Positions 1-64,000 of a stretch of DNA of 64,000 nt are shown in pieces. A program made the position numbers and the translations under genes. Every line of letters starts with the position of its first letter. The first letter of the stretch is position 1. Under the pieces are notes generated by a model. That model was not told the origin of the DNA, made no database searches, and worked only from the letters and a program-made list of their open reading frames with translations. The stretch is from Adhaeribacter radiodurans (lineage in GTDB: Bacteria > Bacteroidota > Bacteroidia > Cytophagales > Hymenobacteraceae), in the NCBI RefSeq assembly GCF_014075995.1, contig NZ_CP055153.1:806001-870000 (forward strand). Reading direction: 5' to 3'.

Positions 1-143
1 GTGAATTTATGCACCTCAAACACGAAACTAAATCGCTTATTTGGACGATTTTAATTCCGACTTCCTTACTAGTGTGGTTATTGATTGCCTTAATTACGGA
101 AGGTACCTATTTTGGTGATTCTGTGTATAACTATTTAAAGTAA
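1..143 (+). CDS. Cytochrome c oxidase subunit IV family protein, C-terminal part
   Basis: The reading frame is open from base 3 to the TAA at 141-143, so only the last 46 residues are present. They read EFMHLKHE followed by a long hydrophobic helix (about residues 13-33 of the fragment) and a short polar tail. The MHLKHE-then-helix arrangement is typical of the small CyoD/CoxD-like subunit IV of caa3-type haem-copper oxidases. The next gene starts 10 bases downstream and is a SCO copper chaperone, which fits the end of an oxidase operon. The family is inferred from this tail and the neighbours, since the rest of the gene lies outside the window. Confidence 0.7.
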   Translation, partial: EFMHLKHETKSLIWTILIPTSLLVWLLIALITEGTYFGDSVYNYLK

Positions 144-153
144 AGTATTTTAT

Positions 154-828
154 ATGTCTCCGAAGAAGGTACTAATGCTAGGGATACTACTATTAGTACC
201 TATTTTTTTGTTTTTGTTTTTAAAAGGTTTTGGAACCAACCATTATTCCTTACCTACCTACTATCCTACTATTAATGAAGATACAGAGCTGCCGGTAGTA
301 AAAGATGGTGATACGGTATTCCAGAAAGTGCCGGATTTTAGATTTGTTTCGCAGGAAGGTAAATCAGTATCGCAAGCCGACCTGAATAATACAGTGTACG
401 TTGCTAATTTCTTTTTTGCCTCTTGCCAGGATGTTTGTAAAAAAATGTCGGCGCAAATGGTACGGGTTAACGAAGCTTTTAAGAATAACCCACAGGTAAA
501 ACTTATTTCCTATACCGTTGACCCGGAAAGAGATTCGGTAGCTGTTTTAAAACGATATGCCGAAATGTATCAGGCTAATCCAGCCAAATGGCTTTTTGTA
601 ACGGGGCCAAAGACTGAATTGTACGCCTTAGCCCATAATGGTTATAAAGTGTCGGCTATGCAAGCTCCAGGCACTATTCCAGATTTCATTCATTCCGAAA
701 AGTTAATTTTAGTAGATAAAGAAAAACACGTGCGCGGTATTTATGATGGTACTAACCCGCAGGATGTGGACCGCTTAATTACCGAAATAACCGTGCTACT
801 GCACAGTTATCAGCAAGATGAAAAATAA
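154..828 (+). CDS. SCO1/SenC family copper chaperone
   Basis: This 224-residue protein has one N-terminal membrane anchor (about residues 5-25) and a thioredoxin-like SCO domain (about 58-215). The copper-binding CxxxC motif is C91-C95 and the distal histidine ligand is H179 in DFIHSEK. SCO proteins deliver copper to the CuA site of cytochrome oxidase on the outer face of the cytoplasmic membrane. The gene begins 10 bases after the oxidase subunit and overlaps the DUF420 gene by 11 bases, so the genes are almost certainly co-transcribed. Family assignment is firm, and the partner oxidase is inferred from context. Confidence 0.93.
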   Translation: MSPKKVLMLGILLLVPIFLFLFLKGFGTNHYSLPTYYPTINEDTELPVVKDGDTVFQKVPDFRFVSQEGKSVSQADLNNTVYVANFFFASCQDVCKKMSAQMVRVNEAFKNNPQVKLISYTVDPERDSVAVLKRYAEMYQANPAKWLFVTGPKTELYALAHNGYKVSAMQAPGTIPDFIHSEKLILVDKEKHVRGIYDGTNPQDVDRLITEITVLLHSYQQDEK

Positions 829-1345
829 CGATCGTACATACCTTATAGTAATTGCCATACTTTCGGTGGCAGTTCCTGCTTTGGTAGCTTTTTTATTATT
901 TATGCCGCAAACGGGTAAGTTAGGCAATGTTAATGTTACCTTTCTTCCTAAACTGCATGCACTGCTTAATTCTTTAACGGCAATAGCTTTAGTAACCGGT
1001 TATTCATTTGTAAAGCGTAAGAATATTCGTGGTCATCGGTTCGCTATGGTTACGGCATTTACTTTATCTGCCTTTTTTTTAATTTCGTATGTAACGTATC
1101 ATTACCAAGCGGAACCTACCCGTTATGGTGGCGAAGGAACCCTTAAAGCAATTTACTACGTAATATTATTAACGCATATTGTTTTAGCAGCAGTTATTGT
1201 TCCTTTAGTACTTTTATCTGTTTATTTTGCGGTGAGCGACCAAATTAATCGACATCGTAAAATTGCCCGTTGGACATTTCCTATTTGGTTATATGTAGCC
1301 ATTACGGGAGTAGTAGTTTATTTTATGATTGCGCCTTATTATTAA
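818..1345 (+). CDS. DUF420 membrane protein (CtaM/YozB-like)
   Basis: The 175-residue product is almost entirely hydrophobic, with about five predicted membrane helices. It has conserved-looking polar spots, a KLHALLN segment near residue 45, HYQAEPTRYGGEG near 95 and an HRKIARWTFPIWLY C-terminal segment, which are the hallmarks of DUF420. The family includes CtaM of Staphylococcus aureus, which is needed for aa3 oxidase activity. Here it overlaps the SCO gene by 11 bases. A role in oxidase assembly is inferred from the family and operon. Confidence 0.85.
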   Translation: MKNNDRTYLIVIAILSVAVPALVAFLLFMPQTGKLGNVNVTFLPKLHALLNSLTAIALVTGYSFVKRKNIRGHRFAMVTAFTLSAFFLISYVTYHYQAEPTRYGGEGTLKAIYYVILLTHIVLAAVIVPLVLLSVYFAVSDQINRHRKIARWTFPIWLYVAITGVVVYFMIAPYY

Positions 1346-1372
1346 GGTTAAATACTTAAGTGTACAAAAATT

Positions 1373-1615
1373 ATGAAACGGTTTTCAAAAGTATTTATAT
1401 TCATTTTTTCATTAGTAGTTCTGATGACATTTGCTGATGTTTCTGCATCGGCTCAATGCGTTTTATGTCGTTCATCCGTCGAGTCAAACCGGGCAGATGA
1501 TAAACTAAGCAAATTTGGCAATGGCTTAAATAAAGGTATTTTATTTTTAATGACAGTACCTTATTTATTAGTAGGAACAGTGGGCTTTCTGTGGTACCGG
1601 AATCGTAAAAAGTAA
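1373..1615 (+). CDS. Small exported CxxC membrane protein of the oxidase operon
   Basis: The 80-residue product has an N-terminal signal (about 1-27, ending SASA), then a CVLC motif just after the predicted cleavage site, and a second hydrophobic helix (about 55-75) with a basic RNRKK tail. The cysteines would lie outside the cytoplasmic membrane. The gene follows the DUF420 gene by 27 bases in the same direction and is probably the last gene of the operon. I do not know a named family. A CxxC beside SCO suggests a metal or thiol role in oxidase maturation, which is inference only. Confidence 0.7.
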   Translation: MKRFSKVFIFIFSLVVLMTFADVSASAQCVLCRSSVESNRADDKLSKFGNGLNKGILFLMTVPYLLVGTVGFLWYRNRKK

Positions 1616-2073
1616 TTCTGGGCTCCTCTGCCTTCCCTTATAAGTACTTTATTCATAAAGAATTTTCGAGCTATCACCTAAGTAATATGGCTCTTATTTC
1701 GGCTTGCATTTATATAAGTTAAATAAAATCGGATTGCTGCCCGCTATATCAACTTCACCAGGAAATTGGACTTGGCTTTAATTGATGAGTTGTACATTGG
1801 CTAGGGGCATTCTTTTGGATTAGTTTCCGCGGTTAAAGTATTACTGTACTATTTAGCCCGTAACACTTCTTAATAAGTTTATTTAGTAGTTAAGAGTATA
1901 TAAAAATTAGTATATTCTTAGCAGTTTCTAAATATCCTGAGAGCTACATTTATATTTATTTACTATTATTTCGTGTAGTCTGCGCTATAACGCATTAGCT
2001 TATTGATTACTTGTGAATTCTATGGGACTTAGCACAATTTTTGAATAAATTTGGGTAACCATTCCTATAAGCG
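1616..2073. other. Intergenic region, no gene seen
   Basis: These 458 AT-rich bases separate the oxidase operon from the sensor kinase. I see no ORF of convincing length, no strong hairpin terminator and no tRNA-like fold. It must hold the kinase promoter, but I could not pick out a convincing box. Confidence 0.6.
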
Positions 2074-5000
2074 TTGAAGTCCCGATCTTTCCCATATATT
2101 CATTTAATTGCTGCAGTAATGTGCTTTGCGGCGGCCGCATTGCTTAATCTGTATACTTATTTCTCTCAATCTTCCACAGATAAAAATGTTTCTTTTGTAG
2201 CGGATAATATTACTAAAGCTATTAGTGCGGCTGAACAAGATGTAATTGTAGCTAAAACCTATTTGCGGGAAGATACTGTTTTATTCTCTAAGCTTCTGGG
2301 TAAAACGCAGTATCCGTGTTTTATTATGAAAGGTGACCAACTCATTTTTTGGTCCGATCATACTACGGTTACGGATTTTGATAATGCCTCTATAAAAGAA
2401 AGATTTAGCATTGTAGAATCTAAACACGGCAAATACCTGGTGAATAAAGAGAATTATCAAAATTTTTCTATTCTCCTATATATTCCGCTGGAGGTTAGTT
2501 TTGGAATTAATAACAATTATCTGCAATCGGGTTTAAACGAGGCCATTTTTGGTAGTATGCAGGCCCGTATTATTACTGACTCCAACTCTCCTTTTCCAAA
2601 ATTACGTACTTCTGATGGTACGTATTTGTTCTCCTTACAGCAATTAGTAGAAACCGACGTACGCAAAAGTAGCCAGGCAGCAATTGCGGTTATAACTTTA
2701 GGAATAGGTTTTTTGGTGTATTGTTTAATTTTTGTAAGCCAATCTTATTTACGCCGGGGTAGTTATGTTAAAGGATTAATTATATTAATAGTGCCTTTAT
2801 TCGTTCTTCGCCTGGTACTGCTTTATTTTAACTTTCCGTTCTCGGTTTTAGAACTAGAAGTTTTTAACCCTAAATTATACGCGGCATCTTTTTGGTCACC
2901 TTCCATTGGCGATTTGCTTTTAAATGCAATTTTGTTGGCGGTTCTTACTTTTAATTTAGCTTACATTTTCCGGCATCTGCAAATAACGAGTTACCTTAAA
3001 AATGTAAATAAGACTAGCCGGATTTTAGTAAAACTAGGTTGTGCTGTTGCTTTCTACGTAATGTTGCACAGCCTGTATGTTTTTTATTTAGATTCGTTTA
3101 CGAACTCGTTACTAGTATTAGATGTATCGCAGAGCTTAGATTTTTCTTTTTATAAATTTCTGCTTTATACTGCTTTCATTCTGCATACAGCAATCTTTTT
3201 TATTTTTGTTCATTTATTAACTCAAATTTTTCATGCGGTACAACCCGATAGTACGGCGTCTTACTGGTATTATGTATTAACTGGTTCGGGTGCAATTTGT
3301 GTTATTATAGGAGCTCTTAGCAACAAAGCCGATGTTATTTTATTCGGTTTAACCCTCCTGTTCTTTGTGGCGGTTATTTACGTTCGCTTTCGCCGGAATA
3401 TTACGGCCAATCCCTACCAAACGTATTTATTTATTTTCTGGATTATTGGCATGAGCTCCGTAGCGGGTAGCTTGGCTATGTACGTGCATTATCAAAATTT
3501 ACTTTTAGTAAATAAACAAAAGTTTGCTTCCGGTATTTTGCTGGATAATGATATTCAGGGCGAGTATTTATTAAATGATATTTCGCTTAAAGTGCAGGCC
3601 GATCCTTCCATCCGGAATAAATTTAAATTAGAACCTTTCGTAAATATAGATTTTGTAAAGCAGAAAATTGAACGGTACTACCTACGCGATTATTTTGATA
3701 AGTACGAAGTTAAGGTAAGGGTATTTGATGCCAATGGTATGACCTTAGATAGAGAGGGCTTGGAATTAGGGGAAGACGATGACATTACTCTTCCCCTTTA
3801 TCTTAAATATTTTCTGGAGAAGGCAGTTCCTACGGAGCATGAAGGCTTATTTTTGATAAAAGAAGAAGAAGAGCAAAACTCGCGTAAATACATTCAGTTT
3901 ATCCGTTTACGGAATGTAAATAAAACGCTGGCTACTATTGTGCTGGAACTTAATTTAAAAAAGTTAACGCCATACAGCGTAATTCCTGAGTTATTAGTAG
4001 ATCAGAAATTTTTTCAGCCCTTATACAACCGGGATTTTAGTTACGCTTTTTATCAGAATAAAAGACTTACCTATAACGAAGGTGATTATAATTATATCCG
4101 TTTCTTTTCTCCGGCTATACTGGATAATCCGGAATTAAAAGTGAATGGTTTGCAGGTAAATGGGTATCACCATTTAGGTTTCCCAACAAAGGACGGTAAA
4201 ATACTGGTAGTAACTACGGCGCATTATTCTTTGCGCGATGTAGCCTCTAACTTTTCAGCTTTGTTTCTGGTACACACCTTCTGCTTGTTGCTGTACATGT
4301 TGCTATTTTTATTAATGCGGGCCCGTTACTTTCGGAGCTTCAGCACCAATTTTAGCACTAAGATTCAATTGTACCTCAATTTTGGTATTTTAATTCCATT
4401 AGTATTAATCAGTATTGCAACAGCAAGTTTAGTAACGGGTTCTTACCGCCGCGATTTAGAAGATACCTACAACAAACGGGGAAAATTAATCCAGGAAAAC
4501 TTTCTGAACACAATTGCCAGAAAGGGCGATCGCGGTAATCAAGAGCGATTAGGCGACCAAGTACGGCAACTCGCTGATTTATCGGAGACGGATATTAATT
4601 TGTATGATAATCAGGGAAAATTACTTTATTCGAGTCAGCCGTTAATTTTTGATGCAGGGCTTTTATCCCGTTATATCAATCCGGAAGCTTTTGTAAGTAT
4701 TGAAGAAGGGCGGGCCCGTAAAGTATTGTTGCAGGAACAGGCGGGTAATATCCGGTTTAATGCCTTATACCTGCCCCTGTATGCTGATGGCCACAAAGAA
4801 AGCGTAAAAGCCTTTATTGGATTACCTTTTTTTGATTCGGAAAAAGAACTTGATTCGAAGCTCATTGAACTTTTTACCACCATAATGAACATTTTTACGT
4901 CGATGTTTATTGTATTTATGGTGCTTACCTACGTGGCTTCGCGCGCTTTAACGGTACCTTTAAAGTTGGTTACCCAGAAGTTAAAGCAAACTACTCTTAC

Positions 5001-5793
5001 TGGACAAAATGAAAAATTGGATTACCACTCAGCAGATGAAATTGGCTTATTGGTAAGCGAATACAATAACATGTTGTTAAAGCTGGAAGAAAGTAAAAAA
5101 GAACTGGCAACCCGCGAGAAAGAAGCCGCCTGGCGCGAAATGGCGCGGCAAGTAGCGCACGAAATTAAAAATCCGCTAACACCGATGAAATTGTCGTTGC
5201 AATATTTGCAGAAAGCTATTTCCGAAAAGCGGGAAAATACAGAAGCGTTAATTAGTAAAATTTCGGGTACCCTTATTACGCAAATTAATACCTTAAGTGA
5301 TATTGCTACTTCCTTTTCTAACTTTACTACTCTCCCGGATTTAAAACCGGAGAAAATTAACATTGCCGGTATTTTACAGCAATGCGCGGAACTGCACCAG
5401 GATGCTAATAATCGTATTCAGATTCATATTCCGGAAGGGGATTACCACGTATTTGCCGACGAAAGTTTGATGGTGCGAACCTTTAATAATTTACTAATTA
5501 ATGCCTTGCAGGCTATTCCGGCGGGCCGTACACCTTGTATTTGGGTTTCGTTGCAGAAAACGTCGCCTGATAAAGTGCTTATTTCGGTGCAGGATAATGG
5601 CAGCGGTATTCCCGCCGAAATTTGCCACAAAGTATTTATTCCGAATTTTAGTACTAAATTCTCCGGTTCGGGAATTGGCTTAGCCGTGGCGAAGCGAGGC
5701 ATTGAAAGTGCGGGCGGCCGTATATGGTTCCATACGACCGAAGACCAGGGTACCACCTTTTTTATTCAATTACCGGCTGTGGACGAAGCATGA
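2074..5793 (+). CDS. Large NtrY-like membrane sensor histidine kinase
   Basis: The 1239-residue protein has an N-terminal helix, an extracytoplasmic region (about 35-200), a cluster of helices (about 200-480), a second sensor region (about 490-740), two more helices flanking a further sensor region (about 745-940), then HAMP (about 953-1005), a HisKA domain with the phospho-acceptor H1029 in AHEIKNPLTP, and a HATPase domain with N box, DNGSGIP (about residue 1173) and GSGIGLAVAK. Kinase layout and the NPLTPMKLSLQ sequence resemble NtrY-type kinases. An in-frame stop lies at 2068-2070, so translation starts at TTG 2074 or ATG 2119. No response regulator is adjacent. The stop overlaps the next start as ATGA, implying translational coupling. 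Confidence 0.9.
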   Translation: MKSRSFPYIHLIAAVMCFAAAALLNLYTYFSQSSTDKNVSFVADNITKAISAAEQDVIVAKTYLREDTVLFSKLLGKTQYPCFIMKGDQLIFWSDHTTVTDFDNASIKERFSIVESKHGKYLVNKENYQNFSILLYIPLEVSFGINNNYLQSGLNEAIFGSMQARIITDSNSPFPKLRTSDGTYLFSLQQLVETDVRKSSQAAIAVITLGIGFLVYCLIFVSQSYLRRGSYVKGLIILIVPLFVLRLVLLYFNFPFSVLELEVFNPKLYAASFWSPSIGDLLLNAILLAVLTFNLAYIFRHLQITSYLKNVNKTSRILVKLGCAVAFYVMLHSLYVFYLDSFTNSLLVLDVSQSLDFSFYKFLLYTAFILHTAIFFIFVHLLTQIFHAVQPDSTASYWYYVLTGSGAICVIIGALSNKADVILFGLTLLFFVAVIYVRFRRNITANPYQTYLFIFWIIGMSSVAGSLAMYVHYQNLLLVNKQKFASGILLDNDIQGEYLLNDISLKVQADPSIRNKFKLEPFVNIDFVKQKIERYYLRDYFDKYEVKVRVFDANGMTLDREGLELGEDDDITLPLYLKYFLEKAVPTEHEGLFLIKEEEEQNSRKYIQFIRLRNVNKTLATIVLELNLKKLTPYSVIPELLVDQKFFQPLYNRDFSYAFYQNKRLTYNEGDYNYIRFFSPAILDNPELKVNGLQVNGYHHLGFPTKDGKILVVTTAHYSLRDVASNFSALFLVHTFCLLLYMLLFLLMRARYFRSFSTNFSTKIQLYLNFGILIPLVLISIATASLVTGSYRRDLEDTYNKRGKLIQENFLNTIARKGDRGNQERLGDQVRQLADLSETDINLYDNQGKLLYSSQPLIFDAGLLSRYINPEAFVSIEEGRARKVLLQEQAGNIRFNALYLPLYADGHKESVKAFIGLPFFDSEKELDSKLIELFTTIMNIFTSMFIVFMVLTYVASRALTVPLKLVTQKLKQTTLTGQNEKLDYHSADEIGLLVSEYNNMLLKLEESKKELATREKEAAWREMARQVAHEIKNPLTPMKLSLQYLQKAISEKRENTEALISKISGTLITQINTLSDIATSFSNFTTLPDLKPEKINIAGILQQCAELHQDANNRIQIHIPEGDYHVFADESLMVRTFNNLLINALQAIPAGRTPCIWVSLQKTSPDKVLISVQDNGSGIPAEICHKVFIPNFSTKFSGSGIGLAVAKRGIESAGGRIWFHTTEDQGTTFFIQLPAVDEA

Positions 5794-8700
5794 TTAAATG
5801 GGGGTTGGTGGGAGTTTTATGGGGCCTTATTTCCTGGTCGGCCCAGGCCCAATATTCCAATCAACGGTGTAAATGGGTGAAACTCTCCGATGTGCCCGTT
5901 CAACTAGATTCACTTACTATTTTGCCGGGTTCTATCGTTCTGCAAGGTGCTGCCGCCGACACACTCCGGTATTTATATAATCCGTCGCTTAATCAGTTTC
6001 AGCTAGTTCGTCCTCCGGTAGCAACTATCAAGTTAGATAGTTTAGGAAAAGTTGCTCCAAGTTATAACGTTTCCCGCGATTCTGTTTTAGTTTGTTACCG
6101 GGTATTGCCCTTAAATCTGGCTATGGCCCGCTATCGCCGTAAAATAACTGCGAACGATTCGGTTTACTTGCCAGGTGCCAAAATCTACACCGAACAAATT
6201 GCGCCTAAAAAAGAAGAGTTGTTCCGCACCCCCGGATTAAGTAAAAACGGGGCGATTACCCGTGGTATATCTTTCGGTAATACGCAAAATGTATTCGTAA
6301 ACTCAGCTTTAAATTTACAATTAGAAGGAAAGTTATCCGAAGATATTGGCATTACAGCTTCTATTTCGGACCAAAATGTGCCTTTTCAACCCCAAGGTAA
6401 TACGCAGCAACTGCAGGAATTTGACCGTATTTTTATCACTCTTCAACACCGGCTCTGGAATGTAACAGCCGGCGATATTGTATTGCGCAACAAACCCGAT
6501 TACTTTTTGCGCTATTATAAAAACGTGCAAGGCGCCGCTTTTGAAGTGAATTATTCTCCTAAACCCAATCAAAAAGCCAGCACTTCGGCGGTTGCTTCGG
6601 TGGCAAAAGGTAAATTTTCTTCTATTCAGATAAAGCCAATTGAGAATGTGCAGGGGCCTTACCGGTTAACAGGTCCAGCTTCGGAGAAATATATTATTGT
6701 GCTGGCAAATTCCGAAAAAGTATATCTGGATGGAAAATTACTTTCCCGCGGATTCAACTACGATTACGTGATTGATTATAACCAGGCCGAAATTACTTTT
6801 ACTACCCGTAACGTAATTATTCGTTCTTCCCGCATCCGCGTAGATTTTGAATATTCCGACCGGAACTATAACCGGAGTATTTACCAGGCCAGCCATTATC
6901 AGGAATTTAATAAAGTAAATGTCCACGCCAATATTTACAACGAATCGGACAACCCGAACAATTTATTAAACCTTGATTTAAAACCAAGCGACAAACAATT
7001 GCTGCAAGAGATAGGAGATAGCTTGCAATTAGCCTATACGCCAGGAGTTGAAACAGTACCTTACGATCCGCAACAAGTACTGTACAAAGACTCTACGGTG
7101 TTGGTTAATGGCGTAGCCAGGCAGATTTACGTGTATACGGAGGATTCTACTTTAGCCAATTATTATTCGTTGCGCTTTACCGATGTTGGGCAAGGTAAGG
7201 GCGATTATGTGCAGGTAACAACTTCGGTAAACGGGCGGTCTTTTAAATGGGTAGCTCCGGTAGAGGGTAAACTTCAGGGTCGGTACTTACCGGTGCGGAT
7301 ATTACCTACTCCCATTCGCAAGCAAATGGCTACAGTAGGAGCCGCTTACCAGGTAAATAAAGAAACCAGTGTTTACCTGGAAGCCGCCGCTTCTAAATAT
7401 GATGTAAACCGCTTTTCAGAAAAAAACTCCGACGATGATAATGGTAAAGCCATTAAGGTAGGTTACACCGTAAAGGAAAAAAGCTTGCCTATATTAGGGA
7501 AATATAAATTACAGAGTACATTTAATTACGAATTTACTGACCGCAACTTCGTGTCCATTGATCGTTACCGGGACATTGAATTTGACCGGGACTGGAGCAA
7601 TGGAATTACTGCCGAAACTCGCCAGAGCGATAATATTGTAAATTTTTCGGTGGGAGTAGTTAAAGATAATACCCACGCCATTAATTACCGGATTAGCCGA
7701 CGTTACCGGCCCCACGAAGTGGATGGAGTACAGCATTATGTAGATGTAGTGCAAACGTTTAAAGGCTTATCATTAAAGGGTAACCTTTTTACCTTAAATA
7801 GTACCCGGTTAAATAAAATTAAATCGGCTTGGGTACGCGGGTTGGCAGAAATAAGCTATCCGACCAAGAAAATTGTACCGGGGTATACCTATCGTTTCGA
7901 TAAAAACCGGGAAGATTCGGTGCTTAATCCGGACTCGTTGGCTAGCTCAGCTATTTATTTTGACGAACACATTTTTTTTGCACGCAGTAAAGATAGTGCG
8001 GCTACCCGTTACGGAGTCAGTTATGGTTATCGCCAGGACCGCCGGCCCCGCCAGGGAGAATTAAGTCAACCCGAAACGGCTCAAACGTATAATGGCTATT
8101 TACAGACGCGGGTAGGAGGTACTCAGGATATTCAAGCGCAGCTTACTTACCGGGAAGTAAACAGTGTAGATAGTTTAAATAAAGCTACCGTTTTATCGAG
8201 CATTAACTGGAATGGCGATTTACTGCAGCGGCATTTACGTTCAGAATTAAGTTACACGGTAGCTACCGGCCGCGAGGTGAAACGCGAATATGAGTTTATT
8301 CAAACCGTACCCGGTCAGGGAACCCACTATCTAATGCCCGCCGGAAACCCCCGTGATTTAAACGATTACTACGAGGCCCAAACGCCGGATGCTCAATATC
8401 GCACGTACATAAAAGTATTTTTGCCCACCGATCAATACATTATAGCTTATACCAACCGATTAAATTACCGGTTAAACTCAAGTTTACCACGGGCTTGGCA
8501 AGTAGCGCCTTCTTCTATTAAGAAATTGGTTTCCCGGTTTACAGCCCTTACTTCTATAACAATGGACCGGAAAACAACCGATCCGAACCTGATTACCCGA
8601 TTTAATCCGTTTAGCCAGAATACAGAAGATAGTTTGCTGCTTTCTATGAATAATTCCTTCCGGAATACTATTTTTTATAACCGTAGTAATTCCAAGTTTG

Positions 8701-9296
8701 GTTTAGAATTTACTATGCAGCAAAATCAGCAGAAAATTTTACTAACGAATGGTACCGATACCCGAAGCTTGCGGATTCAAAGTATAAATGGACGTTACAA
8801 CTTAAATGAGTATTTTACTTCTAAATTACAAGTAAACCGTACCCGGCGCGGCAATAATTCTAATTATTTAAGTACCCGTACTTACCAGATTCAGGCGTAC
8901 GAAGCTATACCGGAGTTTGCCTTTCAGCCCAATAATAAACTTAGGTTTACCAGTACGTACCAATACGCCGCAAAAAAAAATAACTACCGGAAAGAAGATC
9001 CGGAAAAAGCAGTTTTCAACGATTTAGGATTTGAAAGCCGCCTGAGCCAGGTAAATAAACGTACATTTTCGGGGCAGTTGCATTATACGCACGTGTTTTT
9101 CAAAGGTGAAGTAAATACGCCGGTAGGTTACGAAATGCTAAATGCTCTCCGGCCCGGCAACAATTTTACCTGGAACCTGAACCTGCAACAGCAGCTCAAT
9201 AATGGTTTAAATTTATCTTTTAACTACGATGGCCGTAAGCCCAGCAGTTTACGCGCTTTTCACTCCGGCCGCATGCAGGTATCGGTTTTATTTTGA
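5790..9296 (+). CDS. Putative outer-membrane beta-barrel protein coupled to the kinase
   Basis: I chose ATG 5790, which overlaps the kinase TGA as ATGA and gives a clean signal peptide (MIKWGLVGVLWGLISWSAQAQ). The frame is open 66 bases further upstream, but that extension only shadows the kinase end. The mature ~1147 residues are rich in alternating aromatic/polar strands and end in aromatic VSVLF, typical of an outer-membrane barrel. A segment near residues 290-360 (YRLTG, SEKVYLDGKLL, YDYVIDYN, RIRVDFEYSD) resembles a repeat seen in large Bacteroidota surface proteins such as SprA, but the protein is far shorter than SprA. It is a conserved-looking hypothetical protein whose function is unknown. 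Confidence 0.72.
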   Translation: MIKWGLVGVLWGLISWSAQAQYSNQRCKWVKLSDVPVQLDSLTILPGSIVLQGAAADTLRYLYNPSLNQFQLVRPPVATIKLDSLGKVAPSYNVSRDSVLVCYRVLPLNLAMARYRRKITANDSVYLPGAKIYTEQIAPKKEELFRTPGLSKNGAITRGISFGNTQNVFVNSALNLQLEGKLSEDIGITASISDQNVPFQPQGNTQQLQEFDRIFITLQHRLWNVTAGDIVLRNKPDYFLRYYKNVQGAAFEVNYSPKPNQKASTSAVASVAKGKFSSIQIKPIENVQGPYRLTGPASEKYIIVLANSEKVYLDGKLLSRGFNYDYVIDYNQAEITFTTRNVIIRSSRIRVDFEYSDRNYNRSIYQASHYQEFNKVNVHANIYNESDNPNNLLNLDLKPSDKQLLQEIGDSLQLAYTPGVETVPYDPQQVLYKDSTVLVNGVARQIYVYTEDSTLANYYSLRFTDVGQGKGDYVQVTTSVNGRSFKWVAPVEGKLQGRYLPVRILPTPIRKQMATVGAAYQVNKETSVYLEAAASKYDVNRFSEKNSDDDNGKAIKVGYTVKEKSLPILGKYKLQSTFNYEFTDRNFVSIDRYRDIEFDRDWSNGITAETRQSDNIVNFSVGVVKDNTHAINYRISRRYRPHEVDGVQHYVDVVQTFKGLSLKGNLFTLNSTRLNKIKSAWVRGLAEISYPTKKIVPGYTYRFDKNREDSVLNPDSLASSAIYFDEHIFFARSKDSAATRYGVSYGYRQDRRPRQGELSQPETAQTYNGYLQTRVGGTQDIQAQLTYREVNSVDSLNKATVLSSINWNGDLLQRHLRSELSYTVATGREVKREYEFIQTVPGQGTHYLMPAGNPRDLNDYYEAQTPDAQYRTYIKVFLPTDQYIIAYTNRLNYRLNSSLPRAWQVAPSSIKKLVSRFTALTSITMDRKTTDPNLITRFNPFSQNTEDSLLLSMNNSFRNTIFYNRSNSKFGLEFTMQQNQQKILLTNGTDTRSLRIQSINGRYNLNEYFTSKLQVNRTRRGNNSNYLSTRTYQIQAYEAIPEFAFQPNNKLRFTSTYQYAAKKNNYRKEDPEKAVFNDLGFESRLSQVNKRTFSGQLHYTHVFFKGEVNTPVGYEMLNALRPGNNFTWNLNLQQQLNNGLNLSFNYDGRKPSSLRAFHSGRMQVSVLF

Positions 9297-9380
9297 TATT
9301 GTAGCTTAATGCTTCAAGTTTGATTTAGCAATAGGTTCTGATCAAAAAATGCAGTTTTAGTTATACCTAGTATAATAAAG

Positions 9381-10064
9381 CTACTTGCCAAAAACAGCTT
9401 TAGCAGCAGGTAAAGTAATTATAGCCCATTCGTGGTACATTTTGCCGGAAAAATGCAGCTTATCCGAAGCTACGTAAGATTCATCTTGTGCTGCCTTGCG
9501 GGAAGCAGGCGTAATATCTACAAAAACAACCCCAGCCAGGTGGCATTCTTCTTTTGCTACTGCATTAAAAGCATTAATTTCCTGTGTAATTTTATTTCGA
9601 TCCCGGTCTTCAGCAAAAGGAGTAACACCCCAATCCGGAATAGAAAGCACTACTACATGGCTGGGCTGGTTAGCCGCAAATTTTACAGCAGTATTTACTA
9701 AATCCCGAAACTCGGTTCGGTAGGTTTCCAAGCTTTGGCCACGGTATTGATTGTTTACTCCAATTAATAGAGTTACTAAATTATAGGTATTAGTAAGATT
9801 ACTTTCCCGAATAGCCTCCTGTAACTCTGCTGTTGTCCATCCGGTACGAGCTACTGTAACCGGGTTACTTATTTCTACTCCGGCTTGGCGCAAATAATCA
9901 GCTAGAAAGTAGGTCCAGCGGTTTTCAGTAGTTACACTTTCGCCAATGGTATAAGAATCGCCGAGCGCTAAGTAAGTGTATTTTGCGAAAATAGACGGAG
10001 AAGCTGGTTCCGGGTACATTATAGATTCTTTGTTGTTACAAGCCAAACATAAAATTACCAGCAC
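9381..10064 (-). CDS. SGNH/GDSL-family hydrolase lipoprotein
   Basis: The protein carries block I GDSY near the N-terminus (ALGDSYTIGE), block III-like LIGVNNQ, and the C-terminal DKLHFSG with the catalytic Asp-x-x-His, so the Ser-Asp-His esterase/lipase machinery is complete. It ends at 9381 and starts at a GTG (10064) with LVILCLAC as lipobox. In-frame hydrophobic codons continue upstream to a TAG, and a CTG at 10079 would give a fuller lipoprotein signal (SSWLVLVILCLAC), so the start is uncertain. Probably a periplasmic or surface-anchored esterase with unknown substrate. Confidence 0.85.
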   Translation of the reverse strand: MLVILCLACNNKESIMYPEPASPSIFAKYTYLALGDSYTIGESVTTENRWTYFLADYLRQAGVEISNPVTVARTGWTTAELQEAIRESNLTNTYNLVTLLIGVNNQYRGQSLETYRTEFRDLVNTAVKFAANQPSHVVVLSIPDWGVTPFAEDRDRNKITQEINAFNAVAKEECHLAGVVFVDITPASRKAAQDESYVASDKLHFSGKMYHEWAIITLPAAKAVFGK

Positions 10065-10216
10065 TAACCAACTACTCAGCTTTATCCATTTTATGGGTGA
10101 AATTTTCTAATACCTACGAAGTTGAAATTATTTTGTATTTAGCGCTGGTCGCAATAGTAAGAGCAATAGCTAGGTATACAATGCTACTTACTTAAAGCTT
10201 AACATGAGTTATTAAA

Positions 10217-10492
10217 TCAACAGGCACAGGCAAAGTAATCTTCAAAGCCGGGAGCAGGTTTGCCTTCTACGCGTATAATTCGATCGAGACGGATTTCTTC
10301 GCCGGTATTCAAAATCAATAATTCTGCCTCGTTAGTAGCGCGAATTTCTTTTATAACTGCCCTGGTAGAAGTGTATTCGCGAATATCAGTAAAGTATTGT
10401 ATGCTCACGTATTTCCGATTAGCAGCGTAGGCCAATAATTCTTCCCGAAGATTTGCATCAATAGGTTGGTATACTTCAGTAGTTTCTTTCAT
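10217..10492 (-). CDS. Small acidic protein, possibly Rof-like
   Basis: The 91-residue protein opens with YQPIDANLREELLAYA and contains VSIQYFTDI, LILNTGEEIRLDRIIRVEGK and a C-terminal FACAC. The pattern of a short helix followed by Sm-like strands ending in GEEIRLDRI resembles the Rof/YaeO Rho-binding antiterminator fold, but the identity is weak and I would not name it. The two terminal cysteines are a noticeable feature. It is a single gene facing left, with no obvious operon partner. Confidence 0.6.
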   Translation of the reverse strand: MKETTEVYQPIDANLREELLAYAANRKYVSIQYFTDIREYTSTRAVIKEIRATNEAELLILNTGEEIRLDRIIRVEGKPAPGFEDYFACAC

Positions 10493-11019
10493 AATTCTGT
10501 TTTCTCTGTTTTACGAATAATTGCTTAGCAAAGATTAGAACAGCCTTTAACGGTATAAAGCCAATCGCTGCACTTCTTGCCTTGTCAAGAAGTGTATCCA
10601 GAAAATTTTCCTGATAAAATAAGTGCTTATTTATCGTTTTCAGATTGAACAGTAACACCGTGTAAGCTCCATTTAAAAATAAATATAAGTAAGTGTGTAA
10701 TCACCATCTGTTTTGCATCAAGGTAGGGCAGGTGAAAATGGAAGATAAGAACTTACCAGAGTACTAATTTTATTAGATTTTTTGCAGGTGCTTAAAATAA
10801 TTGATAACTAAATTTTTATTAAAATCGAGATACCAATAACTACTAAAGTAAGTGTTTCATTCAGAAATAAATAGCTACTTAACCCTGGTTCCAAGTACAG
10901 CAAACAGGTATTTAGTAAATAATATGGCGCACATTTTGCCTTAGTACTTACAGCATAATTTCACTTTTCTATTTATTTATTAAACTTTTTATATGTATTA
11001 CTCCATAATTTAAATTTCT
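10493..11019. other. Intergenic region, no convincing gene
   Basis: A 60-codon minus-strand frame (10476-10658) overlaps the start of the preceding gene but has no family signature and I regard it as chance. The rest, 10659-11019, is AT-rich with no clear hairpin. It must contain the divergent promoters of the two flanking genes. Confidence 0.55.
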
Positions 11020-11619
11020 ATGAAAAAGCTAGTATTGTTTTTAGTATTGCTGGTTAGTGCTCAGTTTGCCGCTCAAGCTCAATTTACCCTAGGTATTAAA
11101 GGTGGGTTAAGCTCCTCGGGGGTAGATGTGAAAAATGCAAAAAATACGATTACTCAATTAAAAGATTCAGATAATATTACTGGTTATCATTTGGGAGCTT
11201 TTACCCGGATTAAGGTATCTAATGTTTTTCTGCAGCCCGAAGTTTATTTTGCTACTTCCGGAGGTAAGCTCCAGCAAACCGATATTCAGAATAACACGAT
11301 AGATGAAGTAAAAGCTAAGTTTACCCGCTTAGATGTGCCCTTATTGGTAGGATATAACTTCTTTAAAATTGCCAGGGTGCAGGCCGGGCCAGTAGCTTCG
11401 GTGTTGGTTGGCAGTAAGATTGACGGCCAAAAAGTTAAAGATTACCTGAATAAAACCGACTGGGGCTTTCAGGTGGGAGCTGGCTTCGATATTAGTAACC
11501 TGGCGTTTGATGTACGTTACGAAAATGTGAAACGCGATTATACGAACCAAAACACATCATTCGACTTAAAAAATAAACAAATAATTGTTAGTGTAGGAAT
11601 TAAATTGTTCGGTAAATAA
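11020..11619 (+). CDS. PorT-family outer-membrane beta-barrel protein
   Basis: The 199-residue product has a signal peptide (1-20, ending AQA) followed by FTLGIKGGLSSSG, LQPEVYFATSGG, LDVPLLVGYNF, VQAGPVASVLVG and GAGFDISNLAFDVRYE, the classic strand series of the small PorT/OMP_b-brl_2 barrels of Bacteroidota. It probably forms an eight-strand barrel in the outer membrane. It is not evidence that this is PorT of T9SS itself, because the family is large. A strong terminator follows at 11645. Confidence 0.88.
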   Translation: MKKLVLFLVLLVSAQFAAQAQFTLGIKGGLSSSGVDVKNAKNTITQLKDSDNITGYHLGAFTRIKVSNVFLQPEVYFATSGGKLQQTDIQNNTIDEVKAKFTRLDVPLLVGYNFFKIARVQAGPVASVLVGSKIDGQKVKDYLNKTDWGFQVGAGFDISNLAFDVRYENVKRDYTNQNTSFDLKNKQIIVSVGIKLFGK

Positions 11620-11644
11620 CTCATCCGAAAAATTAATCTGGTAG

Positions 11645-11683
11645 GCGCAAGCTCTAAATAAAAAAAGAGCCTGCGCTTTTTTT
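11645..11683 (+). terminator. Rho-independent terminator of the PorT-like gene
   Basis: An 11-bp stem with one mismatch (GCGCAaGCTCT at 11645-11655 against AGAGCcTGCGC at 11666-11676) has an A-rich loop and is followed by a run of seven T. It lies 26 bases after the stop codon. Confidence 0.85.
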
Positions 11684-11686
11684 ATT

Positions 11687-11694
11687 TACCTTTG
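11687..11694 (+). promoter_or_regulatory. Perfect -7 box abutting a long hairpin
   Basis: TACCTTTG matches the Bacteroidota sigma-A -7 consensus TAnnTTTG. It sits directly after a terminator and overlaps the first bases of a perfect inverted repeat, so a start about 6 bases downstream would produce a transcript beginning inside the hairpin. No good TTG -33 element is seen at the right spacing, so this is a candidate only. Confidence 0.35.
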
Positions 11695-11763
11695 TATATT
11701 AAAGAAGAAGCAAGCTTTTTAGATGTATTATCCTAAAAAGCTTGCTTCTTCTTTAATATACAA
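11692..11763. repeat. Perfect inverted repeat, 31-nt arms
   Basis: The left arm 11692-11722 and the right arm 11733-11763 are exact reverse complements over 31 nt with a 10-nt spacer (11723-11732). The match stops on both sides at T/T. The arms contain CAAGCTTTTTAG toward the loop. The structure is longer than a normal terminator and lacks a T tail, and a proper terminator lies immediately upstream. Confidence 0.9.
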
Positions 11764-11847
11764 TACTGGTTTTTTGTTAAACCTATAATTAGTTTATTTT
11801 TAAACACATTGTATTTACAACTGTTATAGGCAGTATTTATCAGCTTT

Positions 11848-13131
11848 ATGGACTTTTTAGAATTATTTATTCATCTTCCGGATGCCATGGTGGTATTATC
11901 GCCGGAACCTGATTTTAAAATAATTACCTGCAACAATACGTACCAGCAGGTAACCATGCGAAAAAGGGAAGAAATTATAGGATTACCTTTTTTACTAGAG
12001 GCTTTTCCGGACCGGGAAGTTTCTTACGAGCAAAATCCGGTACGCAAATCATTGGCAAAAGCAGTAGCTACCAAACAAGTAGATTACTTAGACGTACTGC
12101 GCTACGATTTACCGAAACCAGAAACCGAAGGAGGTGGATTTGAAGTTCGGTACTGGGAAGCTTCTCATACGCCTGTACTCGATGAAACAGGGGCGGTAAA
12201 ATACGTTATTCAGAAAACAACAGATGTTACCTCCCGGGAACTGGCCAAACAAGCGCAACGCGAAAGTGAAAATAAATTCCGATTTATGGCCGATGCCATG
12301 CCGCAACTGGTTTTTACTACCGATCCGGCCGGTAAATTAACCTATCTCAATCAACGTTGGGCAGTTTATAGTAATATCTCTTTAAAGGAGTTGAGTACTA
12401 CAGGCTGGCAGCAAATTATTCATCCGGAAGATTTACCAGAGTTGCAAAAGCGCGGCAAAGAGGCTTTTGAGAATAAAACCGAAATGCAGATAGAACTTCG
12501 CAAACGCGATAAAGAAGGTAGCTACCGCTGGCATTTATGTCGTATGTTACCGATGCGAGGCGAAGATGGGAATATAACCATGTGGCTAGGTTCTTCTACC
12601 GATATTCATGATACCCGTTTATTGGTGCAGGAATTACTAACTACTAACGAGCAAATGGCGCTTCTGGCCGATCAGGTGCAGCTAGCTTACCAAAAGGTTG
12701 AATTGGAACGGAAAACTTTGGAGCGGTTCATTATGGAAGCACCCGCTTTCTTTTGCATCTTAGAAGGGCCGGAACATCGGTACGAATTGGTAAATAGTCA
12801 TTATCAGAAACTTTTTCCTAATCGGCAGTTGTTACACAAACCTGTAGCTGAAGCTTTACCCGAAGTAATAGAACAAGGCTTTTTGCAATTGCTTGATAAT
12901 GTGTATCAAACGGGAAAATCTTACGAAGCAAAAGAAATATTAGTAAAATTAGATCAGCACAATACAGGTAAACTAGACGATGTTTACGTGAATTTCTTGT
13001 ACCAGCCTATATTGGATGAAACCGAAAAAGTTACAGGGATTCTGGTTTTTGGTTTCGAAATAAATGAAATAATAAAGTTAAGAAAGCAACTGCAAGAGTC
13101 AGGTCATTCTGTTAACGAAGCAGCCAGGTAA
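11848..13131 (+). CDS. Three-PAS-domain sensor protein without a kinase
   Basis: The 427-residue soluble protein holds three PAS folds: about 5-120, 135-260 (FRFMADAMPQLVFTTD, then W..IIHPEDLP and a PAC-like WHLCRMLPM...GSSTDIHD) and 290-410 (FIMEAPAFFCILEGPEH). Such proteins normally continue into HisKA and HATPase domains, but this one stops after the third PAS with a short helix. The next gene starts 40 bases downstream and is probably its partner. It may be a signal adaptor acting on a kinase elsewhere, which is inference. No frameshifted kinase remnant is seen downstream. Confidence 0.85.
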   Translation: MDFLELFIHLPDAMVVLSPEPDFKIITCNNTYQQVTMRKREEIIGLPFLLEAFPDREVSYEQNPVRKSLAKAVATKQVDYLDVLRYDLPKPETEGGGFEVRYWEASHTPVLDETGAVKYVIQKTTDVTSRELAKQAQRESENKFRFMADAMPQLVFTTDPAGKLTYLNQRWAVYSNISLKELSTTGWQQIIHPEDLPELQKRGKEAFENKTEMQIELRKRDKEGSYRWHLCRMLPMRGEDGNITMWLGSSTDIHDTRLLVQELLTTNEQMALLADQVQLAYQKVELERKTLERFIMEAPAFFCILEGPEHRYELVNSHYQKLFPNRQLLHKPVAEALPEVIEQGFLQLLDNVYQTGKSYEAKEILVKLDQHNTGKLDDVYVNFLYQPILDETEKVTGILVFGFEINEIIKLRKQLQESGHSVNEAAR

Positions 13132-13171
13132 GTAGAATGACAACTCAAAACAAAAAGAGAAGCAGGTACGC

Positions 13172-13528
13172 ATGAATGCCGCACAAGTAGACTTTCAGCA
13201 ACTCCGGATCAAACATATTCTGTATAAATCAAAGGTCCGTTCCGTACTATTTGGTGGCTCGTTCGATGAGGCTTTCTTTTCGCCTTCCGGACCCGTAAAC
13301 ACGTGGTTTACTAGCGTAGGAATGATAAAGTACCGGCAGGAAGTAGAAATGACCGAACTAGCCCGCGTACACCAAGACCTGAGTTCAACGGCCAGTAATT
13401 TATTTCAGCTGTATAAATTTGGTAAAATTGACCAGGCTTACGACGGCTTAAAACTTATTGAAAAAAAATCAGAGCAATTTTTACTTTTGTTAGCGCAACT
13501 AGAAGACAGATTAAAAGAAAGAGTTTAA
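13172..13528 (+). CDS. CZB-like helical protein, partner of the PAS protein
   Basis: The 118-residue protein has the helix pattern of chemoreceptor zinc-binding (CZB) domains: a first helix with H15 (FQQLRIKHILYKSK), a GPVNTWFTSVG turn where CZB proteins have C-x-LG-x-W, a helix with H67 (ELARVHQDLSSTA) and a final helix with SEQFLLLLAQLEDRL. The usual cysteine and one of the C-terminal histidines are missing, so zinc binding may be lost or altered. It is transcribed 40 bases after the PAS gene. Family assignment is from pattern only. Confidence 0.55.
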   Translation: MNAAQVDFQQLRIKHILYKSKVRSVLFGGSFDEAFFSPSGPVNTWFTSVGMIKYRQEVEMTELARVHQDLSSTASNLFQLYKFGKIDQAYDGLKLIEKKSEQFLLLLAQLEDRLKERV

Positions 13529-13549
13529 TTTAAAATTTGTTACAACAGC

Positions 13550-13576
13550 AAAACGCCCCTTAAAGTAATTTAATGG
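13550..13576. terminator. Weak hairpin terminator between convergent genes
   Basis: AAACGCCC pairs with GGACGTTT with one mismatch across a 12-base loop and is followed by a T run on the plus strand. It lies between the CZB-like gene and the convergent S1/P1 nuclease gene. Confidence 0.45.
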
Positions 13577-13616
13577 ACGTTTTTTATAAATATTAATTAA
13601 ATTTTTGCCAGAGTAA

Positions 13617-14384
13617 CTAACCATATATCTGGTTTAACAAGCCAGCCAACCGGATACCACCTTGCATGAGTAACTTTTGGATAGTACCAAAATTGTCGTA
13701 AGAATAGCGGTAACCTAACTTGCCATCGGCGGCAACAGCGTATATTTGCGGCCGGAATTGCATCATGCCGTAGGCCCAATCTCTAATACTGGTGCTTTGC
13801 CAGTTTTTTATCTCTGCTTTATTGGGTTCATCTAAAAACGAAGCTAACTCGGTATAACTTAAATCTTTCCCATCAATAATCTCACTATCCCAAACCCGGT
13901 GTAAATTAGAAGCTTTCCCAAACCACTGTACTTTCACATTATTGCCCCCCATATCGTCTTGGCCACCCACATGCAAGGGCTGGTGCAAATCGCCGACCAT
14001 GTGAATTAAAAACTTTAAATTTTCCTGTTCCTGAACGGCCGTTAAATTATGTGCTTTTAAGGTTTGTATTAACTCTTCTAATTTCAAAATTAAGTCACCG
14101 TTTAGGTTTTTCTGCGTTTGCTCGTACTTCATTCCATCCGGAATGGTAACCCAATGCCAATCGTGGGTATGATTGTAAGCCGGATCGGATTTTACATCGT
14201 CCATGAAATTAGCTACTTCGGATAGGGAGTTGTTTCCGAGGATTTGTAAAACTTTCTTACGGGCTTTTTTGCTTAGATGCTTCTCTGCTACCAAACCTAC
14301 TACCCGGTGGCCCGTCTGACCATAAGCAAAAGTCTGACTAATAAGAAAAGGAAATAAAAGGATTAAACTAATTACTTTTTTCAT
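13617..14384 (-). CDS. S1/P1-family zinc nuclease
   Basis: The 255-residue product has a signal peptide (1-20) and the S1/P1 signature: GQTGHRVVG at the mature N-terminus, HDWHWVTIPDG, LIHMVGDLHQPLHVG, DMGGNNVKV and NLHRVWDSEII, which together supply the His/Asp/Trp ligands of the trinuclear zinc site. It is a periplasmic or secreted nuclease/3'-nucleotidase by family. In S1/P1 enzymes the mature chain normally begins with a Trp whose main chain binds zinc. Here the predicted mature start is Tyr (A20/Y21), worth noting. Confidence 0.93.
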   Translation of the reverse strand: MKKVISLILLFPFLISQTFAYGQTGHRVVGLVAEKHLSKKARKKVLQILGNNSLSEVANFMDDVKSDPAYNHTHDWHWVTIPDGMKYEQTQKNLNGDLILKLEELIQTLKAHNLTAVQEQENLKFLIHMVGDLHQPLHVGGQDDMGGNNVKVQWFGKASNLHRVWDSEIIDGKDLSYTELASFLDEPNKAEIKNWQSTSIRDWAYGMMQFRPQIYAVAADGKLGYRYSYDNFGTIQKLLMQGGIRLAGLLNQIYG

Positions 14385-14554
14385 TGATACTACTTACTAC
14401 TAATGTCGCCCTCTACAAAACCACCAACGATTTAGGCAAATTTACGATTAAATTTAAGCAGGATAAAATCAGAGCACCAACCTAAAATCTGATCGTTTAT
14501 TAACAGGTTTACTCTAAAGTATATTCTTCAAAGAGCATTTCTGCAGGAACAAAC

Positions 14555-15289
14555 TTAACCATTCATGCGGTTAAATATCTCGTTTAGCTGTTCACGGGAA
14601 GCTTTCCGATTTATTTCTGAAGTGCCATATCCAACTTCCTCTTCTCCGCGAGCTAGACCAGCCATAATGCCATCGGCAAAGTCGTTTAAAGGGGCGCCAA
14701 AGGTATGGATTCCGGCTCCGCCTAAGTCGGTTTGCACGGCAGGCGGTACAATTTCCAGTACTTTAATAGAAGTATCGCGTAGTTGCCGTCGTAAGGATAA
14801 TGTAAAGGAATGCAGGGCAGCTTTAGTAGCGCTATATATGGCAGCTTGGGCCAGTGGTGCAAACGCTAGACCAGAGGTTACATTTATAATATAACTTTGC
14901 AGTTTTTGCTGCAAATGCGGAATAAATAAAAAAGCTAAATGAATAGGAGCTTCCAGGTTAATGGAAATTTCGGCCTGATGAAAAGACCAGGATTGGGAAC
15001 TACCTACCATCGATTGCCGGTTCTGGATACCAGCGTTATTTAACAGAACATTCACTTCCGGAAAAGATTGAACAACCCAATTGTATAAATCTTGCCGATC
15101 TGATTCCTTAACTACGTCACAAACCCGTGTATGGAGTTGCGGATATTTCTGCTGGGCTTCCTGCAACTTGTCCTCCCGACGACCGCAAACAATAACCTTA
15201 CTGCCTGCTTGTAAAAAACGTTCAGCCAAAGCTAACCCAATACCCGAAGCTCCGCCCGTAATTAATACGGTATTCCCTGATAATTCCAT
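14555..15289 (-). CDS. Short-chain dehydrogenase/reductase (DltE-like)
   Basis: The 244-residue protein has the classic SDR elements: the cofactor loop TGGASGIG (residues 11-18), the NNAG motif, the catalytic Ser in INVTSG and the Tyr-x-x-x-Lys in YSATKAA. The preference for NADP is suggested by the basic residues in CGRRED after strand 2. The C-terminal half (LRDTSIKVLEIVPPAVQTDLGG) resembles the DltE/YdfG-like classical SDRs. The substrate cannot be deduced. It is a single gene facing left. Confidence 0.9.
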   Translation of the reverse strand: MELSGNTVLITGGASGIGLALAERFLQAGSKVIVCGRREDKLQEAQQKYPQLHTRVCDVVKESDRQDLYNWVVQSFPEVNVLLNNAGIQNRQSMVGSSQSWSFHQAEISINLEAPIHLAFLFIPHLQQKLQSYIINVTSGLAFAPLAQAAIYSATKAALHSFTLSLRRQLRDTSIKVLEIVPPAVQTDLGGAGIHTFGAPLNDFADGIMAGLARGEEEVGYGTSEINRKASREQLNEIFNRMNG

Positions 15290-15367
15290 GTGTTACGTAA
15301 GAAATTTAAGTTTTACCTTTTACGCGGAAAAAGAGTTATAGCTAACAAGAGTTATGGAATTTTAATA

Positions 15368-15396
15368 AAAAATGCAGTTAGAATAACTGCATTTTT
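15368..15396 (-). terminator. Bidirectional hairpin terminator after PpnP
   Basis: A perfect 13-bp stem (AAAAATGCAGTTA with TAACTGCATTTTT) with a 3-base loop is followed on the minus strand by a T-rich run. It lies about 65 bases beyond the end of the PpnP gene and upstream of the SDR gene. Confidence 0.85.
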
Positions 15397-15460
15397 AACT
15401 GCTTCTAAGTAAAAGCTTTTCTCAATGCATTCATTAACAAAATAAAACTAAGGCTACTAA

Positions 15461-15742
15461 TTAGCGGTACTGGCACAAATAAGATGTTTGTTCTTCTGTC
15501 TTTACCTGGAAAGATGAATTGCCCGGTACGTCAAAAGCCTGGCCTTTTGTATACGATTGCCATTCAGTTGCGTCCTGCAATAAAACTGTTAATTTCCCTT
15601 CTATAATAGTCATGATTTCGGGCTGACCAGTGCCAAATTTGTACGTGCCGGGGTTAATTACTCCAACAGACGATTTTCCTTCTGCCGTTTGATAAGCTAA
15701 TGATTTTACTGTTCCGTCGAAATATTCGTTTACTTGGATCAT
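15461..15742 (-). CDS. ppnP: Pyrimidine/purine nucleoside phosphorylase
   Basis: The 93-residue protein is a single cupin fold with the DUF1255/PpnP signature: VNEYFDGTVKSLAY, GKSSVGVINPGTYKFGT, EIMTIIEGKL, WQSYTKGQAFDVPGNSSFQVK and SYLCQY at the end. Length and order match the E. coli YaiE family. These enzymes split nucleosides with phosphate to free base and pentose 1-phosphate in the cytoplasm. It is 31 bases downstream of the M1 peptidase start region in the same direction only by chance, as the M1 gene lies on the other side. Confidence 0.93.
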   Translation of the reverse strand: MIQVNEYFDGTVKSLAYQTAEGKSSVGVINPGTYKFGTGQPEIMTIIEGKLTVLLQDATEWQSYTKGQAFDVPGNSSFQVKTEEQTSYLCQYR

Positions 15743-15773
15743 GTGGATTTAAGTGTGATTTATTTGTTTAAAG

Positions 15774-17441
15774 TTATTTAACGTTGTTTTGGGGTGCAGT
15801 TACGTAAAAATTAGAATCTACCTGCACCGTTGCGTTAGCGGGTACATTGGGTAGCTCCTGCCAGGTGGTGGTAGGCTCCAGCCATTTTTCCTGGTTGTTA
15901 AGGTATACTTTTACCGGTATATTAAAATTAGCTACGCTGTTGGCCCAACGATAAGTTAGCTCGTTATTCCGGAGTTGATATTCGAACTGCGGAATGCGTA
16001 CATCGCGCAAATATTGCTGAAAGAAACCCGATAAATCGCGACCAATTTGTTTACTCAGGTAATTTTCTATTTGCGCCGCAGTTACGGTTTGGTGATAAAA
16101 TTCTTTGTTAAGACCTCGTAGGATGGAGCGCCATTTTTCGTCGTTGTTTACTATTTGGCGTAAGGTATGCAGCATGTTAGCGCCTTTGTAATACATATCG
16201 CCGGAGCCGCTGTAGTTTACATCGTAGTAGCCGACAATAGGCCGATCGTTTTTAATATTTTTGCGGGTACCAATTACGTATTCGCTGCTGGCTTTTTTAC
16301 CAAAGTGATAATCCAGGAATAGGTTTTCGGAGTAAGCTGTGAAACTCTCGTGAATCCACATATCGGCAATATCTTTATAGGTAATGTTATTGGCAAACCA
16401 CTCGTGCCCCGATTCGTGCACAATAATAAAATCAAACTTTAAACCCCAGCCAGAGCCACTTAAATCTTTACCTAAATAACCATTCTCAAATTTATTGCCG
16501 TAGGTAACCGAACTTTGGTGCTCCATACCCAGGTAAGGCACTTGTACCAGCTTGTAACTATCTTCGTAAAAAGGGTAGGGGCCAAACCAATGTTCAAAAG
16601 CCTGGAGCATGCGCGGCACTTCTTTAAATTGTTTTTTTGCTTTTTCTAAATCCTCGCGAAGCACATAATAATTACAATCAAGCGTACCTTTTTCGCCTTT
16701 GAATTTTTCGAAGAAATTTACATAATCGCCGATGTTAACGTTTACCCCGTAGTTGTTAATAGGATTAGTCACAAACCAATGAAAGGTTTTAGTGCCGTCG
16801 TTATTCTGGACTACTTTGCGCAAGCGCCCGTTGGATACATCAATTAAATTTTGTGGTACGGTAACGCTTATTTGCATGCTGTCCGGTTCGTCGTACATGT
16901 GGTCTTTGCAGGGCCACCACAAACTGGCACCATCGCCCTGGCACGAAGTCGCTACAAATGGATTACCTTTTTTATCTTTTTGCCAGGTTACGCCGCCGCT
17001 CCACGGTGGATTAGCGCTCACTTGCGGAATACCCCCGTAGTAAACTTCTACTTTTTGGAAGGTACCGGGTTGCTGGGGTTCGTTTAAGGTGATAAAAAAG
17101 GCATTCCCATCGCGCCGGAAATTTAAAGATTTACCATTTTGCGTTACTTTTTCAATATTTAATGGCTGCTGCAAATCGATTTGCATAATTTTTTCGGTCT
17201 GCAAAACCCGGTACGAAATGGTGTTTACTCCTTTTATCGATTTTTCGGTGGGGTTTACCCGTACATCCAAATGATAGTGCGTTAAATCCCACCAGGCTCT
17301 TTCCGGAGTAACGGAGCCGCGCAAGGTGTCCTGGTGAGTAAAAGTTAATTTTTCCTGGGCCCACGCCTGACTAAATAACAGAGTAGTTATAATAAAAACG
17401 ATGGCTCGCCGGGAAATAGTTGTGGTTGTATTTATTTTCAT
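15774..17441 (-). CDS. M1-family zinc metallopeptidase
   Basis: The 555-residue product has a signal peptide (about 1-28), an N-terminal beta domain with QLRGSV-like start of M1 proteins, and the gluzincin site H342-E343-x-x-H346 with E365 (HESGHEW and WIHESF). The substrate-binding GxMEN-like motif appears as GMEHQSSVTYG. It lacks the long C-terminal helical domain of classical aminopeptidase N, so it is a short M1 enzyme. Probably a periplasmic aminopeptidase acting on imported peptides. PpnP lies 31 bases downstream in the same direction and could be co-transcribed. Confidence 0.93.
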   Translation of the reverse strand: MKINTTTTISRRAIVFIITTLLFSQAWAQEKLTFTHQDTLRGSVTPERAWWDLTHYHLDVRVNPTEKSIKGVNTISYRVLQTEKIMQIDLQQPLNIEKVTQNGKSLNFRRDGNAFFITLNEPQQPGTFQKVEVYYGGIPQVSANPPWSGGVTWQKDKKGNPFVATSCQGDGASLWWPCKDHMYDEPDSMQISVTVPQNLIDVSNGRLRKVVQNNDGTKTFHWFVTNPINNYGVNVNIGDYVNFFEKFKGEKGTLDCNYYVLREDLEKAKKQFKEVPRMLQAFEHWFGPYPFYEDSYKLVQVPYLGMEHQSSVTYGNKFENGYLGKDLSGSGWGLKFDFIIVHESGHEWFANNITYKDIADMWIHESFTAYSENLFLDYHFGKKASSEYVIGTRKNIKNDRPIVGYYDVNYSGSGDMYYKGANMLHTLRQIVNNDEKWRSILRGLNKEFYHQTVTAAQIENYLSKQIGRDLSGFFQQYLRDVRIPQFEYQLRNNELTYRWANSVANFNIPVKVYLNNQEKWLEPTTTWQELPNVPANATVQVDSNFYVTAPQNNVK

Positions 17442-17621
17442 GGAACAAGGGCATTATGCGAGGCTACTGCAACTTCTTTGGGAATTTAAGAAATAGCATA
17501 ATTATAAAATAAAAGTACGGATTAAAATGCTGGATGCAGTACTGGTGGTGAGTAACTTTTTTGGATGGCGAATTATGTTGGTTTAAACCTGGTTGTATTT
17601 TATCTACTTATTAGTAAGAAA

Positions 17622-17752
17622 CTGGGTAAAATTAGTTTACTATACTAAATGTTTAAATTGATGTAATATAACATTGATATTAAAACATTTATTAATAAAG
17701 AACCTAAAATCTAAAATCTAAAATATTGATACTTATGTCTTTTTACTTATAT
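17622..17752. repeat. Degenerate dispersed repeat, copy A
   Basis: This stretch shares about 80 percent of its bases by eye with 56626-56746. Shared landmarks in order are AAAATTAGTTTACTATACT, CATTGATATT, TTTATTAA, tandem ATCTAA-like triplets, GATACTTATGTCT and a TTTAC end. The 316-base gap 17442-17757 holds nothing else recognisable. It is too diverged to be an active element. Confidence 0.65.
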
Positions 17753-17757
17753 AGAAT

Positions 17758-18594
17758 TTAGAAGCGCATTTCTATACCATTAGCAATGGTGTAAACAAAT
17801 TTTGTTACGGGTACAATGGGCTGATCTTCGTAGGTGCAGTTAAATCGGGTCTTTAAACTTAATACTTTGGTAACTTTTACTCCTATGCTAATATCGCCGC
17901 TTATCCGGTTCCGGAACCGATCAATAAGGCGGCTGTAGCCTACCTGGTAATAGGTTATGGCGTTAATCTCCAGGTTTTCGCGCGCTTTCAATTTTGCACT
18001 TACGTAGCTGGTAGATTTTAGTAAATTAGAAACTTGTAAGTGATTAAACTCTTCCGGATTTTCCCATGCTTCGTGCTCATGCATCAAACCGGTTCCTAAA
18101 AAAACATTTATGTTTTTGTCCTCGTCTGGTATTAACCGGTAACGCAAATAACCGCCTCCTAAGGTACGCCATTGTAACCCGCGCGCTTTATCGTTCTGAA
18201 TTTGAGCGAATAATTCGTAAGATAGCCGACGAGCCCGAAACCAATTTACCCGAACATGAGAATAACCTTGCTGCGCTACGGTATTGCGTTGCTCTTCATC
18301 GTTATAATTTACTAGCAGGTAGTTCAGGTAATTTACCCAAAAATAAGTATGCAGCCGCGATTGGTACGTTACGTCGCCGTTTAAAGTAAGCTGCAGATAA
18401 TTGTTCGGGCGGTTTTTGCCGGCATTTTGGTTGTAAATAGAAAAGTTGATACCGGCTTTACCCGAAAAATCATTCGTAGTATCAGCACCGGTACGGTCCT
18501 CTTCTATATTTACAATCTGGGCAGTAACCATTGAGGAGTGTAGCCCCAAATTAATAGTAAAAGCTATTAAATAAGGTAAGTAAAATAATCGCAT
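17758..18594 (-). CDS. DUF481-like outer-membrane protein
   Basis: The 278-residue protein has a signal peptide (about 1-25, ending VTAQ) and a series of amphipathic strands typical of DUF481/YdiY-like outer-membrane barrels: NYLQLTLNGDVTYQSR, RRLSYELFAQIQNDKARGLQWRTLGGGYLRYRL, INVFLGTGLMHEHE and a C-terminal NGIEMRF ending in the aromatic residue expected for BAM recognition. Several such proteins are induced by salt, but no function can be assigned here. Confidence 0.8.
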   Translation of the reverse strand: MRLFYLPYLIAFTINLGLHSSMVTAQIVNIEEDRTGADTTNDFSGKAGINFSIYNQNAGKNRPNNYLQLTLNGDVTYQSRLHTYFWVNYLNYLLVNYNDEEQRNTVAQQGYSHVRVNWFRARRLSYELFAQIQNDKARGLQWRTLGGGYLRYRLIPDEDKNINVFLGTGLMHEHEAWENPEEFNHLQVSNLLKSTSYVSAKLKARENLEINAITYYQVGYSRLIDRFRNRISGDISIGVKVTKVLSLKTRFNCTYEDQPIVPVTKFVYTIANGIEMRF

Positions 18595-18723
18595 GAAAAC
18601 TTAATATTCCGGTTGTAAGCGGTGAAAGTTAAAGAATAGCTCTTAAATTTTAAAACCAACGCTACCTTGCCGTACGGGAATAAGTTATCTACTCAAAATT
18701 GGATGGTATCGCCTTAAAGCAAA

Positions 18724-20100
18724 CTATATAACGTACGACAACCGGAAATCAGGAATTTCGATGTTGGAATAACCAAAGTCAGTTAAATCTGCTTTTAATC
18801 GTTCCATTACCGGTTTTTCGCCGTGTACCAGAAAAATTTTCTGAATTTTTTCTTTGTCCTGACAGAGTAAAAACTTAGCAATATCACCGTAATCAGCGTG
18901 GGCGCTGTATTCTTTCATCACAATCATCTCGGCTTTTACTTCTATTTCTTCGCCCATGATGTTTACGGTTTCTGCTCCTTTTAATAATTGGCCGCCTAAA
19001 GTACTGGGTTCGCAGTAGCCCGTAATGAGTACCGCACTGTTAGGGTCCGCTAAATTATTTTTTAAATGGTGCTGAATCCGACCGGCTTCCATCATACCCG
19101 ACGAGGAAATAATAACGCAGGGCTCCATAAAGTTATTCAGTTCTTTAGAATCTCCGGCCTCGGTAATGTAATGTAGTTGCGGAAAACCAAATGGGTCGGA
19201 ATCTATTTTAAGATATTCCTGCATGGTATGATTAAAGTACTCCGGATGGCTGCGTAAAATATCGGTAGCGTAAACAGACAGCGGACTATCCACAAATACT
19301 TTCACGTTTTCGGGCAGGCGGCCTTCTTCGGCGAGGTAATTAAGGGAGTAAATAAGTTCCTGGGTGCGGCCAATGCTAAACGCCGGAATAAGGAGTTTAC
19401 CCTGACGTTCTGCGCAAACCGTTTGTACAATTTTCTCCAATCGTTCTTCGGTGTTCGCCAAGCTATCGTGTATTTTATCGCCGTACGTTGATTCACATAA
19501 AATAATTTCGGCAGCCGGAAAGGGCTGCGGTTCTTTTAAAATACGATTGGCAAAACGACCAATATCGCCGCTAAAACAAAGCGTACGCTCCCGGCCTTCG
19601 TCTTGCAGTTTTAAGTTAATGGCGGCACTGCCTAATACGTGCCCGGTATCGGTAAAAAGTAATTCTATATTTTCGTCAATTGGGTAAGGCTTATCGTACG
19701 GTACCGTTTCAAAAAGCTGTAAGGCATTTTCTACATCTTCTTCGGTGTACAATGGAGTATGAGTGGTTCCATTGTTACTATTACTTCCCTGAATGCGAGC
19801 GCTGTCGCGTAGCAGCAGTTCGCATAGTTCTAAAGTAGGAGGCGTACAGAAAATTGGTCCGGTAAAGCCCATTTTAACTAAGCGCGGTATTAAACCCGAG
19901 TGGTCAATGTGCGCGTGCGATAGAATTAAATAATTAATGTTTTCGGGTTCAAAATCAAACTCGCGGTTATAATCGTCGGTTTTGTCGCCTTTGCCTTGCA
20001 GTAAACCGCAGTCGAGCAAAATGCGCGTACCGTTTTCTAAAGTTACTAAATGTTTGCTGCCCGTAACGGTTTGCGCAGCGCCGTAAAAAGATATGGTCAT
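18724..20100 (-). CDS. MBL-fold beta-CASP nuclease
   Basis: The 458-residue protein starts with a metallo-beta-lactamase fold carrying H62-x-H64-x-D66-H67 (SHAHIDHSG), followed by GHVLGSA, FSGDIGR, the beta-CASP insertion (PAFSIGRTQELIY, VFVDSPLS), SSSGMMEAGRI and the C-terminal SAHADYGDI and FLVHGEKP motifs. This is the layout of RNA-processing exonuclease/CPSF73-like proteins (YsH1/TTHA0252 type). It probably degrades or processes RNA in the cytoplasm. It is a single gene. Confidence 0.93.
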   Translation of the reverse strand: MTISFYGAAQTVTGSKHLVTLENGTRILLDCGLLQGKGDKTDDYNREFDFEPENINYLILSHAHIDHSGLIPRLVKMGFTGPIFCTPPTLELCELLLRDSARIQGSNSNNGTTHTPLYTEEDVENALQLFETVPYDKPYPIDENIELLFTDTGHVLGSAAINLKLQDEGRERTLCFSGDIGRFANRILKEPQPFPAAEIILCESTYGDKIHDSLANTEERLEKIVQTVCAERQGKLLIPAFSIGRTQELIYSLNYLAEEGRLPENVKVFVDSPLSVYATDILRSHPEYFNHTMQEYLKIDSDPFGFPQLHYITEAGDSKELNNFMEPCVIISSSGMMEAGRIQHHLKNNLADPNSAVLITGYCEPSTLGGQLLKGAETVNIMGEEIEVKAEMIVMKEYSAHADYGDIAKFLLCQDKEKIQKIFLVHGEKPVMERLKADLTDFGYSNIEIPDFRLSYVI

Positions 20101-20451
20101 TATTGTTTAAGTAGTTTGAGGTAATGGCGGTTTTACGGCTGGCAATAGGGCTAGTTGTTTGTTGAGGATATAAGACAGAGAATGAAGGGATTAATTTTTA
20201 TACCGGGTAGAAACGGAACGCTGCTCAACAAATACCACGGAAATTGAATAAGTAAACTTGTAAATTCAACCGTTTATTAAATGAGAGCTGTTGGTTATAG
20301 TAACAGGAACCTATTCTGGTACGTACCTGTAAATAAATAAAGCTTTGCCGGAAAATTTGATTGGTAAAACCCGGAAAAAGTTAAATCTTGCCACTCGAAT
20401 TAAATAGTATAGTTAAAAAATCAAGTTTATTTAAACGCCCTTATTTTTGCA
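20101..20451. other. Intergenic region between divergent genes
   Basis: The 351 bases contain no ORF or hairpin of note apart from the TATTTTTG box at 20442. Promoters for the beta-CASP gene (leftward) and the cytochrome gene (rightward) must lie here. Confidence 0.55.
20442..20449 (+). promoter_or_regulatory. TATTTTTG box directly before the cytochrome start
   Basis: The sequence matches TAnnTTTG and is followed by C. Its end is only two bases before ATG 20452, so a transcript from it would be leaderless or start at the second ATG (20455). It may equally be chance in AT-rich DNA. Confidence 0.35.
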
Positions 20452-21066
20452 ATGATGAACAAACAATTTATTCTTTTAGCAGCATTTAGTTTTGCCTTCT
20501 TAACGGGATGTGGTAGCCAGACCAAGCAACCAGGAGAAGAGTTCTACGACTCAGATTATCGGGCTAAAGCGGATAGTGCTTACGAAGAAAATCAAAGAAA
20601 CCAACCAGTAGCCCAGGCCCAGCCGGCTGTTAACACCGACACTAACTCTGAAAAGGTTGGGGCAAATGCCAGTACGCATTCTGCTGCCTCCGAAGCACCC
20701 TCTGCGCAAGCTGATAAATCGCAGGCCAGTTCTCCGGGTAAAGTTGCGGGAACCACCCCAACTGAAACTGCTGCCCCAGCTCAAACCAAACCTGCTGCAA
20801 CTGCTGGTAATTTTGAAAAAGGCAAAGCCTTGTTAGCTAAATCCGACTGTTTGGCTTGCCACAAAATTGATCAAAAAATAGTAGGGCCAGCCTACCAGGA
20901 GGTTGCGAAAAAATACGAAGCCAACGATAAAAATATAACTTACCTGGCTAATAAAATTATTAAAGGCGGTGCCGGAGTTTGGGGCGATGTACCTATGAGT
21001 CCGCATCCAACATTGTCGCAGAGCGATGCCAAATCTATGGCTCAATACATTCTTTCTCTGCGATAA
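20452..21066 (+). CDS. Lipoprotein c-type cytochrome
   Basis: The 204-residue product has a lipoprotein signal with lipobox cysteine C20 (FLTGCGS), a disordered Ala/Pro/Gln/Thr-rich linker (about 25-120) and a C-terminal class I cytochrome c domain with haem motif C133-L-A-C136-H137 and the likely axial Met M182 (VPMSPHP). The domain resembles the one inside the PQQ dehydrogenase fusion at 57024 (IIKGG.G.WG, YILSL end). It would carry electrons at the periplasmic face of a membrane. ATGATG gives two possible adjacent starts. Confidence 0.9.
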   Translation: MMNKQFILLAAFSFAFLTGCGSQTKQPGEEFYDSDYRAKADSAYEENQRNQPVAQAQPAVNTDTNSEKVGANASTHSAASEAPSAQADKSQASSPGKVAGTTPTETAAPAQTKPAATAGNFEKGKALLAKSDCLACHKIDQKIVGPAYQEVAKKYEANDKNITYLANKIIKGGAGVWGDVPMSPHPTLSQSDAKSMAQYILSLR

Positions 21067-21095
21067 GCTATTGCTTATCCATTATTATTTAAATG

Positions 21096-21138
21096 AGCCG
21101 TTCCCCAATCGAATTTACGATGGGGGAACGGCTTTTAT
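21096..21138 (+). terminator. Terminator of the cytochrome gene
   Basis: AGCCGTTCCCC pairs perfectly with GGGGAACGGCT around a 15-17-base loop and is followed by TTTTATTTTT. It lies 30 bases after the stop codon. The remaining bases to 21450 hold no gene. Confidence 0.88.
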
Positions 21139-21438
21139 TTTTAAAATTTTTCCGAAATGTTTAAGAAGGTAGAAATTGAAATGCGTTACTAATTAGGTGA
21201 AGCGCCATATATCCGTAATTTGGGAAGGTAAATGGAAAGTAGAAAGGGCAGAATCTAAATTAGTAACCAGTTTAGCAGTTGATAAATTACATGCTGTGGG
21301 TCAGATAAAAAATAACAGTCAGGTACTCTGGTAGTAAGGCTATCCGGAAGTAGAATTTAAGAGGGTTTAAGTAAATTTCCCTTTTCAGGATAGTTAAAAA
21401 TTATTACTTTTATTAATTCAGGTAAAATTGTTGAACTT

Positions 21439-21446
21439 TATTTTTG
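21439..21446 (+). promoter_or_regulatory. TATTTTTG box directly before the coiled-coil gene
   Basis: This matches TAnnTTTG and ends four bases before ATG 21451, the same spacing peculiarity as the box at 20442. No -33 TTG lies at the usual distance. Candidate only. Confidence 0.3.
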
Positions 21447-21450
21447 TTTT

Positions 21451-22128
21451 ATGAAGGTAATCGCTCTTTTTATCGCAACTGTTTTTATGTTGGTTGCGGG
21501 GGCACAAGCCCAACAACCGGCACCCGTTAAACCAACCTATAATGCTTTACAAAACCAGTTTAATGCTTTAAAAAGCCGATCTACTTCTTATAAAGAGTAT
21601 AATCAAGATTTTAAGGTAGTACAGGTAAAACGCCTTGATACTTTTTGGAAAAATGTGCAGGATAGCCTGAGAGCCCGGGAGTCCACTGTTCGGAAAGCAG
21701 GTAAAGCTACTGAACTAGCGCTAAAGAAAGCACAACAAGACTTAGCGCAGCAAAAAGCCGAACTGCAAAGTTTAAAGCAGGCCAACATTCGTAAAGAACA
21801 GCAAATTCAGCAGAATGCGCACGATGTAGCCAGCCTTTCGGTATTTGGTTTAGACATGAATAAACAAGTGTATGTAATACTTAGTTGGATTGTTATTCTA
21901 GGATTGTTAATGGCAACATTGGTATTTTCTTATTTATACAAAAAGAGCAAAGTTACAACCGACGAAAAGATTAAAGCTTTTGAAGAAGTGAGTCAAGAGT
22001 TTACGGTACATAAGCAAAGCGCCCGCGAAAGAGAGCTAAAAATTAAGCGCGACCTTCAAACGGAATCCAATCGGGTAGCCGAACTGAACCAGGAAATTAC
22101 TCTTTTAAAAAAACAAGTTTCGATGTAG
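21451..22128 (+). CDS. Membrane protein with two coiled coils, unknown function
   Basis: The 225-residue protein has a signal peptide (1-20, ending AQA), a long Gln/Lys/Ala-rich coiled coil (about 75-125), one membrane helix (about 140-165, VYVILSWIVILGLLMATLVFSYLY) and a second cytoplasmic coiled coil (about 170-225). The first coil would lie in the periplasm. No enzymatic motif is visible. It looks like a conserved Bacteroidota hypothetical protein that could link envelope and cytoplasm, which is inference from topology alone. Confidence 0.8.
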   Translation: MKVIALFIATVFMLVAGAQAQQPAPVKPTYNALQNQFNALKSRSTSYKEYNQDFKVVQVKRLDTFWKNVQDSLRARESTVRKAGKATELALKKAQQDLAQQKAELQSLKQANIRKEQQIQQNAHDVASLSVFGLDMNKQVYVILSWIVILGLLMATLVFSYLYKKSKVTTDEKIKAFEEVSQEFTVHKQSARERELKIKRDLQTESNRVAELNQEITLLKKQVSM

Positions 22129-22150
22129 AGTTTTAGTAAATAGAAAAATA

Positions 22151-22185
22151 AAAAAGGAGACTCATTTCAGCGAGTCTCCTTTTTT
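22151..22185. terminator. Bidirectional terminator between convergent genes
   Basis: AAAAAGGAGACTC pairs perfectly with GAGTCTCCTTTTT around an 8-base loop, with T runs on both strands. It serves the coiled-coil gene and possibly the convergent methyltransferase gene. Confidence 0.9.
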
Positions 22186-22276
22186 ATTGCCTAAAAAGTA
22201 AATGAGTATGGAAATCTATATTGTAAATGCGTTACAATCTGAATTTTCCTATGGATCCACTTTTATTAAATTCTTT

Positions 22277-22918
22277 TTAAATTTTTCGGGCTATCAGCAA
22301 ACCGTCCCGGATAGGGAGTAAAATATTTTCTACGCGCGGGTCTTCGTGTACTTTGCGGTTAAATGCCAGTACGGCTTGGGTATCTTTATCGGTGTTTAAA
22401 GTACTGTTTGCCACTTTTCCGCTCCAAAGCACATTATCTGTTATTATAAATCCACCCGCACGAACTTTATCTATCACCAGATCAAAATAATTAACATTAT
22501 TTACTTTATCGGCATCAATAAATACCAGATCAAAAGTATAGGGCAGAGTTGGAATAATAGTAAGCGCCTGACCAAGGTAATATTTTATTTTATCGGTTAA
22601 ACCAGCTTCGGCAAAATACCGGCGCACCATTTCTTCTAGTTCAGCATTTACATCAATGGTATGCAGGGTGCCTGCTTCGGCTAAACCTTCGGCCAGGCAA
22701 ATAGCGGAATAACCAGTATAGGTACCAATTTCCAAGATATGTTGCGGGCGTAGCATTTGCGAAATCATAGCCAACAAACGCCCCTGTAAATGCCCCGACA
22801 ACATGCGCGGCTTCATTACATTTACGTGCGTGTCGCGGTTTAATTTCTTCAACACTTCTGACTCCGGAGAAGTATGATTCTCCACGTATTGCTGCAGTTC
22901 TAATGGTAAAAAGTCCAT
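22277..22918 (-). CDS. Class I SAM-dependent O-methyltransferase
   Basis: The 213-residue protein matches the caffeoyl-CoA/catechol-type O-methyltransferase family: motif I LEIGTYTGYSA, TIDVNAE, the metal-binding DLVFIDADKVN followed by ITDNVLW, and a C-terminal ILPIRDGLLIARK. These are cytoplasmic enzymes that need a divalent metal. The substrate is not known. The gene is single, and a cluster of degenerate repeats lies between it and the M16 protease gene. Confidence 0.92.
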   Translation of the reverse strand: MDFLPLELQQYVENHTSPESEVLKKLNRDTHVNVMKPRMLSGHLQGRLLAMISQMLRPQHILEIGTYTGYSAICLAEGLAEAGTLHTIDVNAELEEMVRRYFAEAGLTDKIKYYLGQALTIIPTLPYTFDLVFIDADKVNNVNYFDLVIDKVRAGGFIITDNVLWSGKVANSTLNTDKDTQAVLAFNRKVHEDPRVENILLPIRDGLLIARKI

Positions 22919-22931
22919 TGTAATGAGTGTT

Positions 22932-23067
22932 TAGTATCAGGTATCAAGTAGCAGGTATTCAGCAAGTTTTTTAATCTAAGAGAAGTAGTAAGTATCAGAT
23001 ATCTGGTATTAAGATAATTATTAAAATAGTAACTTTAATAATTCCCGATACTTGATACTTACTACCT
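22932..23067. repeat. Cluster of degenerate AGTATCAAGTATC-type repeats
   Basis: Several near-copies of AGTATCAGGTATCAAGTAG-like sequence occur here. The unit at 22984-23006 is an imperfect reverse complement of 23044-23067 (about 19 of 23 positions), so the spacer can fold. The right arm runs up to the stop codon of the M16 gene at 23072. Confidence 0.6.
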
Positions 23068-23071
23068 AGTA

Positions 23072-24307
23072 CTACTTTACCGGCACATAATTCAGGATAC
23101 TCAGGTTTTCCTCACGTAAAATTTCGTTCGCAATATCGGTTAAGTCGGTAGCTTTAATCCGCCGAATTTGGTCGAAAATTTCATTCAGGCTATCCACTCT
23201 ATTCTGATCCAGGATGCTTTTTCCCATCATCATCATTAAGCCCAAATTGCTTTCTTCGGCCATGGCTAACTGCCCCATTAATTGTTCTTTGGTGGTATGC
23301 AGTTGTACGGTACCTAAAGGTTTTTCGCGAAGTTTTTTGAGTTCCTTCAACACCAGGGCCGTGGTGCGCTTCAGTTGCTTTTTCTCGGTACCAAAGTAAA
23401 TACCAAATAGCCCCGTATCAATATAGGTGGCATAGTTCGCATCAATGGTATACACCAAGCCGTGTTTTTCGCGCACCGCCAGATTTAACCGGGAGTTCAT
23501 ACCCGGGCCGCCCAGCAGGTTGGAGAGCATAAAGAACGAAATCCGACGGTCATCGTGGAGCGAATAAGCCGGACAGCCAATTACACAATGCGCCTGGCTA
23601 ATAGGTTTTTCGAGGTTAATAATAGCAGGTTGGTACGTGGTAAATGGTTGACGAACGCGTTGCTTTTCGATGCGCGGAATTTCAGATAAAAACTTTTCGG
23701 CCAACTTTAGCACTTTCTCGAAAGGCCAATTGCTCACTGAACAAAAAACCAGGGAATCAGTACTTAAATTTTGATCGATAAAAGCTTGAAAATCGGCTTT
23801 GGTAAAGCTGGAAACACTTTCTTTGGTGCCTAAAATATTGTTGCCCAAAGAATGATTGGCGAATATGACATTGTCGAACTCATCCATTATCGCATCTTCG
23901 GGCGTATCCAGGTACATGGCCATTTCTTCCAGAATTACCCCACGTTCTTTTTCAATTTCCTTTTTCGGAAAAATTGAATGGAAAGTAATATCTGTTAATA
24001 AATCAAAGGCTTTTTCGAAGTGGCTTTCCAGTAAGGAGGCATAAAAGCATAGCTTTTCTTTGGTAGTATAGGCATTTAACTCGCCGCCTACGGTTTCGAG
24101 CCGGTTTAAAATATGAAACGACTTGCGTTTAACGGTACCTTTAAAGGCCATATGTTCCCAGAAGTGGGCCAAGCCCTGCTGATCCGGGTTTTCGTCGCGG
24201 CTACCAATATCCAGAATAAAGCCGCAATGCGCAATTTTGGTATGCGTTACTTGCTTATGTAGTATCCGGATTCCATTAGGTAAGGTATAAAGATGATAAT
24301 CAGGCAT
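23072..24307 (-). CDS. M16-family zinc protease
   Basis: The 411-residue protein has the inverted zinc motif H48-F-W-E51-H52 (AHFWEHMAFKGT) and the distal ERGVILEEM glutamates near residues 121-128, followed by the inactive-like C-terminal M16 half (GGPGMNSRLNLAVREKHGLVY). This is the single-chain pitrilysin/mitochondrial-processing-peptidase-like type. There is no signal peptide, so it probably acts in the cytoplasm on peptides. It lies 59 bases downstream of the glycosyltransferase gene but has its own good -7 box. Confidence 0.93.
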   Translation of the reverse strand: MPDYHLYTLPNGIRILHKQVTHTKIAHCGFILDIGSRDENPDQQGLAHFWEHMAFKGTVKRKSFHILNRLETVGGELNAYTTKEKLCFYASLLESHFEKAFDLLTDITFHSIFPKKEIEKERGVILEEMAMYLDTPEDAIMDEFDNVIFANHSLGNNILGTKESVSSFTKADFQAFIDQNLSTDSLVFCSVSNWPFEKVLKLAEKFLSEIPRIEKQRVRQPFTTYQPAIINLEKPISQAHCVIGCPAYSLHDDRRISFFMLSNLLGGPGMNSRLNLAVREKHGLVYTIDANYATYIDTGLFGIYFGTEKKQLKRTTALVLKELKKLREKPLGTVQLHTTKEQLMGQLAMAEESNLGLMMMMGKSILDQNRVDSLNEIFDQIRRIKATDLTDIANEILREENLSILNYVPVK

Positions 24308-24329
24308 TCAGTATGTTTGTTTCGGACCG

Positions 24330-24337
24330 CAAAGGTA
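24330..24337 (-). promoter_or_regulatory. -7 box for the M16 protease gene
   Basis: On the minus strand this reads TACCTTTG followed by CG, a perfect TAnnTTTG -7 element 22 bases before the start codon at 24307. A TTG -33 element is not obvious. It suggests that the protease has its own promoter. Confidence 0.5.
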
Positions 24338-24366
24338 CGAAAAATGCACTAGAATAAAGCAGGGTT

Positions 24367-25500
24367 TTACTTGCCAATTAGGTTTTCGTACAGCCTGTGC
24401 ATTTGCGGAATGGTGTGCTCCGCCCGGAATTGTTGCGCGTGTTCGTGCCCTGTTTTTATAAGTTGCTGGCGGAGTGTTTGGTCTGAACAAATAAGAGTTA
24501 AATGCTCGGCTAATTGAGTTACATCATCGGGAGCGGCGTACAGGGCGGCTTCGCCACCCGCTTCGGTAAAACAAGAACCAGTAGAAGTAACCACTGGTAC
24601 TCCGCTGTTTAAGGCCTCCAGAATAGGTATGCCAAAACCTTCGAACAAAGACGGATACACAAATACTTGCGCCAATTGGTAAATAGCGGGCAGTTCCTGA
24701 AAAGGAATATAAGGTAAAAAATGTACTTTAGCGGTAAGTTTATTTTCGCGAATGTAAGTATCCAGGTGCGCGGCGTAAGGTAATCTTTTGCCGATTAAAA
24801 CTAAGTCGTGCGTATCGGTTAAACCTGATTTTTGCCAGGCCTTAAACAAGTGTAAATGGTTTTTACGGCGTTCCAGCGTACCTACGCACAACAGGTATTT
24901 ATCGGGTAAGTAGTACTTTTGCTTAACTGCCCGTAAAGTTTCGGCAGGAATAGCCTGGTGAAAAATTGGGTTGCAGTCCTGGTAAATTACTTCGGTTTTT
25001 TCGGCGGGTATATTGTAGAATTGTATTAAATCTTGTTGAGTTTGTTGACTAACCGCAATAATTTTATCGGCGGTTTGGCAGGCTGCTTTAAACTTAGCGC
25101 GGTAAATAAGCCGGTCATGCGGTTTATACAACTCCGGGAAACGCAGGAAAATTAAATCGTGAATAGTTACTACTTTACGAACTTTGCTTTTATTCAAAAA
25201 AAAAGGTAGCTCGTTACTTAACCCGTGGAAAATATCCAGCTTTAAATTTTTAATCGAATTATTAATTCCGGCTAACCGCCACGCATCGGGTAGTACCCGG
25301 TAAAGCCCCGGAGGTTTTACTAAATGCAGGTGCGGAGAGGCCGGTACAAAATTTCTGAATACATTATTCTGACGCGTGGTAAACAGGTAATATTGATTTT
25401 GAGGAAATTGCGTTTGTAACGCCGAAATAACAAAACGGCTGTAGTTTCCTAAACCGGTAGTATTTGTATAGGCTCTTTTGGCATCAAATCCTATTCGCAT
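24367..25500 (-). CDS. Family 4 glycosyltransferase
   Basis: The 377-residue protein is a GT-B fold enzyme: N-terminal domain IGFDAKRAYTNTTGLGNYSR, KVVTIHDLIFLRFPE, and C-terminal Glycos_transf_1 domain with LLCVGTLERRKN, VHFLPYIPFQELP and the donor-site motif PSLFEGFGIPILEAL with the E-x7-E pair. It is a retaining sugar transferase using a nucleotide sugar, probably in surface polysaccharide or glycan synthesis. No glycan cluster surrounds it, so the pathway is unknown. It has its own promoter-like box at 25520. Confidence 0.93.
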   Translation of the reverse strand: MRIGFDAKRAYTNTTGLGNYSRFVISALQTQFPQNQYYLFTTRQNNVFRNFVPASPHLHLVKPPGLYRVLPDAWRLAGINNSIKNLKLDIFHGLSNELPFFLNKSKVRKVVTIHDLIFLRFPELYKPHDRLIYRAKFKAACQTADKIIAVSQQTQQDLIQFYNIPAEKTEVIYQDCNPIFHQAIPAETLRAVKQKYYLPDKYLLCVGTLERRKNHLHLFKAWQKSGLTDTHDLVLIGKRLPYAAHLDTYIRENKLTAKVHFLPYIPFQELPAIYQLAQVFVYPSLFEGFGIPILEALNSGVPVVTSTGSCFTEAGGEAALYAAPDDVTQLAEHLTLICSDQTLRQQLIKTGHEHAQQFRAEHTIPQMHRLYENLIGK

Positions 25501-25519
25501 TTACTTTTGTTTTAAATGG

Positions 25520-25527
25520 CAAAGGTA
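25520..25527 (-). promoter_or_regulatory. -7 box for the glycosyltransferase gene
   Basis: On the minus strand this is TACCTTTG followed by CC, matching TAnnTTTG, and it ends 19 bases before the ATG at 25500. A TTTTTG lies about 25 bases upstream of it, slightly further than the usual -33 spacing. Confidence 0.5.
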
Positions 25528-25742
25528 GTAAACGCATTGGTAAATTAAATTACAAAAATTAAGTAACGAGTAACCTGGGAGTTGCTGGTAAATAAGATGA
25601 ATGTTTTAAGTAGAAAATCAAAAATAAATTTTTACTCGATTCTTTATTCTTTAAAACCTATATTTCCTTTTTACTAAAAAAGATATATTTACTCCTAAGT
25701 AAAGCGAAAAAAGTAATTTTCTGCCTGGTTTAAACTCAATTT

Positions 25743-27032
25743 ATGAAATACGAACCTATCAATCCTGACCTTTTTATTCTTAACCGAGCAAATTTTGCCA
25801 AACATCTGAAAAAGTGTTCGCTGGCAGTTTTTCACTCGAACGATGTAATGCCCACAAACGCCGATGGCACCATGGCCTTTCGGCAGAATAATGACTTATT
25901 TTATTTAAGCGGCGTAGACCAGGAAGAAAGTATTTTACTGCTATTTCCGGATACGCGCGATGTACGCCACCGTGAGGTACTTTTTATACGTGAAACGAAT
26001 GATTTAATTTTAACCTGGGAAGGTTATAAACTTACTAAAGAACAAGCCCAAGCGGTTTCGGGGATTAAAACTATTTACTGGTTATCGGAATTTAAGCAAG
26101 TATTAAATGCTTTGATGGCCGAAGCCGAAAATGTTTACCTGAACACCAACGAGCATACCCGGGCAACAGTAGAAGTAGAGACCCGCGATGCCCGTTTCAT
26201 AAAATGGTGTAAAGATACCTACCCTTTGCATCAATACCACCGGAGTGCCCCCATTATGCACAGCCTGCGGGCCATTAAATCAGAAATAGAAATTGAGTTA
26301 ATTAAAAACGCTTGCAAGATTACAGAGCATGCGTTTTTGCGCTTACTCAAATTTATCAAGCCCGGCGTTATGGAATACGAAATTGAAGCCGAAATTGCGC
26401 ATGAGTTTTTGCGTAACCGTTCCCGCGGACCGGCTTACAGTTCTATCATTGCCTCGGGGGGTAATGCCTGTATTCTGCACTACGTAGATAATAACCAGGA
26501 ATGTAAAGACGGGGACGTAATTTTAATGGATTTCGGGGCTGAATTTGCTAATTATACTGCTGATTTAACCCGTTCGGTGCCGGTGAATGGTACCTTTACC
26601 AAGCGGCAGGGCGAGGTGTACCAAGGTGTTTTAAACGTAATGGAAGCGGCCAAGAGAATGCTCGTGCCCGGTAATACCCTGGATCAATATCACTCGTTTG
26701 TGGGTACGGTAATGGAAAACGAACTGGTTAAATTGGGTTTACTCGCCGAAGAGGAGGTTCGCCATCAAAACCCGCAACAACCGTTGTATAAAAAGTATTT
26801 TATGCACGGTACTTCGCATTTTCTGGGGTTAGATGTACACGATGTCGGGAATAAATACCGCCCCTTTGAGCCGGGTATGGTTTTTACTTGTGAGCCTGGT
26901 ATTTACATTCGCGAAGAAAACCTAGGCATTCGTCTCGAAAATGATATTTTAATTACCCGTAACGGTCCTGTAGATTTAATGGCCGATATTCCCCTGCAAT
27001 CCCAGGATATTGAAGATTATATGAAAAACTAA
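25743..27032 (+). CDS. Xaa-Pro aminopeptidase (M24 family)
   Basis: The 429-residue protein has the aminopeptidase P N-terminal domain (FRQNNDLFYLSG) and a pita-bread M24 domain with the five metal ligands: Asp in MDFGAEF and Asp in YTADLTR, His in MHGTSHFLG, Glu in CEPGIYI and Glu in IRLENDIL. It cleaves the N-terminal residue before proline, in the cytoplasm. The length is normal for bacterial PepP. It is a single gene with a terminator 30 bases downstream. Confidence 0.95.
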   Translation: MKYEPINPDLFILNRANFAKHLKKCSLAVFHSNDVMPTNADGTMAFRQNNDLFYLSGVDQEESILLLFPDTRDVRHREVLFIRETNDLILTWEGYKLTKEQAQAVSGIKTIYWLSEFKQVLNALMAEAENVYLNTNEHTRATVEVETRDARFIKWCKDTYPLHQYHRSAPIMHSLRAIKSEIEIELIKNACKITEHAFLRLLKFIKPGVMEYEIEAEIAHEFLRNRSRGPAYSSIIASGGNACILHYVDNNQECKDGDVILMDFGAEFANYTADLTRSVPVNGTFTKRQGEVYQGVLNVMEAAKRMLVPGNTLDQYHSFVGTVMENELVKLGLLAEEEVRHQNPQQPLYKKYFMHGTSHFLGLDVHDVGNKYRPFEPGMVFTCEPGIYIREENLGIRLENDILITRNGPVDLMADIPLQSQDIEDYMKN

Positions 27033-27061
27033 AAGTTAATCAAGCGATATTTTTACTTTAT

Positions 27062-27097
27062 GAAGCGACTTTTCTTACTTAAGAAAGTCGCTTTTTT
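27062..27097 (+). terminator. Terminator of the aminopeptidase P gene
   Basis: GAAGCGACTTttCTT pairs with AAGAAAGTCGCTTT (one bulge) and is followed by TTTTTT. Confidence 0.85.
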
Positions 27098-27745
27098 GTT
27101 TAAAGTAGATTCCGGATAAAGTCTTATTAACACTTACCTAATACAATTTGCTTATAACGCAACAACTTAATGTTAGTAATTTTTCAGTAAAAAACAGCCT
27201 TATTCCAGAAACCATCGTAAAAACAACTTAAATAGTTAAAATTTTTTTGGCTGTTAAATTAATTGCATTTGCTAGCAATAGAATATCACCAATTTTTTAG
27301 GCTTGTTTTCTGTTTTTCAATGTATTAGGAAGTAAGTTTATCTCATCCTGACAAGATAATTAAGCCATTTTAACGAAGCATTTTTAGGCTTAAATAAGAA
27401 CGCTGAAATGGTTTAGAAGTAAAATTAACTTTTGCGTATAAAAATTACTTTTAGTTTTGCAGCCGCAAGCTGAATAGTTTTTCTAAAAAATGATACTTGA
27501 AAATAGTTGGCCTAATAGGAAAACTTTTTAGACTCAAATAAGGTAATGATAGCAATTGCCTAAATTAATAGAAAGCATATATTTAGTAAATAAATACGCT
27601 TAATTACTGATTTTCAATACAATACAAACGTTGAATGGGAAGCTGAAAATTAAAAAATACGGAAAAAAGCACAAAACAGGCAACATTTTTTCACTAAACA
27701 GGTATATATTCAAAATCTAATATTACACTACACTAAAATAATACT
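27098..27745. other. Long AT-rich upstream region of the OmpA gene
   Basis: About 650 bases contain no convincing ORF. Such a long AT-rich leader region before a major outer-membrane protein is likely to hold its promoter and possibly a long 5' untranslated region. I could not identify a -7/-33 pair or a riboswitch-like fold with confidence. Confidence 0.5.
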
Positions 27746-29410
27746 ATGAAACGAATTTTTAAACGAGCAGCAGTAGTAGCATTAGGTCTTTGCGGGCTGA
27801 TAGCTACTACTACAAATGCACAAACTGCAGACAAAAAGTGGGCTATTGGGGCTCATGCCAACGTGGTTCAGTACCGCGGCGATAATGGCTCTGAATTTTA
27901 TGACAGCCAGGAAGGTAGAGTAGGTTACGGTTTAACGTTTTCTCGTTACCTAAACCGCGCTTTAGACTTTACTGTTCAAGCGAACCGCTCTCGTATTGAT
28001 TACAATAACAACGTGAACGGTGGTGGACCTTACGTAGCAGGCGGACCTTTGAATTATTACTTCGATGGTCATATGACAACTGTTGTGGGTGCCTTTAAAT
28101 TAAAATTAGGATCTCTGATTAAAGAAGGTGCTCGTTTTGACCCTTATTTATTAGCCGGTTACGGTGGTGCATTTGCTAAAACCGAAGGTCGGGGTGGTTA
28201 TGGTATGTGGCCAAGCAGCAGCGGCACTTACATTAACGATGGTTCTTACGCGAACGACTTAGTAATGGGTGCTGTAGGTGTTAATATTCGTTTTGGCGAA
28301 ACAGTAGCCTTAACTTTACAAACTGGTCAGCAATATTTATTCACGGATCAATTAGATGGTTGGAGAGGACCAGATGCTGATTTACATGACAGATTTTTAC
28401 AACACACTGCTGGTTTAACCTTTAATTTAGGTAAAGCCAAAGACACCGATATGGACGGTGTGCCTGACAGAAAAGATAAATGCCCAGATACACCAACTGG
28501 GGTAAAAGTTGACGAAAATGGTTGCCCAGTTGATACTGATAAAGACGGTGTAGCTGATTACCAGGATAACTGCCCAGATGTAGCCGGTGTTGCCGCTCTG
28601 AATGGTTGCCCAGATAGAGATAATGATGGTGTAGCCGATGCGCAAGACCAGTGCCCAGATCAACCTGGTACTCCTGCGCTTAATGGTTGCCCAGATGCTG
28701 ATAGTGATGGTGTAGCAGATAACGCAGACCAGTGTCCAAATACTCCAGCCGGAACTCAGGTAGATGCTAAAGGTTGCCCACTTGATTCAGATGGTGACGG
28801 TGTAAATGATGCCGATGATAAATGCCCAACTGTAGCTGGTACAGCTGAAAATGGTGGTTGCCCACGTAAAGTTTTACCAAGAGGTAAAAACAGAGGTTCT
28901 GTAAAAGATACCACTTACATCCGCTTCGAAACTAACAAAGCTGTTCTGAAAAGAATATCTTTCAGAACTCTGGACGATATCGTTCGGTTCATGAAGATTA
29001 ACCCAGAATTTACTATCAAAATTGAAGGACACGCCGATGCCCGTGGTACCGATGAGTATAACATGGCTTTATCTCAACGTCGTGCAGATGCCGTATCTCG
29101 TTACTTAACTGCTAAAGGTCGTATAGCGAAAGCTCGTGTAACTACTGAAGCATTAGGTGAATCTCGGCCAATGGCTACCAACGATACTCCAGATGGTATG
29201 GCTCAAAACCGCCGCGCTGAAATTCAATTGGTAGTAACCGACGACTTGATGGTTGATGATCCAGCTTCTATGCCAAGTGGCACCACACCAGATGGAACTA
29301 CTCCGGGCGGAACTACGCCAGGTAGTACAACACCAGGCGGTACTACCACACCAGGTGGAACTACTACCCCTGGAGGTACTACTACACCGGGTACAACTCC
29401 AGGTCAATAG
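27746..29410 (+). CDS. OmpA-family outer-membrane protein with TSP3 repeats
   Basis: The 554-residue protein has a signal peptide (1-25), an N-terminal barrel (about 28-225), a run of five calcium-binding thrombospondin type 3 repeats (about 232-370; units such as DTDMDGVPDRKDKCPD), an OmpA/MotB peptidoglycan-binding domain (about 388-500; IKIEGHADARGTDEYN and LSQRRADAV) and an unusual Gly/Thr/Pro-rich tail of about 50 residues. It probably links outer membrane and peptidoglycan and is likely abundant, judging from family. The tail repeats GGTTTPGGTTTP-like units and would be flexible. Confidence 0.95.
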   Translation: MKRIFKRAAVVALGLCGLIATTTNAQTADKKWAIGAHANVVQYRGDNGSEFYDSQEGRVGYGLTFSRYLNRALDFTVQANRSRIDYNNNVNGGGPYVAGGPLNYYFDGHMTTVVGAFKLKLGSLIKEGARFDPYLLAGYGGAFAKTEGRGGYGMWPSSSGTYINDGSYANDLVMGAVGVNIRFGETVALTLQTGQQYLFTDQLDGWRGPDADLHDRFLQHTAGLTFNLGKAKDTDMDGVPDRKDKCPDTPTGVKVDENGCPVDTDKDGVADYQDNCPDVAGVAALNGCPDRDNDGVADAQDQCPDQPGTPALNGCPDADSDGVADNADQCPNTPAGTQVDAKGCPLDSDGDGVNDADDKCPTVAGTAENGGCPRKVLPRGKNRGSVKDTTYIRFETNKAVLKRISFRTLDDIVRFMKINPEFTIKIEGHADARGTDEYNMALSQRRADAVSRYLTAKGRIAKARVTTEALGESRPMATNDTPDGMAQNRRAEIQLVVTDDLMVDDPASMPSGTTPDGTTPGGTTPGSTTPGGTTTPGGTTTPGGTTTPGTTPGQ

Positions 29411-29441
29411 TAAAATTATCTGAATACTAGGATTTAATAAT

Positions 29442-29479
29442 AAAAAGAGGGCGGAACACTTGTTCTGCCCTCTTTTTTG
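29442..29479 (+). terminator. Terminator of the OmpA gene
   Basis: AAAAAGAGGGC-g-GAACA pairs with TGTTC-t-GCCCTCTTTTTT with one internal mismatch, loop CTT. It lies 31 bases after the stop codon. Confidence 0.9.
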
Positions 29480-29665
29480 TTTGTATCAGTTTAAACTATC
29501 CTGAAAAAATAAATTATTATTCTGAAAACAATAAAATTCACTTTATTAAATATTGCCCAGTAGTACTTGCTTGGTTTGATAGGTAATCAAAAGAAATTAG
29601 GACGCTTACTTGCACGAAGCTTTATCTGAAATGCGGTTTAGCGATTGGGTATAAGTTACAATAGG

Positions 29666-29727
29666 CGAGTCGTTCATCCGGAAACTAGTTAGCTACGTAG
29701 CTAACTAGTTTCCGGATGAACGACTCG
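29666..29727. repeat. Perfect 62-bp palindrome, 31-nt arms, no spacer
   Basis: Bases 29666-29696 are the exact reverse complement of 29697-29727. The centre is GCTACGTAGC. The match stops on both sides (G at 29665 versus A at 29728). It lies in the 870-base gene-free gap after OmpA and does not resemble a terminator, as there is no T tract. The gap 29480-30280 otherwise has only the hairpin cluster at 29861. Confidence 0.92.
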
Positions 29728-29860
29728 ATCAATAAGATTTCTCCACTATATCCTAATTCTGACTTTTACTAATACCCAATTGCATTAAGTAATTAGTAAA
29801 TTCTACCTGGTATAAGAAGCTGTGTAGTATTTGAAATAAGGTCAAGATACGTCTACGTCG

Positions 29861-29915
29861 CCCTTGGTGGTGTCTTCACCACCCTTACCAGATACCTCCC
29901 CAAATACTTCTGGTA
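29861..29915. repeat. Small hairpin cluster, REP-like
   Basis: Two hairpins lie side by side: GGTGGTG/CACCACC (29866-29872 with 29877-29883, loop TCTT) and TTACCAGA/TCTGGTAA (about 29885-29915). It is GC-richer than the surrounding AT-rich gap and may be a single unit of a dispersed palindromic repeat. Confidence 0.5.
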
Positions 29916-30280
29916 AAAACTATAAAGGTGCTATAATGAAATAAATTTAAAAAGGCTAAATAGCTTTTAAGATAGGAATGAGGGAATAATTTACTTTTTC
30001 ACTTGTGGCGATAAATAAAATAAAGAGATAAGAGTATTAAGGAGGAAGTTTGCAAAACCGAATTTTCCCCTGAATTGTAGTTTGCTTTATTAAACCTAAA
30101 AATTCCCAGTGTGGCAGCCAATAGCTTACCTCTTTCAGGCAGGAGGGTTGCTGAGATTTAGAAAATAACACTGCCCAGATAAAACTTTGAAGTTGATTCT
30201 AATCTTAAATACTACTACAAACAAAAAACTCACTTACGCATAGTTACTCTTGGTTTACTAAGCTTAAGCTTTACCGGATT

Positions 30281-30559
30281 TTACCTTACTTGTACGCCTT
30301 TCCAGAAAGCAATGTAGTTTTTAATATTTTGAGCGGCTGGTTTCGGCGAAGGATAGTACCAGGCTGCATCTGCATTGCGTTGTCCGTCTACTTCTAAGGT
30401 ATAGTAAGAGGCTTGGCCTTTCCAGGGGCAGAAAGTATGCGTGTCCGAAGAAACTAAATATTCCGCTTTCACCGATTCACGCGGGAAATAATGATTATTT
30501 TCAACGATAATAGTATCGTTGCTTTCGGCTATTACCTGATTATTCCAGAATGCTTTCAT
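30281..30559 (-). CDS. DUF427 family protein
   Basis: The 92-residue protein has the DUF427 (PF04248) signature: KAFWNNQVIAESN, NHYFPRESV, DTHTFCPWKGQASYYTLEVDG, AAWYYPSPKPAAQNIKNYIAFWKGV. Length and motif order are those of the family throughout. The fold is a small beta-tent. The biochemical role is not established. It is cytoplasmic and lies alone, 77 bases upstream of the end of the T9SS cargo gene on the same strand. Confidence 0.93.
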   Translation of the reverse strand: MKAFWNNQVIAESNDTIIVENNHYFPRESVKAEYLVSSDTHTFCPWKGQASYYTLEVDGQRNADAAWYYPSPKPAAQNIKNYIAFWKGVQVR

Positions 30560-30636
30560 GATTAACTTTTGATTAAGCTACAATAGAAAAAATAAAAAAG
30601 AATTTACAATAGCCTCGCTTACATTATTACTCTTTA

Positions 30637-33600
30637 TTAGCGGGTTAAAATAACTTTTTGCTGCTGCGGCTGGCGGGCATTTAATTGAATGAAATAAACG
30701 CCGGGTGCTACGGTTGAATGAGGCTGCCATTCGCGGGTATACAGTTGATTGGCTTTTATCTGCCCCTGGAACAAAGTACCGATAGCTTGCCCCTTATTAT
30801 CGTATACTTTTAAGCTAACTTCCTGTGATTCAGGTAAAGTAAAGGAAATAACAATCTTTTCCGCAAACGGGTTAGGATACGCCTTTAACTTTAATTGGTC
30901 AGATGCTGTTTCTGTAACAGAAGTAGCTATTCGGGACGCAATTGTGGCTTGTGCTTCTAAAGTACGTCTACGAGCGGGCAATTCGCCGCTGTATGAAAGG
31001 CTTACCAACCAATAATCGGTTCCGCCTTGACTAGGCTGGCTTTTATCGCCGCTAATCCCCGAATCGGAACGGCCGGCTATCAAATAGCCGCCTGCCGGAG
31101 TAGTTAAAATAGTTCGTAAATCTTCGGCCGCGCTGCCGCCATAGCGTTTATCCCACAATTTAGTACCACTGTTGGAAGTTTTTACTATCCAATAATCACT
31201 GCTTCCCTGGCTATTCTGGCTTTTGTCGCCACTAATTCCCGACAAAGATCGGCCTCCTAATAAAAAACCGCCATCCGAAGTAGAGATAATAGCTCGTAGT
31301 TCATCGTCGCTGCTGCCGCCAAAGCGCTTATCCCACAACTTAACACCATTAGCCGTAATTTTAAGCATCCAGAAGTCTTTGCCTCCCCGGTTGCTTTCAC
31401 TTTTATCGCCGCTTATGCCAGAACTACTAAAGCCTGCCAGGTAAAAATCGCCCGCTACTGTTCGGCCAGCCCCAAATAATTGGTCGTCGCCGCTACCCCC
31501 AAAGCGTTTATCCCACAGCTTTTGCCCTTTGTTATCAATCCGAACGACCCAATAATCATTATTTCCCCGGCTGGCCTGGGTTTTATCGCCGCTCACTACA
31601 GAGTTAGAAGTACCAGCCAGTAAAAAGCCGCCATCTGCCGTTTGGACGAAACTTTCTAAATTATCGTTTAAGTTGCCGCCGTAACGTTTATCCCAAATTT
31701 TAGTACCACCAGCGCTAATTTTTACTATCCAATAATCCCGGCCTCCCTGGCTGGCCTGGCTTTTATCGCCCCCTACCGGCGAATCGCTAAAACCAGCTAA
31801 CAAGTATTCGCCCGTAGAAAGTTGTATTACTTTTCGTAAATCGTCGGTGCCGGTACCACCAAAACGGCGCTCCCATTGTTTAGTGCCGGTATTACTAATT
31901 TTAACAATCCAGTAATCCTGGCCGCCTCTACTATTCTGCCCTTTATCGCCGCCGCTGTTAGATAAGGAAGAACCGCCTAATAAATAACCACCATCCAGGG
32001 TAGTAATAACCTGGTTGAGATAATCATGATTAGTGCCGCCATAGCGTTTATCCCAAATTTTACGGCCGCTTGCATCAGACTTTACAACCCAGAAATCATT
32101 TCCGCCCCAACCATTTTGGGTTTTGTCGCCACTATTCGGGGAAAGGGAATGCCCGCCGAGTAAGTAACCACCATCCGTGGTGTTAACGCCACTCGTAAGG
32201 CCATCCGCCTCAGAACCCCCGAAGGCATTGCCCCAGGTGAGCGTTGCCTGTTGTACTTCTTCTTTTACTTTTATTATCCAGAAATCGGTAAATCCTTTGC
32301 TGTCTTCACTTTTATCAGAACCAGCATTAGAGTCGGAAGTGCCTCCTATTAAGTAGCCGCCATCTGTAGTAGTAGTAATGGCGCTCAGAAAATCACCGTA
32401 ACTGGTACCAAAAACGCCACCATCGCCCGTAGTTCCACCAAAGGTTTTATCCCATATTTTACCCCCGTTTTCCCCAATCTTAACCAACCAATAATCATCA
32501 TCACCCCGATTAGCTTCGGTTTTATCTAATCCAATTCCTGAAGCAGAAGAGCCACCTAATACATACGCACCATTAGCTGAAATAAGAGTAGTTAAGTTAT
32601 CCGTGCTACGACCGCCGAACGTTTTATCCCAAACTTTTCCACCACTCGCGTTAATTTTTACTATCCAATAATCAGTAAAGCCTTTATTGCCGGCGGTTTT
32701 ATCAGCGGTTATGTCCGAATCGGAAGTGCCTCCTAACAGATAGCTGCCATCACTAGTATTTACTAAACTTTGCAGAACATCTGTGTTATACCCGCCAAAG
32801 GTTTTATCCCATAATTTTGTGCCTTTGCCATCGGTCTTTACTACCCAGTAATCGTCGTTTGAAAAAGAGCCCCGGAAAGTCTGGCTTTTTTCGCCGCTTA
32901 CTATCGAAGAAGAAGCCCCCCCCAGCAAATAGCCGCCATCGGTAGTAGCCAGTATAGACGTAAAATTATCTCTGCCATTGCCGCCAATCGTTTTATCCCA
33001 CACCTTAGCGCCCAGGCTATTTATTTTAACCAGCCAGAAATCAGAAATATCTAAGTAGTTTTCGGAGTTGTCGCGACTTGGTTCGCTTTTATCACCGCTC
33101 TTGCCCGAACGAGAATAGCCGCCTAATATATAACCACCGTCGGAGGTAGGAACAATGGCCTTTAATACATCTTCGTCAAGGCCGCCAAATGTCTTATCCC
33201 AAACCTTATTACCTTTTTCGTCAATTTTTACAATCCAGTAATCCGAGCCACCTTGGCTATCCTGGCTTTTATCGGCACCCGCATAAGAGTAGGAGAATCC
33301 TCCTAACAAATAACCACCACCCGGAGCGGCCACTATTGTTTCCAAGCCGTCGTTGCTGTAGCCGCCGTACGACTTATCCCAGATTTTAGTGCCGTTCTCG
33401 CTAATTTTAATCAACCAGAAATCATTACCTCCTTTTCTTTCAGCAGTTTTATCTTGATAAATATCCGAGTCAGAATTGCCTGCGAGCAAATAACCGCCAT
33501 CTTGGGTGCGCACCATTGTTTCAAAGGAAGATGTTCCCCAATAATCTTCGTAATAATTTTTAAATCCTCCGAAGGTTTTATCCCACTGTTTCGTTTGAGC

Positions 33601-33693
33601 TAATATTTGGGGAGGGTAAAAGCTACTTCCTGAAAAAATAATAAACCATAACAACAAATACCAAGGATTGGAGCGCGGAAAAGTTAAATTCAT
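30637..33693 (-). CDS. T9SS-exported repeat protein with sorting tail
   Basis: The 1018-residue protein has a signal peptide (about 1-32), then some 14 repeats of about 60 residues, each with the pattern WDK-T/R-F/Y-GG ... DGGYLLGG-x-S ... SGDKS ... DYW-I-V-KI, then a linker and a C-terminal type A sorting domain (about 935-1018; LKAYPNPFAEKIVISF, SLKVYDNKGQ, GVYFIQLNA). The repeats resemble bacterial Delta-60-type repeats and probably fold into a beta-propeller-like array. One unit (TWGNAFGG) is degenerate. It should cross the outer membrane by T9SS and be surface-attached or released. Binding partner unknown. Confidence 0.9.
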   Translation of the reverse strand: MNLTFPRSNPWYLLLWFIIFSGSSFYPPQILAQTKQWDKTFGGFKNYYEDYWGTSSFETMVRTQDGGYLLAGNSDSDIYQDKTAERKGGNDFWLIKISENGTKIWDKSYGGYSNDGLETIVAAPGGGYLLGGFSYSYAGADKSQDSQGGSDYWIVKIDEKGNKVWDKTFGGLDEDVLKAIVPTSDGGYILGGYSRSGKSGDKSEPSRDNSENYLDISDFWLVKINSLGAKVWDKTIGGNGRDNFTSILATTDGGYLLGGASSSIVSGEKSQTFRGSFSNDDYWVVKTDGKGTKLWDKTFGGYNTDVLQSLVNTSDGSYLLGGTSDSDITADKTAGNKGFTDYWIVKINASGGKVWDKTFGGRSTDNLTTLISANGAYVLGGSSASGIGLDKTEANRGDDDYWLVKIGENGGKIWDKTFGGTTGDGGVFGTSYGDFLSAITTTTDGGYLIGGTSDSNAGSDKSEDSKGFTDFWIIKVKEEVQQATLTWGNAFGGSEADGLTSGVNTTDGGYLLGGHSLSPNSGDKTQNGWGGNDFWVVKSDASGRKIWDKRYGGTNHDYLNQVITTLDGGYLLGGSSLSNSGGDKGQNSRGGQDYWIVKISNTGTKQWERRFGGTGTDDLRKVIQLSTGEYLLAGFSDSPVGGDKSQASQGGRDYWIVKISAGGTKIWDKRYGGNLNDNLESFVQTADGGFLLAGTSNSVVSGDKTQASRGNNDYWVVRIDNKGQKLWDKRFGGSGDDQLFGAGRTVAGDFYLAGFSSSGISGDKSESNRGGKDFWMLKITANGVKLWDKRFGGSSDDELRAIISTSDGGFLLGGRSLSGISGDKSQNSQGSSDYWIVKTSNSGTKLWDKRYGGSAAEDLRTILTTPAGGYLIAGRSDSGISGDKSQPSQGGTDYWLVSLSYSGELPARRRTLEAQATIASRIATSVTETASDQLKLKAYPNPFAEKIVISFTLPESQEVSLKVYDNKGQAIGTLFQGQIKANQLYTREWQPHSTVAPGVYFIQLNARQPQQQKVILTR

Positions 33694-34315
33694 AAATGAG
33701 GCACGTAATTTTATAGCATTTATTTAAATCAAGATAAATATCTAGCTATAAGCTCGATAAAAGGAAAGTACAGGTTTTAAAAACGAAGCTTATTTCTAAC
33801 CTAGCTTATACGCGTACCTGCAAGTTGTGGCGGTCGGGGAATAAATTAATTATAGGATAATTTAATTATTACCAGAAATTAATATTTATTTAGCGATAAA
33901 ATTACAAAAAAGGTTCCGTATCCAGTATAAGGAAAGTTAAGTTTATTAAAAGGAGGGAACTTTTATTAAAAAAGTAATTAGCAAAGAATTTCTTTCGCAC
34001 CTTCTTAAAAGCCGACCTTGTAAGTTTTAAGTAAACCAAAAAGGCAAATCCTTAAGAATAGTAAAAATAATTAAAAGCAGGAGAGAAGAATTTAGGAAAG
34101 ATGAACCAGCAGGCAAAGCTATAATTAATAATATAGCGCGGAGAATTTACTTTTTTGCTAGTGTGTGAATAATTATATTTCGATATTTTAATAAGCTTGT
34201 TATTTCTTGGTTTTAGTAAAGTAGTAACTAAAGAAATCAGTAGAAATTTAAACGCATCAATTCCTACTGAAGCTTACCATAAAACACGCCAGGAGCAAAA
34301 ATGTATCTGTTTAAT
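33694..34315. other. Gene-free AT-rich gap
   Basis: About 620 bases lie between the start of the T9SS cargo gene and the end of the thermonuclease gene. No ORF, hairpin or RNA gene was found. Confidence 0.55.
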
Positions 34316-35056
34316 TTAAGCAGGCTTGGCACAAATCTTACAAGCTGTACGTTGCCGGTTCATAACAGCTGTACCACGGGTAACGGTTTCAATGCCGGCT
34401 TTGCAGCGCTTTAGTACACTGCACGTTTTGCTTAGGTGGTAAGTAGTAGCGCCTTCGCTGGCACAGATATATACCTTGCGGGCAGCATCTGAAGGACGAG
34501 GGATGTTTTGCGCAACTGTTTTATCGGAGTTGTTTGAAGTCCGACGACTTTTACGGAATTCCCAGGGCGCAACAGGGTTGCGTTTCTCCCATAAGCCCCG
34601 GTGGTTCTGCCGTGCTTCTATTTCTAATTGGGCCAAGGTTTTGTCGCGGGAATAAGCTTTATAATGCCAGGCGTACCCATTTCGCACCAGCTCATTGTTT
34701 AAGGTGCGGCCATCCGGTAAAATAATAGTACCCACTGTTCGGCCATAACGGTCGTTGCCATCCACTACTAAGTTTACCATTTTACCGAAGCACAAATCAG
34801 AAGTAAACTGCCGGGCTATGGTACCATAATCCTGATTCTTTTCGGGAGCATCTACCCCGAGTAACCGCACGCGTACAGGCTTTCCATCTTTTAAAAGCTC
34901 AATAGTATCGCCGTCTTTTATGGCAATTACCTTGTAGCCAGTAGCAGAACTGGTACTTTTTTCAGCAACTGTTTCGGTTTGGTGTTGCCGGCAAGACCAA
35001 AGTAAACACCAAAACAGCAAATAAATTATAGTTGGATGAAAGGAACGTGGGCGCAT
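34316..35056 (-). CDS. Thermonuclease-like lipoprotein with a C-terminal Cys/His module
   Basis: The 246-residue protein has a lipoprotein signal (LLWSCRQ), an SNase domain (about 42-170) with the catalytic Arg/Asp/Glu set visible as IKDGDTIEL, RVRLLGVDAPE, and DRYGRTVG, and a C-terminal 60-residue module with CASEGATTYHLSKTC, RCKAGI and CKIC that could bind zinc. It would degrade DNA or RNA at the cell surface or in the periplasm. The tail module is seen in other Bacteroidota proteins of unknown role (recalled, not searched). Confidence 0.9.
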   Translation of the reverse strand: MRPRSFHPTIIYLLFWCLLWSCRQHQTETVAEKSTSSATGYKVIAIKDGDTIELLKDGKPVRVRLLGVDAPEKNQDYGTIARQFTSDLCFGKMVNLVVDGNDRYGRTVGTIILPDGRTLNNELVRNGYAWHYKAYSRDKTLAQLEIEARQNHRGLWEKRNPVAPWEFRKSRRTSNNSDKTVAQNIPRPSDAARKVYICASEGATTYHLSKTCSVLKRCKAGIETVTRGTAVMNRQRTACKICAKPA

Positions 35057-35114
35057 ACGTTTAAAAGAGTTTAGAAAGTAAAAAATACTATAAAATTCAG
35101 TACTATGCTATAAT

Positions 35115-38100
35115 TTACGCGTAAGCTTCGGTTTCGTAACCTACTATTTTTATAAAGCTTTGGCCACTTGCTTGCTTGTTTACTTGTATTTGGGTACTGA
35201 TTCGTTCTTTTAAAGCTTCTACGTGCGATATAACCCCGATTAATTTGCCTCCGGCCTGTAAGTTTTCGAGGGCACTTATGGCAATATCCAAAGTGTCAGT
35301 ATCCAGGGTGCCAAAACCTTCGTCGATAAACAATGAATTAATTTGCGCTTTACGGCCCGCCAAATCCGATAACCCCAAGGCTAATGCTAAACTTACCAGA
35401 AAACTTTCGCCGCCCGATAAAGTATTCATAGAGCGCACGGCATCGGCCTGGTACGTATCAATAATTTGTAATTCTAAATCCTGAGTAGGAGTTTTAAAAA
35501 TACGGTACCGTTCGTTTAATTTTACTAAATGTCGGTTAGCAAGTTCGGTTAAATGGGCTAAGGTAAGTCCCTGGGCAAATTTACTAAACTTTTTACCATC
35601 GGCGGAGCCAATAAGAGATGCCATTTTATCCCAGCGTAAAAATTCTTTTTGCTGAATATCTACTTGTGCTGCCGTTTCGTGGTACTTGGCTTTTACCTCA
35701 GCATCTTGTTCCAATTGCCTTTGCAGCGATCCTATTTGCTGGTGTAAACGGGCTATGCTGGTATTCAGGTTTTCTATTTCCGTTTGTAAATCTATCAGAG
35801 AGCTATTAGTAAGTTGCCGGGTCTGTTCCTGATTCAATTCCTGTTCGGTATCGGCGTACAATTTTTGGTTTTCAGCTAAAGCGCGTTCGGCTTGTTTTTG
35901 CAACAGCTCAATCCGGTGCGCTTCGTCGTCGGTTAAAAATAATTGCACCAGTGTTTCTACCGAATCAATATTATGCGCTTGTACCGAGTGGTGCAGCTCG
36001 GTAGTTAAGGTAGTTACTTGTGCTTGCACCCGCGTTAACTCGGTTTGCCATTGTTGTTGCCGACTTTGTGCCAGCCGCATTTGCTCTTGCTTTTGCAGGA
36101 AAGAATTGTGTAAGTTTTCTAATAACTGAGTTTGCTGGTGTAAAGTAGTTTTTAAACGTTCGCGTTCGGTTTGAGGCATTTTAGTGCCAAATAATTGCTG
36201 TCGGGTATGAAGGAGTTGTTGTAAATGTGCCTGATCTTTTTGAAGCTGTATTTTATTTTGTTGAAGCAGATTGCCCTTTTCGGTAATATTTTCTTGCAGG
36301 TTAGCTTGCTCGGTTTCCGTTTGTTTTAGAGTTAAATTTAGTTTTTGTACTTGTTCGGTTTGCCCCGCGAACGCTTTGGCGAGTTGTTGTAATTTCGCTT
36401 CTATCTCCTGACTTTTATCCAGCGTAAACGTGATATTAAAACGCAGCAAAAACGACTGAATTTGTTCGGAAACAACGAGTTGTTGTTCTTTTAAATCCGT
36501 AAGGTCCGTTTGAAGGTATTGCATTTGCCGAACGGCCTGTTCTTCTTTTTCCTGGGCCCGGATAATTTCGTGTTCCCGCCGTAATGTTATTTCTTTTTGT
36601 TCCTGCTGTATTTTCTCCAGACGGCGGTATTCTTCTTCGTTTTGCCGGAGTTTGGTAAGCAGTTCTTTTTTCTCCTGGTAAAGGCTTTGGTAACGAAGCA
36701 ATAAATCCAGAATGGCAACTTCAGAGTAAATCACCAATTCATCGGGTATCTGTTCCTGATTTACTTTGAATTTACTAACTATCTGAGTCTGCTCGGTTTG
36801 CAGGTCTATTACTTGTTTTTGCTCGTTTACTAGCAAAGCTTGTAAAGAGCTTAAGTGTAAAGCCAGTATTGTTTGCTGATCAATTAATTCTGCTACTACT
36901 TGTTGTTGCGTATGGCATTTTTGCTCGGCTTCGGTAACGTTGCTGTGGTATTGGTTTAGTACGAAGGGATGATGCTCAGAGCCGCAAAGCGGGCAAGGCT
37001 GATGCGGTTGTAGTAATTCCCGGTCGGCTTCGTACTTCTGAATCTGGCGTTGTAAATCTACAATTTGCTGCAAATGTTGCAACGTTTCGGTGGCGTGCTG
37101 TTTTTTAGTAATTAACTCATTAGTCGCCTGATTTGCTTGCTGCTGTTCCGTTTTATTTACCTGAATACTTTGCTTTAAGATTTCCAGTTTGTTGGTAATT
37201 TGCTGGTATTGCTGCGCCAATTGGCTTTGTTGTTCCAGTAAACGAATTCGGGCGGGTAACTCGTTGCAAGTATTTTCTAATTCAGCAAAAGACTTACCGG
37301 CTAGCAGATTCTGGCTGGTTTGTTGCAAAAGCGTTATTTGCGCTGAAATAGTTAATGCGTTATTTTGGTCTTGTTCTAGTTGCTGTTTTTGGTGCTGAAT
37401 TATTTGGCTGGCCGATTTTTGCGCAGCTTCTTGTTCGGTATACTCCTGTAAAGCTTCTTTTAACTTCCGGTGAATATCGCGCAAGTCTTTTACTCCTTGC
37501 TGGTACGTAATAATTTCCCTGTCCAGGAATTGGGCTGGTTGATTTTGCTGAAGCCAATTTTGAGTTTGCTCTAATTGAAGCTGAATTTGCTGCAGGGTGG
37601 TTTGCTTAGCTATTAAAAGTTGTTTTAGCTTTTCCAGTTCTTCCCCGGCTTGAATATAATTTTGCCGGTTTTTTAAAAAGTGTTCTTTGTCCCGGGCAAT
37701 AATAGAATCCTGGCGGGTAACTTCGTGAAAAATGGGCTCCGCCGCTTCGAGTTCTTGCTGCGCTTGTAAAACCTGCTGTCTGGACAAGGCTAAACGTTGC
37801 TCTGCTTCCTGGGTTTGTTGCTCGTAATTGGGCAGTAAACGCGCAATGTGCAATAAATTCTGGTCTAACTGTTGTGCCTGATTTTGCGACGACCTTATTT
37901 CGACTAAAGCTGGTTTAAATTGTAAGGCGCGTTGGTGCTGCTGTAACTTTATAAATTCTGATTGCTGTGCTTCGAAACGGGCGGTTAATACTTGCAATTC
38001 GGCGGCTAAGCCGGTTTTTTTCTGTTGCAATTGCTCCAGGCGCATTAACCAGTTTGCCTGTTGTTCCCGGTCTTGTTTAATTTTTTGCTGCCCCTGAATT

Positions 38101-38783
38101 TGGCTTTGCAAATCGGCAACTTGCGCCTGAAAAGTGGCTACTTGTTCTTCTGTTAGTAATTCAGAATTATCGAGTTTTGCCCGTAAAAACTCCAGCGTTT
38201 TCTTTTCTTTATCTGCCTGGCGGTAAGCCCATACCGAGATGCGGGAGTAAATGCCCGTATCCGTAATTTTTTCGAGTAAATCGCTGCGCTCGCTTTCGCT
38301 GGCTTTTAAAAAACGCGTAAAATCGCCTTGCGAAAGTATTACCGACCGTAAGAACTGGCTGTAATCCAAACCACTTATTTCGGCTACTTTAACCGGAACT
38401 TCGCTAGGTTTTAAATCCATTAATTTTTGGTCCGGAAGGGTAAGCAATTCCATGTGGATAGGCTGCAGTTTCCCGTCGGTTTTTTTGCGGCTCCGATAGA
38501 TCGACCATTTAGACCGGTACTTTTTATCTTTTACCTCAAATTCTACTTCCGAAAAAGATTCACCTGTGTGGCGGGTCATTATTTCAAATGCATCGCGATC
38601 GTGCCGGTGGACTCGCCCGAAAAGCCCAACAGTAATAGCATCTAATAAAGTAGTTTTGCCGGCGCCGGTTGGTCCGGTAATAGCAAACAAGCCCGCATCG
38701 GCCAAAGGGCTTTGATCAAATCTAATTTCGTGTAATCCTTTGAGGGAGTTAAGGTTGAGGAATCGTACGCCCAGTATCTTCAT
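35115..38783 (-). CDS. sbcC: SbcC-like ATPase (Rad50 type)
   Basis: The 1222-residue protein has an N-terminal Walker A (GPTGAGKTTLLDAI, about residue 37), a very long Gln-rich coiled coil interrupted by the zinc hook C597-P-L-C600, and a C-terminal ABC signature LSGGESFLVSLALALGL with Walker B NSLFIDEGFGTLD. This is the layout of SbcC, which works with SbcD nuclease to open DNA hairpins and process ends. The start VRFLNLNSLKG is typical. No sbcD gene is adjacent on either side in this window, which is unusual. Confidence 0.93.
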   Translation of the reverse strand: MKILGVRFLNLNSLKGLHEIRFDQSPLADAGLFAITGPTGAGKTTLLDAITVGLFGRVHRHDRDAFEIMTRHTGESFSEVEFEVKDKKYRSKWSIYRSRKKTDGKLQPIHMELLTLPDQKLMDLKPSEVPVKVAEISGLDYSQFLRSVILSQGDFTRFLKASESERSDLLEKITDTGIYSRISVWAYRQADKEKKTLEFLRAKLDNSELLTEEQVATFQAQVADLQSQIQGQQKIKQDREQQANWLMRLEQLQQKKTGLAAELQVLTARFEAQQSEFIKLQQHQRALQFKPALVEIRSSQNQAQQLDQNLLHIARLLPNYEQQTQEAEQRLALSRQQVLQAQQELEAAEPIFHEVTRQDSIIARDKEHFLKNRQNYIQAGEELEKLKQLLIAKQTTLQQIQLQLEQTQNWLQQNQPAQFLDREIITYQQGVKDLRDIHRKLKEALQEYTEQEAAQKSASQIIQHQKQQLEQDQNNALTISAQITLLQQTSQNLLAGKSFAELENTCNELPARIRLLEQQSQLAQQYQQITNKLEILKQSIQVNKTEQQQANQATNELITKKQHATETLQHLQQIVDLQRQIQKYEADRELLQPHQPCPLCGSEHHPFVLNQYHSNVTEAEQKCHTQQQVVAELIDQQTILALHLSSLQALLVNEQKQVIDLQTEQTQIVSKFKVNQEQIPDELVIYSEVAILDLLLRYQSLYQEKKELLTKLRQNEEEYRRLEKIQQEQKEITLRREHEIIRAQEKEEQAVRQMQYLQTDLTDLKEQQLVVSEQIQSFLLRFNITFTLDKSQEIEAKLQQLAKAFAGQTEQVQKLNLTLKQTETEQANLQENITEKGNLLQQNKIQLQKDQAHLQQLLHTRQQLFGTKMPQTERERLKTTLHQQTQLLENLHNSFLQKQEQMRLAQSRQQQWQTELTRVQAQVTTLTTELHHSVQAHNIDSVETLVQLFLTDDEAHRIELLQKQAERALAENQKLYADTEQELNQEQTRQLTNSSLIDLQTEIENLNTSIARLHQQIGSLQRQLEQDAEVKAKYHETAAQVDIQQKEFLRWDKMASLIGSADGKKFSKFAQGLTLAHLTELANRHLVKLNERYRIFKTPTQDLELQIIDTYQADAVRSMNTLSGGESFLVSLALALGLSDLAGRKAQINSLFIDEGFGTLDTDTLDIAISALENLQAGGKLIGVISHVEALKERISTQIQVNKQASGQSFIKIVGYETEAYA

Positions 38784-39081
38784 AAATATACGTGCAGCTA
38801 CCGGCTTTCCGGCTACTCTGGTTTCTTAAAGATAAAAACGAAAAAGGGAATTCAAAAGAGATTCCTTCAGACAGAGGTTAACTAAGTATTACTTAAAGAC
38901 AAAGTGTTCCCTAAATGAAAATATCAAGAAGCTAAAAAATAGCTTTAAGGCAATAAATAGTAAAGGTCAAAAATTTAACAATAGAAAAATTAAATATAAT
39001 ACTGAAGTAATAAAAAGAAGGAGCCAACAGCTTTTGTGCAAAAAACTTAAACTTTCTTCGGCATTCTTTTTAAGTGGACTA
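38784..39081. other. Gene-free gap upstream of sbcC
   Basis: About 300 AT-rich bases hold no ORF. The region must contain the sbcC promoter. Confidence 0.5.
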
Positions 39082-39122
39082 AAAAAATGGGGAAGCCAAG
39101 ATGTTTTAGCTTCCCCAAATAA
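39082..39122 (-). terminator. Terminator of the paralogue pair
   Basis: On the minus strand TTTGGGGAAGC pairs with GCTTCCCCATT around a 12-base loop and is followed by TTTTTTT. It ends the leftward transcript of the two paralogous genes. Confidence 0.88.
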
Positions 39123-39150
39123 AATGAGCAGTAATAATAAAAGCTATTAA

Positions 39151-39753
39151 TTATTGAGCCATGCTAGCAATTTTCTCCAGTGGAATTGTGTTGGCTAAGC
39201 GGAGTACATCCGCTTCTTGCGCCTCAGTCATTTTAAAAGTAACCAAGGTGTTTTGCATGGGAACCTGCAGGTCGTAGTCCAGCTTTTTAGTTTCAGAATT
39301 CTCTGTTCTAGAGAGAACGGCTTTGTAGCCTTGCACTTTTACTACTTTTTGGTTGCCATCGCCACCCCGGCCTACAAATGGCAAAGCAAGTAACGCATTT
39401 AACGAAGTAATTAACGGGGAATTATTAATAATATCGATAGTAGCGGTTTTAGCTCCGGTACCGTAGGTAAGCTGTACATAAAGGCCCAAGCCGCTGTTGG
39501 TGCCTGTGCCGGTAGTATTATCCGCTTTTACATTGGCAGCTAGGGCATCCATTTTAGGAGGCAATAGCTTTAAAATATCTTTACCAATGGCCGCATCCAG
39601 GGTATGCAGCATTTGCTCCATAGCAAAACGTGAATTGCTTAAGTTACCGGCCGCATAGGCCGTGCGGGCATCGGCTAAATTTTTATTAAAATCCTGGCCA
39701 AAAGCCACGAAGGTAAAGCCACTTAAAAATAATAAGCTAAATATTTTTTTCAT
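39151..39753 (-). CDS. Secreted protein of unknown function, paralogue B
   Basis: The 200-residue protein has a signal peptide (1-19, ending AFG) and a helical segment (AYAAGNLSNSRFAMEQMLHTLDAAIGKDILKLLPP) followed by a strand-rich domain. The order KAG/AAG-S-R-A-x-QxML ... G-x-x-I-L-K-x-L-P ... NSSPL matches the neighbouring upstream gene, so the two are tandem paralogues. It shows no known catalytic motif. The spacing of 47 bases and the shared terminator suggest one transcript. Confidence 0.8.
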   Translation of the reverse strand: MKKIFSLLFLSGFTFVAFGQDFNKNLADARTAYAAGNLSNSRFAMEQMLHTLDAAIGKDILKLLPPKMDALAANVKADNTTGTGTNSGLGLYVQLTYGTGAKTATIDIINNSPLITSLNALLALPFVGRGGDGNQKVVKVQGYKAVLSRTENSETKKLDYDLQVPMQNTLVTFKMTEAQEADVLRLANTIPLEKIASMAQ

Positions 39754-39800
39754 GATAGTAAAATCAATTAGAAAGGTTAAAACAAAAGAATGTAGGATGG

Positions 39801-40577
39801 CTATTTTTCACCTAACATTTTTTTAATACCGGCAATGTCTACCGCGTTAGCAGCCGTCATTAATTCGGGTTCGTCTTTAAAGTTAACGCCTTCGTAAACT
39901 AATACCGACGATTGACCCACTGGCACCGTAAGTTTATATCCCGAATTTTCGTCGTACTCAATTACGGCCCGGTTTCCTTTTACTTTTGTTTGTTTCCAGT
40001 CTTGTTTACCACCTGTGGTTTGGCTATAACCGCCGTTGCTTAAATACAAGTTTACCGCAGAAAGTAAGGCAGCATTATTAACTACCGTAACCGTTAATTC
40101 TTTCTCGTTGCTATCGGTATACTGGCGTTGAATAGTAAGCCCTGCCCAGCCCCAACCCGTGCTGGTAACCTGATCTGATTCCGCATTTTTCTTCAGGCCT
40201 GAAATAGCTTCTGGTAAGGATTTTAATATTTTTTGTCCGATTTCCATTTCAACGCCTAACATGGCTTGTTGCAGGGCCGCGCGGCTTTGGCCGTATTGAC
40301 CAGCCTTATATTTACTTTCGGCATTGGTAAGGTTTTCTTTTACATCGGGGGGAGTAGTAACCAAACCCGCTCCACCCTTATTACGAGCCCGGCTGCCCGA
40401 AGAAGTAGAAGGAGTAGGGGCAGGAGAGGTATTTTTGTCGGTGCCTAGTGCTTTGTTAACGGATTGCTCCGCCGCATTTTCCAATTTTTGACGTACTTTA
40501 TTCAGCAACTGGGCATTTGCATGGTGTTGCATAAAGCAAAGACCAGAAACAATGCAGGTTAAGTAAAGGATTTTCAT
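39801..40577 (-). CDS. Secreted protein of unknown function, paralogue A
   Basis: I start the gene at ATG 40577 (MKILYLTCIVSGLCFMQHHANA), which gives a proper signal peptide, although the frame is open to 40625. The 258-residue product has a short Ser/Pro/Arg linker after the signal, then the same helix and beta arrangement as the 39151 gene (YKAGQYGQSRAALQQAMLGVEMEIGQKILKSLPE, VVNNAALLSAVN). It ends in MLGEK. Function unknown. Its position upstream of its paralogue suggests a duplication. Confidence 0.8.
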   Translation of the reverse strand: MKILYLTCIVSGLCFMQHHANAQLLNKVRQKLENAAEQSVNKALGTDKNTSPAPTPSTSSGSRARNKGGAGLVTTPPDVKENLTNAESKYKAGQYGQSRAALQQAMLGVEMEIGQKILKSLPEAISGLKKNAESDQVTSTGWGWAGLTIQRQYTDSNEKELTVTVVNNAALLSAVNLYLSNGGYSQTTGGKQDWKQTKVKGNRAVIEYDENSGYKLTVPVGQSSVLVYEGVNFKDEPELMTAANAVDIAGIKKMLGEK

Positions 40578-40784
40578 AATAGCGAAAGGGTATTTAAGGA
40601 TGATTAATATGAATAAACTATACAAAATAATAAAATTTATGTGAATAGGTATAATTTAGGCGATGAATTATTTTGTTTTCTTAATTTTAGTAAGATGAAT
40701 GCGGAGTTTAGCTTACTAATTGGAAGGAAGTAATATTGAAGCGTATTAAAAAGCTACTATAGATTTTGCTTGCTAGTAAGCGTT

Positions 40785-41352
40785 TTCTTTGGAGCCGGTT
40801 CCCGTCTCCATTTTACTGTGCTAACTTATTTGACAAGTAACCAGCTTGCCTCGTGGCCGGCGGGCCTCGTTTGGCTCTCTCGGGCGGTTTAGCGAACCTT
40901 GGCTCACTGCGTTGCGCCATGCTGCTTTGCAGCACCGGAACGCTAAAAGGCCCGAGAGAGCCAAACTGGTGTCTTTGCTGGTAGCTACTGCTTTTCTTCC
41001 CCATCTTGAATAATTAAGAAGGAAAATGATTTTAATGGGCGGCTACTTATGACAAGAATTACCGGAATCCAGCTTCCTGTTCTGCTTCCCCTCTCAGTAG
41101 ATTCTAATGAATTCTGCTTCATACCTTTTAATACTACTAAAAAAGTAAAAACAGTAGCTAAGAATAAAGACACCAGTTTGGCTGTGGAGCACCTGCTAGG
41201 CTTCTGGTGCGAAGCATTCCGCAGACGGAGTCGAGGAAAGGAAGGCTAGCGAGGGCGGAAGAGCCAAACGAGGCCCGCCGGCCACGAGGCAAAACTTGAA
41301 ATATCAAACAAGTTAGCACCGCCGTCTGGAGACGGGAACCGGCTCCAAAGAA
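40785..41352. repeat. GC-rich foldback element, 568 bp
   Basis: Outer arms of about 90 nt (from 40785 and ending 41352) are imperfect reverse complements: TTCTTTGGAGCCGG, CCCGTCTCCA, GTGCTAACTT and CCTCGTGGCCGGCGGGCCTC are shared. Inside the left arm a 16-bp perfect hairpin pairs 40870-40885 with 40950-40965. A further pair, CCAAACTGGTGTCTTT at 40961-40976 and its complement near 41166-41181, lies internally. Short frames inside carry no recognisable protein. GC content is far above that of the surroundings. Confidence 0.85.
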
Positions 41353-41502
41353 CAACATCAAAGTTCGCTATAGCAACTACTTCTTACTATTGCGTATAAT
41401 ATCTAGAAAGTTTACTAAACCACACCAGAAAACTTTTGATTGAAAATTAAGGTAAATTCGCTTAGGTAAATAGGGGAAGTGACAAAAGCTAAAGGCTACT
41501 TA

Positions 41503-42447
41503 CTATATTTTTATAATTTGCTCTTTCGCTCGATCCCAACGCCAATATGGCGCGCCGGGTTGTAAATGGACGCCACCTAACCAGCGATTCACTGGGTGAA
41601 GTTGTACGTAGTCGCATTCTAACCGTAAAGTTTTGCGTCCTAGGCCGGTAACGGAAATAGTATCCTGCATTCTAATTAAATTTGCTTGTTCCAATTCTTG
41701 CAGGTAATTTATAATTTGAGCATCGCCGAGGCCAAATAAACTGGTACGTTGCCAAAATTTCTGGAACAATTCGATAGTTGTGGGTTGGAGTTCGGCGATA
41801 ATTTCCAGTAATAACTGCTCTATGGCGTTTAAACCATTTTGTACCGACGGAAAACGTGTGAGATGGGCGCGTAGGGCAATTGGCAGTAAAGGTAAATTGG
41901 TAAAATCTTCTTCCTCTAAAAAATGAATTAAAGCTTCGGGGGTGGGTGCCGCGTAAGCTTTCCAACCACGATCTCCCAAAGTTAAATCTGCGGGAGTAAG
42001 TATTTTCCGTTGCGGAAACAAAGCTGCTAATTGTTCCGGAGATAGTTCGCCCAAACCTTTAAAGTCCGGCTTTTCGGGATGGGTACCGATGCAAACCAGG
42101 CTTAAAGTTGTATTTGTTACATTTTGTTGTGCAAACCAGTGCAGGAGGTACAATAAATTTACCTGGCAAAGTAAGTCGTGCTCAAACCACAGTACTACTT
42201 CGTCGTGCTGGTTGTAGGTGGCGAGGCGTTTTACCTCCGTAGTTACTTTTAATACATAAACTGTAGGCGCTTCCTGATAGGTCTGGGAAATATAATGCTG
42301 CCGGGCTTGCCAGAAATCTACAACTGATCCTTGGTCTACAATAGGGCCTTCAAATAAAATCTCACGCCAGATAAGGTAATCATCAGCGGGGATGTTTGCT
42401 TTTTTAAATGAGTTGGCCGTTCCGTCGCCGTTCAGGATGTGCAGCAT
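41503..42447 (-). CDS. DUF1835 domain protein
   Basis: The 314-residue protein starts with MLHILNGDGTANSFKKANI and has LIWREILFEGP, VLWFEHDLLCQVNLLYLL and, toward the end, WRWDRAKEQI, matching DUF1835 (PF08874) and its companion C-terminal region. It is cytoplasmic and without a signal peptide. No activity has been assigned to the family as far as I know. It is a single gene upstream of GDPD. Confidence 0.85.
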   Translation of the reverse strand: MLHILNGDGTANSFKKANIPADDYLIWREILFEGPIVDQGSVVDFWQARQHYISQTYQEAPTVYVLKVTTEVKRLATYNQHDEVVLWFEHDLLCQVNLLYLLHWFAQQNVTNTTLSLVCIGTHPEKPDFKGLGELSPEQLAALFPQRKILTPADLTLGDRGWKAYAAPTPEALIHFLEEEDFTNLPLLPIALRAHLTRFPSVQNGLNAIEQLLLEIIAELQPTTIELFQKFWQRTSLFGLGDAQIINYLQELEQANLIRMQDTISVTGLGRKTLRLECDYVQLHPVNRWLGGVHLQPGAPYWRWDRAKEQIIKI

Positions 42448-42541
42448 AAATAAGTTTGGTTTGAAAATAACTTATGGGTAAACTACCTCTGCTCCATAAT
42501 CTTTACGCCCGAAATAAAATTAAGTAATAAAGATTAAAAAT

Positions 42542-43525
42542 TTACTGTACTACCAAGGTCGCTACAGCATTGCTCATAATGCCGTCTACTCCCCGGTCAA
42601 CAAGCCTATTAATTTCCGCGGGATCATCGGCTGTCCAGGCGAAGGTTTTGAAACCTGCATTATGCACCAGTTTTACAAAGCCGCGGGTGGCAAAATAATG
42701 GTGTACGTTTATGGCCGATGCCCGATAATATTTGTCAAAAGTGCCGAATTGGAAACTTACATCAAAATAAACGGGTAGCATGGGTAATTTACCCACTATT
42801 AATTTATGCGTAGGCACATTGTATTCGTTTTGCCAGATTTGTTGAAGTATCTCATCGTGAAAGGATTGTAGCACGCACCAATTACGGGCATTATATTTTT
42901 GAAGTAAGGCAATGGTTTCGTCAGCCATGCCCGGGTAAAAATCATGGCCTTTTTTTAATTCAATTAATAGTTTTTTGCGGCCTTTTACCAGTTTTAAAAC
43001 TTCTTCCAGGGTGGGCACTTTTTCGTACTTAAATTCTGGTTTAAACCAACTACCGGCATCTAAAGTTTTTATTTGTGCCAGTGCCCTGGCTGCTATTTCG
43101 CCTTCGCCGTTGGTAGTGCGGTCCAGGGTAGCATCATGCATTACTATTAACTGCGAATCGAGCGTCTGGTGAATATCAATTTCAATATAATCGGCAGGGG
43201 AATCTAACGCTTTTTGAATGGCTGCCAAGGTATTTTCCGGTGCCACTTCCGAAGCTCCCCGGTGGGCGGCTAGCATTACTTTGCGGTTTTGGCTAATTAA
43301 CTTAATCTTTTCCGGAGTACCGGAAGAACAGCCCGTAAATAAAAAATTTACTAAAAGTAATCCGCTCCAAAGAAAAGTAAAAGAATTTTTAATCAACTGC
43401 TTCAGGAAAAGCGACTTCAACGTATTTGACCGGTTAACATTTAAAAATACACCATTTAGTCGGGCGCTTGCCTGGTCAGGCAAAATCCTTGTTTTACATA
43501 AGTTCAGGAAACAAGAGAGCTTCAT
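42542..43525 (-). CDS. Glycerophosphodiester phosphodiesterase lipoprotein
   Basis: The 327-residue frame contains the GDPD core: AAHRGASEVAPENTLAAI, DYIEIDIHQTLDSQLIVMHDATLDRTT, LLIELKKG and FAWTADDPAE, giving the HRG, E, D and H residues of the calcium-dependent active site. The lipobox is LFTGCSS. In the current annotation the N-terminal 43 residues look like spurious extension, and a TTG at 43396 would start a normal lipoprotein signal (IKNSFTFLWSGLLLVNFLF). It probably cleaves glycerophosphodiesters in the periplasm. Confidence 0.9.
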   Translation of the reverse strand: MKLSCFLNLCKTRILPDQASARLNGVFLNVNRSNTLKSLFLKQLIKNSFTFLWSGLLLVNFLFTGCSSGTPEKIKLISQNRKVMLAAHRGASEVAPENTLAAIQKALDSPADYIEIDIHQTLDSQLIVMHDATLDRTTNGEGEIAARALAQIKTLDAGSWFKPEFKYEKVPTLEEVLKLVKGRKKLLIELKKGHDFYPGMADETIALLQKYNARNWCVLQSFHDEILQQIWQNEYNVPTHKLIVGKLPMLPVYFDVSFQFGTFDKYYRASAINVHHYFATRGFVKLVHNAGFKTFAWTADDPAEINRLVDRGVDGIMSNAVATLVVQ

Positions 43526-43633
43526 GGCAGCGGTAGGAGTTCATCCATTTAAGGACTTAAATTAGCTGCTTTCTGTTGCTACGCAAGTACTCTGTTTTAT
43601 TTATTTCGCAGCTTTTTCTTTTCGGGTGAAATA

Positions 43634-43663
43634 AAAAGAGCCTTCATCGGGGGAGGCTCTTTT
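43634..43663 (-). terminator. Terminator of the LutB gene
   Basis: AAAAGAGCCT pairs perfectly with AGGCTCTTTT around a 10-base loop. On the minus strand it is followed by TTATTTC. It lies just after the LutB stop codon. Confidence 0.8.
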
Positions 43664-43691
43664 ACAGCTTTTTAAATTAATTCTATTGCGG

Positions 43692-45071
43692 CTATTTCTT
43701 CTTTTGATATTCTTTGTACAATTTTCCGAACGACTTGGGCGCTACTTGTAGAGGTTCGCGTTTGCGGCTCCAGGTATCTTTCAAAATCATACGTAAGGCC
43801 ATATTCTTTAAACTTACCGGGACTAAATCCATCATGCGCCGGTTTTTCATCGCCTTCGTCCAGATTTTAAAGGTTAATTTTTCCTGGTTGTCGGCTAAAC
43901 CTTCGGCTACGCTCTGCTGACGATTGAGCAACAATAACTCATGAATGTTAATTTTTACCGGGCACACCGACGTACAGGCACCGCACAACGAACTGGCGTA
44001 ACTTAGGTGCTTATGCTCGGCCATGCCGTTATAATGCGGCGAAATAACCGAACCAATTGGGCCACTGTAAGTGGTTTCGTAAGTGTGGCCGCCAATGTTG
44101 CGGTACACCGGGCATACGTTTAAGCACGCGCCGCAGCGAATACAATTAAGTGCTTCTCTTTTGTCGGGTAAAGCCAGCAGATCGGTGCGGCCATTGTCGA
44201 GCAAAATGACGTACATTTCTTCTGGACCGTCTTTTTCTTGGGGCTGCCGCGGACCCGTGAAAATAGTATTGTAAACCGTAACGTTTTGCCCGGTGCCGCT
44301 GGTAGCCAGCAAAGGCCAAAATAAATCCAGGTCCATAATGCTGGGGATCATTTTCTCAATTCCTACAATAGCAATATGCGTTTTAGGAAAAGTGGTGGAT
44401 AAACGGCCGTTACCTTCGTTCTCGGTTACTGCTACCCCGCCAATATCGGCAATCAGGTAATTGCCGCCGGTAATACCCACTTCGGCGGTCGTGTATTTAT
44501 CGCGCAGTAAACGGCGGGCAGTTAGCACCAATTGCTGCGCATCGTCGGTAGGTTGAATTTTTAATTTTTTTACGAACAAGTCGGCAATATCTTTCTTCGA
44601 CATGTGCATAGCCGGGGTAACAATATGGTAAGGCCGCTGCTCGGCCAGTTGCACAATGTATTCGCCCAAATCGGTTTCTACCGTTTCAATGCCGTTTTTT
44701 TCCAGAAACTCATTTAAATGAATTTCTTCGGTGGTCATGGATTTCGATTTTACCACGGATTTGGTGCGTTTCCGCTTCATTATCTGCCCAATTTCGCGCA
44801 GAGCTTCTTCCTTGTTTTGCGCCCAGATAACTTTGCCGCCCCGTTGCGTGAAGTTGTTTTCGAACTCAACCAGGTATTTATCCAGGTTGTTGATAACGTT
44901 GGTTTTTATATACGATGCCCGGTCGCGCGCTAGTTCGTGGTTGCGGTACTGCTGCAAGCCCTTTTTTACCGCCAGGTTATACTTGCCGATATTGTATTTT
45001 ATAATTTGCCGGTGGTTCAGGTCAAACGCCTTGTTTTCTGAATCCAGCAAAAACTGTTTTATCTTTGTCAA
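43692..45071 (-). CDS. lutB: LutB-type iron-sulfur lactate oxidation subunit
   Basis: The 459-residue protein has the LUD domain (AELGEYIVQL, LTARRLLRDKYTTAEVGITGGNYLIADIGGVAVTENEGNGR) and two ferredoxin-like 4Fe-4S motifs (CIRCGACLNVCPVYRN and CGACTSVCPVK). This is LutB/YkgF, which in Bacillus acts with LutA and LutC to oxidise L-lactate. No lutA or lutC gene is seen nearby, so the partners must be elsewhere or the role differs. It is cytoplasmic and single in this window. Confidence 0.93.
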   Translation of the reverse strand: MTKIKQFLLDSENKAFDLNHRQIIKYNIGKYNLAVKKGLQQYRNHELARDRASYIKTNVINNLDKYLVEFENNFTQRGGKVIWAQNKEEALREIGQIMKRKRTKSVVKSKSMTTEEIHLNEFLEKNGIETVETDLGEYIVQLAEQRPYHIVTPAMHMSKKDIADLFVKKLKIQPTDDAQQLVLTARRLLRDKYTTAEVGITGGNYLIADIGGVAVTENEGNGRLSTTFPKTHIAIVGIEKMIPSIMDLDLFWPLLATSGTGQNVTVYNTIFTGPRQPQEKDGPEEMYVILLDNGRTDLLALPDKREALNCIRCGACLNVCPVYRNIGGHTYETTYSGPIGSVISPHYNGMAEHKHLSYASSLCGACTSVCPVKINIHELLLLNRQQSVAEGLADNQEKLTFKIWTKAMKNRRMMDLVPVSLKNMALRMILKDTWSRKREPLQVAPKSFGKLYKEYQKKK

Positions 45072-45311
45072 AATGAGTATTCTTTTATTGTTAGATAATG
45101 AAGCTGGTAAGTAACCTAGCCTTAACTTTCCTTAAACGATAGAATAGCTAAGGTAAGCACGTAATAAAGGAAATGCAATATTTTTTAATGCCGTAATCTA
45201 AATATTAGTTTTACGTAATAAAGCCAGAATAAATACTTTTGCGGCGTTTTTCTTCCGTTTTATTTAAGAAAATTTTGGCACGAGGTACCCCGAACGAATA
45301 AAACCTATTCT

Positions 45312-46055
45312 TTACTTTTGAGCGAACAGATTAATGGTGTAATCGAGTAATTCGGTGCCGCCGGGTTTTCCGTGGCCAGGAATTATTAAAGTTAAATTTG
45401 AGTACTTTTCTTTTAATTTAGTAACCGTTACCGGCCAATTAGTAGTATTGGCATCTTCTAAATTTCCTTTTGTTGCACTTAACTCCTTAATCAAACAGCC
45501 GCCAAACATAATTTTTTCATCCGGAAAGTAGCCTATTATATTGTCTTTGGTATGTCCTTCGCCGAAATACTCTGCTATTACTTTTTTACCCCCAACCTTT
45601 AATTCTAAAAAATTACTAAATCCATTTTGCGGAACCATTAAGTTTTTCTCCTGAGCCGTTTTTACCGTTAAATTATTTGCGTACGATGGAATATTATGCT
45701 TATGAAACTCTTCTAACCCACCTAAACAATCCGAATGAAAGTGAGTGGGAATAATGGCTTTTACTTGACAATGCAGATCCTGTTCTACCCAATTGATTAA
45801 TTCTAAAGAGGTTTTATTATCTGGTGGAGTATCAAAGATAATAGCTTCGTTTTTATTAAAAACAATCATACCATTACACGAAACTTTACCAAAGCTTTCG
45901 GTTTGCAGAAAGGAAGTGTGCTGGTAAACGTGCTCGGTAATTTGCTGAAGAGTTAAATTCTCGGTTTTAGTAATTTTGTTTGTTTCGCTTATTTTGGTGG
46001 AATGGCAGCCGAATAGTAATAAAGTAGAAATTAGAAATGGCAGGTATTTCAGCAT
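45312..46055 (-). CDS. Subclass B1 metallo-beta-lactamase
   Basis: The 247-residue protein has a lipobox (LLLFGCHS) and the full B1 zinc set: H105-x-H107-x-D109 in HFHSDCLGG, H168 in GEGHTKDN, C187 in FGGCLIKE and H228 in PGHGKPGG. K190 in CLIKE and N199-x-E200-D-A-N in GNLEDAN are also B1-type features. Such enzymes are usually periplasmic carbapenem-hydrolysing beta-lactamases. There is no IS or integron around it, so it looks like a resident chromosomal gene. Activity cannot be inferred from the motif alone. Confidence 0.88.
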   Translation of the reverse strand: MLKYLPFLISTLLLFGCHSTKISETNKITKTENLTLQQITEHVYQHTSFLQTESFGKVSCNGMIVFNKNEAIIFDTPPDNKTSLELINWVEQDLHCQVKAIIPTHFHSDCLGGLEEFHKHNIPSYANNLTVKTAQEKNLMVPQNGFSNFLELKVGGKKVIAEYFGEGHTKDNIIGYFPDEKIMFGGCLIKELSATKGNLEDANTTNWPVTVTKLKEKYSNLTLIIPGHGKPGGTELLDYTINLFAQK

Positions 46056-46134
46056 ACGGTTTAGCGCTTTATAGAGGAAAGTTAGTTGGAGGCGTTGAGT
46101 AACGAAAATAGTAAAATGCTTTTTAGCTGTGGTT

Positions 46135-46602
46135 TTAACCTGGTTCTATTTTAAGGGTGAACGTTGCCGTAAGCCCTACACAGAAATTTCGGGGTAGTTT
46201 GTGAACGCCAAATATTGCTCTGGAATGAATTCCTTTATCTCCTAAAATTTTAACGAATAAGTCGGAAGACCCATTTACCACTATGGGGGAATCGTCCCAA
46301 TTGTCGCTGGCCTGGAAATAAGCATCGAAATGGTTGAGTCCAACAATTTGATTTAACCCGATTTTTTGATCTACCTGGGCTAATACATTTAGTGCGCAAA
46401 GTTCCATGGCTTTATAGCCTAACTCGGTAGATATTTCTTCTCCTAATCGACCCTGATACAGATATTCGCCGTTTTTAATCGGAAATTGAATAGCGATGTA
46501 AGCAATATTCCCCCGAATGTTAACGGAAGTATAACTTCCGCCCGGGGTAGATACTTCCGGCAACTCCAGATTCATTTTCGCAAGAGTCTCTTTTAAATTC
46601 AC
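46135..46602 (-). CDS. RidA/YjgF-family protein
   Basis: The 155-residue protein has the YjgF fold elements: GGSYTSVNIRGNIAYIAIQFP, YQGRLGEEISTELGYKAMELCALNVLAQVDQ, FDAYFQASDNWDDSPIVVNGSSDLFVKIL and RAIFGVHKLPRNFCVGLTATF. It is slightly longer than E. coli RidA (128) and belongs to the longer Rid branch (COG0251-like with an N-terminal extension). These proteins deaminate reactive enamines/imines or have related roles. It is a single cytoplasmic gene. Confidence 0.88.
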   Translation of the reverse strand: MNLKETLAKMNLELPEVSTPGGSYTSVNIRGNIAYIAIQFPIKNGEYLYQGRLGEEISTELGYKAMELCALNVLAQVDQKIGLNQIVGLNHFDAYFQASDNWDDSPIVVNGSSDLFVKILGDKGIHSRAIFGVHKLPRNFCVGLTATFTLKIEPG

Positions 46603-46674
46603 TTTTCTAATTTTGAAAATAGGTTTGGTTGGATTGGCTTACTAAGCATTAAAGCTCTCCTTAATATAAATGAA

Positions 46675-46706
46675 AAAGCCATTACTTGTTTAAAAGTAAT
46701 GGCTTT
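46675..46706 (-). terminator. Terminator of the M28 peptidase gene
   Basis: AAAGCCATTACTT pairs with AAGTAATGGCTTT around a 6-base loop. The minus-strand side continues with TTTTTCATTT. Confidence 0.85.
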
Positions 46707-46733
46707 AACTTAATAGAATAGCAGAAAGAAATT

Positions 46734-48380
46734 TTACTTTTTATTACTATCTACTTTTATCCGTTCGTCGCGGTTGGCTAGTTCCCAGGCAGTGTAAAAT
46801 ACCAGACGGCCAATTTTTTCTATTTTATCGAATAAAATTTTATCTACTTCGTCGGTTTCCTGGTGGTAATCGTCGTGAACGCCGTTAAAGTAAAAAGCTA
46901 CCGGAATGTTGTTTTTAGCAAAATTATAATGGTCGGAGCGGTAATAAAACCGGTTAGGGTCTTCGGGGTCGTTAAAACGATAGTCTAACTTTAATTGCGT
47001 GTATTGCTTATTAGCGGCTTCGTTTATGGCATGCAACTCCGACGATAATTTATCGGAACCAATAACGTATACGTAATTTTTATCGTCGGCGTGTTCTTTA
47101 TCCAGTCGCCCGATCATATCAATATTTAAATCTACTACCGTGTTTTCCAGGGGCAGTACCGGATGATCGGTGTAATATTCCGAACCTAATAAACCTTTTT
47201 CTTCGCCGGTTACCGTCATGAACAATACACTGCGCCGCGGACCAAAACCGTCTTTTTTTGCCTGAGCAAAAGCTTGGGCCAATTCCAGTACGGCAACGGT
47301 GCCGGAACCATCGTCGTCGGCGCCGTTGTATACTTTTCCGTTTTGCACCCCCACGTGATCGTAATGCGCAGTTACTACTACAATTTCGTCTTTTTTATCG
47401 GAGCCTTCTACCAAACCCAATACATTTTCGGTGGGCAATAACTCCCGCTTGCGGGCCAGCTTTACCTGAATGTTTTTTATGGGTTTAAACGGAGAGGTAA
47501 TTGCTTGACCGGCTTTGCTAACCTGGCCGTGGTAATTAATTAAATTACGGGTAGTAGCATTTAGTAGGCGACCACCCATTTCCGGGCCAACGAAAATGCC
47601 GGCTACTTCGGGTGCATCAGGTTTTTCTTTGGGGAACTTTATCGAAGCGCGTTCGGCGGCGGCTTTAATCCGGGCTACGTACTGATCAAATTCGTCCTGG
47701 CTGGTACGGCTGCCAATTAAAATAATTGCTATTGCTCCTTTTTGAGCAGCTGTATTGCTTTTTCTTTTCCAGTCGGTAGACCATGCCGAAGGTTTACTGG
47801 TTTGCGTAATAATAGATTTTCCTTGGCGGTTGGTAGGCTCGCCAACAAACATAACGGCCACTTTACCGGTAACATCTACATTATTGTAATCGGTATAAGC
47901 AGAGTCTTCAATGCCGTAGCCTACAAATACAGTTTCCAGATTTTGTTCTGTACTAAAAGTAGGGTCGCCTTGTACGTAAAAATCAGTGAGAAAAGTAAAA
48001 CGTTTGCCGTCAATGGTTACGTAGCCATCGTCCCAGGAAGTTTTTTCGAGGTTAAACGTTTGATAATACGGGTTATTTCCATCCTTTACCGGCCCAATTA
48101 ACCCATCGGCTTTAAACTGGTTAGAAATATACTCAGCGGCCATTTTCTGGCCTTTTTCACCGGTTTCCCGGCCTTCGTATTCATCTGAAGCAATAGTAGT
48201 TAAATGTTTAGTTAAGTCGGCTACGGTAATAGTAGAGGCGTAGGTGGGAGCAGCCGCCCGTAATTTGGTAACATCCGTTAATGTTTCCTTTTCCGGAATA
48301 GTAGTGGTGGCTTTTTGCCGGGTACAGCTTCCGGCGAGTAATGTTGTTGCCAATGCAATGGCATACAGGTTTTTATTCAT
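46734..48380 (-). CDS. M28-family zinc peptidase lipoprotein
   Basis: The 548-residue protein has a lipobox (ALATTLLAGSCTRQ), an N-terminal region, a PA-like insert (about 140-270) and the M28 dimetal site: VVTAHYDHVGV, GADDDGSGTVAVLELA, TVTGEEKGLLGSEY, DLNIDMIGRL and DDYHQETDEVDK. It is a periplasmic or surface aminopeptidase. Single gene, with a terminator just downstream. Confidence 0.95.
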   Translation of the reverse strand: MNKNLYAIALATTLLAGSCTRQKATTTIPEKETLTDVTKLRAAAPTYASTITVADLTKHLTTIASDEYEGRETGEKGQKMAAEYISNQFKADGLIGPVKDGNNPYYQTFNLEKTSWDDGYVTIDGKRFTFLTDFYVQGDPTFSTEQNLETVFVGYGIEDSAYTDYNNVDVTGKVAVMFVGEPTNRQGKSIITQTSKPSAWSTDWKRKSNTAAQKGAIAIILIGSRTSQDEFDQYVARIKAAAERASIKFPKEKPDAPEVAGIFVGPEMGGRLLNATTRNLINYHGQVSKAGQAITSPFKPIKNIQVKLARKRELLPTENVLGLVEGSDKKDEIVVVTAHYDHVGVQNGKVYNGADDDGSGTVAVLELAQAFAQAKKDGFGPRRSVLFMTVTGEEKGLLGSEYYTDHPVLPLENTVVDLNIDMIGRLDKEHADDKNYVYVIGSDKLSSELHAINEAANKQYTQLKLDYRFNDPEDPNRFYYRSDHYNFAKNNIPVAFYFNGVHDDYHQETDEVDKILFDKIEKIGRLVFYTAWELANRDERIKVDSNKK

Positions 48381-48690
48381 GAGGTTAGGTGCTGGTGGAA
48401 AATATACTAGGTATTACGGTTTAAATCAGGTTATAGATTATACGTTTCAAGTTTTAGAAAAGAAAAGCAATTATCTTTCTAATACAAGTATTTTAGGCAA
48501 CAATTAGAGTAAAGAGTATCGGTCAAAAATAGTAGTAGTGCCTACTATAGTTTAATTATTTACTAAAGGGGATTAAGACTAATCAACTCTAATTGTAATG
48601 GTACGGCTCACTTATTAATAATGGGTTCTTACCTGCTGTTATTCAAGTAGTTTACTGGTATTAACGTTAAAACCATACGAGTAATTATAA
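48381..48690. other. Gene-free gap
   Basis: The 310 bases between the M28 and IspF genes show no ORF with coding features, no hairpin and no RNA gene. Confidence 0.5.
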
Positions 48691-49170
48691 TCAGGCTTTA
48701 TAAATTAATACTGTAGCATAAGCAGCCACGCCTTCTTTTTTTCCCACAAAACCTAATTTCTCGGTGGTAGTGGCTTTTATGGAAATATCTTCTTCCGGGA
48801 TTTGCATTACTTCGGCCAGGCAGGTTTTCATGGCTGGTATATGCGGGTTTACTTTGGGCTCTTGCAGGCAAACCGTAGAATCAATATTACTTATCTCGTA
48901 ACCGGCATTCCGGATCAATTTTAAAACTTCCCGAAGTAAGATTTTACTATCTATTCCTTTGTATTGGGGGTCGGTGTCCGAAAAATGGTAGCCAATATCA
49001 CGCATATTAGCAGCTCCCAATAAAGCATCGCAAATAACATGAATAAGTACATCGGCATCCGAATGACCTAAAGCGCCATGCGTATGCGGAATTTTGATAC
49101 CGCCTAACCAAAAATCAAGACTTTCGCGTAATTGGTGAACATCATAGCCGAAACCGGTTCTTATTTTCAT
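48691..49170 (-). CDS. ispF: 2-C-methyl-D-erythritol 2,4-cyclodiphosphate synthase
   Basis: ATG 49170 is preferred over an in-frame TTG at 49179. The 159-residue product has all IspF motifs: RTGFGYDVHQL with the metal Asp/His, HTHGALGHSDADVLIHVICDALLGA, IGYHFSDTD, NIDSTVCLQEPKV, and KATTTEKLGFVGKKEG. It makes the cyclic diphosphate in the non-mevalonate isoprenoid pathway. A TAATTTTG box lies at 49204-49211 on the minus strand, about 33 bases upstream of the start. Confidence 0.97.
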   Translation of the reverse strand: MKIRTGFGYDVHQLRESLDFWLGGIKIPHTHGALGHSDADVLIHVICDALLGAANMRDIGYHFSDTDPQYKGIDSKILLREVLKLIRNAGYEISNIDSTVCLQEPKVNPHIPAMKTCLAEVMQIPEEDISIKATTTEKLGFVGKKEGVAAYATVLIYKA

Positions 49171-49203
49171 AAAGAACAATTATTTATTTTTATTAAGCGA
49201 GGG

Positions 49204-49211
49204 CAAAATTA
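49204..49211 (-). promoter_or_regulatory. -7 box candidate for ispF
   Basis: The minus strand reads TAATTTTG, matching TAnnTTTG, about 33 bases before ATG 49170. No clear -33 TTG lies upstream. Confidence 0.4.
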
Positions 49212-49465
49212 AGAAATGTTGGATGGAAGCCAGTAAAAATTTTATATTTCTTAGTTTGCCTTCATTTTAAAGTATTCTTGCCACGAAACGAAATCAGGTA
49301 CAAAGACCGTTAACCAATGTCTAATTGCGGATTGATTTTACTTGTATTGTTGTAAGTAATGGATACAAGCATCAAGATATTAGACCTTTGTGTAATAAAA
49401 TGATTGCTAAATAAGAAGTTGTTTAGAGTTTTAAAACTACCAAAGAAATAGGAGTGTAAAAGAGT

Positions 49466-50326
49466 TTGCAAAGACACTTTACACAAGTTCCTATTTCAAT
49501 GGCAGTATTAAGCGAAGATAAAATAAATCGGTGGATAGTTCCATATTTGAGCCAAGGAAAGAGAGGCAGTAAATTACAAGTAGCACCAGCAGCCATTATT
49601 TCAGGTATTTTATATCGGTTGAAAACAGGCTGTCAATGGCGAGAGTTACCCCTAAAAGAAATATTTACTGGCCCAACCATTAGCTGGCAAGGCGTGTATC
49701 ATCATTTTCGAAAGTGGGTAAATGATGGGAGTTTTAAGAATGTATGGCTTGGCCTACTAAAAAGCCAGCGTTGCTTACTAGATTTATCAGGTGTTCAGTT
49801 AGATGGTAGTCAGACTATCTGTAAGCAGGGAGGGGAATGCATTGGTTATCAAAACAGGAAAGCGGCCAATAGTTGCAATAGCCTGTTTTTAGCTGATAAC
49901 AAAGGGCAGATGCTGGCTTGTAGTTTACCAGTATCAGGAGCCCACCATGACTTGTATGAGATTGAAGTAGTATTTAAAGAATTATGTAATTTATTGAAAG
50001 AAGCAGGTATTGAAACTAAAGGTTTATTCTTAAATGCCGATGCCGGATTTGATTCCCAAGCTTTTAGAAGTATATGTTCAGAAATGAAAATAGAAGCTAA
50101 TATTGCCACTAATCCCAGGAATGGCCAAATCACGGATGAATATATTTATTTTGATGAACAACTCTTTAAGCAGAGAAATGCCATTGAAAGAGCTAACGCC
50201 TGGATGGACAGCTTCAAAGCTTTGCTCATTCGATTCGAAACCAAAGCACTACACTGGTTCGTGCTTATTTTAATTGCTTTCTCCGTCTTATTTATTCGTA
50301 AAATCCCTAATAAACCAAAACTCTAA
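49466..50326 (+). CDS. IS5-family DDE transposase, copy 1
   Basis: The 286-residue protein has TGCQWRELP near residue 55 and the DDE residues in VQLDGSQT, LNADAGFDS and RNAIERANAW, the usual IS5-type set. TTG 49466 has an AGGAG about 12 bases upstream and adds MQRHFTQVPIS. ATG 49499 (MAVLSEDKINRW) is the likelier alternative and matches IS5-family starts. The sequence is identical to the protein at 60248. The IS3 insertion starts one base after its stop codon, so the coding frame is intact. Confidence 0.9.
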   Translation: MQRHFTQVPISMAVLSEDKINRWIVPYLSQGKRGSKLQVAPAAIISGILYRLKTGCQWRELPLKEIFTGPTISWQGVYHHFRKWVNDGSFKNVWLGLLKSQRCLLDLSGVQLDGSQTICKQGGECIGYQNRKAANSCNSLFLADNKGQMLACSLPVSGAHHDLYEIEVVFKELCNLLKEAGIETKGLFLNADAGFDSQAFRSICSEMKIEANIATNPRNGQITDEYIYFDEQLFKQRNAIERANAWMDSFKALLIRFETKALHWFVLILIAFSVLFIRKIPNKPKL

Positions 50327-50391
50327 ATGTAAGCTTCCCCAAAAATAGAACTGTTCAGGAAGAGGAAAAAACTTAACTTAGAACAGTACTT

Positions 50392-50658
50392 ATGAAAAGA
50401 AAGATCTTTAGTCCCCAACAAATTGCTAAAATTCTCAAGGAATTTGAGGATGGTAAAAGTGCGGCCGAGATTAGCCGAGAGCATGGAGTGAGTCAAGCGG
50501 CTTTTTACAAATGGCGGCAACGTTACAACGGTATGGATGCGACCGAGCTGAAGCGGCTCAAGGATTTAGAAGAAGAGAACCGGCGGTTGAAAGCCATGTA
50601 TGCGGAACTAGCCTTAGACTTAAAATTAGCGAAGGAGATCATCGAAAAAAAGCTTTGA
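50392..50658 (+). CDS. IS3-family OrfA (helix-turn-helix protein)
   Basis: The 88-residue protein has a helix-turn-helix ([36 protein letters not shown]) and a C-terminal leucine-zipper-like helix. It binds the IS ends by family. The end of the frame carries A-AAA-AAG at 50646-50652, a classic -1 frameshift heptamer, just before the TGA. Confidence 0.93.
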
Positions 50659-51491
50659 AGCCCTGCCAAAAGCGACAGCTGGTGGAAGAGGTTTACCAGC
50701 AACCACAAGCCGGCATCAGCAGGGCGTGCCGGGTATTGAGCTTAAGCAAGTCGGTTTACTATTATCAAGCTGTTAAAGAGGACCAACCGGTGGAAGAAGC
50801 TTTACGGCAGAAAGCCGAGCAGCATCCCCGAGAAGGTTTTTGGAAGGTCTATGTACGGTTACGTAAAGAAGGCCATCTTTGGAATCATAAACGGGTTTAT
50901 CGCATCTACACCGCTTTGGGTTTAAACCTGCGTCGTAAAGCGAAAAAGCGTCTACCCGCCCGCATCCAACAGCCCCTGCAAGTACCGCAGACATTGAACT
51001 ATACTTGGTCGATTGATTTTATGAGTGATGCTTTGCTGAACGGGCGAAAGTTCCGCTCTTTCCATGTGCTAGATGATTATAACCGGGAAATCTTGCATAT
51101 TGAAGTGGACTTTTCTTTGAAAAGCAACCGGGTAGTTTGGGTACTGAATCACCTATTAAAGCGAAGAGAAAAACCAAAACAGATCCGAATGGATAACGGA
51201 CCAGAGTTTGTGGCTAGCTTAATGAAGGAATGGAGTCAGGTCCAAGGGATAGAATTTAAATATATTCAACCCGGCAAGCCAACGCAAAACGCCTTTGTAG
51301 AACGGTTTAACGGTACCTTCCGCCGAAATGTACTTAATGCTTACTTATTTGAAAACCTGGAGGAAGTAAGAGAAATTACGGCGACTTGGCTCGAGGATTA
51401 CAACCATAAAAGACCACATGATGCTTTGAATGGAATGGCTCCCGTTGAATATGCTAGAAAAAAGCAGCTTAGTAAAGTAGTATCACCTTAA
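50511..51491 (+). CDS. IS3-family OrfB (DDE integrase), made by -1 frameshift
   Basis: The frame opens at 50511, but the product proper begins after the frameshift near 50652 ([15 protein letters not shown]). It has an rve integrase core with D in [11 protein letters not shown] in IRMDNGPEF and E in [12 protein letters not shown], then [14 protein letters not shown]. It is translated as an OrfAB fusion by slipping at 50646-50652. The first ~47 residues of the frame lie antisense-like over orfA and are not expected to be made alone. All catalytic residues are present. Confidence 0.92.
50646..50652 (+). promoter_or_regulatory. Programmed -1 frameshift heptamer
   Basis: A AAA AAG in the orfA frame permits slippage to the orfB frame, ending four residues before the orfA stop codon. 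This is the standard way IS3 elements make OrfAB. Confidence 0.85.
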
Positions 51492-51611
51492 TTAGAATTT
51501 ATAATTGTAACCAGTTCTAAAAACGGGAAGCTTACATAAACAAGTTCAAAGCAAAATAGGCGTCAGGTAGATTTATTTTGTCCTTTTATTAAAAGAAGAA
51601 AATAACTCTAC

Positions 51612-53081
51612 TTATAATTTTTCGCCTTGCCGCAGTTGTAAGATAATCTCCATTTTTTGGTTATACAGATTTTCTTCCAGGCCAACCGGGTAAACGTGCG
51701 GATTTAAAAAGCGCCGGATAGTTTCGTGTAATTGTTGCACTTGTTGCTGGGCGTATTGTTGAATAGTGCGTAAATCCGGCGATTGATAAATAAGTTGCCC
51801 TTGTTGAAATACCGGCACAAGTAAGTCCTGGTAAGAAGTTTCTTTTGCTAGGGTTTTGCGGCGGGTTATATCATTCGGGTCGATTAGGGTAGAAGTAGCG
51901 GCGGTTTCTTCTGAATAGATCATATCTGCCAAAAAGCCTTTTTCGTTATAAAAGCGCCGTACTTGCTGAATGCCAGGGTTCGATATTTTAACTAATTGCT
52001 CCGATAGTTTTAATTTATATTCCCATTCTCCGGTAACAACGTTGCGCAGAGCGCCCAATTTATACACTCCGCCTAATGCGGGTTGATCGTAGGCGGTTAC
52101 CAGTTTAGTGCCGATTCCCCAGGTATCAATACGGGCGCCTTGTCGTTTTAAACTTTCAATTAAATATTCGTCTAAATCGTTGCTGGCCACAATGGATACT
52201 CCCGGGAAACCTGCCTCGTCAAATAGTCGTCGTCCTTCTTTGCTCAGGTAAGCCAAATCCCCGGAATCCAGCCGGACGCCTTGTAATTCATGACCGCGCG
52301 CGCGTAAATCTTTGGCTACTGCTATTGCTTTTTTAATGCCGGCTACCGAGTTATACGTGTCTACTAAAAATACTGAATCATCCGGGAATACGTCGGCGTA
52401 GGCGGCAAAGGCATCTTGTTCTTCCGAAAAACTCATTACCCAACTGTGCGCGTGCGTGCCTTTTACCGGAATAGTAAACATTTTTCCGGCCAGCAAATTA
52501 GAGGTAGCCCCTACGCCCCCAATAAAGGCCGCTCGGGTAGCCGATAAAGCGCCATCAGGCCCTTGCGCCCGGCGCATACCAAATTCAATCACGCGATCTC
52601 CCTGGGCAGCTTCCACAATCCGGGCAGCTTTGGTGGCCACTAAAGTTTGAAAATTAATTACCGTGAGCAGGGGAGTTTCAACGAGCTGGCATTGCAAAAT
52701 AGGTCCGGAAATGCGCAGTAAAGGTTCATTGGGAAATACTACGGTTCCTTCGGGTACAGCCGCTACGTCGCAGGTAAACTGCATTTGCTGTAAGTAATCC
52801 AGAAAGCCTTGTTCGAATAAAGGTTGGTTTTTACTGCTGCGTAAACTGCCCAGGTAAGCGGTGTCTTCGGGTGTAAATTTTAGATTTTGTAATATATCTA
52901 TAGCATCGGCTAACCCCGCCATTACAGTATATCCGCCTTTAAATGGGTTTTTCCGGAAGAATAAATGAAATACTGCTTCCTGCTCGGCCATTCCTTTTTT
53001 CCAATACCCTTGCGCCATGGTTAATTGATATAAATCGGTGAGTAGAGCCAGTGATGAGCGGAAGCGATCGGATATATTCAT
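51612..53081 (-). CDS. pncB: Nicotinate phosphoribosyltransferase
   Basis: The 489-residue protein matches PncB: LTDLYQLTMAQGYWK at the start, FHLFFRKNPFKGGYTVMAG, FGMRRAQGPDGALSATRAAFIGGVGATSN, GTHAHSWVMSF, VDTYNSV and VRLDSGDLAYLS. It makes nicotinate mononucleotide from nicotinate, PRPP and ATP in NAD salvage. It lies immediately downstream of the IS nest without disruption and is a single gene. Confidence 0.95.
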   Translation of the reverse strand: MNISDRFRSSLALLTDLYQLTMAQGYWKKGMAEQEAVFHLFFRKNPFKGGYTVMAGLADAIDILQNLKFTPEDTAYLGSLRSSKNQPLFEQGFLDYLQQMQFTCDVAAVPEGTVVFPNEPLLRISGPILQCQLVETPLLTVINFQTLVATKAARIVEAAQGDRVIEFGMRRAQGPDGALSATRAAFIGGVGATSNLLAGKMFTIPVKGTHAHSWVMSFSEEQDAFAAYADVFPDDSVFLVDTYNSVAGIKKAIAVAKDLRARGHELQGVRLDSGDLAYLSKEGRRLFDEAGFPGVSIVASNDLDEYLIESLKRQGARIDTWGIGTKLVTAYDQPALGGVYKLGALRNVVTGEWEYKLKLSEQLVKISNPGIQQVRRFYNEKGFLADMIYSEETAATSTLIDPNDITRRKTLAKETSYQDLLVPVFQQGQLIYQSPDLRTIQQYAQQQVQQLHETIRRFLNPHVYPVGLEENLYNQKMEIILQLRQGEKL

Positions 53082-53230
53082 TTTTAGGTTTAATATTGAA
53101 GAATGCTGGTTCGTACGATAGTTACTTAGGTTTGTTTACAAGTGCTAGCTTTGGAAAGAAGGTGAAATGCTACTTTCTATAAAAGATTAAATTATTTACT
53201 AAATATAAAGCTTAGAAGTAAAAAGCTGAT

Positions 53231-53953
53231 TTGATTTGTCGTTTTACTTATTTTAAATTTCAGTCCGAAAGATGCATTCGGGTTAAGCTACTTTTTTCTT
53301 TTTTATCCATTAAAAATCTGAAACTTACATATAGTTTTCTGCTATTTGCCTTTAGTTTAGTAATTAATCCGAAGGTTTCGGCTCAAAATCTGCACGCCAA
53401 TATAGATAAGCAAACTTTTACGAGCCTGTTTAACGGCCGAACCTTGGATGGCTGGCATATTATTCCGGGCGGTAATTGGCAGGTGATAAACGGTGCTATA
53501 GCCGGAACCAGCAGCAAAGACGAAAAACGCCATGGTTTACTCGTGAGCGATAAAGTGTACAAAGATTTTACCGTGAAGCTAAAATTTCGACCAATTACGG
53601 GTAACAGTGGTTTTTATTTCCGGTGCGAAGAGACAAATTCAGAAGTAGGCGTAAATGGATTTCAGGCCGAAATTGACCCGGAAAAAGATTCCGGTGGCTT
53701 GTACGAAACGGGCGGCCGCGAATGGGTAATACAACCAAAGCCGGAAGACGTAAAAAGATGGTTAAAACCCGGCCTTTGGAACGACATGACAGTTATTGCC
53801 CGGGGCGGCAACATTGTTGTTTTTATCAACGGCTACAAAACGGCCGCATTAAGCAACGATACCGGCCGCTCAGAAGGGCATTTAGCCTTACAACTACACG
53901 GGGGTATGGATATGAATGTTCTTTTTAAAGACATCCAGATTGCCGAAGAATAG
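53231..53953 (+). CDS. DUF1080 (3-keto-disaccharide hydrolase-like) protein
   Basis: The mature part has the DUF1080 pattern: FTSLFNGRTLDGWHI, GNWQVINGAIAGTS, FTVKLKFRPITGNSGFYFRCEE, GFQAEIDP, GLWNDMTVIARGGNIVVFINGYKTA and LALQLHGGMDMNVLFKDI. The fold is a concanavalin-like sandwich, which in characterised members cleaves 3-keto-glycosides. The frame opens at TTG 53231 with a poor N-terminus. The signal peptide (KLTYSFLLFAFSLVIN...VSAQ) begins near a CTG at 53318, so the true start is uncertain. It is exported. Confidence 0.85.
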   Translation: MICRFTYFKFQSERCIRVKLLFSFLSIKNLKLTYSFLLFAFSLVINPKVSAQNLHANIDKQTFTSLFNGRTLDGWHIIPGGNWQVINGAIAGTSSKDEKRHGLLVSDKVYKDFTVKLKFRPITGNSGFYFRCEETNSEVGVNGFQAEIDPEKDSGGLYETGGREWVIQPKPEDVKRWLKPGLWNDMTVIARGGNIVVFINGYKTAALSNDTGRSEGHLALQLHGGMDMNVLFKDIQIAEE

Positions 53954-54004
53954 GTTCTGTTACTAATTTACAGTAATAGAAAGTAAAAATTTTAATTCTT
54001 GTTA

Positions 54005-55066
54005 TTAAGCGTAAAAGCCTGGTTCTGGTTTCCAGTTTAAAGTAGAACTAGGGCTGGGTAGTTCAAAAACTTGCGCTAATAACTCGTAGCTGCGAAGCCG
54101 ATCGGCAAAGTCGTAAGTAATGGTTACAATTACCAGTTCGTCTACGTCGTATAACACGGCCATTTGAGTTAGTTTTTCTTTTACCTGCTCGGGGGTGCCG
54201 GCTACCATTCGTTGTCGGTTGTACTGGATGCGGGCAAGTTCCGCTTGGGTATATTGCTGGGCGGCGGCATCTTCGTAAGGAGGTACTCCGGCCCGGATAC
54301 CTTTTTCAATCCGGAGCATGAGTAAATCCATTACCGCTTGTAGTTCTTGTGCTTTTTGGTCGGTATCGGCGCATAAAACAAAAACACTGGCGTTTGCTAC
54401 GGGCACAGATAGGTTATCTGAAGCTTGAAACTGAGTACGGTAAGATTTTACTATTTCGGGACCTCCGTTGGGATTAATAAAATGAGCGAAAGAAAAGCCA
54501 AATCCAAAATGCGCGGCAAAAACTCCGCTTTGGCCACTGGAACTCAGCAGCCAAACAAATGGTACTGTTTCGGCGCTGGGAATAGCCTGAATGCGAACTA
54601 AGTCGGTGCCTGGTTCAAAGGTGTCGTTCAGATAATGCCCTAAATCGGTGAGTTGCTGAAAAAAGTCTTGTTCACTAAACGTGTTGTACGGATTCAAGGC
54701 TTGAGCTGTCAATCGATCAGAACCGGGAGCGCGGCCAATACCTAAATCAATCCGGCCCGGAAAAAGAGTTTCCAGCATCCGGAAGTTTTCGGCTACTTTT
54801 AAAGCACTGTAGTGCGGCAGCATAACGCCCCCCGCACCTACCCGAATGAATTGGGTTTTATTAGCTAAATGCGCCACTAATACCTCTGGAGTAGAACCGG
54901 CCAGGCCCCGGGTATTATGGTGTTCCGATACCCAGAACCGCGTATAACCTAGTTTATCGGCGACTTTCGCTAATTGAACAGTTTCCTGCAAAGCTTGGCG
55001 CGCGGTACCACTCTTCCGAATCGGCGATTGATCGAGCACACTCAACCGAATTGATTTAGCATTCAT
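54005..55066 (-). CDS. LLM-class flavin-dependent oxidoreductase
   Basis: The 353-residue protein is luciferase-like: LSVLDQSPI and RFWVSEHHNTRGLAGSTPEVLVAHLA at the N-terminus, IRVGAGGVMLPHYSALKVAENFRMLETLFPGRIDLGIGRAPG in the middle, and FGFGFSFAHFINP. It belongs to the family of MsnO8-like monooxygenases and uses FMN. The substrate is unknown. Single gene. Confidence 0.9.
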   Translation of the reverse strand: MNAKSIRLSVLDQSPIRKSGTARQALQETVQLAKVADKLGYTRFWVSEHHNTRGLAGSTPEVLVAHLANKTQFIRVGAGGVMLPHYSALKVAENFRMLETLFPGRIDLGIGRAPGSDRLTAQALNPYNTFSEQDFFQQLTDLGHYLNDTFEPGTDLVRIQAIPSAETVPFVWLLSSSGQSGVFAAHFGFGFSFAHFINPNGGPEIVKSYRTQFQASDNLSVPVANASVFVLCADTDQKAQELQAVMDLLMLRIEKGIRAGVPPYEDAAAQQYTQAELARIQYNRQRMVAGTPEQVKEKLTQMAVLYDVDELVIVTITYDFADRLRSYELLAQVFELPSPSSTLNWKPEPGFYA

Positions 55067-55636
55067 GGCGGTTCAACCCTTTATTTCTTTAAGGTTTGTA
55101 ACGTTAAAATTTAAATCCTATTACTACTTTTCCAATAATTGTTGTGGAATATTCTGTGTTATCTGTTACAATTTATTAAAACTATGTTTTAAAAATAATT
55201 GGCATGTTGCACTGGTTTAATAATTGTTACGAAATGCCTTAAAACAAAGGAAGTTTTTAGTAGATGTCTTTTAACTGATTCATGTAAAAAGTTTTCTGGT
55301 ATTACTCAACTTTGGCACAAGCAATTACTTTTCTAGGCAAGGTTAACAAACAAAAAAATACCCGTAATTTTTTATAATTACTAAATAGTACTTCTATTAA
55401 TCTTATACTATACTAAAATTATTTATATTTATTAATTTTATAAATATTCTTATAAAATATCAGTTTGTATTTTGAATGGTAATGAACAAAAAGCTTCTTT
55501 AATTTGTATAGAGTTAAATTAATGCTAGTTAGATGGTAAGTTTTAGTTAAAGGAGTTATTTGGATTAACTTAATCTTTATTTTGTGATAGAACAATTGAT
55601 TATATCATAATATTAATAATTCCAAGCCTCATTTAC
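55067..55636. other. Gene-free AT-rich gap
   Basis: About 570 very AT-rich bases between divergent genes contain no ORF with coding features, and no hairpin was seen. Promoters for both sides must lie here. Confidence 0.5.
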
Positions 55637-56002
55637 ATGCCTGCATCTACTATTTTAAGTACTACTGGTTTTAAAACTGCTTCTTATCGCGAAGCTACTC
55701 CCAAAATACAAGCTATTTACGACGAAACCATCCAGGTTTTGAAATTACCTTTTGTACTAATGTGGTTCAATTGTACCATTAAAGAAAAAAATGAGGTAAT
55801 TACTTCAATTGTAGAGTATCAGAAAGAAATTATAGAGCAAGTGACTCAGGAAATTGCGGCTAAAAACGCGTGGTTACCTGAAATTTCGGTATTAAAATCG
55901 CATCGCGTTCCTAAGCCGCTCAGCCAAATATTAGGTCTCATTACTGTGTTTAATTATCAAAACTCTTTACTCACCTCCAAAACGAGGTGTTGCCAAAGTT
56001 AA
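55637..56002 (+). pseudogene. Short ORF, possibly a truncated or frameshifted gene
   Basis: The 121-residue product (MPASTILSTTGFKTASYREATPKIQAIYDETIQVLKLPF in its first part) resembles the start of AhpD/DehI-like helical proteins, then diverges. After 56002 a second frame stays open to TAA at about 56092 (PPKRGVAKVKSFIGLCRLC), so a frameshift near 55960-55990 could have split a longer gene. It lies 97 bases upstream of a response-regulator gene. Family link is weak and the pseudogene status is inference. Confidence 0.4.
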
Positions 56003-56099
56003 AAGTTTCATCGGCTTATGCAGACTTTGCTTTACAGGATATACAGGTTATAAAAAAGCCAATACTGATTTAATAGAACTAAAAGCTTAAAAATAGAAT

Positions 56100-56459
56100 A
56101 TGAAAAAGATTGTGCTGGTAGATGATATGGATATTTTTAATTTTATCATGAAAAAGGTAATATCTAACGTTAACCCTGGTCATCAGGTACACGATTTTAC
56201 GAACAGCCAGCAAGCCTTGGAACAGTTAGAAGATCTAGAGCCAAACGTAATTTTTCTGGATTTAAATATGCCTGAAGTTAATGGTTGGGATTTCCTGGAA
56301 GATATGAAGGCCCGAAATTTACCGCACAAGGTATATATTCTTACCTCGTCCACGAGCGAACTGGACCGCCAGCGTTCTGAAAAGTATCAGAACGTAGTTA
56401 ATTTCTTAACCAAACCAGTTGCTCAGGATAAAGTAGCCGAGATATTAAAAGAAGTTTAA
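56100..56459 (+). CDS. Single-domain CheY-like response regulator
   Basis: The 119-residue protein is only a receiver domain: KIVLVDDMDIFN with D8-D9, the phosphorylated Asp in VIFLDLNMPEVNGWDF, the switch Ser/Thr in LTSSTSE and Lys in FLTKPVA. It has no output domain and is thus a CheY/Spo0F-type relay protein. The nearest kinase is far away (2074), so the partner is unknown. Confidence 0.93.
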   Translation: MKKIVLVDDMDIFNFIMKKVISNVNPGHQVHDFTNSQQALEQLEDLEPNVIFLDLNMPEVNGWDFLEDMKARNLPHKVYILTSSTSELDRQRSEKYQNVVNFLTKPVAQDKVAEILKEV

Positions 56460-56625
56460 TTCCTGGTGATGGTTACTTTAGTGATTTTGAATTTTCTTCT
56501 GATCAGGAATTTATTAAACACCTTCTTCGGGTTCAGCTAACTATCTTATGACTAGAGTAGTGCTTAAAAGTTTAGGCAGGTGGATTGCAAAAAGTAAAAG
56601 ACTTAGGTTAAATTAAACTAAGTAT

Positions 56626-56746
56626 CTGGGCAAAATTAGTTTACTATACTGAGTGTTTGAACTGATGAAATATGCCATTGATATTCAATTGTTTATTAAC
56701 AAAAAATCTAACATCTAATATCTAGATACTTATGTCTCTTTACCTA
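56626..56746. repeat. Degenerate dispersed repeat, copy B
   Basis: This copy matches 17622-17752 in order of landmarks (AAAATTAGTTTACTATACT, CATTGATATT, TTTATTAAC, ATCTAA-like triplets, GATACTTATGTCT). The remaining gap 56460-57023 has a weak hairpin at 56792-56823 and nothing else. Confidence 0.65.
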
Positions 56747-56791
56747 GTAACTAAGGGAAAATACATTCTTATTCTTAAAAGGATAGGAAGT

Positions 56792-56823
56792 AAAGGCTGC
56801 TGACAAAGCGGCCTTTGTTGTTT
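56792..56823 (+). terminator. Weak hairpin upstream of the dehydrogenase fusion
   Basis: AAAGGCTGC pairs with GCGGCCTTT (one G-T type mismatch) and is followed by TGTTGTTTTT. It is 330 bases after the response regulator, so its target is unclear. Confidence 0.4.
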
Positions 56824-57023
56824 TTAGTAAATGTATTTGTTAAAACATAATCTAATTAGTAGCCGAAATAAAATTAGATAGCTACCAGTATTTTAACAAT
56901 ATAATACCATTGGCGCCTTACATTATTAAATAATCTGCCTAAATTACAAGCAATTTTATAATGCCTTAATCAAACTACATTTTCTTTAATATCAGCCTTA
57001 TTATTTGTTAATTAATTTTTTCC

Positions 57024-60000
57024 ATGTCCATTAAAATCCCTTTACGTAAACATTTTTTAACTAAAATTTGCGGGAGCTTTTTTTTCCTGGCTATTTATGC
57101 GTGTACCAATGTTGGGCACGAGAAGAAAGTATTAGTTTTTACCCCATCTAAAATTAACCCCGAAACGGCTACGGCCGGTGTTGCTGCTTTACAAGAATTA
57201 GGAACCGAATATAAATTTAAGGTAGATACAGCTTTTACTGCTTCTCGCCTTACCGAGGATTCTCTGAAGAACTATGCGGCAGTGGTATTATTAAATACCA
57301 ACCCTGATGATCTAGGCCACAACCAGCAAATAGATTTAGAACGGTTTGAACAAGCGGGTGGTAAAGTTATTAAACCTGAGCCGGTAACCAGCCCTGAAAA
57401 ATTTAAAGATCCGGCTTACCAGAAACAATTAGGCAACAATATTGAAACTGAAATTGCCAAAGCTGATAAACTCGATTATAGTAAAGTAACTACTGCTCGT
57501 GCGCCGGAAGAAAGTCGTTTTGTGCAAATGGTATTGGATCAAAATCTGGATGAGCCCATGCAAATGACCATCCTGGAGCAAGGTAAAGTATTATTTATTG
57601 AGCGCCGGGGTAATGTGAAGCTTTATGATCCGGCTAAAAAAGCAACCCGCGTTATTTCTAAATTTAACGTTCATACCGAAGGTAACTACGAAGATGGTTT
57701 GTTGGGCGTAACCAAGGACCCTAAATTTTCGGAGAACCATTGGGTATACTTTTATTACTCTCCGGAGGTAAAAGAATCAAAACAAAATCTTTCGCGCTTT
57801 ACCATGATCGGCGACAGCCTGGATATGAAGTCGGAAACCCTGATTATGGAAGTGCCGGTACAACGCGAAACCTGCTGCCACTCGGCGGGCGGTTTAGTGT
57901 TTGGGCCAGAAGGTTACTTGTACATTTCTACCGGCGATAATACCAGCTCTAAAGAATCGGATGGTTTTTCGCCGTTGGATGAGCGTCCGGGCCGCGGTCC
58001 TTTCGATTCGCAGAAATCATCTGGTAATACCAACGATTTACGCGGCAAAATTTTGCGGATTATTCCTAAGCCTGAAGGTGGCTATGATATTCCGGAAGGC
58101 AACCTCTTCCCGAAAGGAACCCCTAAAACCCGGCCTGAAATTTACGTAATGGGTACCCGCAACGCGTTCCGGTTTACAATAGATGACAAAACTAAATACC
58201 TGTACTGGGGCGATGTAGGTCCGGATGGCGGTAGCGATGGTCCGCAAGGTCCGCGCAGCTACGACGAATTTAACCAGGCCCGCCAAGCGGGTAATTACGG
58301 CTGGCCTTATTTTGTGGCAGATAACAAAGCTTATTCCGACTGGGATTTTGCCACCAACAAACCCGGTCCGTTATTCGATCCGAACCGTCCGGTAAATAAA
58401 TCGCCGAACAATACCGGTTTAGAAGTACTGCCACCTGCCCAAAAGCCAATGATGTGGTACCCTTACGATGTATCGAAAGAGTTCCCGTTCCTGGGTAAAG
58501 GTTCCCGTAGTGCTATGGCTGGTCCGGTGTATTACTCCGAAATGTACGGCGATAGCAAAAAGAAATTCCCGGCTTATTACGATGGCAAATTATTTATTTA
58601 TGAGTGGGCCCGCAGTTGGGTAAAAGTAGCCAGCTTTAACTCCGATGGTACTTTAAACAAAGTAGAGCCTTTTCTGCCTAGCATGGAAGTGTTTAAACCC
58701 ATTGACATGCAATTTGGCCCGGATGGTGCTATGTATTTATTGCAATACGGCGAAAATTACTTTGCCCGTAACCCCGATGCCCGCTTAGTGCGCATAGAAT
58801 ACACCGAAGGTAACCGCGCTCCGGTAGCTACTATTACTGCCGATAAACAAGTAGGAGCAGCCCCTTTGCAGGTAAAAGTATCTGCTAAAGAATCTTACGA
58901 CTACGATAAAAAAGATAAATTAACCTACGAGTGGCGCCTAACCGAAGGTGGTGAGGTAGTATCACGCGATGCCGAGACTACTTTAAATTTTGATAAGCCA
59001 GGAGTATATAAACCCGAATTGACCGTGAAAGACGATAAAGGCGAAGTTACTACCACGCAAACCGAAATTAAAGTAGGGAACGAACCGCCGCAAGTAGCCA
59101 TTGATATTACCGGTAATCGTTCGTTTTTCTTTGATAACAATACCTTTAACTATAAAGTAACTGCATCTGATAAAGAAGAAGGTACCGTAGGCCAAGGCAT
59201 TGACCCTGCTCAGGTAATGCTTGCCTTTGATTATTTACCGCAAGGTAAAGACTACGCGCTTATTTCGGCGGCTTCTAAATCGGGTAACGTGGCTACTAAA
59301 TTTTTAAAAGGTAAATCTTTAATTGATGGCAGCGATTGTAAATCGTGCCACGATTTAGAGAAAAAATCTATTGGGCCTAGCTATAAAGCCGTGGCGGAAC
59401 GTTACGCAGCAGCCGGCGAAAACTCCGTTGGCTTCCTGGCCGAAAAAATTATTAAAGGTGGTAATGGTAATTGGGGCCACAGCCTAATGGCCGCCCATCC
59501 GCAGCACAGCAAAGCCGAAACTTCGGAAATGGTTCGTTACATTTTATCGCTGTCGGCTACTAATAATGCCGGTGGCAGCATGCCGTTGCAAGGTAAATTT
59601 ACCACTAAAGAGCACATTGGTACCGGCGAAGAAGGTTCGTACATAATTACGGTTAGTTACCGCGATAAAGGCAATGAGTTTACCGGTCCGCTTACCGATC
59701 GTAAAACCTTGGTGTTGCGTCATCCTAAAGTTCAAGCCGAAGACTACGATGGCTATCAGCAAATTAATACGCAGCGTCCGCCAAATTCGGGTGGATTAGG
59801 TTACGTAGATAATATCCGGAATGGCTCCTGGATATCTTTTAAAAACATTGACCTAACTGGTATAGAAACGTTAACTTTCCGGGTAAATGCAAATGGTAAC
59901 AGATATCCGGGTGGTACCATTGAAGTTCGCAGTGGCTCTGTAAACGGCCCGATAGTGGCTACCGCTACGGTTAAAACAACTAATATCGAAGGTAAAGGCC

Positions 60001-60179
60001 AGTTAATGTCTAACGACCCTCGCTGGACAGAAGTAGTTGCCTCTGTAACAAATGCTGGTACTAAGCCGCAGGATTTATACGTGGTGTTCCAGAATAATCA
60101 AAGCTCGAATCGTGATTTGTTCTTACTCGACTGGATTAACTTTGGTAACTTTAGTAAAAAAATCCTGGGTCGTAATTAA
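57024..60179 (+). CDS. ThuA-like/PQQ sugar dehydrogenase/PKD/cytochrome c/CBM6 fusion
   Basis: The 1051-residue protein has a signal or lipobox (FLAIYACTN), a shortened ThuA-like segment (about 32-130, VLVFTPSK), a glucose/sorbosone dehydrogenase propeller (about 165-590; EDGLLGVTKDP, CHSAGGLVFGPEGYLYIS, RGKILRI), a PKD domain (about 597-690), a cytochrome c domain with C772-K-S-C775-H776 and a CBM6-like C-terminal domain (about 897-1045; VQAEDYDGY). It likely oxidises an extracellular sugar and passes electrons to its own haem. PQQ dependence is by family. Confidence 0.9.
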   Translation: MSIKIPLRKHFLTKICGSFFFLAIYACTNVGHEKKVLVFTPSKINPETATAGVAALQELGTEYKFKVDTAFTASRLTEDSLKNYAAVVLLNTNPDDLGHNQQIDLERFEQAGGKVIKPEPVTSPEKFKDPAYQKQLGNNIETEIAKADKLDYSKVTTARAPEESRFVQMVLDQNLDEPMQMTILEQGKVLFIERRGNVKLYDPAKKATRVISKFNVHTEGNYEDGLLGVTKDPKFSENHWVYFYYSPEVKESKQNLSRFTMIGDSLDMKSETLIMEVPVQRETCCHSAGGLVFGPEGYLYISTGDNTSSKESDGFSPLDERPGRGPFDSQKSSGNTNDLRGKILRIIPKPEGGYDIPEGNLFPKGTPKTRPEIYVMGTRNAFRFTIDDKTKYLYWGDVGPDGGSDGPQGPRSYDEFNQARQAGNYGWPYFVADNKAYSDWDFATNKPGPLFDPNRPVNKSPNNTGLEVLPPAQKPMMWYPYDVSKEFPFLGKGSRSAMAGPVYYSEMYGDSKKKFPAYYDGKLFIYEWARSWVKVASFNSDGTLNKVEPFLPSMEVFKPIDMQFGPDGAMYLLQYGENYFARNPDARLVRIEYTEGNRAPVATITADKQVGAAPLQVKVSAKESYDYDKKDKLTYEWRLTEGGEVVSRDAETTLNFDKPGVYKPELTVKDDKGEVTTTQTEIKVGNEPPQVAIDITGNRSFFFDNNTFNYKVTASDKEEGTVGQGIDPAQVMLAFDYLPQGKDYALISAASKSGNVATKFLKGKSLIDGSDCKSCHDLEKKSIGPSYKAVAERYAAAGENSVGFLAEKIIKGGNGNWGHSLMAAHPQHSKAETSEMVRYILSLSATNNAGGSMPLQGKFTTKEHIGTGEEGSYIITVSYRDKGNEFTGPLTDRKTLVLRHPKVQAEDYDGYQQINTQRPPNSGGLGYVDNIRNGSWISFKNIDLTGIETLTFRVNANGNRYPGGTIEVRSGSVNGPIVATATVKTTNIEGKGQLMSNDPRWTEVVASVTNAGTKPQDLYVVFQNNQSSNRDLFLLDWINFGNFSKKILGRN

Positions 60180-60185
60180 AAATAA

Positions 60186-61116
60186 TTGCTAAATAAGAAG
60201 TTGTTTAGAGTTTTAAAACTACCAAAGAAATAGGAGTGTAAAAGAGTTTGCAAAGACACTTTACACAAGTTCCTATTTCAATGGCAGTATTAAGCGAAGA
60301 TAAAATAAATCGGTGGATAGTTCCATATTTGAGCCAAGGAAAGAGAGGCAGTAAATTACAAGTAGCACCAGCAGCCATTATTTCAGGTATTTTATATCGG
60401 TTGAAAACAGGCTGTCAATGGCGAGAGTTACCCCTAAAAGAAATATTTACTGGCCCAACCATTAGCTGGCAAGGCGTGTATCATCATTTTCGAAAGTGGG
60501 TAAATGATGGGAGTTTTAAGAATGTATGGCTTGGCCTACTAAAAAGCCAGCGTTGCTTACTAGATTTATCAGGTGTTCAGTTAGATGGTAGTCAGACTAT
60601 CTGTAAGCAGGGAGGGGAATGCATTGGTTATCAAAACAGGAAAGCGGCCAATAGTTGCAATAGCCTGTTTTTAGCTGATAACAAAGGGCAGATGCTGGCT
60701 TGTAGTTTACCAGTATCAGGAGCCCACCATGACTTGTATGAGATTGAAGTAGTATTTAAAGAATTATGTAATTTATTGAAAGAAGCAGGTATTGAAACTA
60801 AAGGTTTATTCTTAAATGCCGATGCCGGATTTGATTCCCAAGCTTTTAGAAGTATATGTTCAGAAATGAAAATAGAAGCTAATATTGCCACTAATCCCAG
60901 GAATGGCCAAATCACGGATGAATATATTTATTTTGATGAACAACTCTTTAAGCAGAGAAATGCCATTGAAAGAGCTAACGCCTGGATGGACAGCTTCAAA
61001 GCTTTGCTCATTCGATTCGAAACCAAAGCACTACACTGGTTCGTGCTTATTTTAATTGCTTTCTCCGTCTTATTTATTCGTAAAATCCCTAATAAACCAA
61101 AACTCTAAACAAGTTC
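60186..61116 (+). mobile_element. IS5-like element copy 2, intact
   Basis: The right end CAAGTTC (61110-61116) is followed by TAA, and TAA also precedes the left end, either at 60183-60185 (element from 60186) or 60194-60196 (element from 60197). The terminal repeats are GAAGTTGTTTAGAGTTTT and its near complement. The copies share 12 bases beyond the left TIR, so the exact left boundary is ambiguous. It lies between the dehydrogenase stop codon and that gene's terminator. Confidence 0.85.
60248..61108 (+). CDS. IS5-family DDE transposase, copy 2
   Basis: This protein of 286 residues is identical to the one at 49466. The start choice is the same (TTG 60248 or ATG 60281). The frame is uninterrupted, so this copy could be active. 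Confidence 0.9.
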   Translation: MQRHFTQVPISMAVLSEDKINRWIVPYLSQGKRGSKLQVAPAAIISGILYRLKTGCQWRELPLKEIFTGPTISWQGVYHHFRKWVNDGSFKNVWLGLLKSQRCLLDLSGVQLDGSQTICKQGGECIGYQNRKAANSCNSLFLADNKGQMLACSLPVSGAHHDLYEIEVVFKELCNLLKEAGIETKGLFLNADAGFDSQAFRSICSEMKIEANIATNPRNGQITDEYIYFDEQLFKQRNAIERANAWMDSFKALLIRFETKALHWFVLILIAFSVLFIRKIPNKPKL

Positions 61117-61161
61117 TAAGTAAAAAGCCGCTGCCTAAAACAGGCAGCGGCTTTTTACTTA
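61117..61161 (+). terminator. Strong terminator, separated from its gene by the IS
   Basis: A perfect 20-bp stem (61117-61136 with 61142-61161, loop AAAAC; core GCCGCTGCCT) ends in a T-rich arm. It most likely terminated the dehydrogenase fusion transcript before the IS inserted. It is also usable as a terminator of the IS transcript. Confidence 0.88.
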
Positions 61162-61238
61162 TATTAGATTTTGGCAAAAAAGTAAAAAATCCTCCTTTGA
61201 AGAGATAGGGCTGTTAAGTTTTAATGAAATCCTGATTT

Positions 61239-61344
61239 CGCGAGTGTGTACGCTCGTGAAGATTATTCAGGAGGCTTCCGGCCGGCATCCATTCGCCTGT
61301 TTCTAGCGGCCAGACGATGAACAACACGAGCGTAGACGCTCGCG
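61239..61344. repeat. REP-like inverted pair
   Basis: The 20-mers 61239-61258 and 61325-61344 are reverse complements with 18 of 20 matches, and each is itself a near palindrome around CGAGCGTCTACGCTCG. The 66 bases between are GC-rich. The rest of the gap 61162-61481 shows no gene. Confidence 0.75.
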
Positions 61345-61481
61345 TTATAACAGCTTTTTTAGAACAGAACTTAATGTCCTACTTTTGAAAGGAGTAGGGG
61401 AGATGAAGCGGCTTAAAGGTTCAATTTGCGAAAATCCGGTTTTGAATAAATGCATTAACCAGGGAAGGTTAAACCTGAAAC

Positions 61482-62126
61482 TTAACTATTAGCAATAAAA
61501 GGAGCTTGCCTCAGGTAAGTATCCGAATTCAACTGCTCAATTAAAAAACAGGCTAAGTCGGTAGCGCTAATCTTATCTCCTGGGCAATCTTCCATGCTGA
61601 CTTTTATTTCCCTTCTTTCATCCGTTTGCTCAATTAAGGGTAATCGAACCAAGGTCCAATTTAGATTACTAGCCGATAAAATAGTATACTCTAATTGCTT
61701 ATCCTGCGTACTTTTAGGATAATGGGTGTACATCCAATCGGTTGCGTATTGAGTTTTTGTGCCTTTTTTATCAAAGGGAGTGTTTACATTCAGACCAGTT
61801 ATAAGTATGTACCGTTTAATTTGATGCGCCTGCATGGCACGTAATAGGTGGGTAGTAGCCTGGCTGAATAAGGTAGGTTCGCTGGGTGGCTGACCTAAGC
61901 CCAAAGTGCTGATTACTGCCTGACAGCCCGCCACTAAAGTATAAATACTTTCATAATCTTGGACATCGCCGGGTACAACTTCGATTAAAGGGTTTACTAT
62001 GTTAAATTTTTCCGGGTTTCGGACGAGAGCTTTAAAAGGAATGCCTTGCGCAAGGAGTTGGTTAACCAGGTATTTTCCGGCTTTACCAGTGCCGCCTAAT
62101 ACGGCTATTTTTATTTTTGATTTCAT
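61482..62126 (-). CDS. NAD(P)-binding NmrA/SDR-like protein
   Basis: I start at ATG 62126 (MKSKIKIAVLGGTGKAGKYLV), which gives 214 residues, because the 9 residues upstream (from 62153) look like leader. The Rossmann motif GGTGKAGKYLV is perfect, followed by ALVRNPEKF, VVPGDVQDYESI and VISTLGLGQPP. It resembles atypical SDRs of the NmrA/HSCARG type. Reduction or regulatory role is unknown. Single gene. Confidence 0.88.
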   Translation of the reverse strand: MKSKIKIAVLGGTGKAGKYLVNQLLAQGIPFKALVRNPEKFNIVNPLIEVVPGDVQDYESIYTLVAGCQAVISTLGLGQPPSEPTLFSQATTHLLRAMQAHQIKRYILITGLNVNTPFDKKGTKTQYATDWMYTHYPKSTQDKQLEYTILSASNLNWTLVRLPLIEQTDERREIKVSMEDCPGDKISATDLACFLIEQLNSDTYLRQAPFIANS

Positions 62127-62308
62127 GATTGCTTTATAAAATAGTAAATACAAAACTGTTTCGGGCCTTTTAGAAGAAAAGTCCGAAGTGACCAGAACTA
62201 TTATAGTTCCTGGACAGGGAGTACTATTTTATTAAGCTGTTTTAATAGAACAAATCTATATTATTAACCCTAGTTTCCAAATACAATCCAATAAAAGCTT
62301 TCATAAAA

Positions 62309-62343
62309 AAACAGCCAACCTGGTAATTGAAGGTTGGCTGTTT
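62309..62343 (-). terminator. Terminator of the isomerase gene
   Basis: AAACAGCCAACCT pairs perfectly with AGGTTGGCTGTTT around a 9-base loop and is followed on the minus strand by TTTTTTT. The remaining gap 62127-62525 has nothing else. Confidence 0.88.
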
Positions 62344-62525
62344 AGATATTTGAAAACTGCTTAATTTCTATTTTATTAATGCTTCAGTTTATAATATTAA
62401 GTACCGAATAAAAATAAATCAATTTATAAGGTTATAATTTACACAATTACCTTATATAGGAGAAGATAAGAGGATATTAATCTTTGTCTAACATCCTGAT
62501 AGTTGTGCTTTATTAAATTAGTGGA

Positions 62526-63371
62526 TTATGCTTTTAACTTTTGCAGGTAGTTAAAATTATGTTTTACACTTTCCATCGGATCGCCGGAATATTCTTCCTG
62601 CTCAACAAAGTAGTATTTTAAACCCGATTTGTCGGCGTTCTGGAAAAGCTTGGCAATATCCAGGCTACCTTTTCCAAATTCGGTACTTACCGGCTCCTCC
62701 TTCTTCATGTCTTTTAAATGCCACAACGGAAAGCGACGGGGATACCGGGTAAAATAGTCAATCGGATCGTGACCGGTAGCTACTACCCAGCCTAAATCTA
62801 ATTCCCAGGTTACTAAATTTGGATCTGTTTCGGCTAATAGTAGGTCGTACAATACTTTGCCTTCTACTTTCTCAAACTCGTACTCGTGGTTGTGGTAACC
62901 AAACTGGATTCCGGCTTTTTTACATTCTTCGCCGGCTTTATTAAATTGCTCAGCTATTTTTTGGTAATTACTAATAGTCTGGCCTTCAGTGGGCAACGAG
63001 GAACAAATTAAATATTGCTGACCCGTTTCGGCGGCATCGGCTACGGTTTTTTGCCAATCTTTATCCAGGTGCACGTGCCCGCTGCGTAGGTTCATGCCTA
63101 AGTCCTGAATAATTTTTTTAAATTCTTTAGGACCAAAGCCGTAGTAATTGCCTTTAGCACTACGAGCCGATTCTAACTCTTTATAGCCGATAGTGGCCAG
63201 TTTTTTAAGAGTGCCTTTTACGTCTGCTTCCAGTTCTTTCCGGACCGTGTATAACTGGATTCCGGCGTTTTTAGGCTTAGCCAGAGTGCCAGCATGGGTT
63301 AGAAAAGGAAGGGCAGTTGCTCCTAAAGCAACGGAGCCAGCTTGTTTCAAAAAATCCCGACGATTTATCAT
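62526..63371 (-). CDS. Tat-exported sugar phosphate isomerase/epimerase-like protein
   Basis: The 281-residue protein has a twin-arginine signal (NRRDFLKQAGSVALGATALPF) and an AP endonuclease-2-type TIM barrel: AGIQLYTVRKELE, IGYKELESAR, GYHNHEYEFE, LVTWELDLGWVVATG, PLWHLKDMK and YYFVEQEEYSGDP. Catalytic Glu/His/Asp residues for metal binding are in the expected strands. It probably acts on sugars in the periplasm. The exact reaction is unknown. Single gene. Confidence 0.92.
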   Translation of the reverse strand: MINRRDFLKQAGSVALGATALPFLTHAGTLAKPKNAGIQLYTVRKELEADVKGTLKKLATIGYKELESARSAKGNYYGFGPKEFKKIIQDLGMNLRSGHVHLDKDWQKTVADAAETGQQYLICSSLPTEGQTISNYQKIAEQFNKAGEECKKAGIQFGYHNHEYEFEKVEGKVLYDLLLAETDPNLVTWELDLGWVVATGHDPIDYFTRYPRRFPLWHLKDMKKEEPVSTEFGKGSLDIAKLFQNADKSGLKYYFVEQEEYSGDPMESVKHNFNYLQKLKA

Positions 63372-63699
63372 AAGTAATAGGTAAAGTAAATTTATGTTGG
63401 TAGATATAGATGCAATTGTTAAAGGTACAATAACCAGCCGATTGCTTTTACTTTATTAAAAGTAAATTTTTGTAAGTTACTAAAATTTTGGAGTATAGTT
63501 TAGCGAGATTTTGTTTGTATAATTTTTATAATAAATAACGGGAAGTCTTAATAATATTATAGCACTTGTGAATTATTATTGAAAATGTAAGAAATATTAA
63601 AAGTTTAAGAATGCTTACTGTTTAAATTACAATAAAAAAGGGTTAACTTCGATTGATTTTGTCAGCAACTGGCAGGTTATCAATGCCTTTTATTACAAC
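63372..63699. other. Gene-free gap between divergent genes
   Basis: The 328 bases contain only a near-consensus TACCTTTA on the minus strand (63421-63428), about 50 bases before the isomerase start, and no hairpin. Confidence 0.5.
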
Positions 63700-64000
63700 A
63701 TGAATTTACACAAAGTTATAACATCCGGCGCAGTAACCGTTTTCTTTTTGGTAGCTGCCGGGTTCACAAACAAACAATCTCCCGCAAATTCTACTATTCC
63801 TTCCTTTCAAGAAGATAAATTTGAGGCTTACCGCGAAACCATTCCAGGTACTAAGATTACCTTTGAGTTAGTACCTGTTAAAGGGGGCGAATTTATGATG
63901 GGTAGCCCAGCTACCGAAGCAAAACGCAAACCCGACGAAGGTCCGCAGCACAAAATAAAAATTGAGCCTTTCTGGATGGGTAAATACGAAGTAACCTGGG
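63700..64000 (+). CDS. Formylglycine-generating enzyme-like protein, N-terminal part
   Basis: ATG 63700 gives a signal (MNLHKVITSGAVTVFFLVAAG) and then KITFELVPVKGGEFMMGS, KPDEGPQHKIKIEPFWMGKYEVTW, the N-terminal signature of the FGE-sulfatase (SUMF1-type) domain. The gene runs past the window end, so only 100 residues are visible. In Bacteroidota such proteins are often exported and most lack formylglycine activity. The role is therefore open. Confidence 0.85.
   Translation, partial: MNLHKVITSGAVTVFFLVAAGFTNKQSPANSTIPSFQEDKFEAYRETIPGTKITFELVPVKGGEFMMGSPATEAKRKPDEGPQHKIKIEPFWMGKYEVTW

Follow-up and report, generated by a model that had tools for sequence, protein, structure and literature searches.

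The element considered here lies in a 64,000-nt stretch of the Adhaeribacter radiodurans genome, the whole of which was analysed and is termed the window, and is located between two leftward open reading frames (ORFs) at 39801–40625 and 41503–42447. An ORF scan detected no frame of 100 amino acids or more within 40626–41502, in agreement with the first-pass annotation, which had recognised no gene at this position; no Rfam match at the gathering score was recorded anywhere in the 64,000 nt, and the window gave no tRNA match. Including an outer shell, the element spans 40734–41396 with TAA on either side, and is longer than the 40785–41352 assigned at first pass, an interval that covered the core and missed the shell. 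Its component features, in window positions, are as follows.

40731–40733, unstranded: TAA, left copy of a proposed 3-bp target duplication (from the sequence and the family duplication statistics)
40734–40787, plus strand: left shell end, type T1, resembling the left end of an IS630 element in the sister species G001 (constant 58-nt distance to the module; comparison of T1 with the insertion sequence ends)
40788–40994, plus strand: module alpha (module HMM match C2:846789-846994; alpha type)
40788–40810, plus strand: small outer hairpin TTTGGAG-C-CGG-TTC-CCG-T-CTCCA, the start of module alpha (compensatory stems CGG/CCG, CTT/AAG and CTG/CAG in 77 modules)
40869–40966, plus strand: head hairpin of module alpha (26-nt arms, 92%; covariation)
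40995–41147, unstranded: spacer between the modules, in which no conserved gene was seen (gap of 154; by eye, aligned copy L021 has a stop in the corresponding frame)
41148–41349, minus strand: module beta, inverted (module HMM match C2:847148-847348; beta type)
41176–41269, minus strand: head hairpin of module beta (sequence and alignment)
41327–41349, minus strand: small outer hairpin of module beta (pattern match C2:847325-847349)
41350–41396, minus strand: right shell end, type T2, resembling the right end of the G001 IS630 element (constant 51-nt distance; comparison of T2 with the insertion sequence ends)
41397–41399, unstranded: TAA, right copy of the proposed target duplication (from the sequence and the family duplication statistics)

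Inverted arms were recovered at 40785–40833 with 41304–41352 (49 nt, 86%) and at 40846–40905 with 41233–41292 (60 nt, 78%), together with an inner hairpin pairing 40869–40894 with 40941–40966 (26 nt, 92%) that contains the perfect 16-bp hairpin (40870–40885 with 40950–40965) reported at first pass. Folded as single-stranded DNA, the interval 40785–41352 reached −168.2 kcal/mol as against −78.6 (sd 5.4) in 100 shuffles, none of which equalled it (z = −16.6), and its description as a foldback with inverted arms was thereby upheld. The further description of a nested foldback was borne out in so far as inverted pairs do lie inside, but these form two separate hairpins (40869–40966 and 41176–41269) with a spacer between them rather than one continuous foldback. 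In a similar manner, the claim that the element is far more GC-rich than its surroundings holds against the immediate intergenic flanks (0.498 for 40785–41352 compared with 0.270 and 0.327) and less so against the neighbouring genes, the value for the window being 0.404; within the element the arms stand at 0.63 and 0.60 and the middle at 0.37. The spacer, which appears protein-like by eye in the window copy, was considered as a possible gene and rejected on account of the stop in L021.

When the whole-genome and related-genome search for copies proposed at first pass was carried out on 59 genomes, with only the best 10 candidates per genome scored, eight matched, seven of them among the eight genomes of the genus; the eighth match, 25 nt in G023 (E = 9e-4), was taken as chance. 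A 24-base core pattern, with up to three mismatches, was present at 140 sites in the element's own genome (G000), 86 in G005, 83 in G003 and 45 in G006, at a single site in each of G001 and G002, and at none in G004 or G007 (the latter a 78% complete assembly), and the reversed pattern used as a control was found in none of the eight. The search with the element itself, which is looser and scored 10 candidates per genome, returned at least 11 diverged matches in G001, 14 in G002 and 1 in G007. Across 84,980 species, a set that may omit close relatives of the own genome, an exact core 20-mer occurred in 20 stretches, every one in Adhaeribacter records; viral contigs, plasmids and phages gave no match to the core. 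The window element is one copy of a dispersed, gene-less, intergenic mobile family in the genus Adhaeribacter, and the outcome named at first pass as fatal to a mobile repeat, a single copy without relatives, is excluded by the many dispersed copies across the genus. No account of this repeat family was found in those parts of the literature available to the search.

The repeat unit of the family is a 208-nt hairpin module, two of which, inverted with respect to each other, constitute the element core. The 114 module matches (fragments included) in approximately 506 kb fetched around matches comprised 44 inverted pairs, or doublets, and 26 unpaired modules, the latter typed as beta (8), gamma (8), alpha (5) or left untyped (5). 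Own-genome modules less than 600 bp apart, fragments of one module excepted, all face each other, mostly across a gap of about 150–175. Among the 36 of 44 doublets in which both heads could be typed, 29 combined alpha with beta, compared with 16.2 expected if these heads were paired at random; none of 10,000 permutations reached 29.

An alignment of 77 of the 92 modules then known, partial modules being left out, revealed small outer hairpins with stems of CGG/CCG, CTT/AAG or CTG/CAG, and a head hairpin that was also variable. For 33 named base pairs, 92.9% of cells were paired, and cells with both sides changed numbered 313 as against 117.7 in shuffles (0/500 reaching 313) and no more than 62 when the pairs were slid; these figures include two pairs set one column off (7-19 and 97-194) that were left in. 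Further pair types did not rise above shuffles (105/500). Diverged modules from G001 and G002 have had their small stem replaced entirely. It follows from such compensatory changes that one folded strand or the other, as DNA or RNA, has been maintained.

The same compensatory changes, and the replaced stem in G001 and G002, are what would be expected of a structured RNA gene family in which modules are conserved since they are transcribed and folded, their dispersal being secondary. That reading is considered improbable: no Rfam match was obtained, two inverted modules would fold on both strands, no strand preference could be separated from mutation bias, and copy number ranges from 0 to 140 among the genomes of the genus. 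With regard to strand, A-C was tolerated more than G-T at paired positions on the plus strand (51 versus 20); a minus-strand fold suggested by the paired positions (fold energy −74.1 versus −72.6, p = 0.037) was dropped because unpaired columns are biased in the same direction. The first-pass suggestion that the element could encode a long folded RNA gained neither support nor refutation from the Rfam search and the strand comparison.

Comparison of sites with and without the element, likewise proposed at first pass, demonstrated that the genes flanking the window copy adjoin without a module in G005 (82–97% protein identity) and G003 (67–83%), the exact insertion joint being unreadable owing to divergence of the intergenic sequence. 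In G006, where the stretch fetched contains no module, stops interrupt the right-hand gene, and the gene is absent from the other four congeners; in L176/L177 (G006:C1:4327409-4328346) this orthologue of the 41503–42447 gene is split into two frames. On the basis of ORFs of at least 70 amino acids rather than annotated genes, the neighbours of 33 doublets were convergent in 17 cases, tandem in 14 and divergent in two. Thirty-one of these doublets overlap no ORF of 150 amino acids, the exceptions being 4630226, into which a 410-aa ORF reaches, and 4720106, which has a 152-aa ORF inside it. Copy 20166 splits a terminator-like palindrome, with AAAAAGTCTCTGGCAGT on one side and CTGCCAGAGACTTTTT on the other. 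Insertion into hairpin loops as a rule was nevertheless rejected: copy 20166 (score 35) and L226 (score 27) are striking, but 3/38 of the group reach 16 compared with a null of 10.9%. Also rejected was a composite transposon with cargo between distant modules, no transposase being found in the one interval read (L114).

Many own-genome doublets end in two unlike sequences, T1 (58 nt) and T2 (51 nt), both of which start TWATACC[A/C]AATNGTA, with the spacing from the core constant at 58 and 51, respectively. Of 26 elements with both ends scoring at least 11, doublets being also required to show the expected distances, 17 had the same three bases outside TACC at the two ends (permuted mean 11.05, p = 0.0032). 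TWA agreed on both sides in 12 of 15 related pairs from G001, G002 and G005, full insertion sequence included, the exceptions being L294, L297 and L300; these pairs stem from 20 loci, five of which lacked a second end, and the informative part of the agreement is the middle base, because the search pattern itself demands TWA. In the own genome, 25 exact occurrences of the terminal repeat (TIR) were counted (control 0); allowing one mismatch raised the count to 84 (control 12).

The same TIR brackets other MITEs with other interiors: elements of 126–127 bp with a different central palindrome in the own genome (L242-L245), in which TWA agrees in 2/4 by eye, and, with the same IS630-type ends, elements of 196 bp in G002 (L283-L286) and 226 bp in G001 (L287, L289, L290, L292). 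By itself within the window stands a TIR-like match at 29770–29784, TAATACCCAATTGCA, followed by GGTATAA after some tens of bases, which is possibly a tiny relative or remnant.

Sister species G001 carries a 1164-bp element that is bounded at each end by the exact TIR and flanked on each side by TAA. Its two frames match the IS630 family transposase NF033545 (E = 2.3e-25 and 4.1e-15), both scores falling below the whole-protein cut-off, a shortfall to be expected when frames are split, and also match Pfam DDE_3 and HTH_32. T1 was nearer to the left end of this insertion sequence in 19 of 27 comparisons (right end in two), and T2 to its right end in 24 of 27 (left end in one). At L293, a TIR of this kind is accompanied by a second IS630-like frame (62% over 105 aa). 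Among the own-genome loci fetched, one weak IS630-like fragment was detected (L250, 37% over 82 aa) and no IS630 transposase with these ends. An IS5-like parent (PF01609) was discarded, since no credible TIR pair was present among 27 loci and the candidate L272 failed inspection.

The absence of an internal gene, TIRs in common with a full insertion sequence, and a short target duplication are all features of MITEs, and were all observed. As with IS630-family MITEs, the element has the terminal repeats of a full IS630-type element, a short duplication, no gene and many intergenic copies; unlike them, it is 663 bp long in the window, has a hairpin core, and its duplication is read as a 3-bp TWA rather than TA. 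The target duplication of IS630 is TA. Judged by these sequence comparisons, the element now has defined ends and a probable parent in the IS630 family. MITECca01 of Cardinium is likewise a lineage-specific Bacteroidetes MITE with ends that match its parent insertion sequence; it differs in being about 240 bp in length with an IS982 parent, and no hairpin core is described in the available part of the source (PMC9769881).

It was apparent from the distribution of shells and cores that the two do not always coincide. Core-less shells, each built around a single central palindrome and in some cases decayed at the ends, were recognised in G000 (L115, L118/L224, L220, L222), and in congeners at L225-L227 (G005, similar by eye), L231 (G006), and L232 and L234 (G003); these may be deletion products. 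At L116, L117 and L127 the shell surrounds a cut-down core, in L127 near the foldback base on both arms, and these three are likely deletions across the hairpin. A few congener copies, for example L217, retain TIR-like ends.

According to one explanation, the element is a plain IS630 MITE in which shell and core are mobilised only as a unit by the IS630 transposase; a shell lacking its core, or a core lacking its shell, would be a product of decay (deletion of the foldback tip, or divergence of the ends), and no second machinery would be required. The constant spacing of T1 and T2 from the core in the own genome, and the existence of the three truncated foldbacks, accord with it. It is nonetheless thought rather unlikely, as in most of the congener copies seen the module starts sharply at TTTGGAGCC with differing flanks, the core is found in either orientation, and exact TIR counts are out of step with module counts. 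The exact TIR was found once in G003, three times in G006, 17 times in G005, 25 in G002, nine in G001, seven in G007 and not at all in G004, so that G003 has one TIR against 83 core sites, G006 three against 45, and G002 25 against one; since the two do not track each other, the shell cannot be the mover everywhere.

Orientation was scored in 17 own-genome alpha-plus-beta doublets with a gap below 250 in which both ends could be typed, an inner T1 motif serving for this in some: alpha lay beside T1 in nine and beta in eight (9:7 with strict typing). A tree of the cores implied at least five orientation changes, two of them forced by starred branches, and the orientation labels were not clustered on it (163/500 shuffles as low), a pattern consistent with a core that either enters a palindromic site facing one way or the other, or is inverted afterwards. 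Near-even orientation that changes between near relatives would also be produced by an invertible DNA element, recombination between its inverted arms flipping the core as a switch, yet the core contains no gene, no linked recombinase was noticed, and convergent contexts outnumber divergent ones by 17 to 2 of 33, and such a switch is regarded as very improbable.

The inverted arrangement of the modules invited comparison with REPINs and BIMEs and their RAYT (TnpA-REP) proteins. From the portions of PMC3116915 and PMC6006769 available, the likenesses comprise an inverted structured pair, many intergenic copies, singles beside pairs, and a genus rich in Y1/RAYT-like genes. The 44 inverted pairs among 114 matches correspond to the inverted, many-copy intergenic pairs of REPINs, but a 20–40 bp palindrome with a GTAG or CGTC tag was not found, the 77-row alignment showing a 208-nt module with no invariant tag; the REPIN unit is given as 20–40 bp in the available part of PMC3733652. 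Also unlike REPINs, the element has two obligatory types, alpha and beta, and lacks a module at any RAYT-like locus. PF01797 (RAYT-like) gave 27 matches distributed over all eight genomes of the genus, and none of the 27 loci, read to about 1.5 kb on each side, carried the module; the hypothesis that it serves a RAYT gene as cognate repeat was accordingly rejected. The layout of the element thus works like that of a REPIN, and, with no module at 27 RAYT loci, the element could not be assigned to that class.

The only RAYT group that could be placed in all four high-copy genomes (L111, L136, L143, L140 and L152, from G000, G005, G003, G006 and G002, respectively) has repeats beside its genes that differ from the module; the grouping excludes L134, L142, L148 and L149, which gave no frame, and L151, which gave a wrong frame. 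RAYT-like genes with flanks read mostly have their own inverted palindromes alongside. Such pairs, of a type that differs by group, were seen at L110-L113, L133, L135, L136, L141, L143-L145, L147, L150 and L152, and these loci look like Bacteroidetes REPtrons; the accessible text of PMC6006769 describes, for Bacteroidetes subclass 2.6, atypical secondary structures and inverted palindromes beside RAYT genes. Six own-genome doublets have long spacers with extra palindromes (C2:2920807-2921590, 3325069-3325745, 1316636-1317491, 1326125-1326918, 3154095-3154824 and 2970303-2970976). The repeat beside RAYT gene L112 is also found inside at least two long-spacer doublets, and the elements therefore also collect other repeats.

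The explanation favoured, by somewhat better than an even chance, is that of a two-layer non-autonomous transposon, in which the MITE shell of an IS630-family insertion sequence surrounds a giant REPIN-like core that has moved apart from it. The shell (40734–40787 and 41350–41396) would be cut and joined in trans at its terminal repeats, TWATACC[A/C]AATAGTA, by an IS630 transposase, which would insert it intergenically and generate a 3-bp TWA duplication, the ends and the duplication being those observed above. The core of two inverted 208-nt modules would stand where a simple shell has one central palindrome, its modules having been kept as folded single strands, as the compensatory changes show. 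A host HUH/Y1 (RAYT-type) protein would most likely recognise them as single-stranded DNA hairpins during replication, and the core may thereby multiply, be lost and change orientation apart from the shell. In favour of this two-layer explanation, besides the copy numbers, matching ends, duplication, empty sites and compensatory changes, are the separability of shell and core and the RAYT-like genes of all eight genomes, those inspected having paired palindromes of their own. Counted against it are the failure of the TWA duplication in 9/26 and 3/15 cases, the mismatch between exact TIR counts and module counts, the lack of an IS630 transposase with these ends among the own-genome loci fetched, the 27 RAYT-like loci without a module, the unreadable insertion joint, the chance that core-less shells are deletion products, and the decayed T1 of the window copy, which has TATTGAAGCGTA in place of TACCAAATNGTA. 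The view taken at first pass, that of a non-autonomous mobile or structured repeat, is supported by the dispersed copies, empty orthologous sites, IS630 terminal repeats, 3-bp duplication and compensatory changes. A more specific proposal, offered tentatively and as falling short of probable, is that the central palindrome of the IS630 MITE serves as a docking site for another foldback that is mobile in its own right. This foldback would be a giant REPIN of alpha and beta partner units, entering either way round, and a single element would thus unite the ends of a DNA transposon with the mobility of single-strand hairpins.

The two-layer arrangement would join two kinds of small repeat usually treated apart, DDE-transposase MITEs and HUH-linked REPIN-like hairpins, and the modules illustrate compensatory evolution clearly, in a molecule that may be DNA and not RNA. 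Genomes of the genus range from 0 to 140 core sites, the shell occurs with or without its core, and a sister species has a parent insertion sequence, all of which opens the growth of such elements to test; for annotation, a gene-less repeat with more than 100 core sites gains ends and a probable parent. As a separate observation, one small core-less shell in G005 (L225, G005:C1:5822038-5822180) is seemingly located inside a RAYT-type palindrome pair (GGCCAGAGGCC / CACGAGCGTAGACGCTCGCG; by eye).
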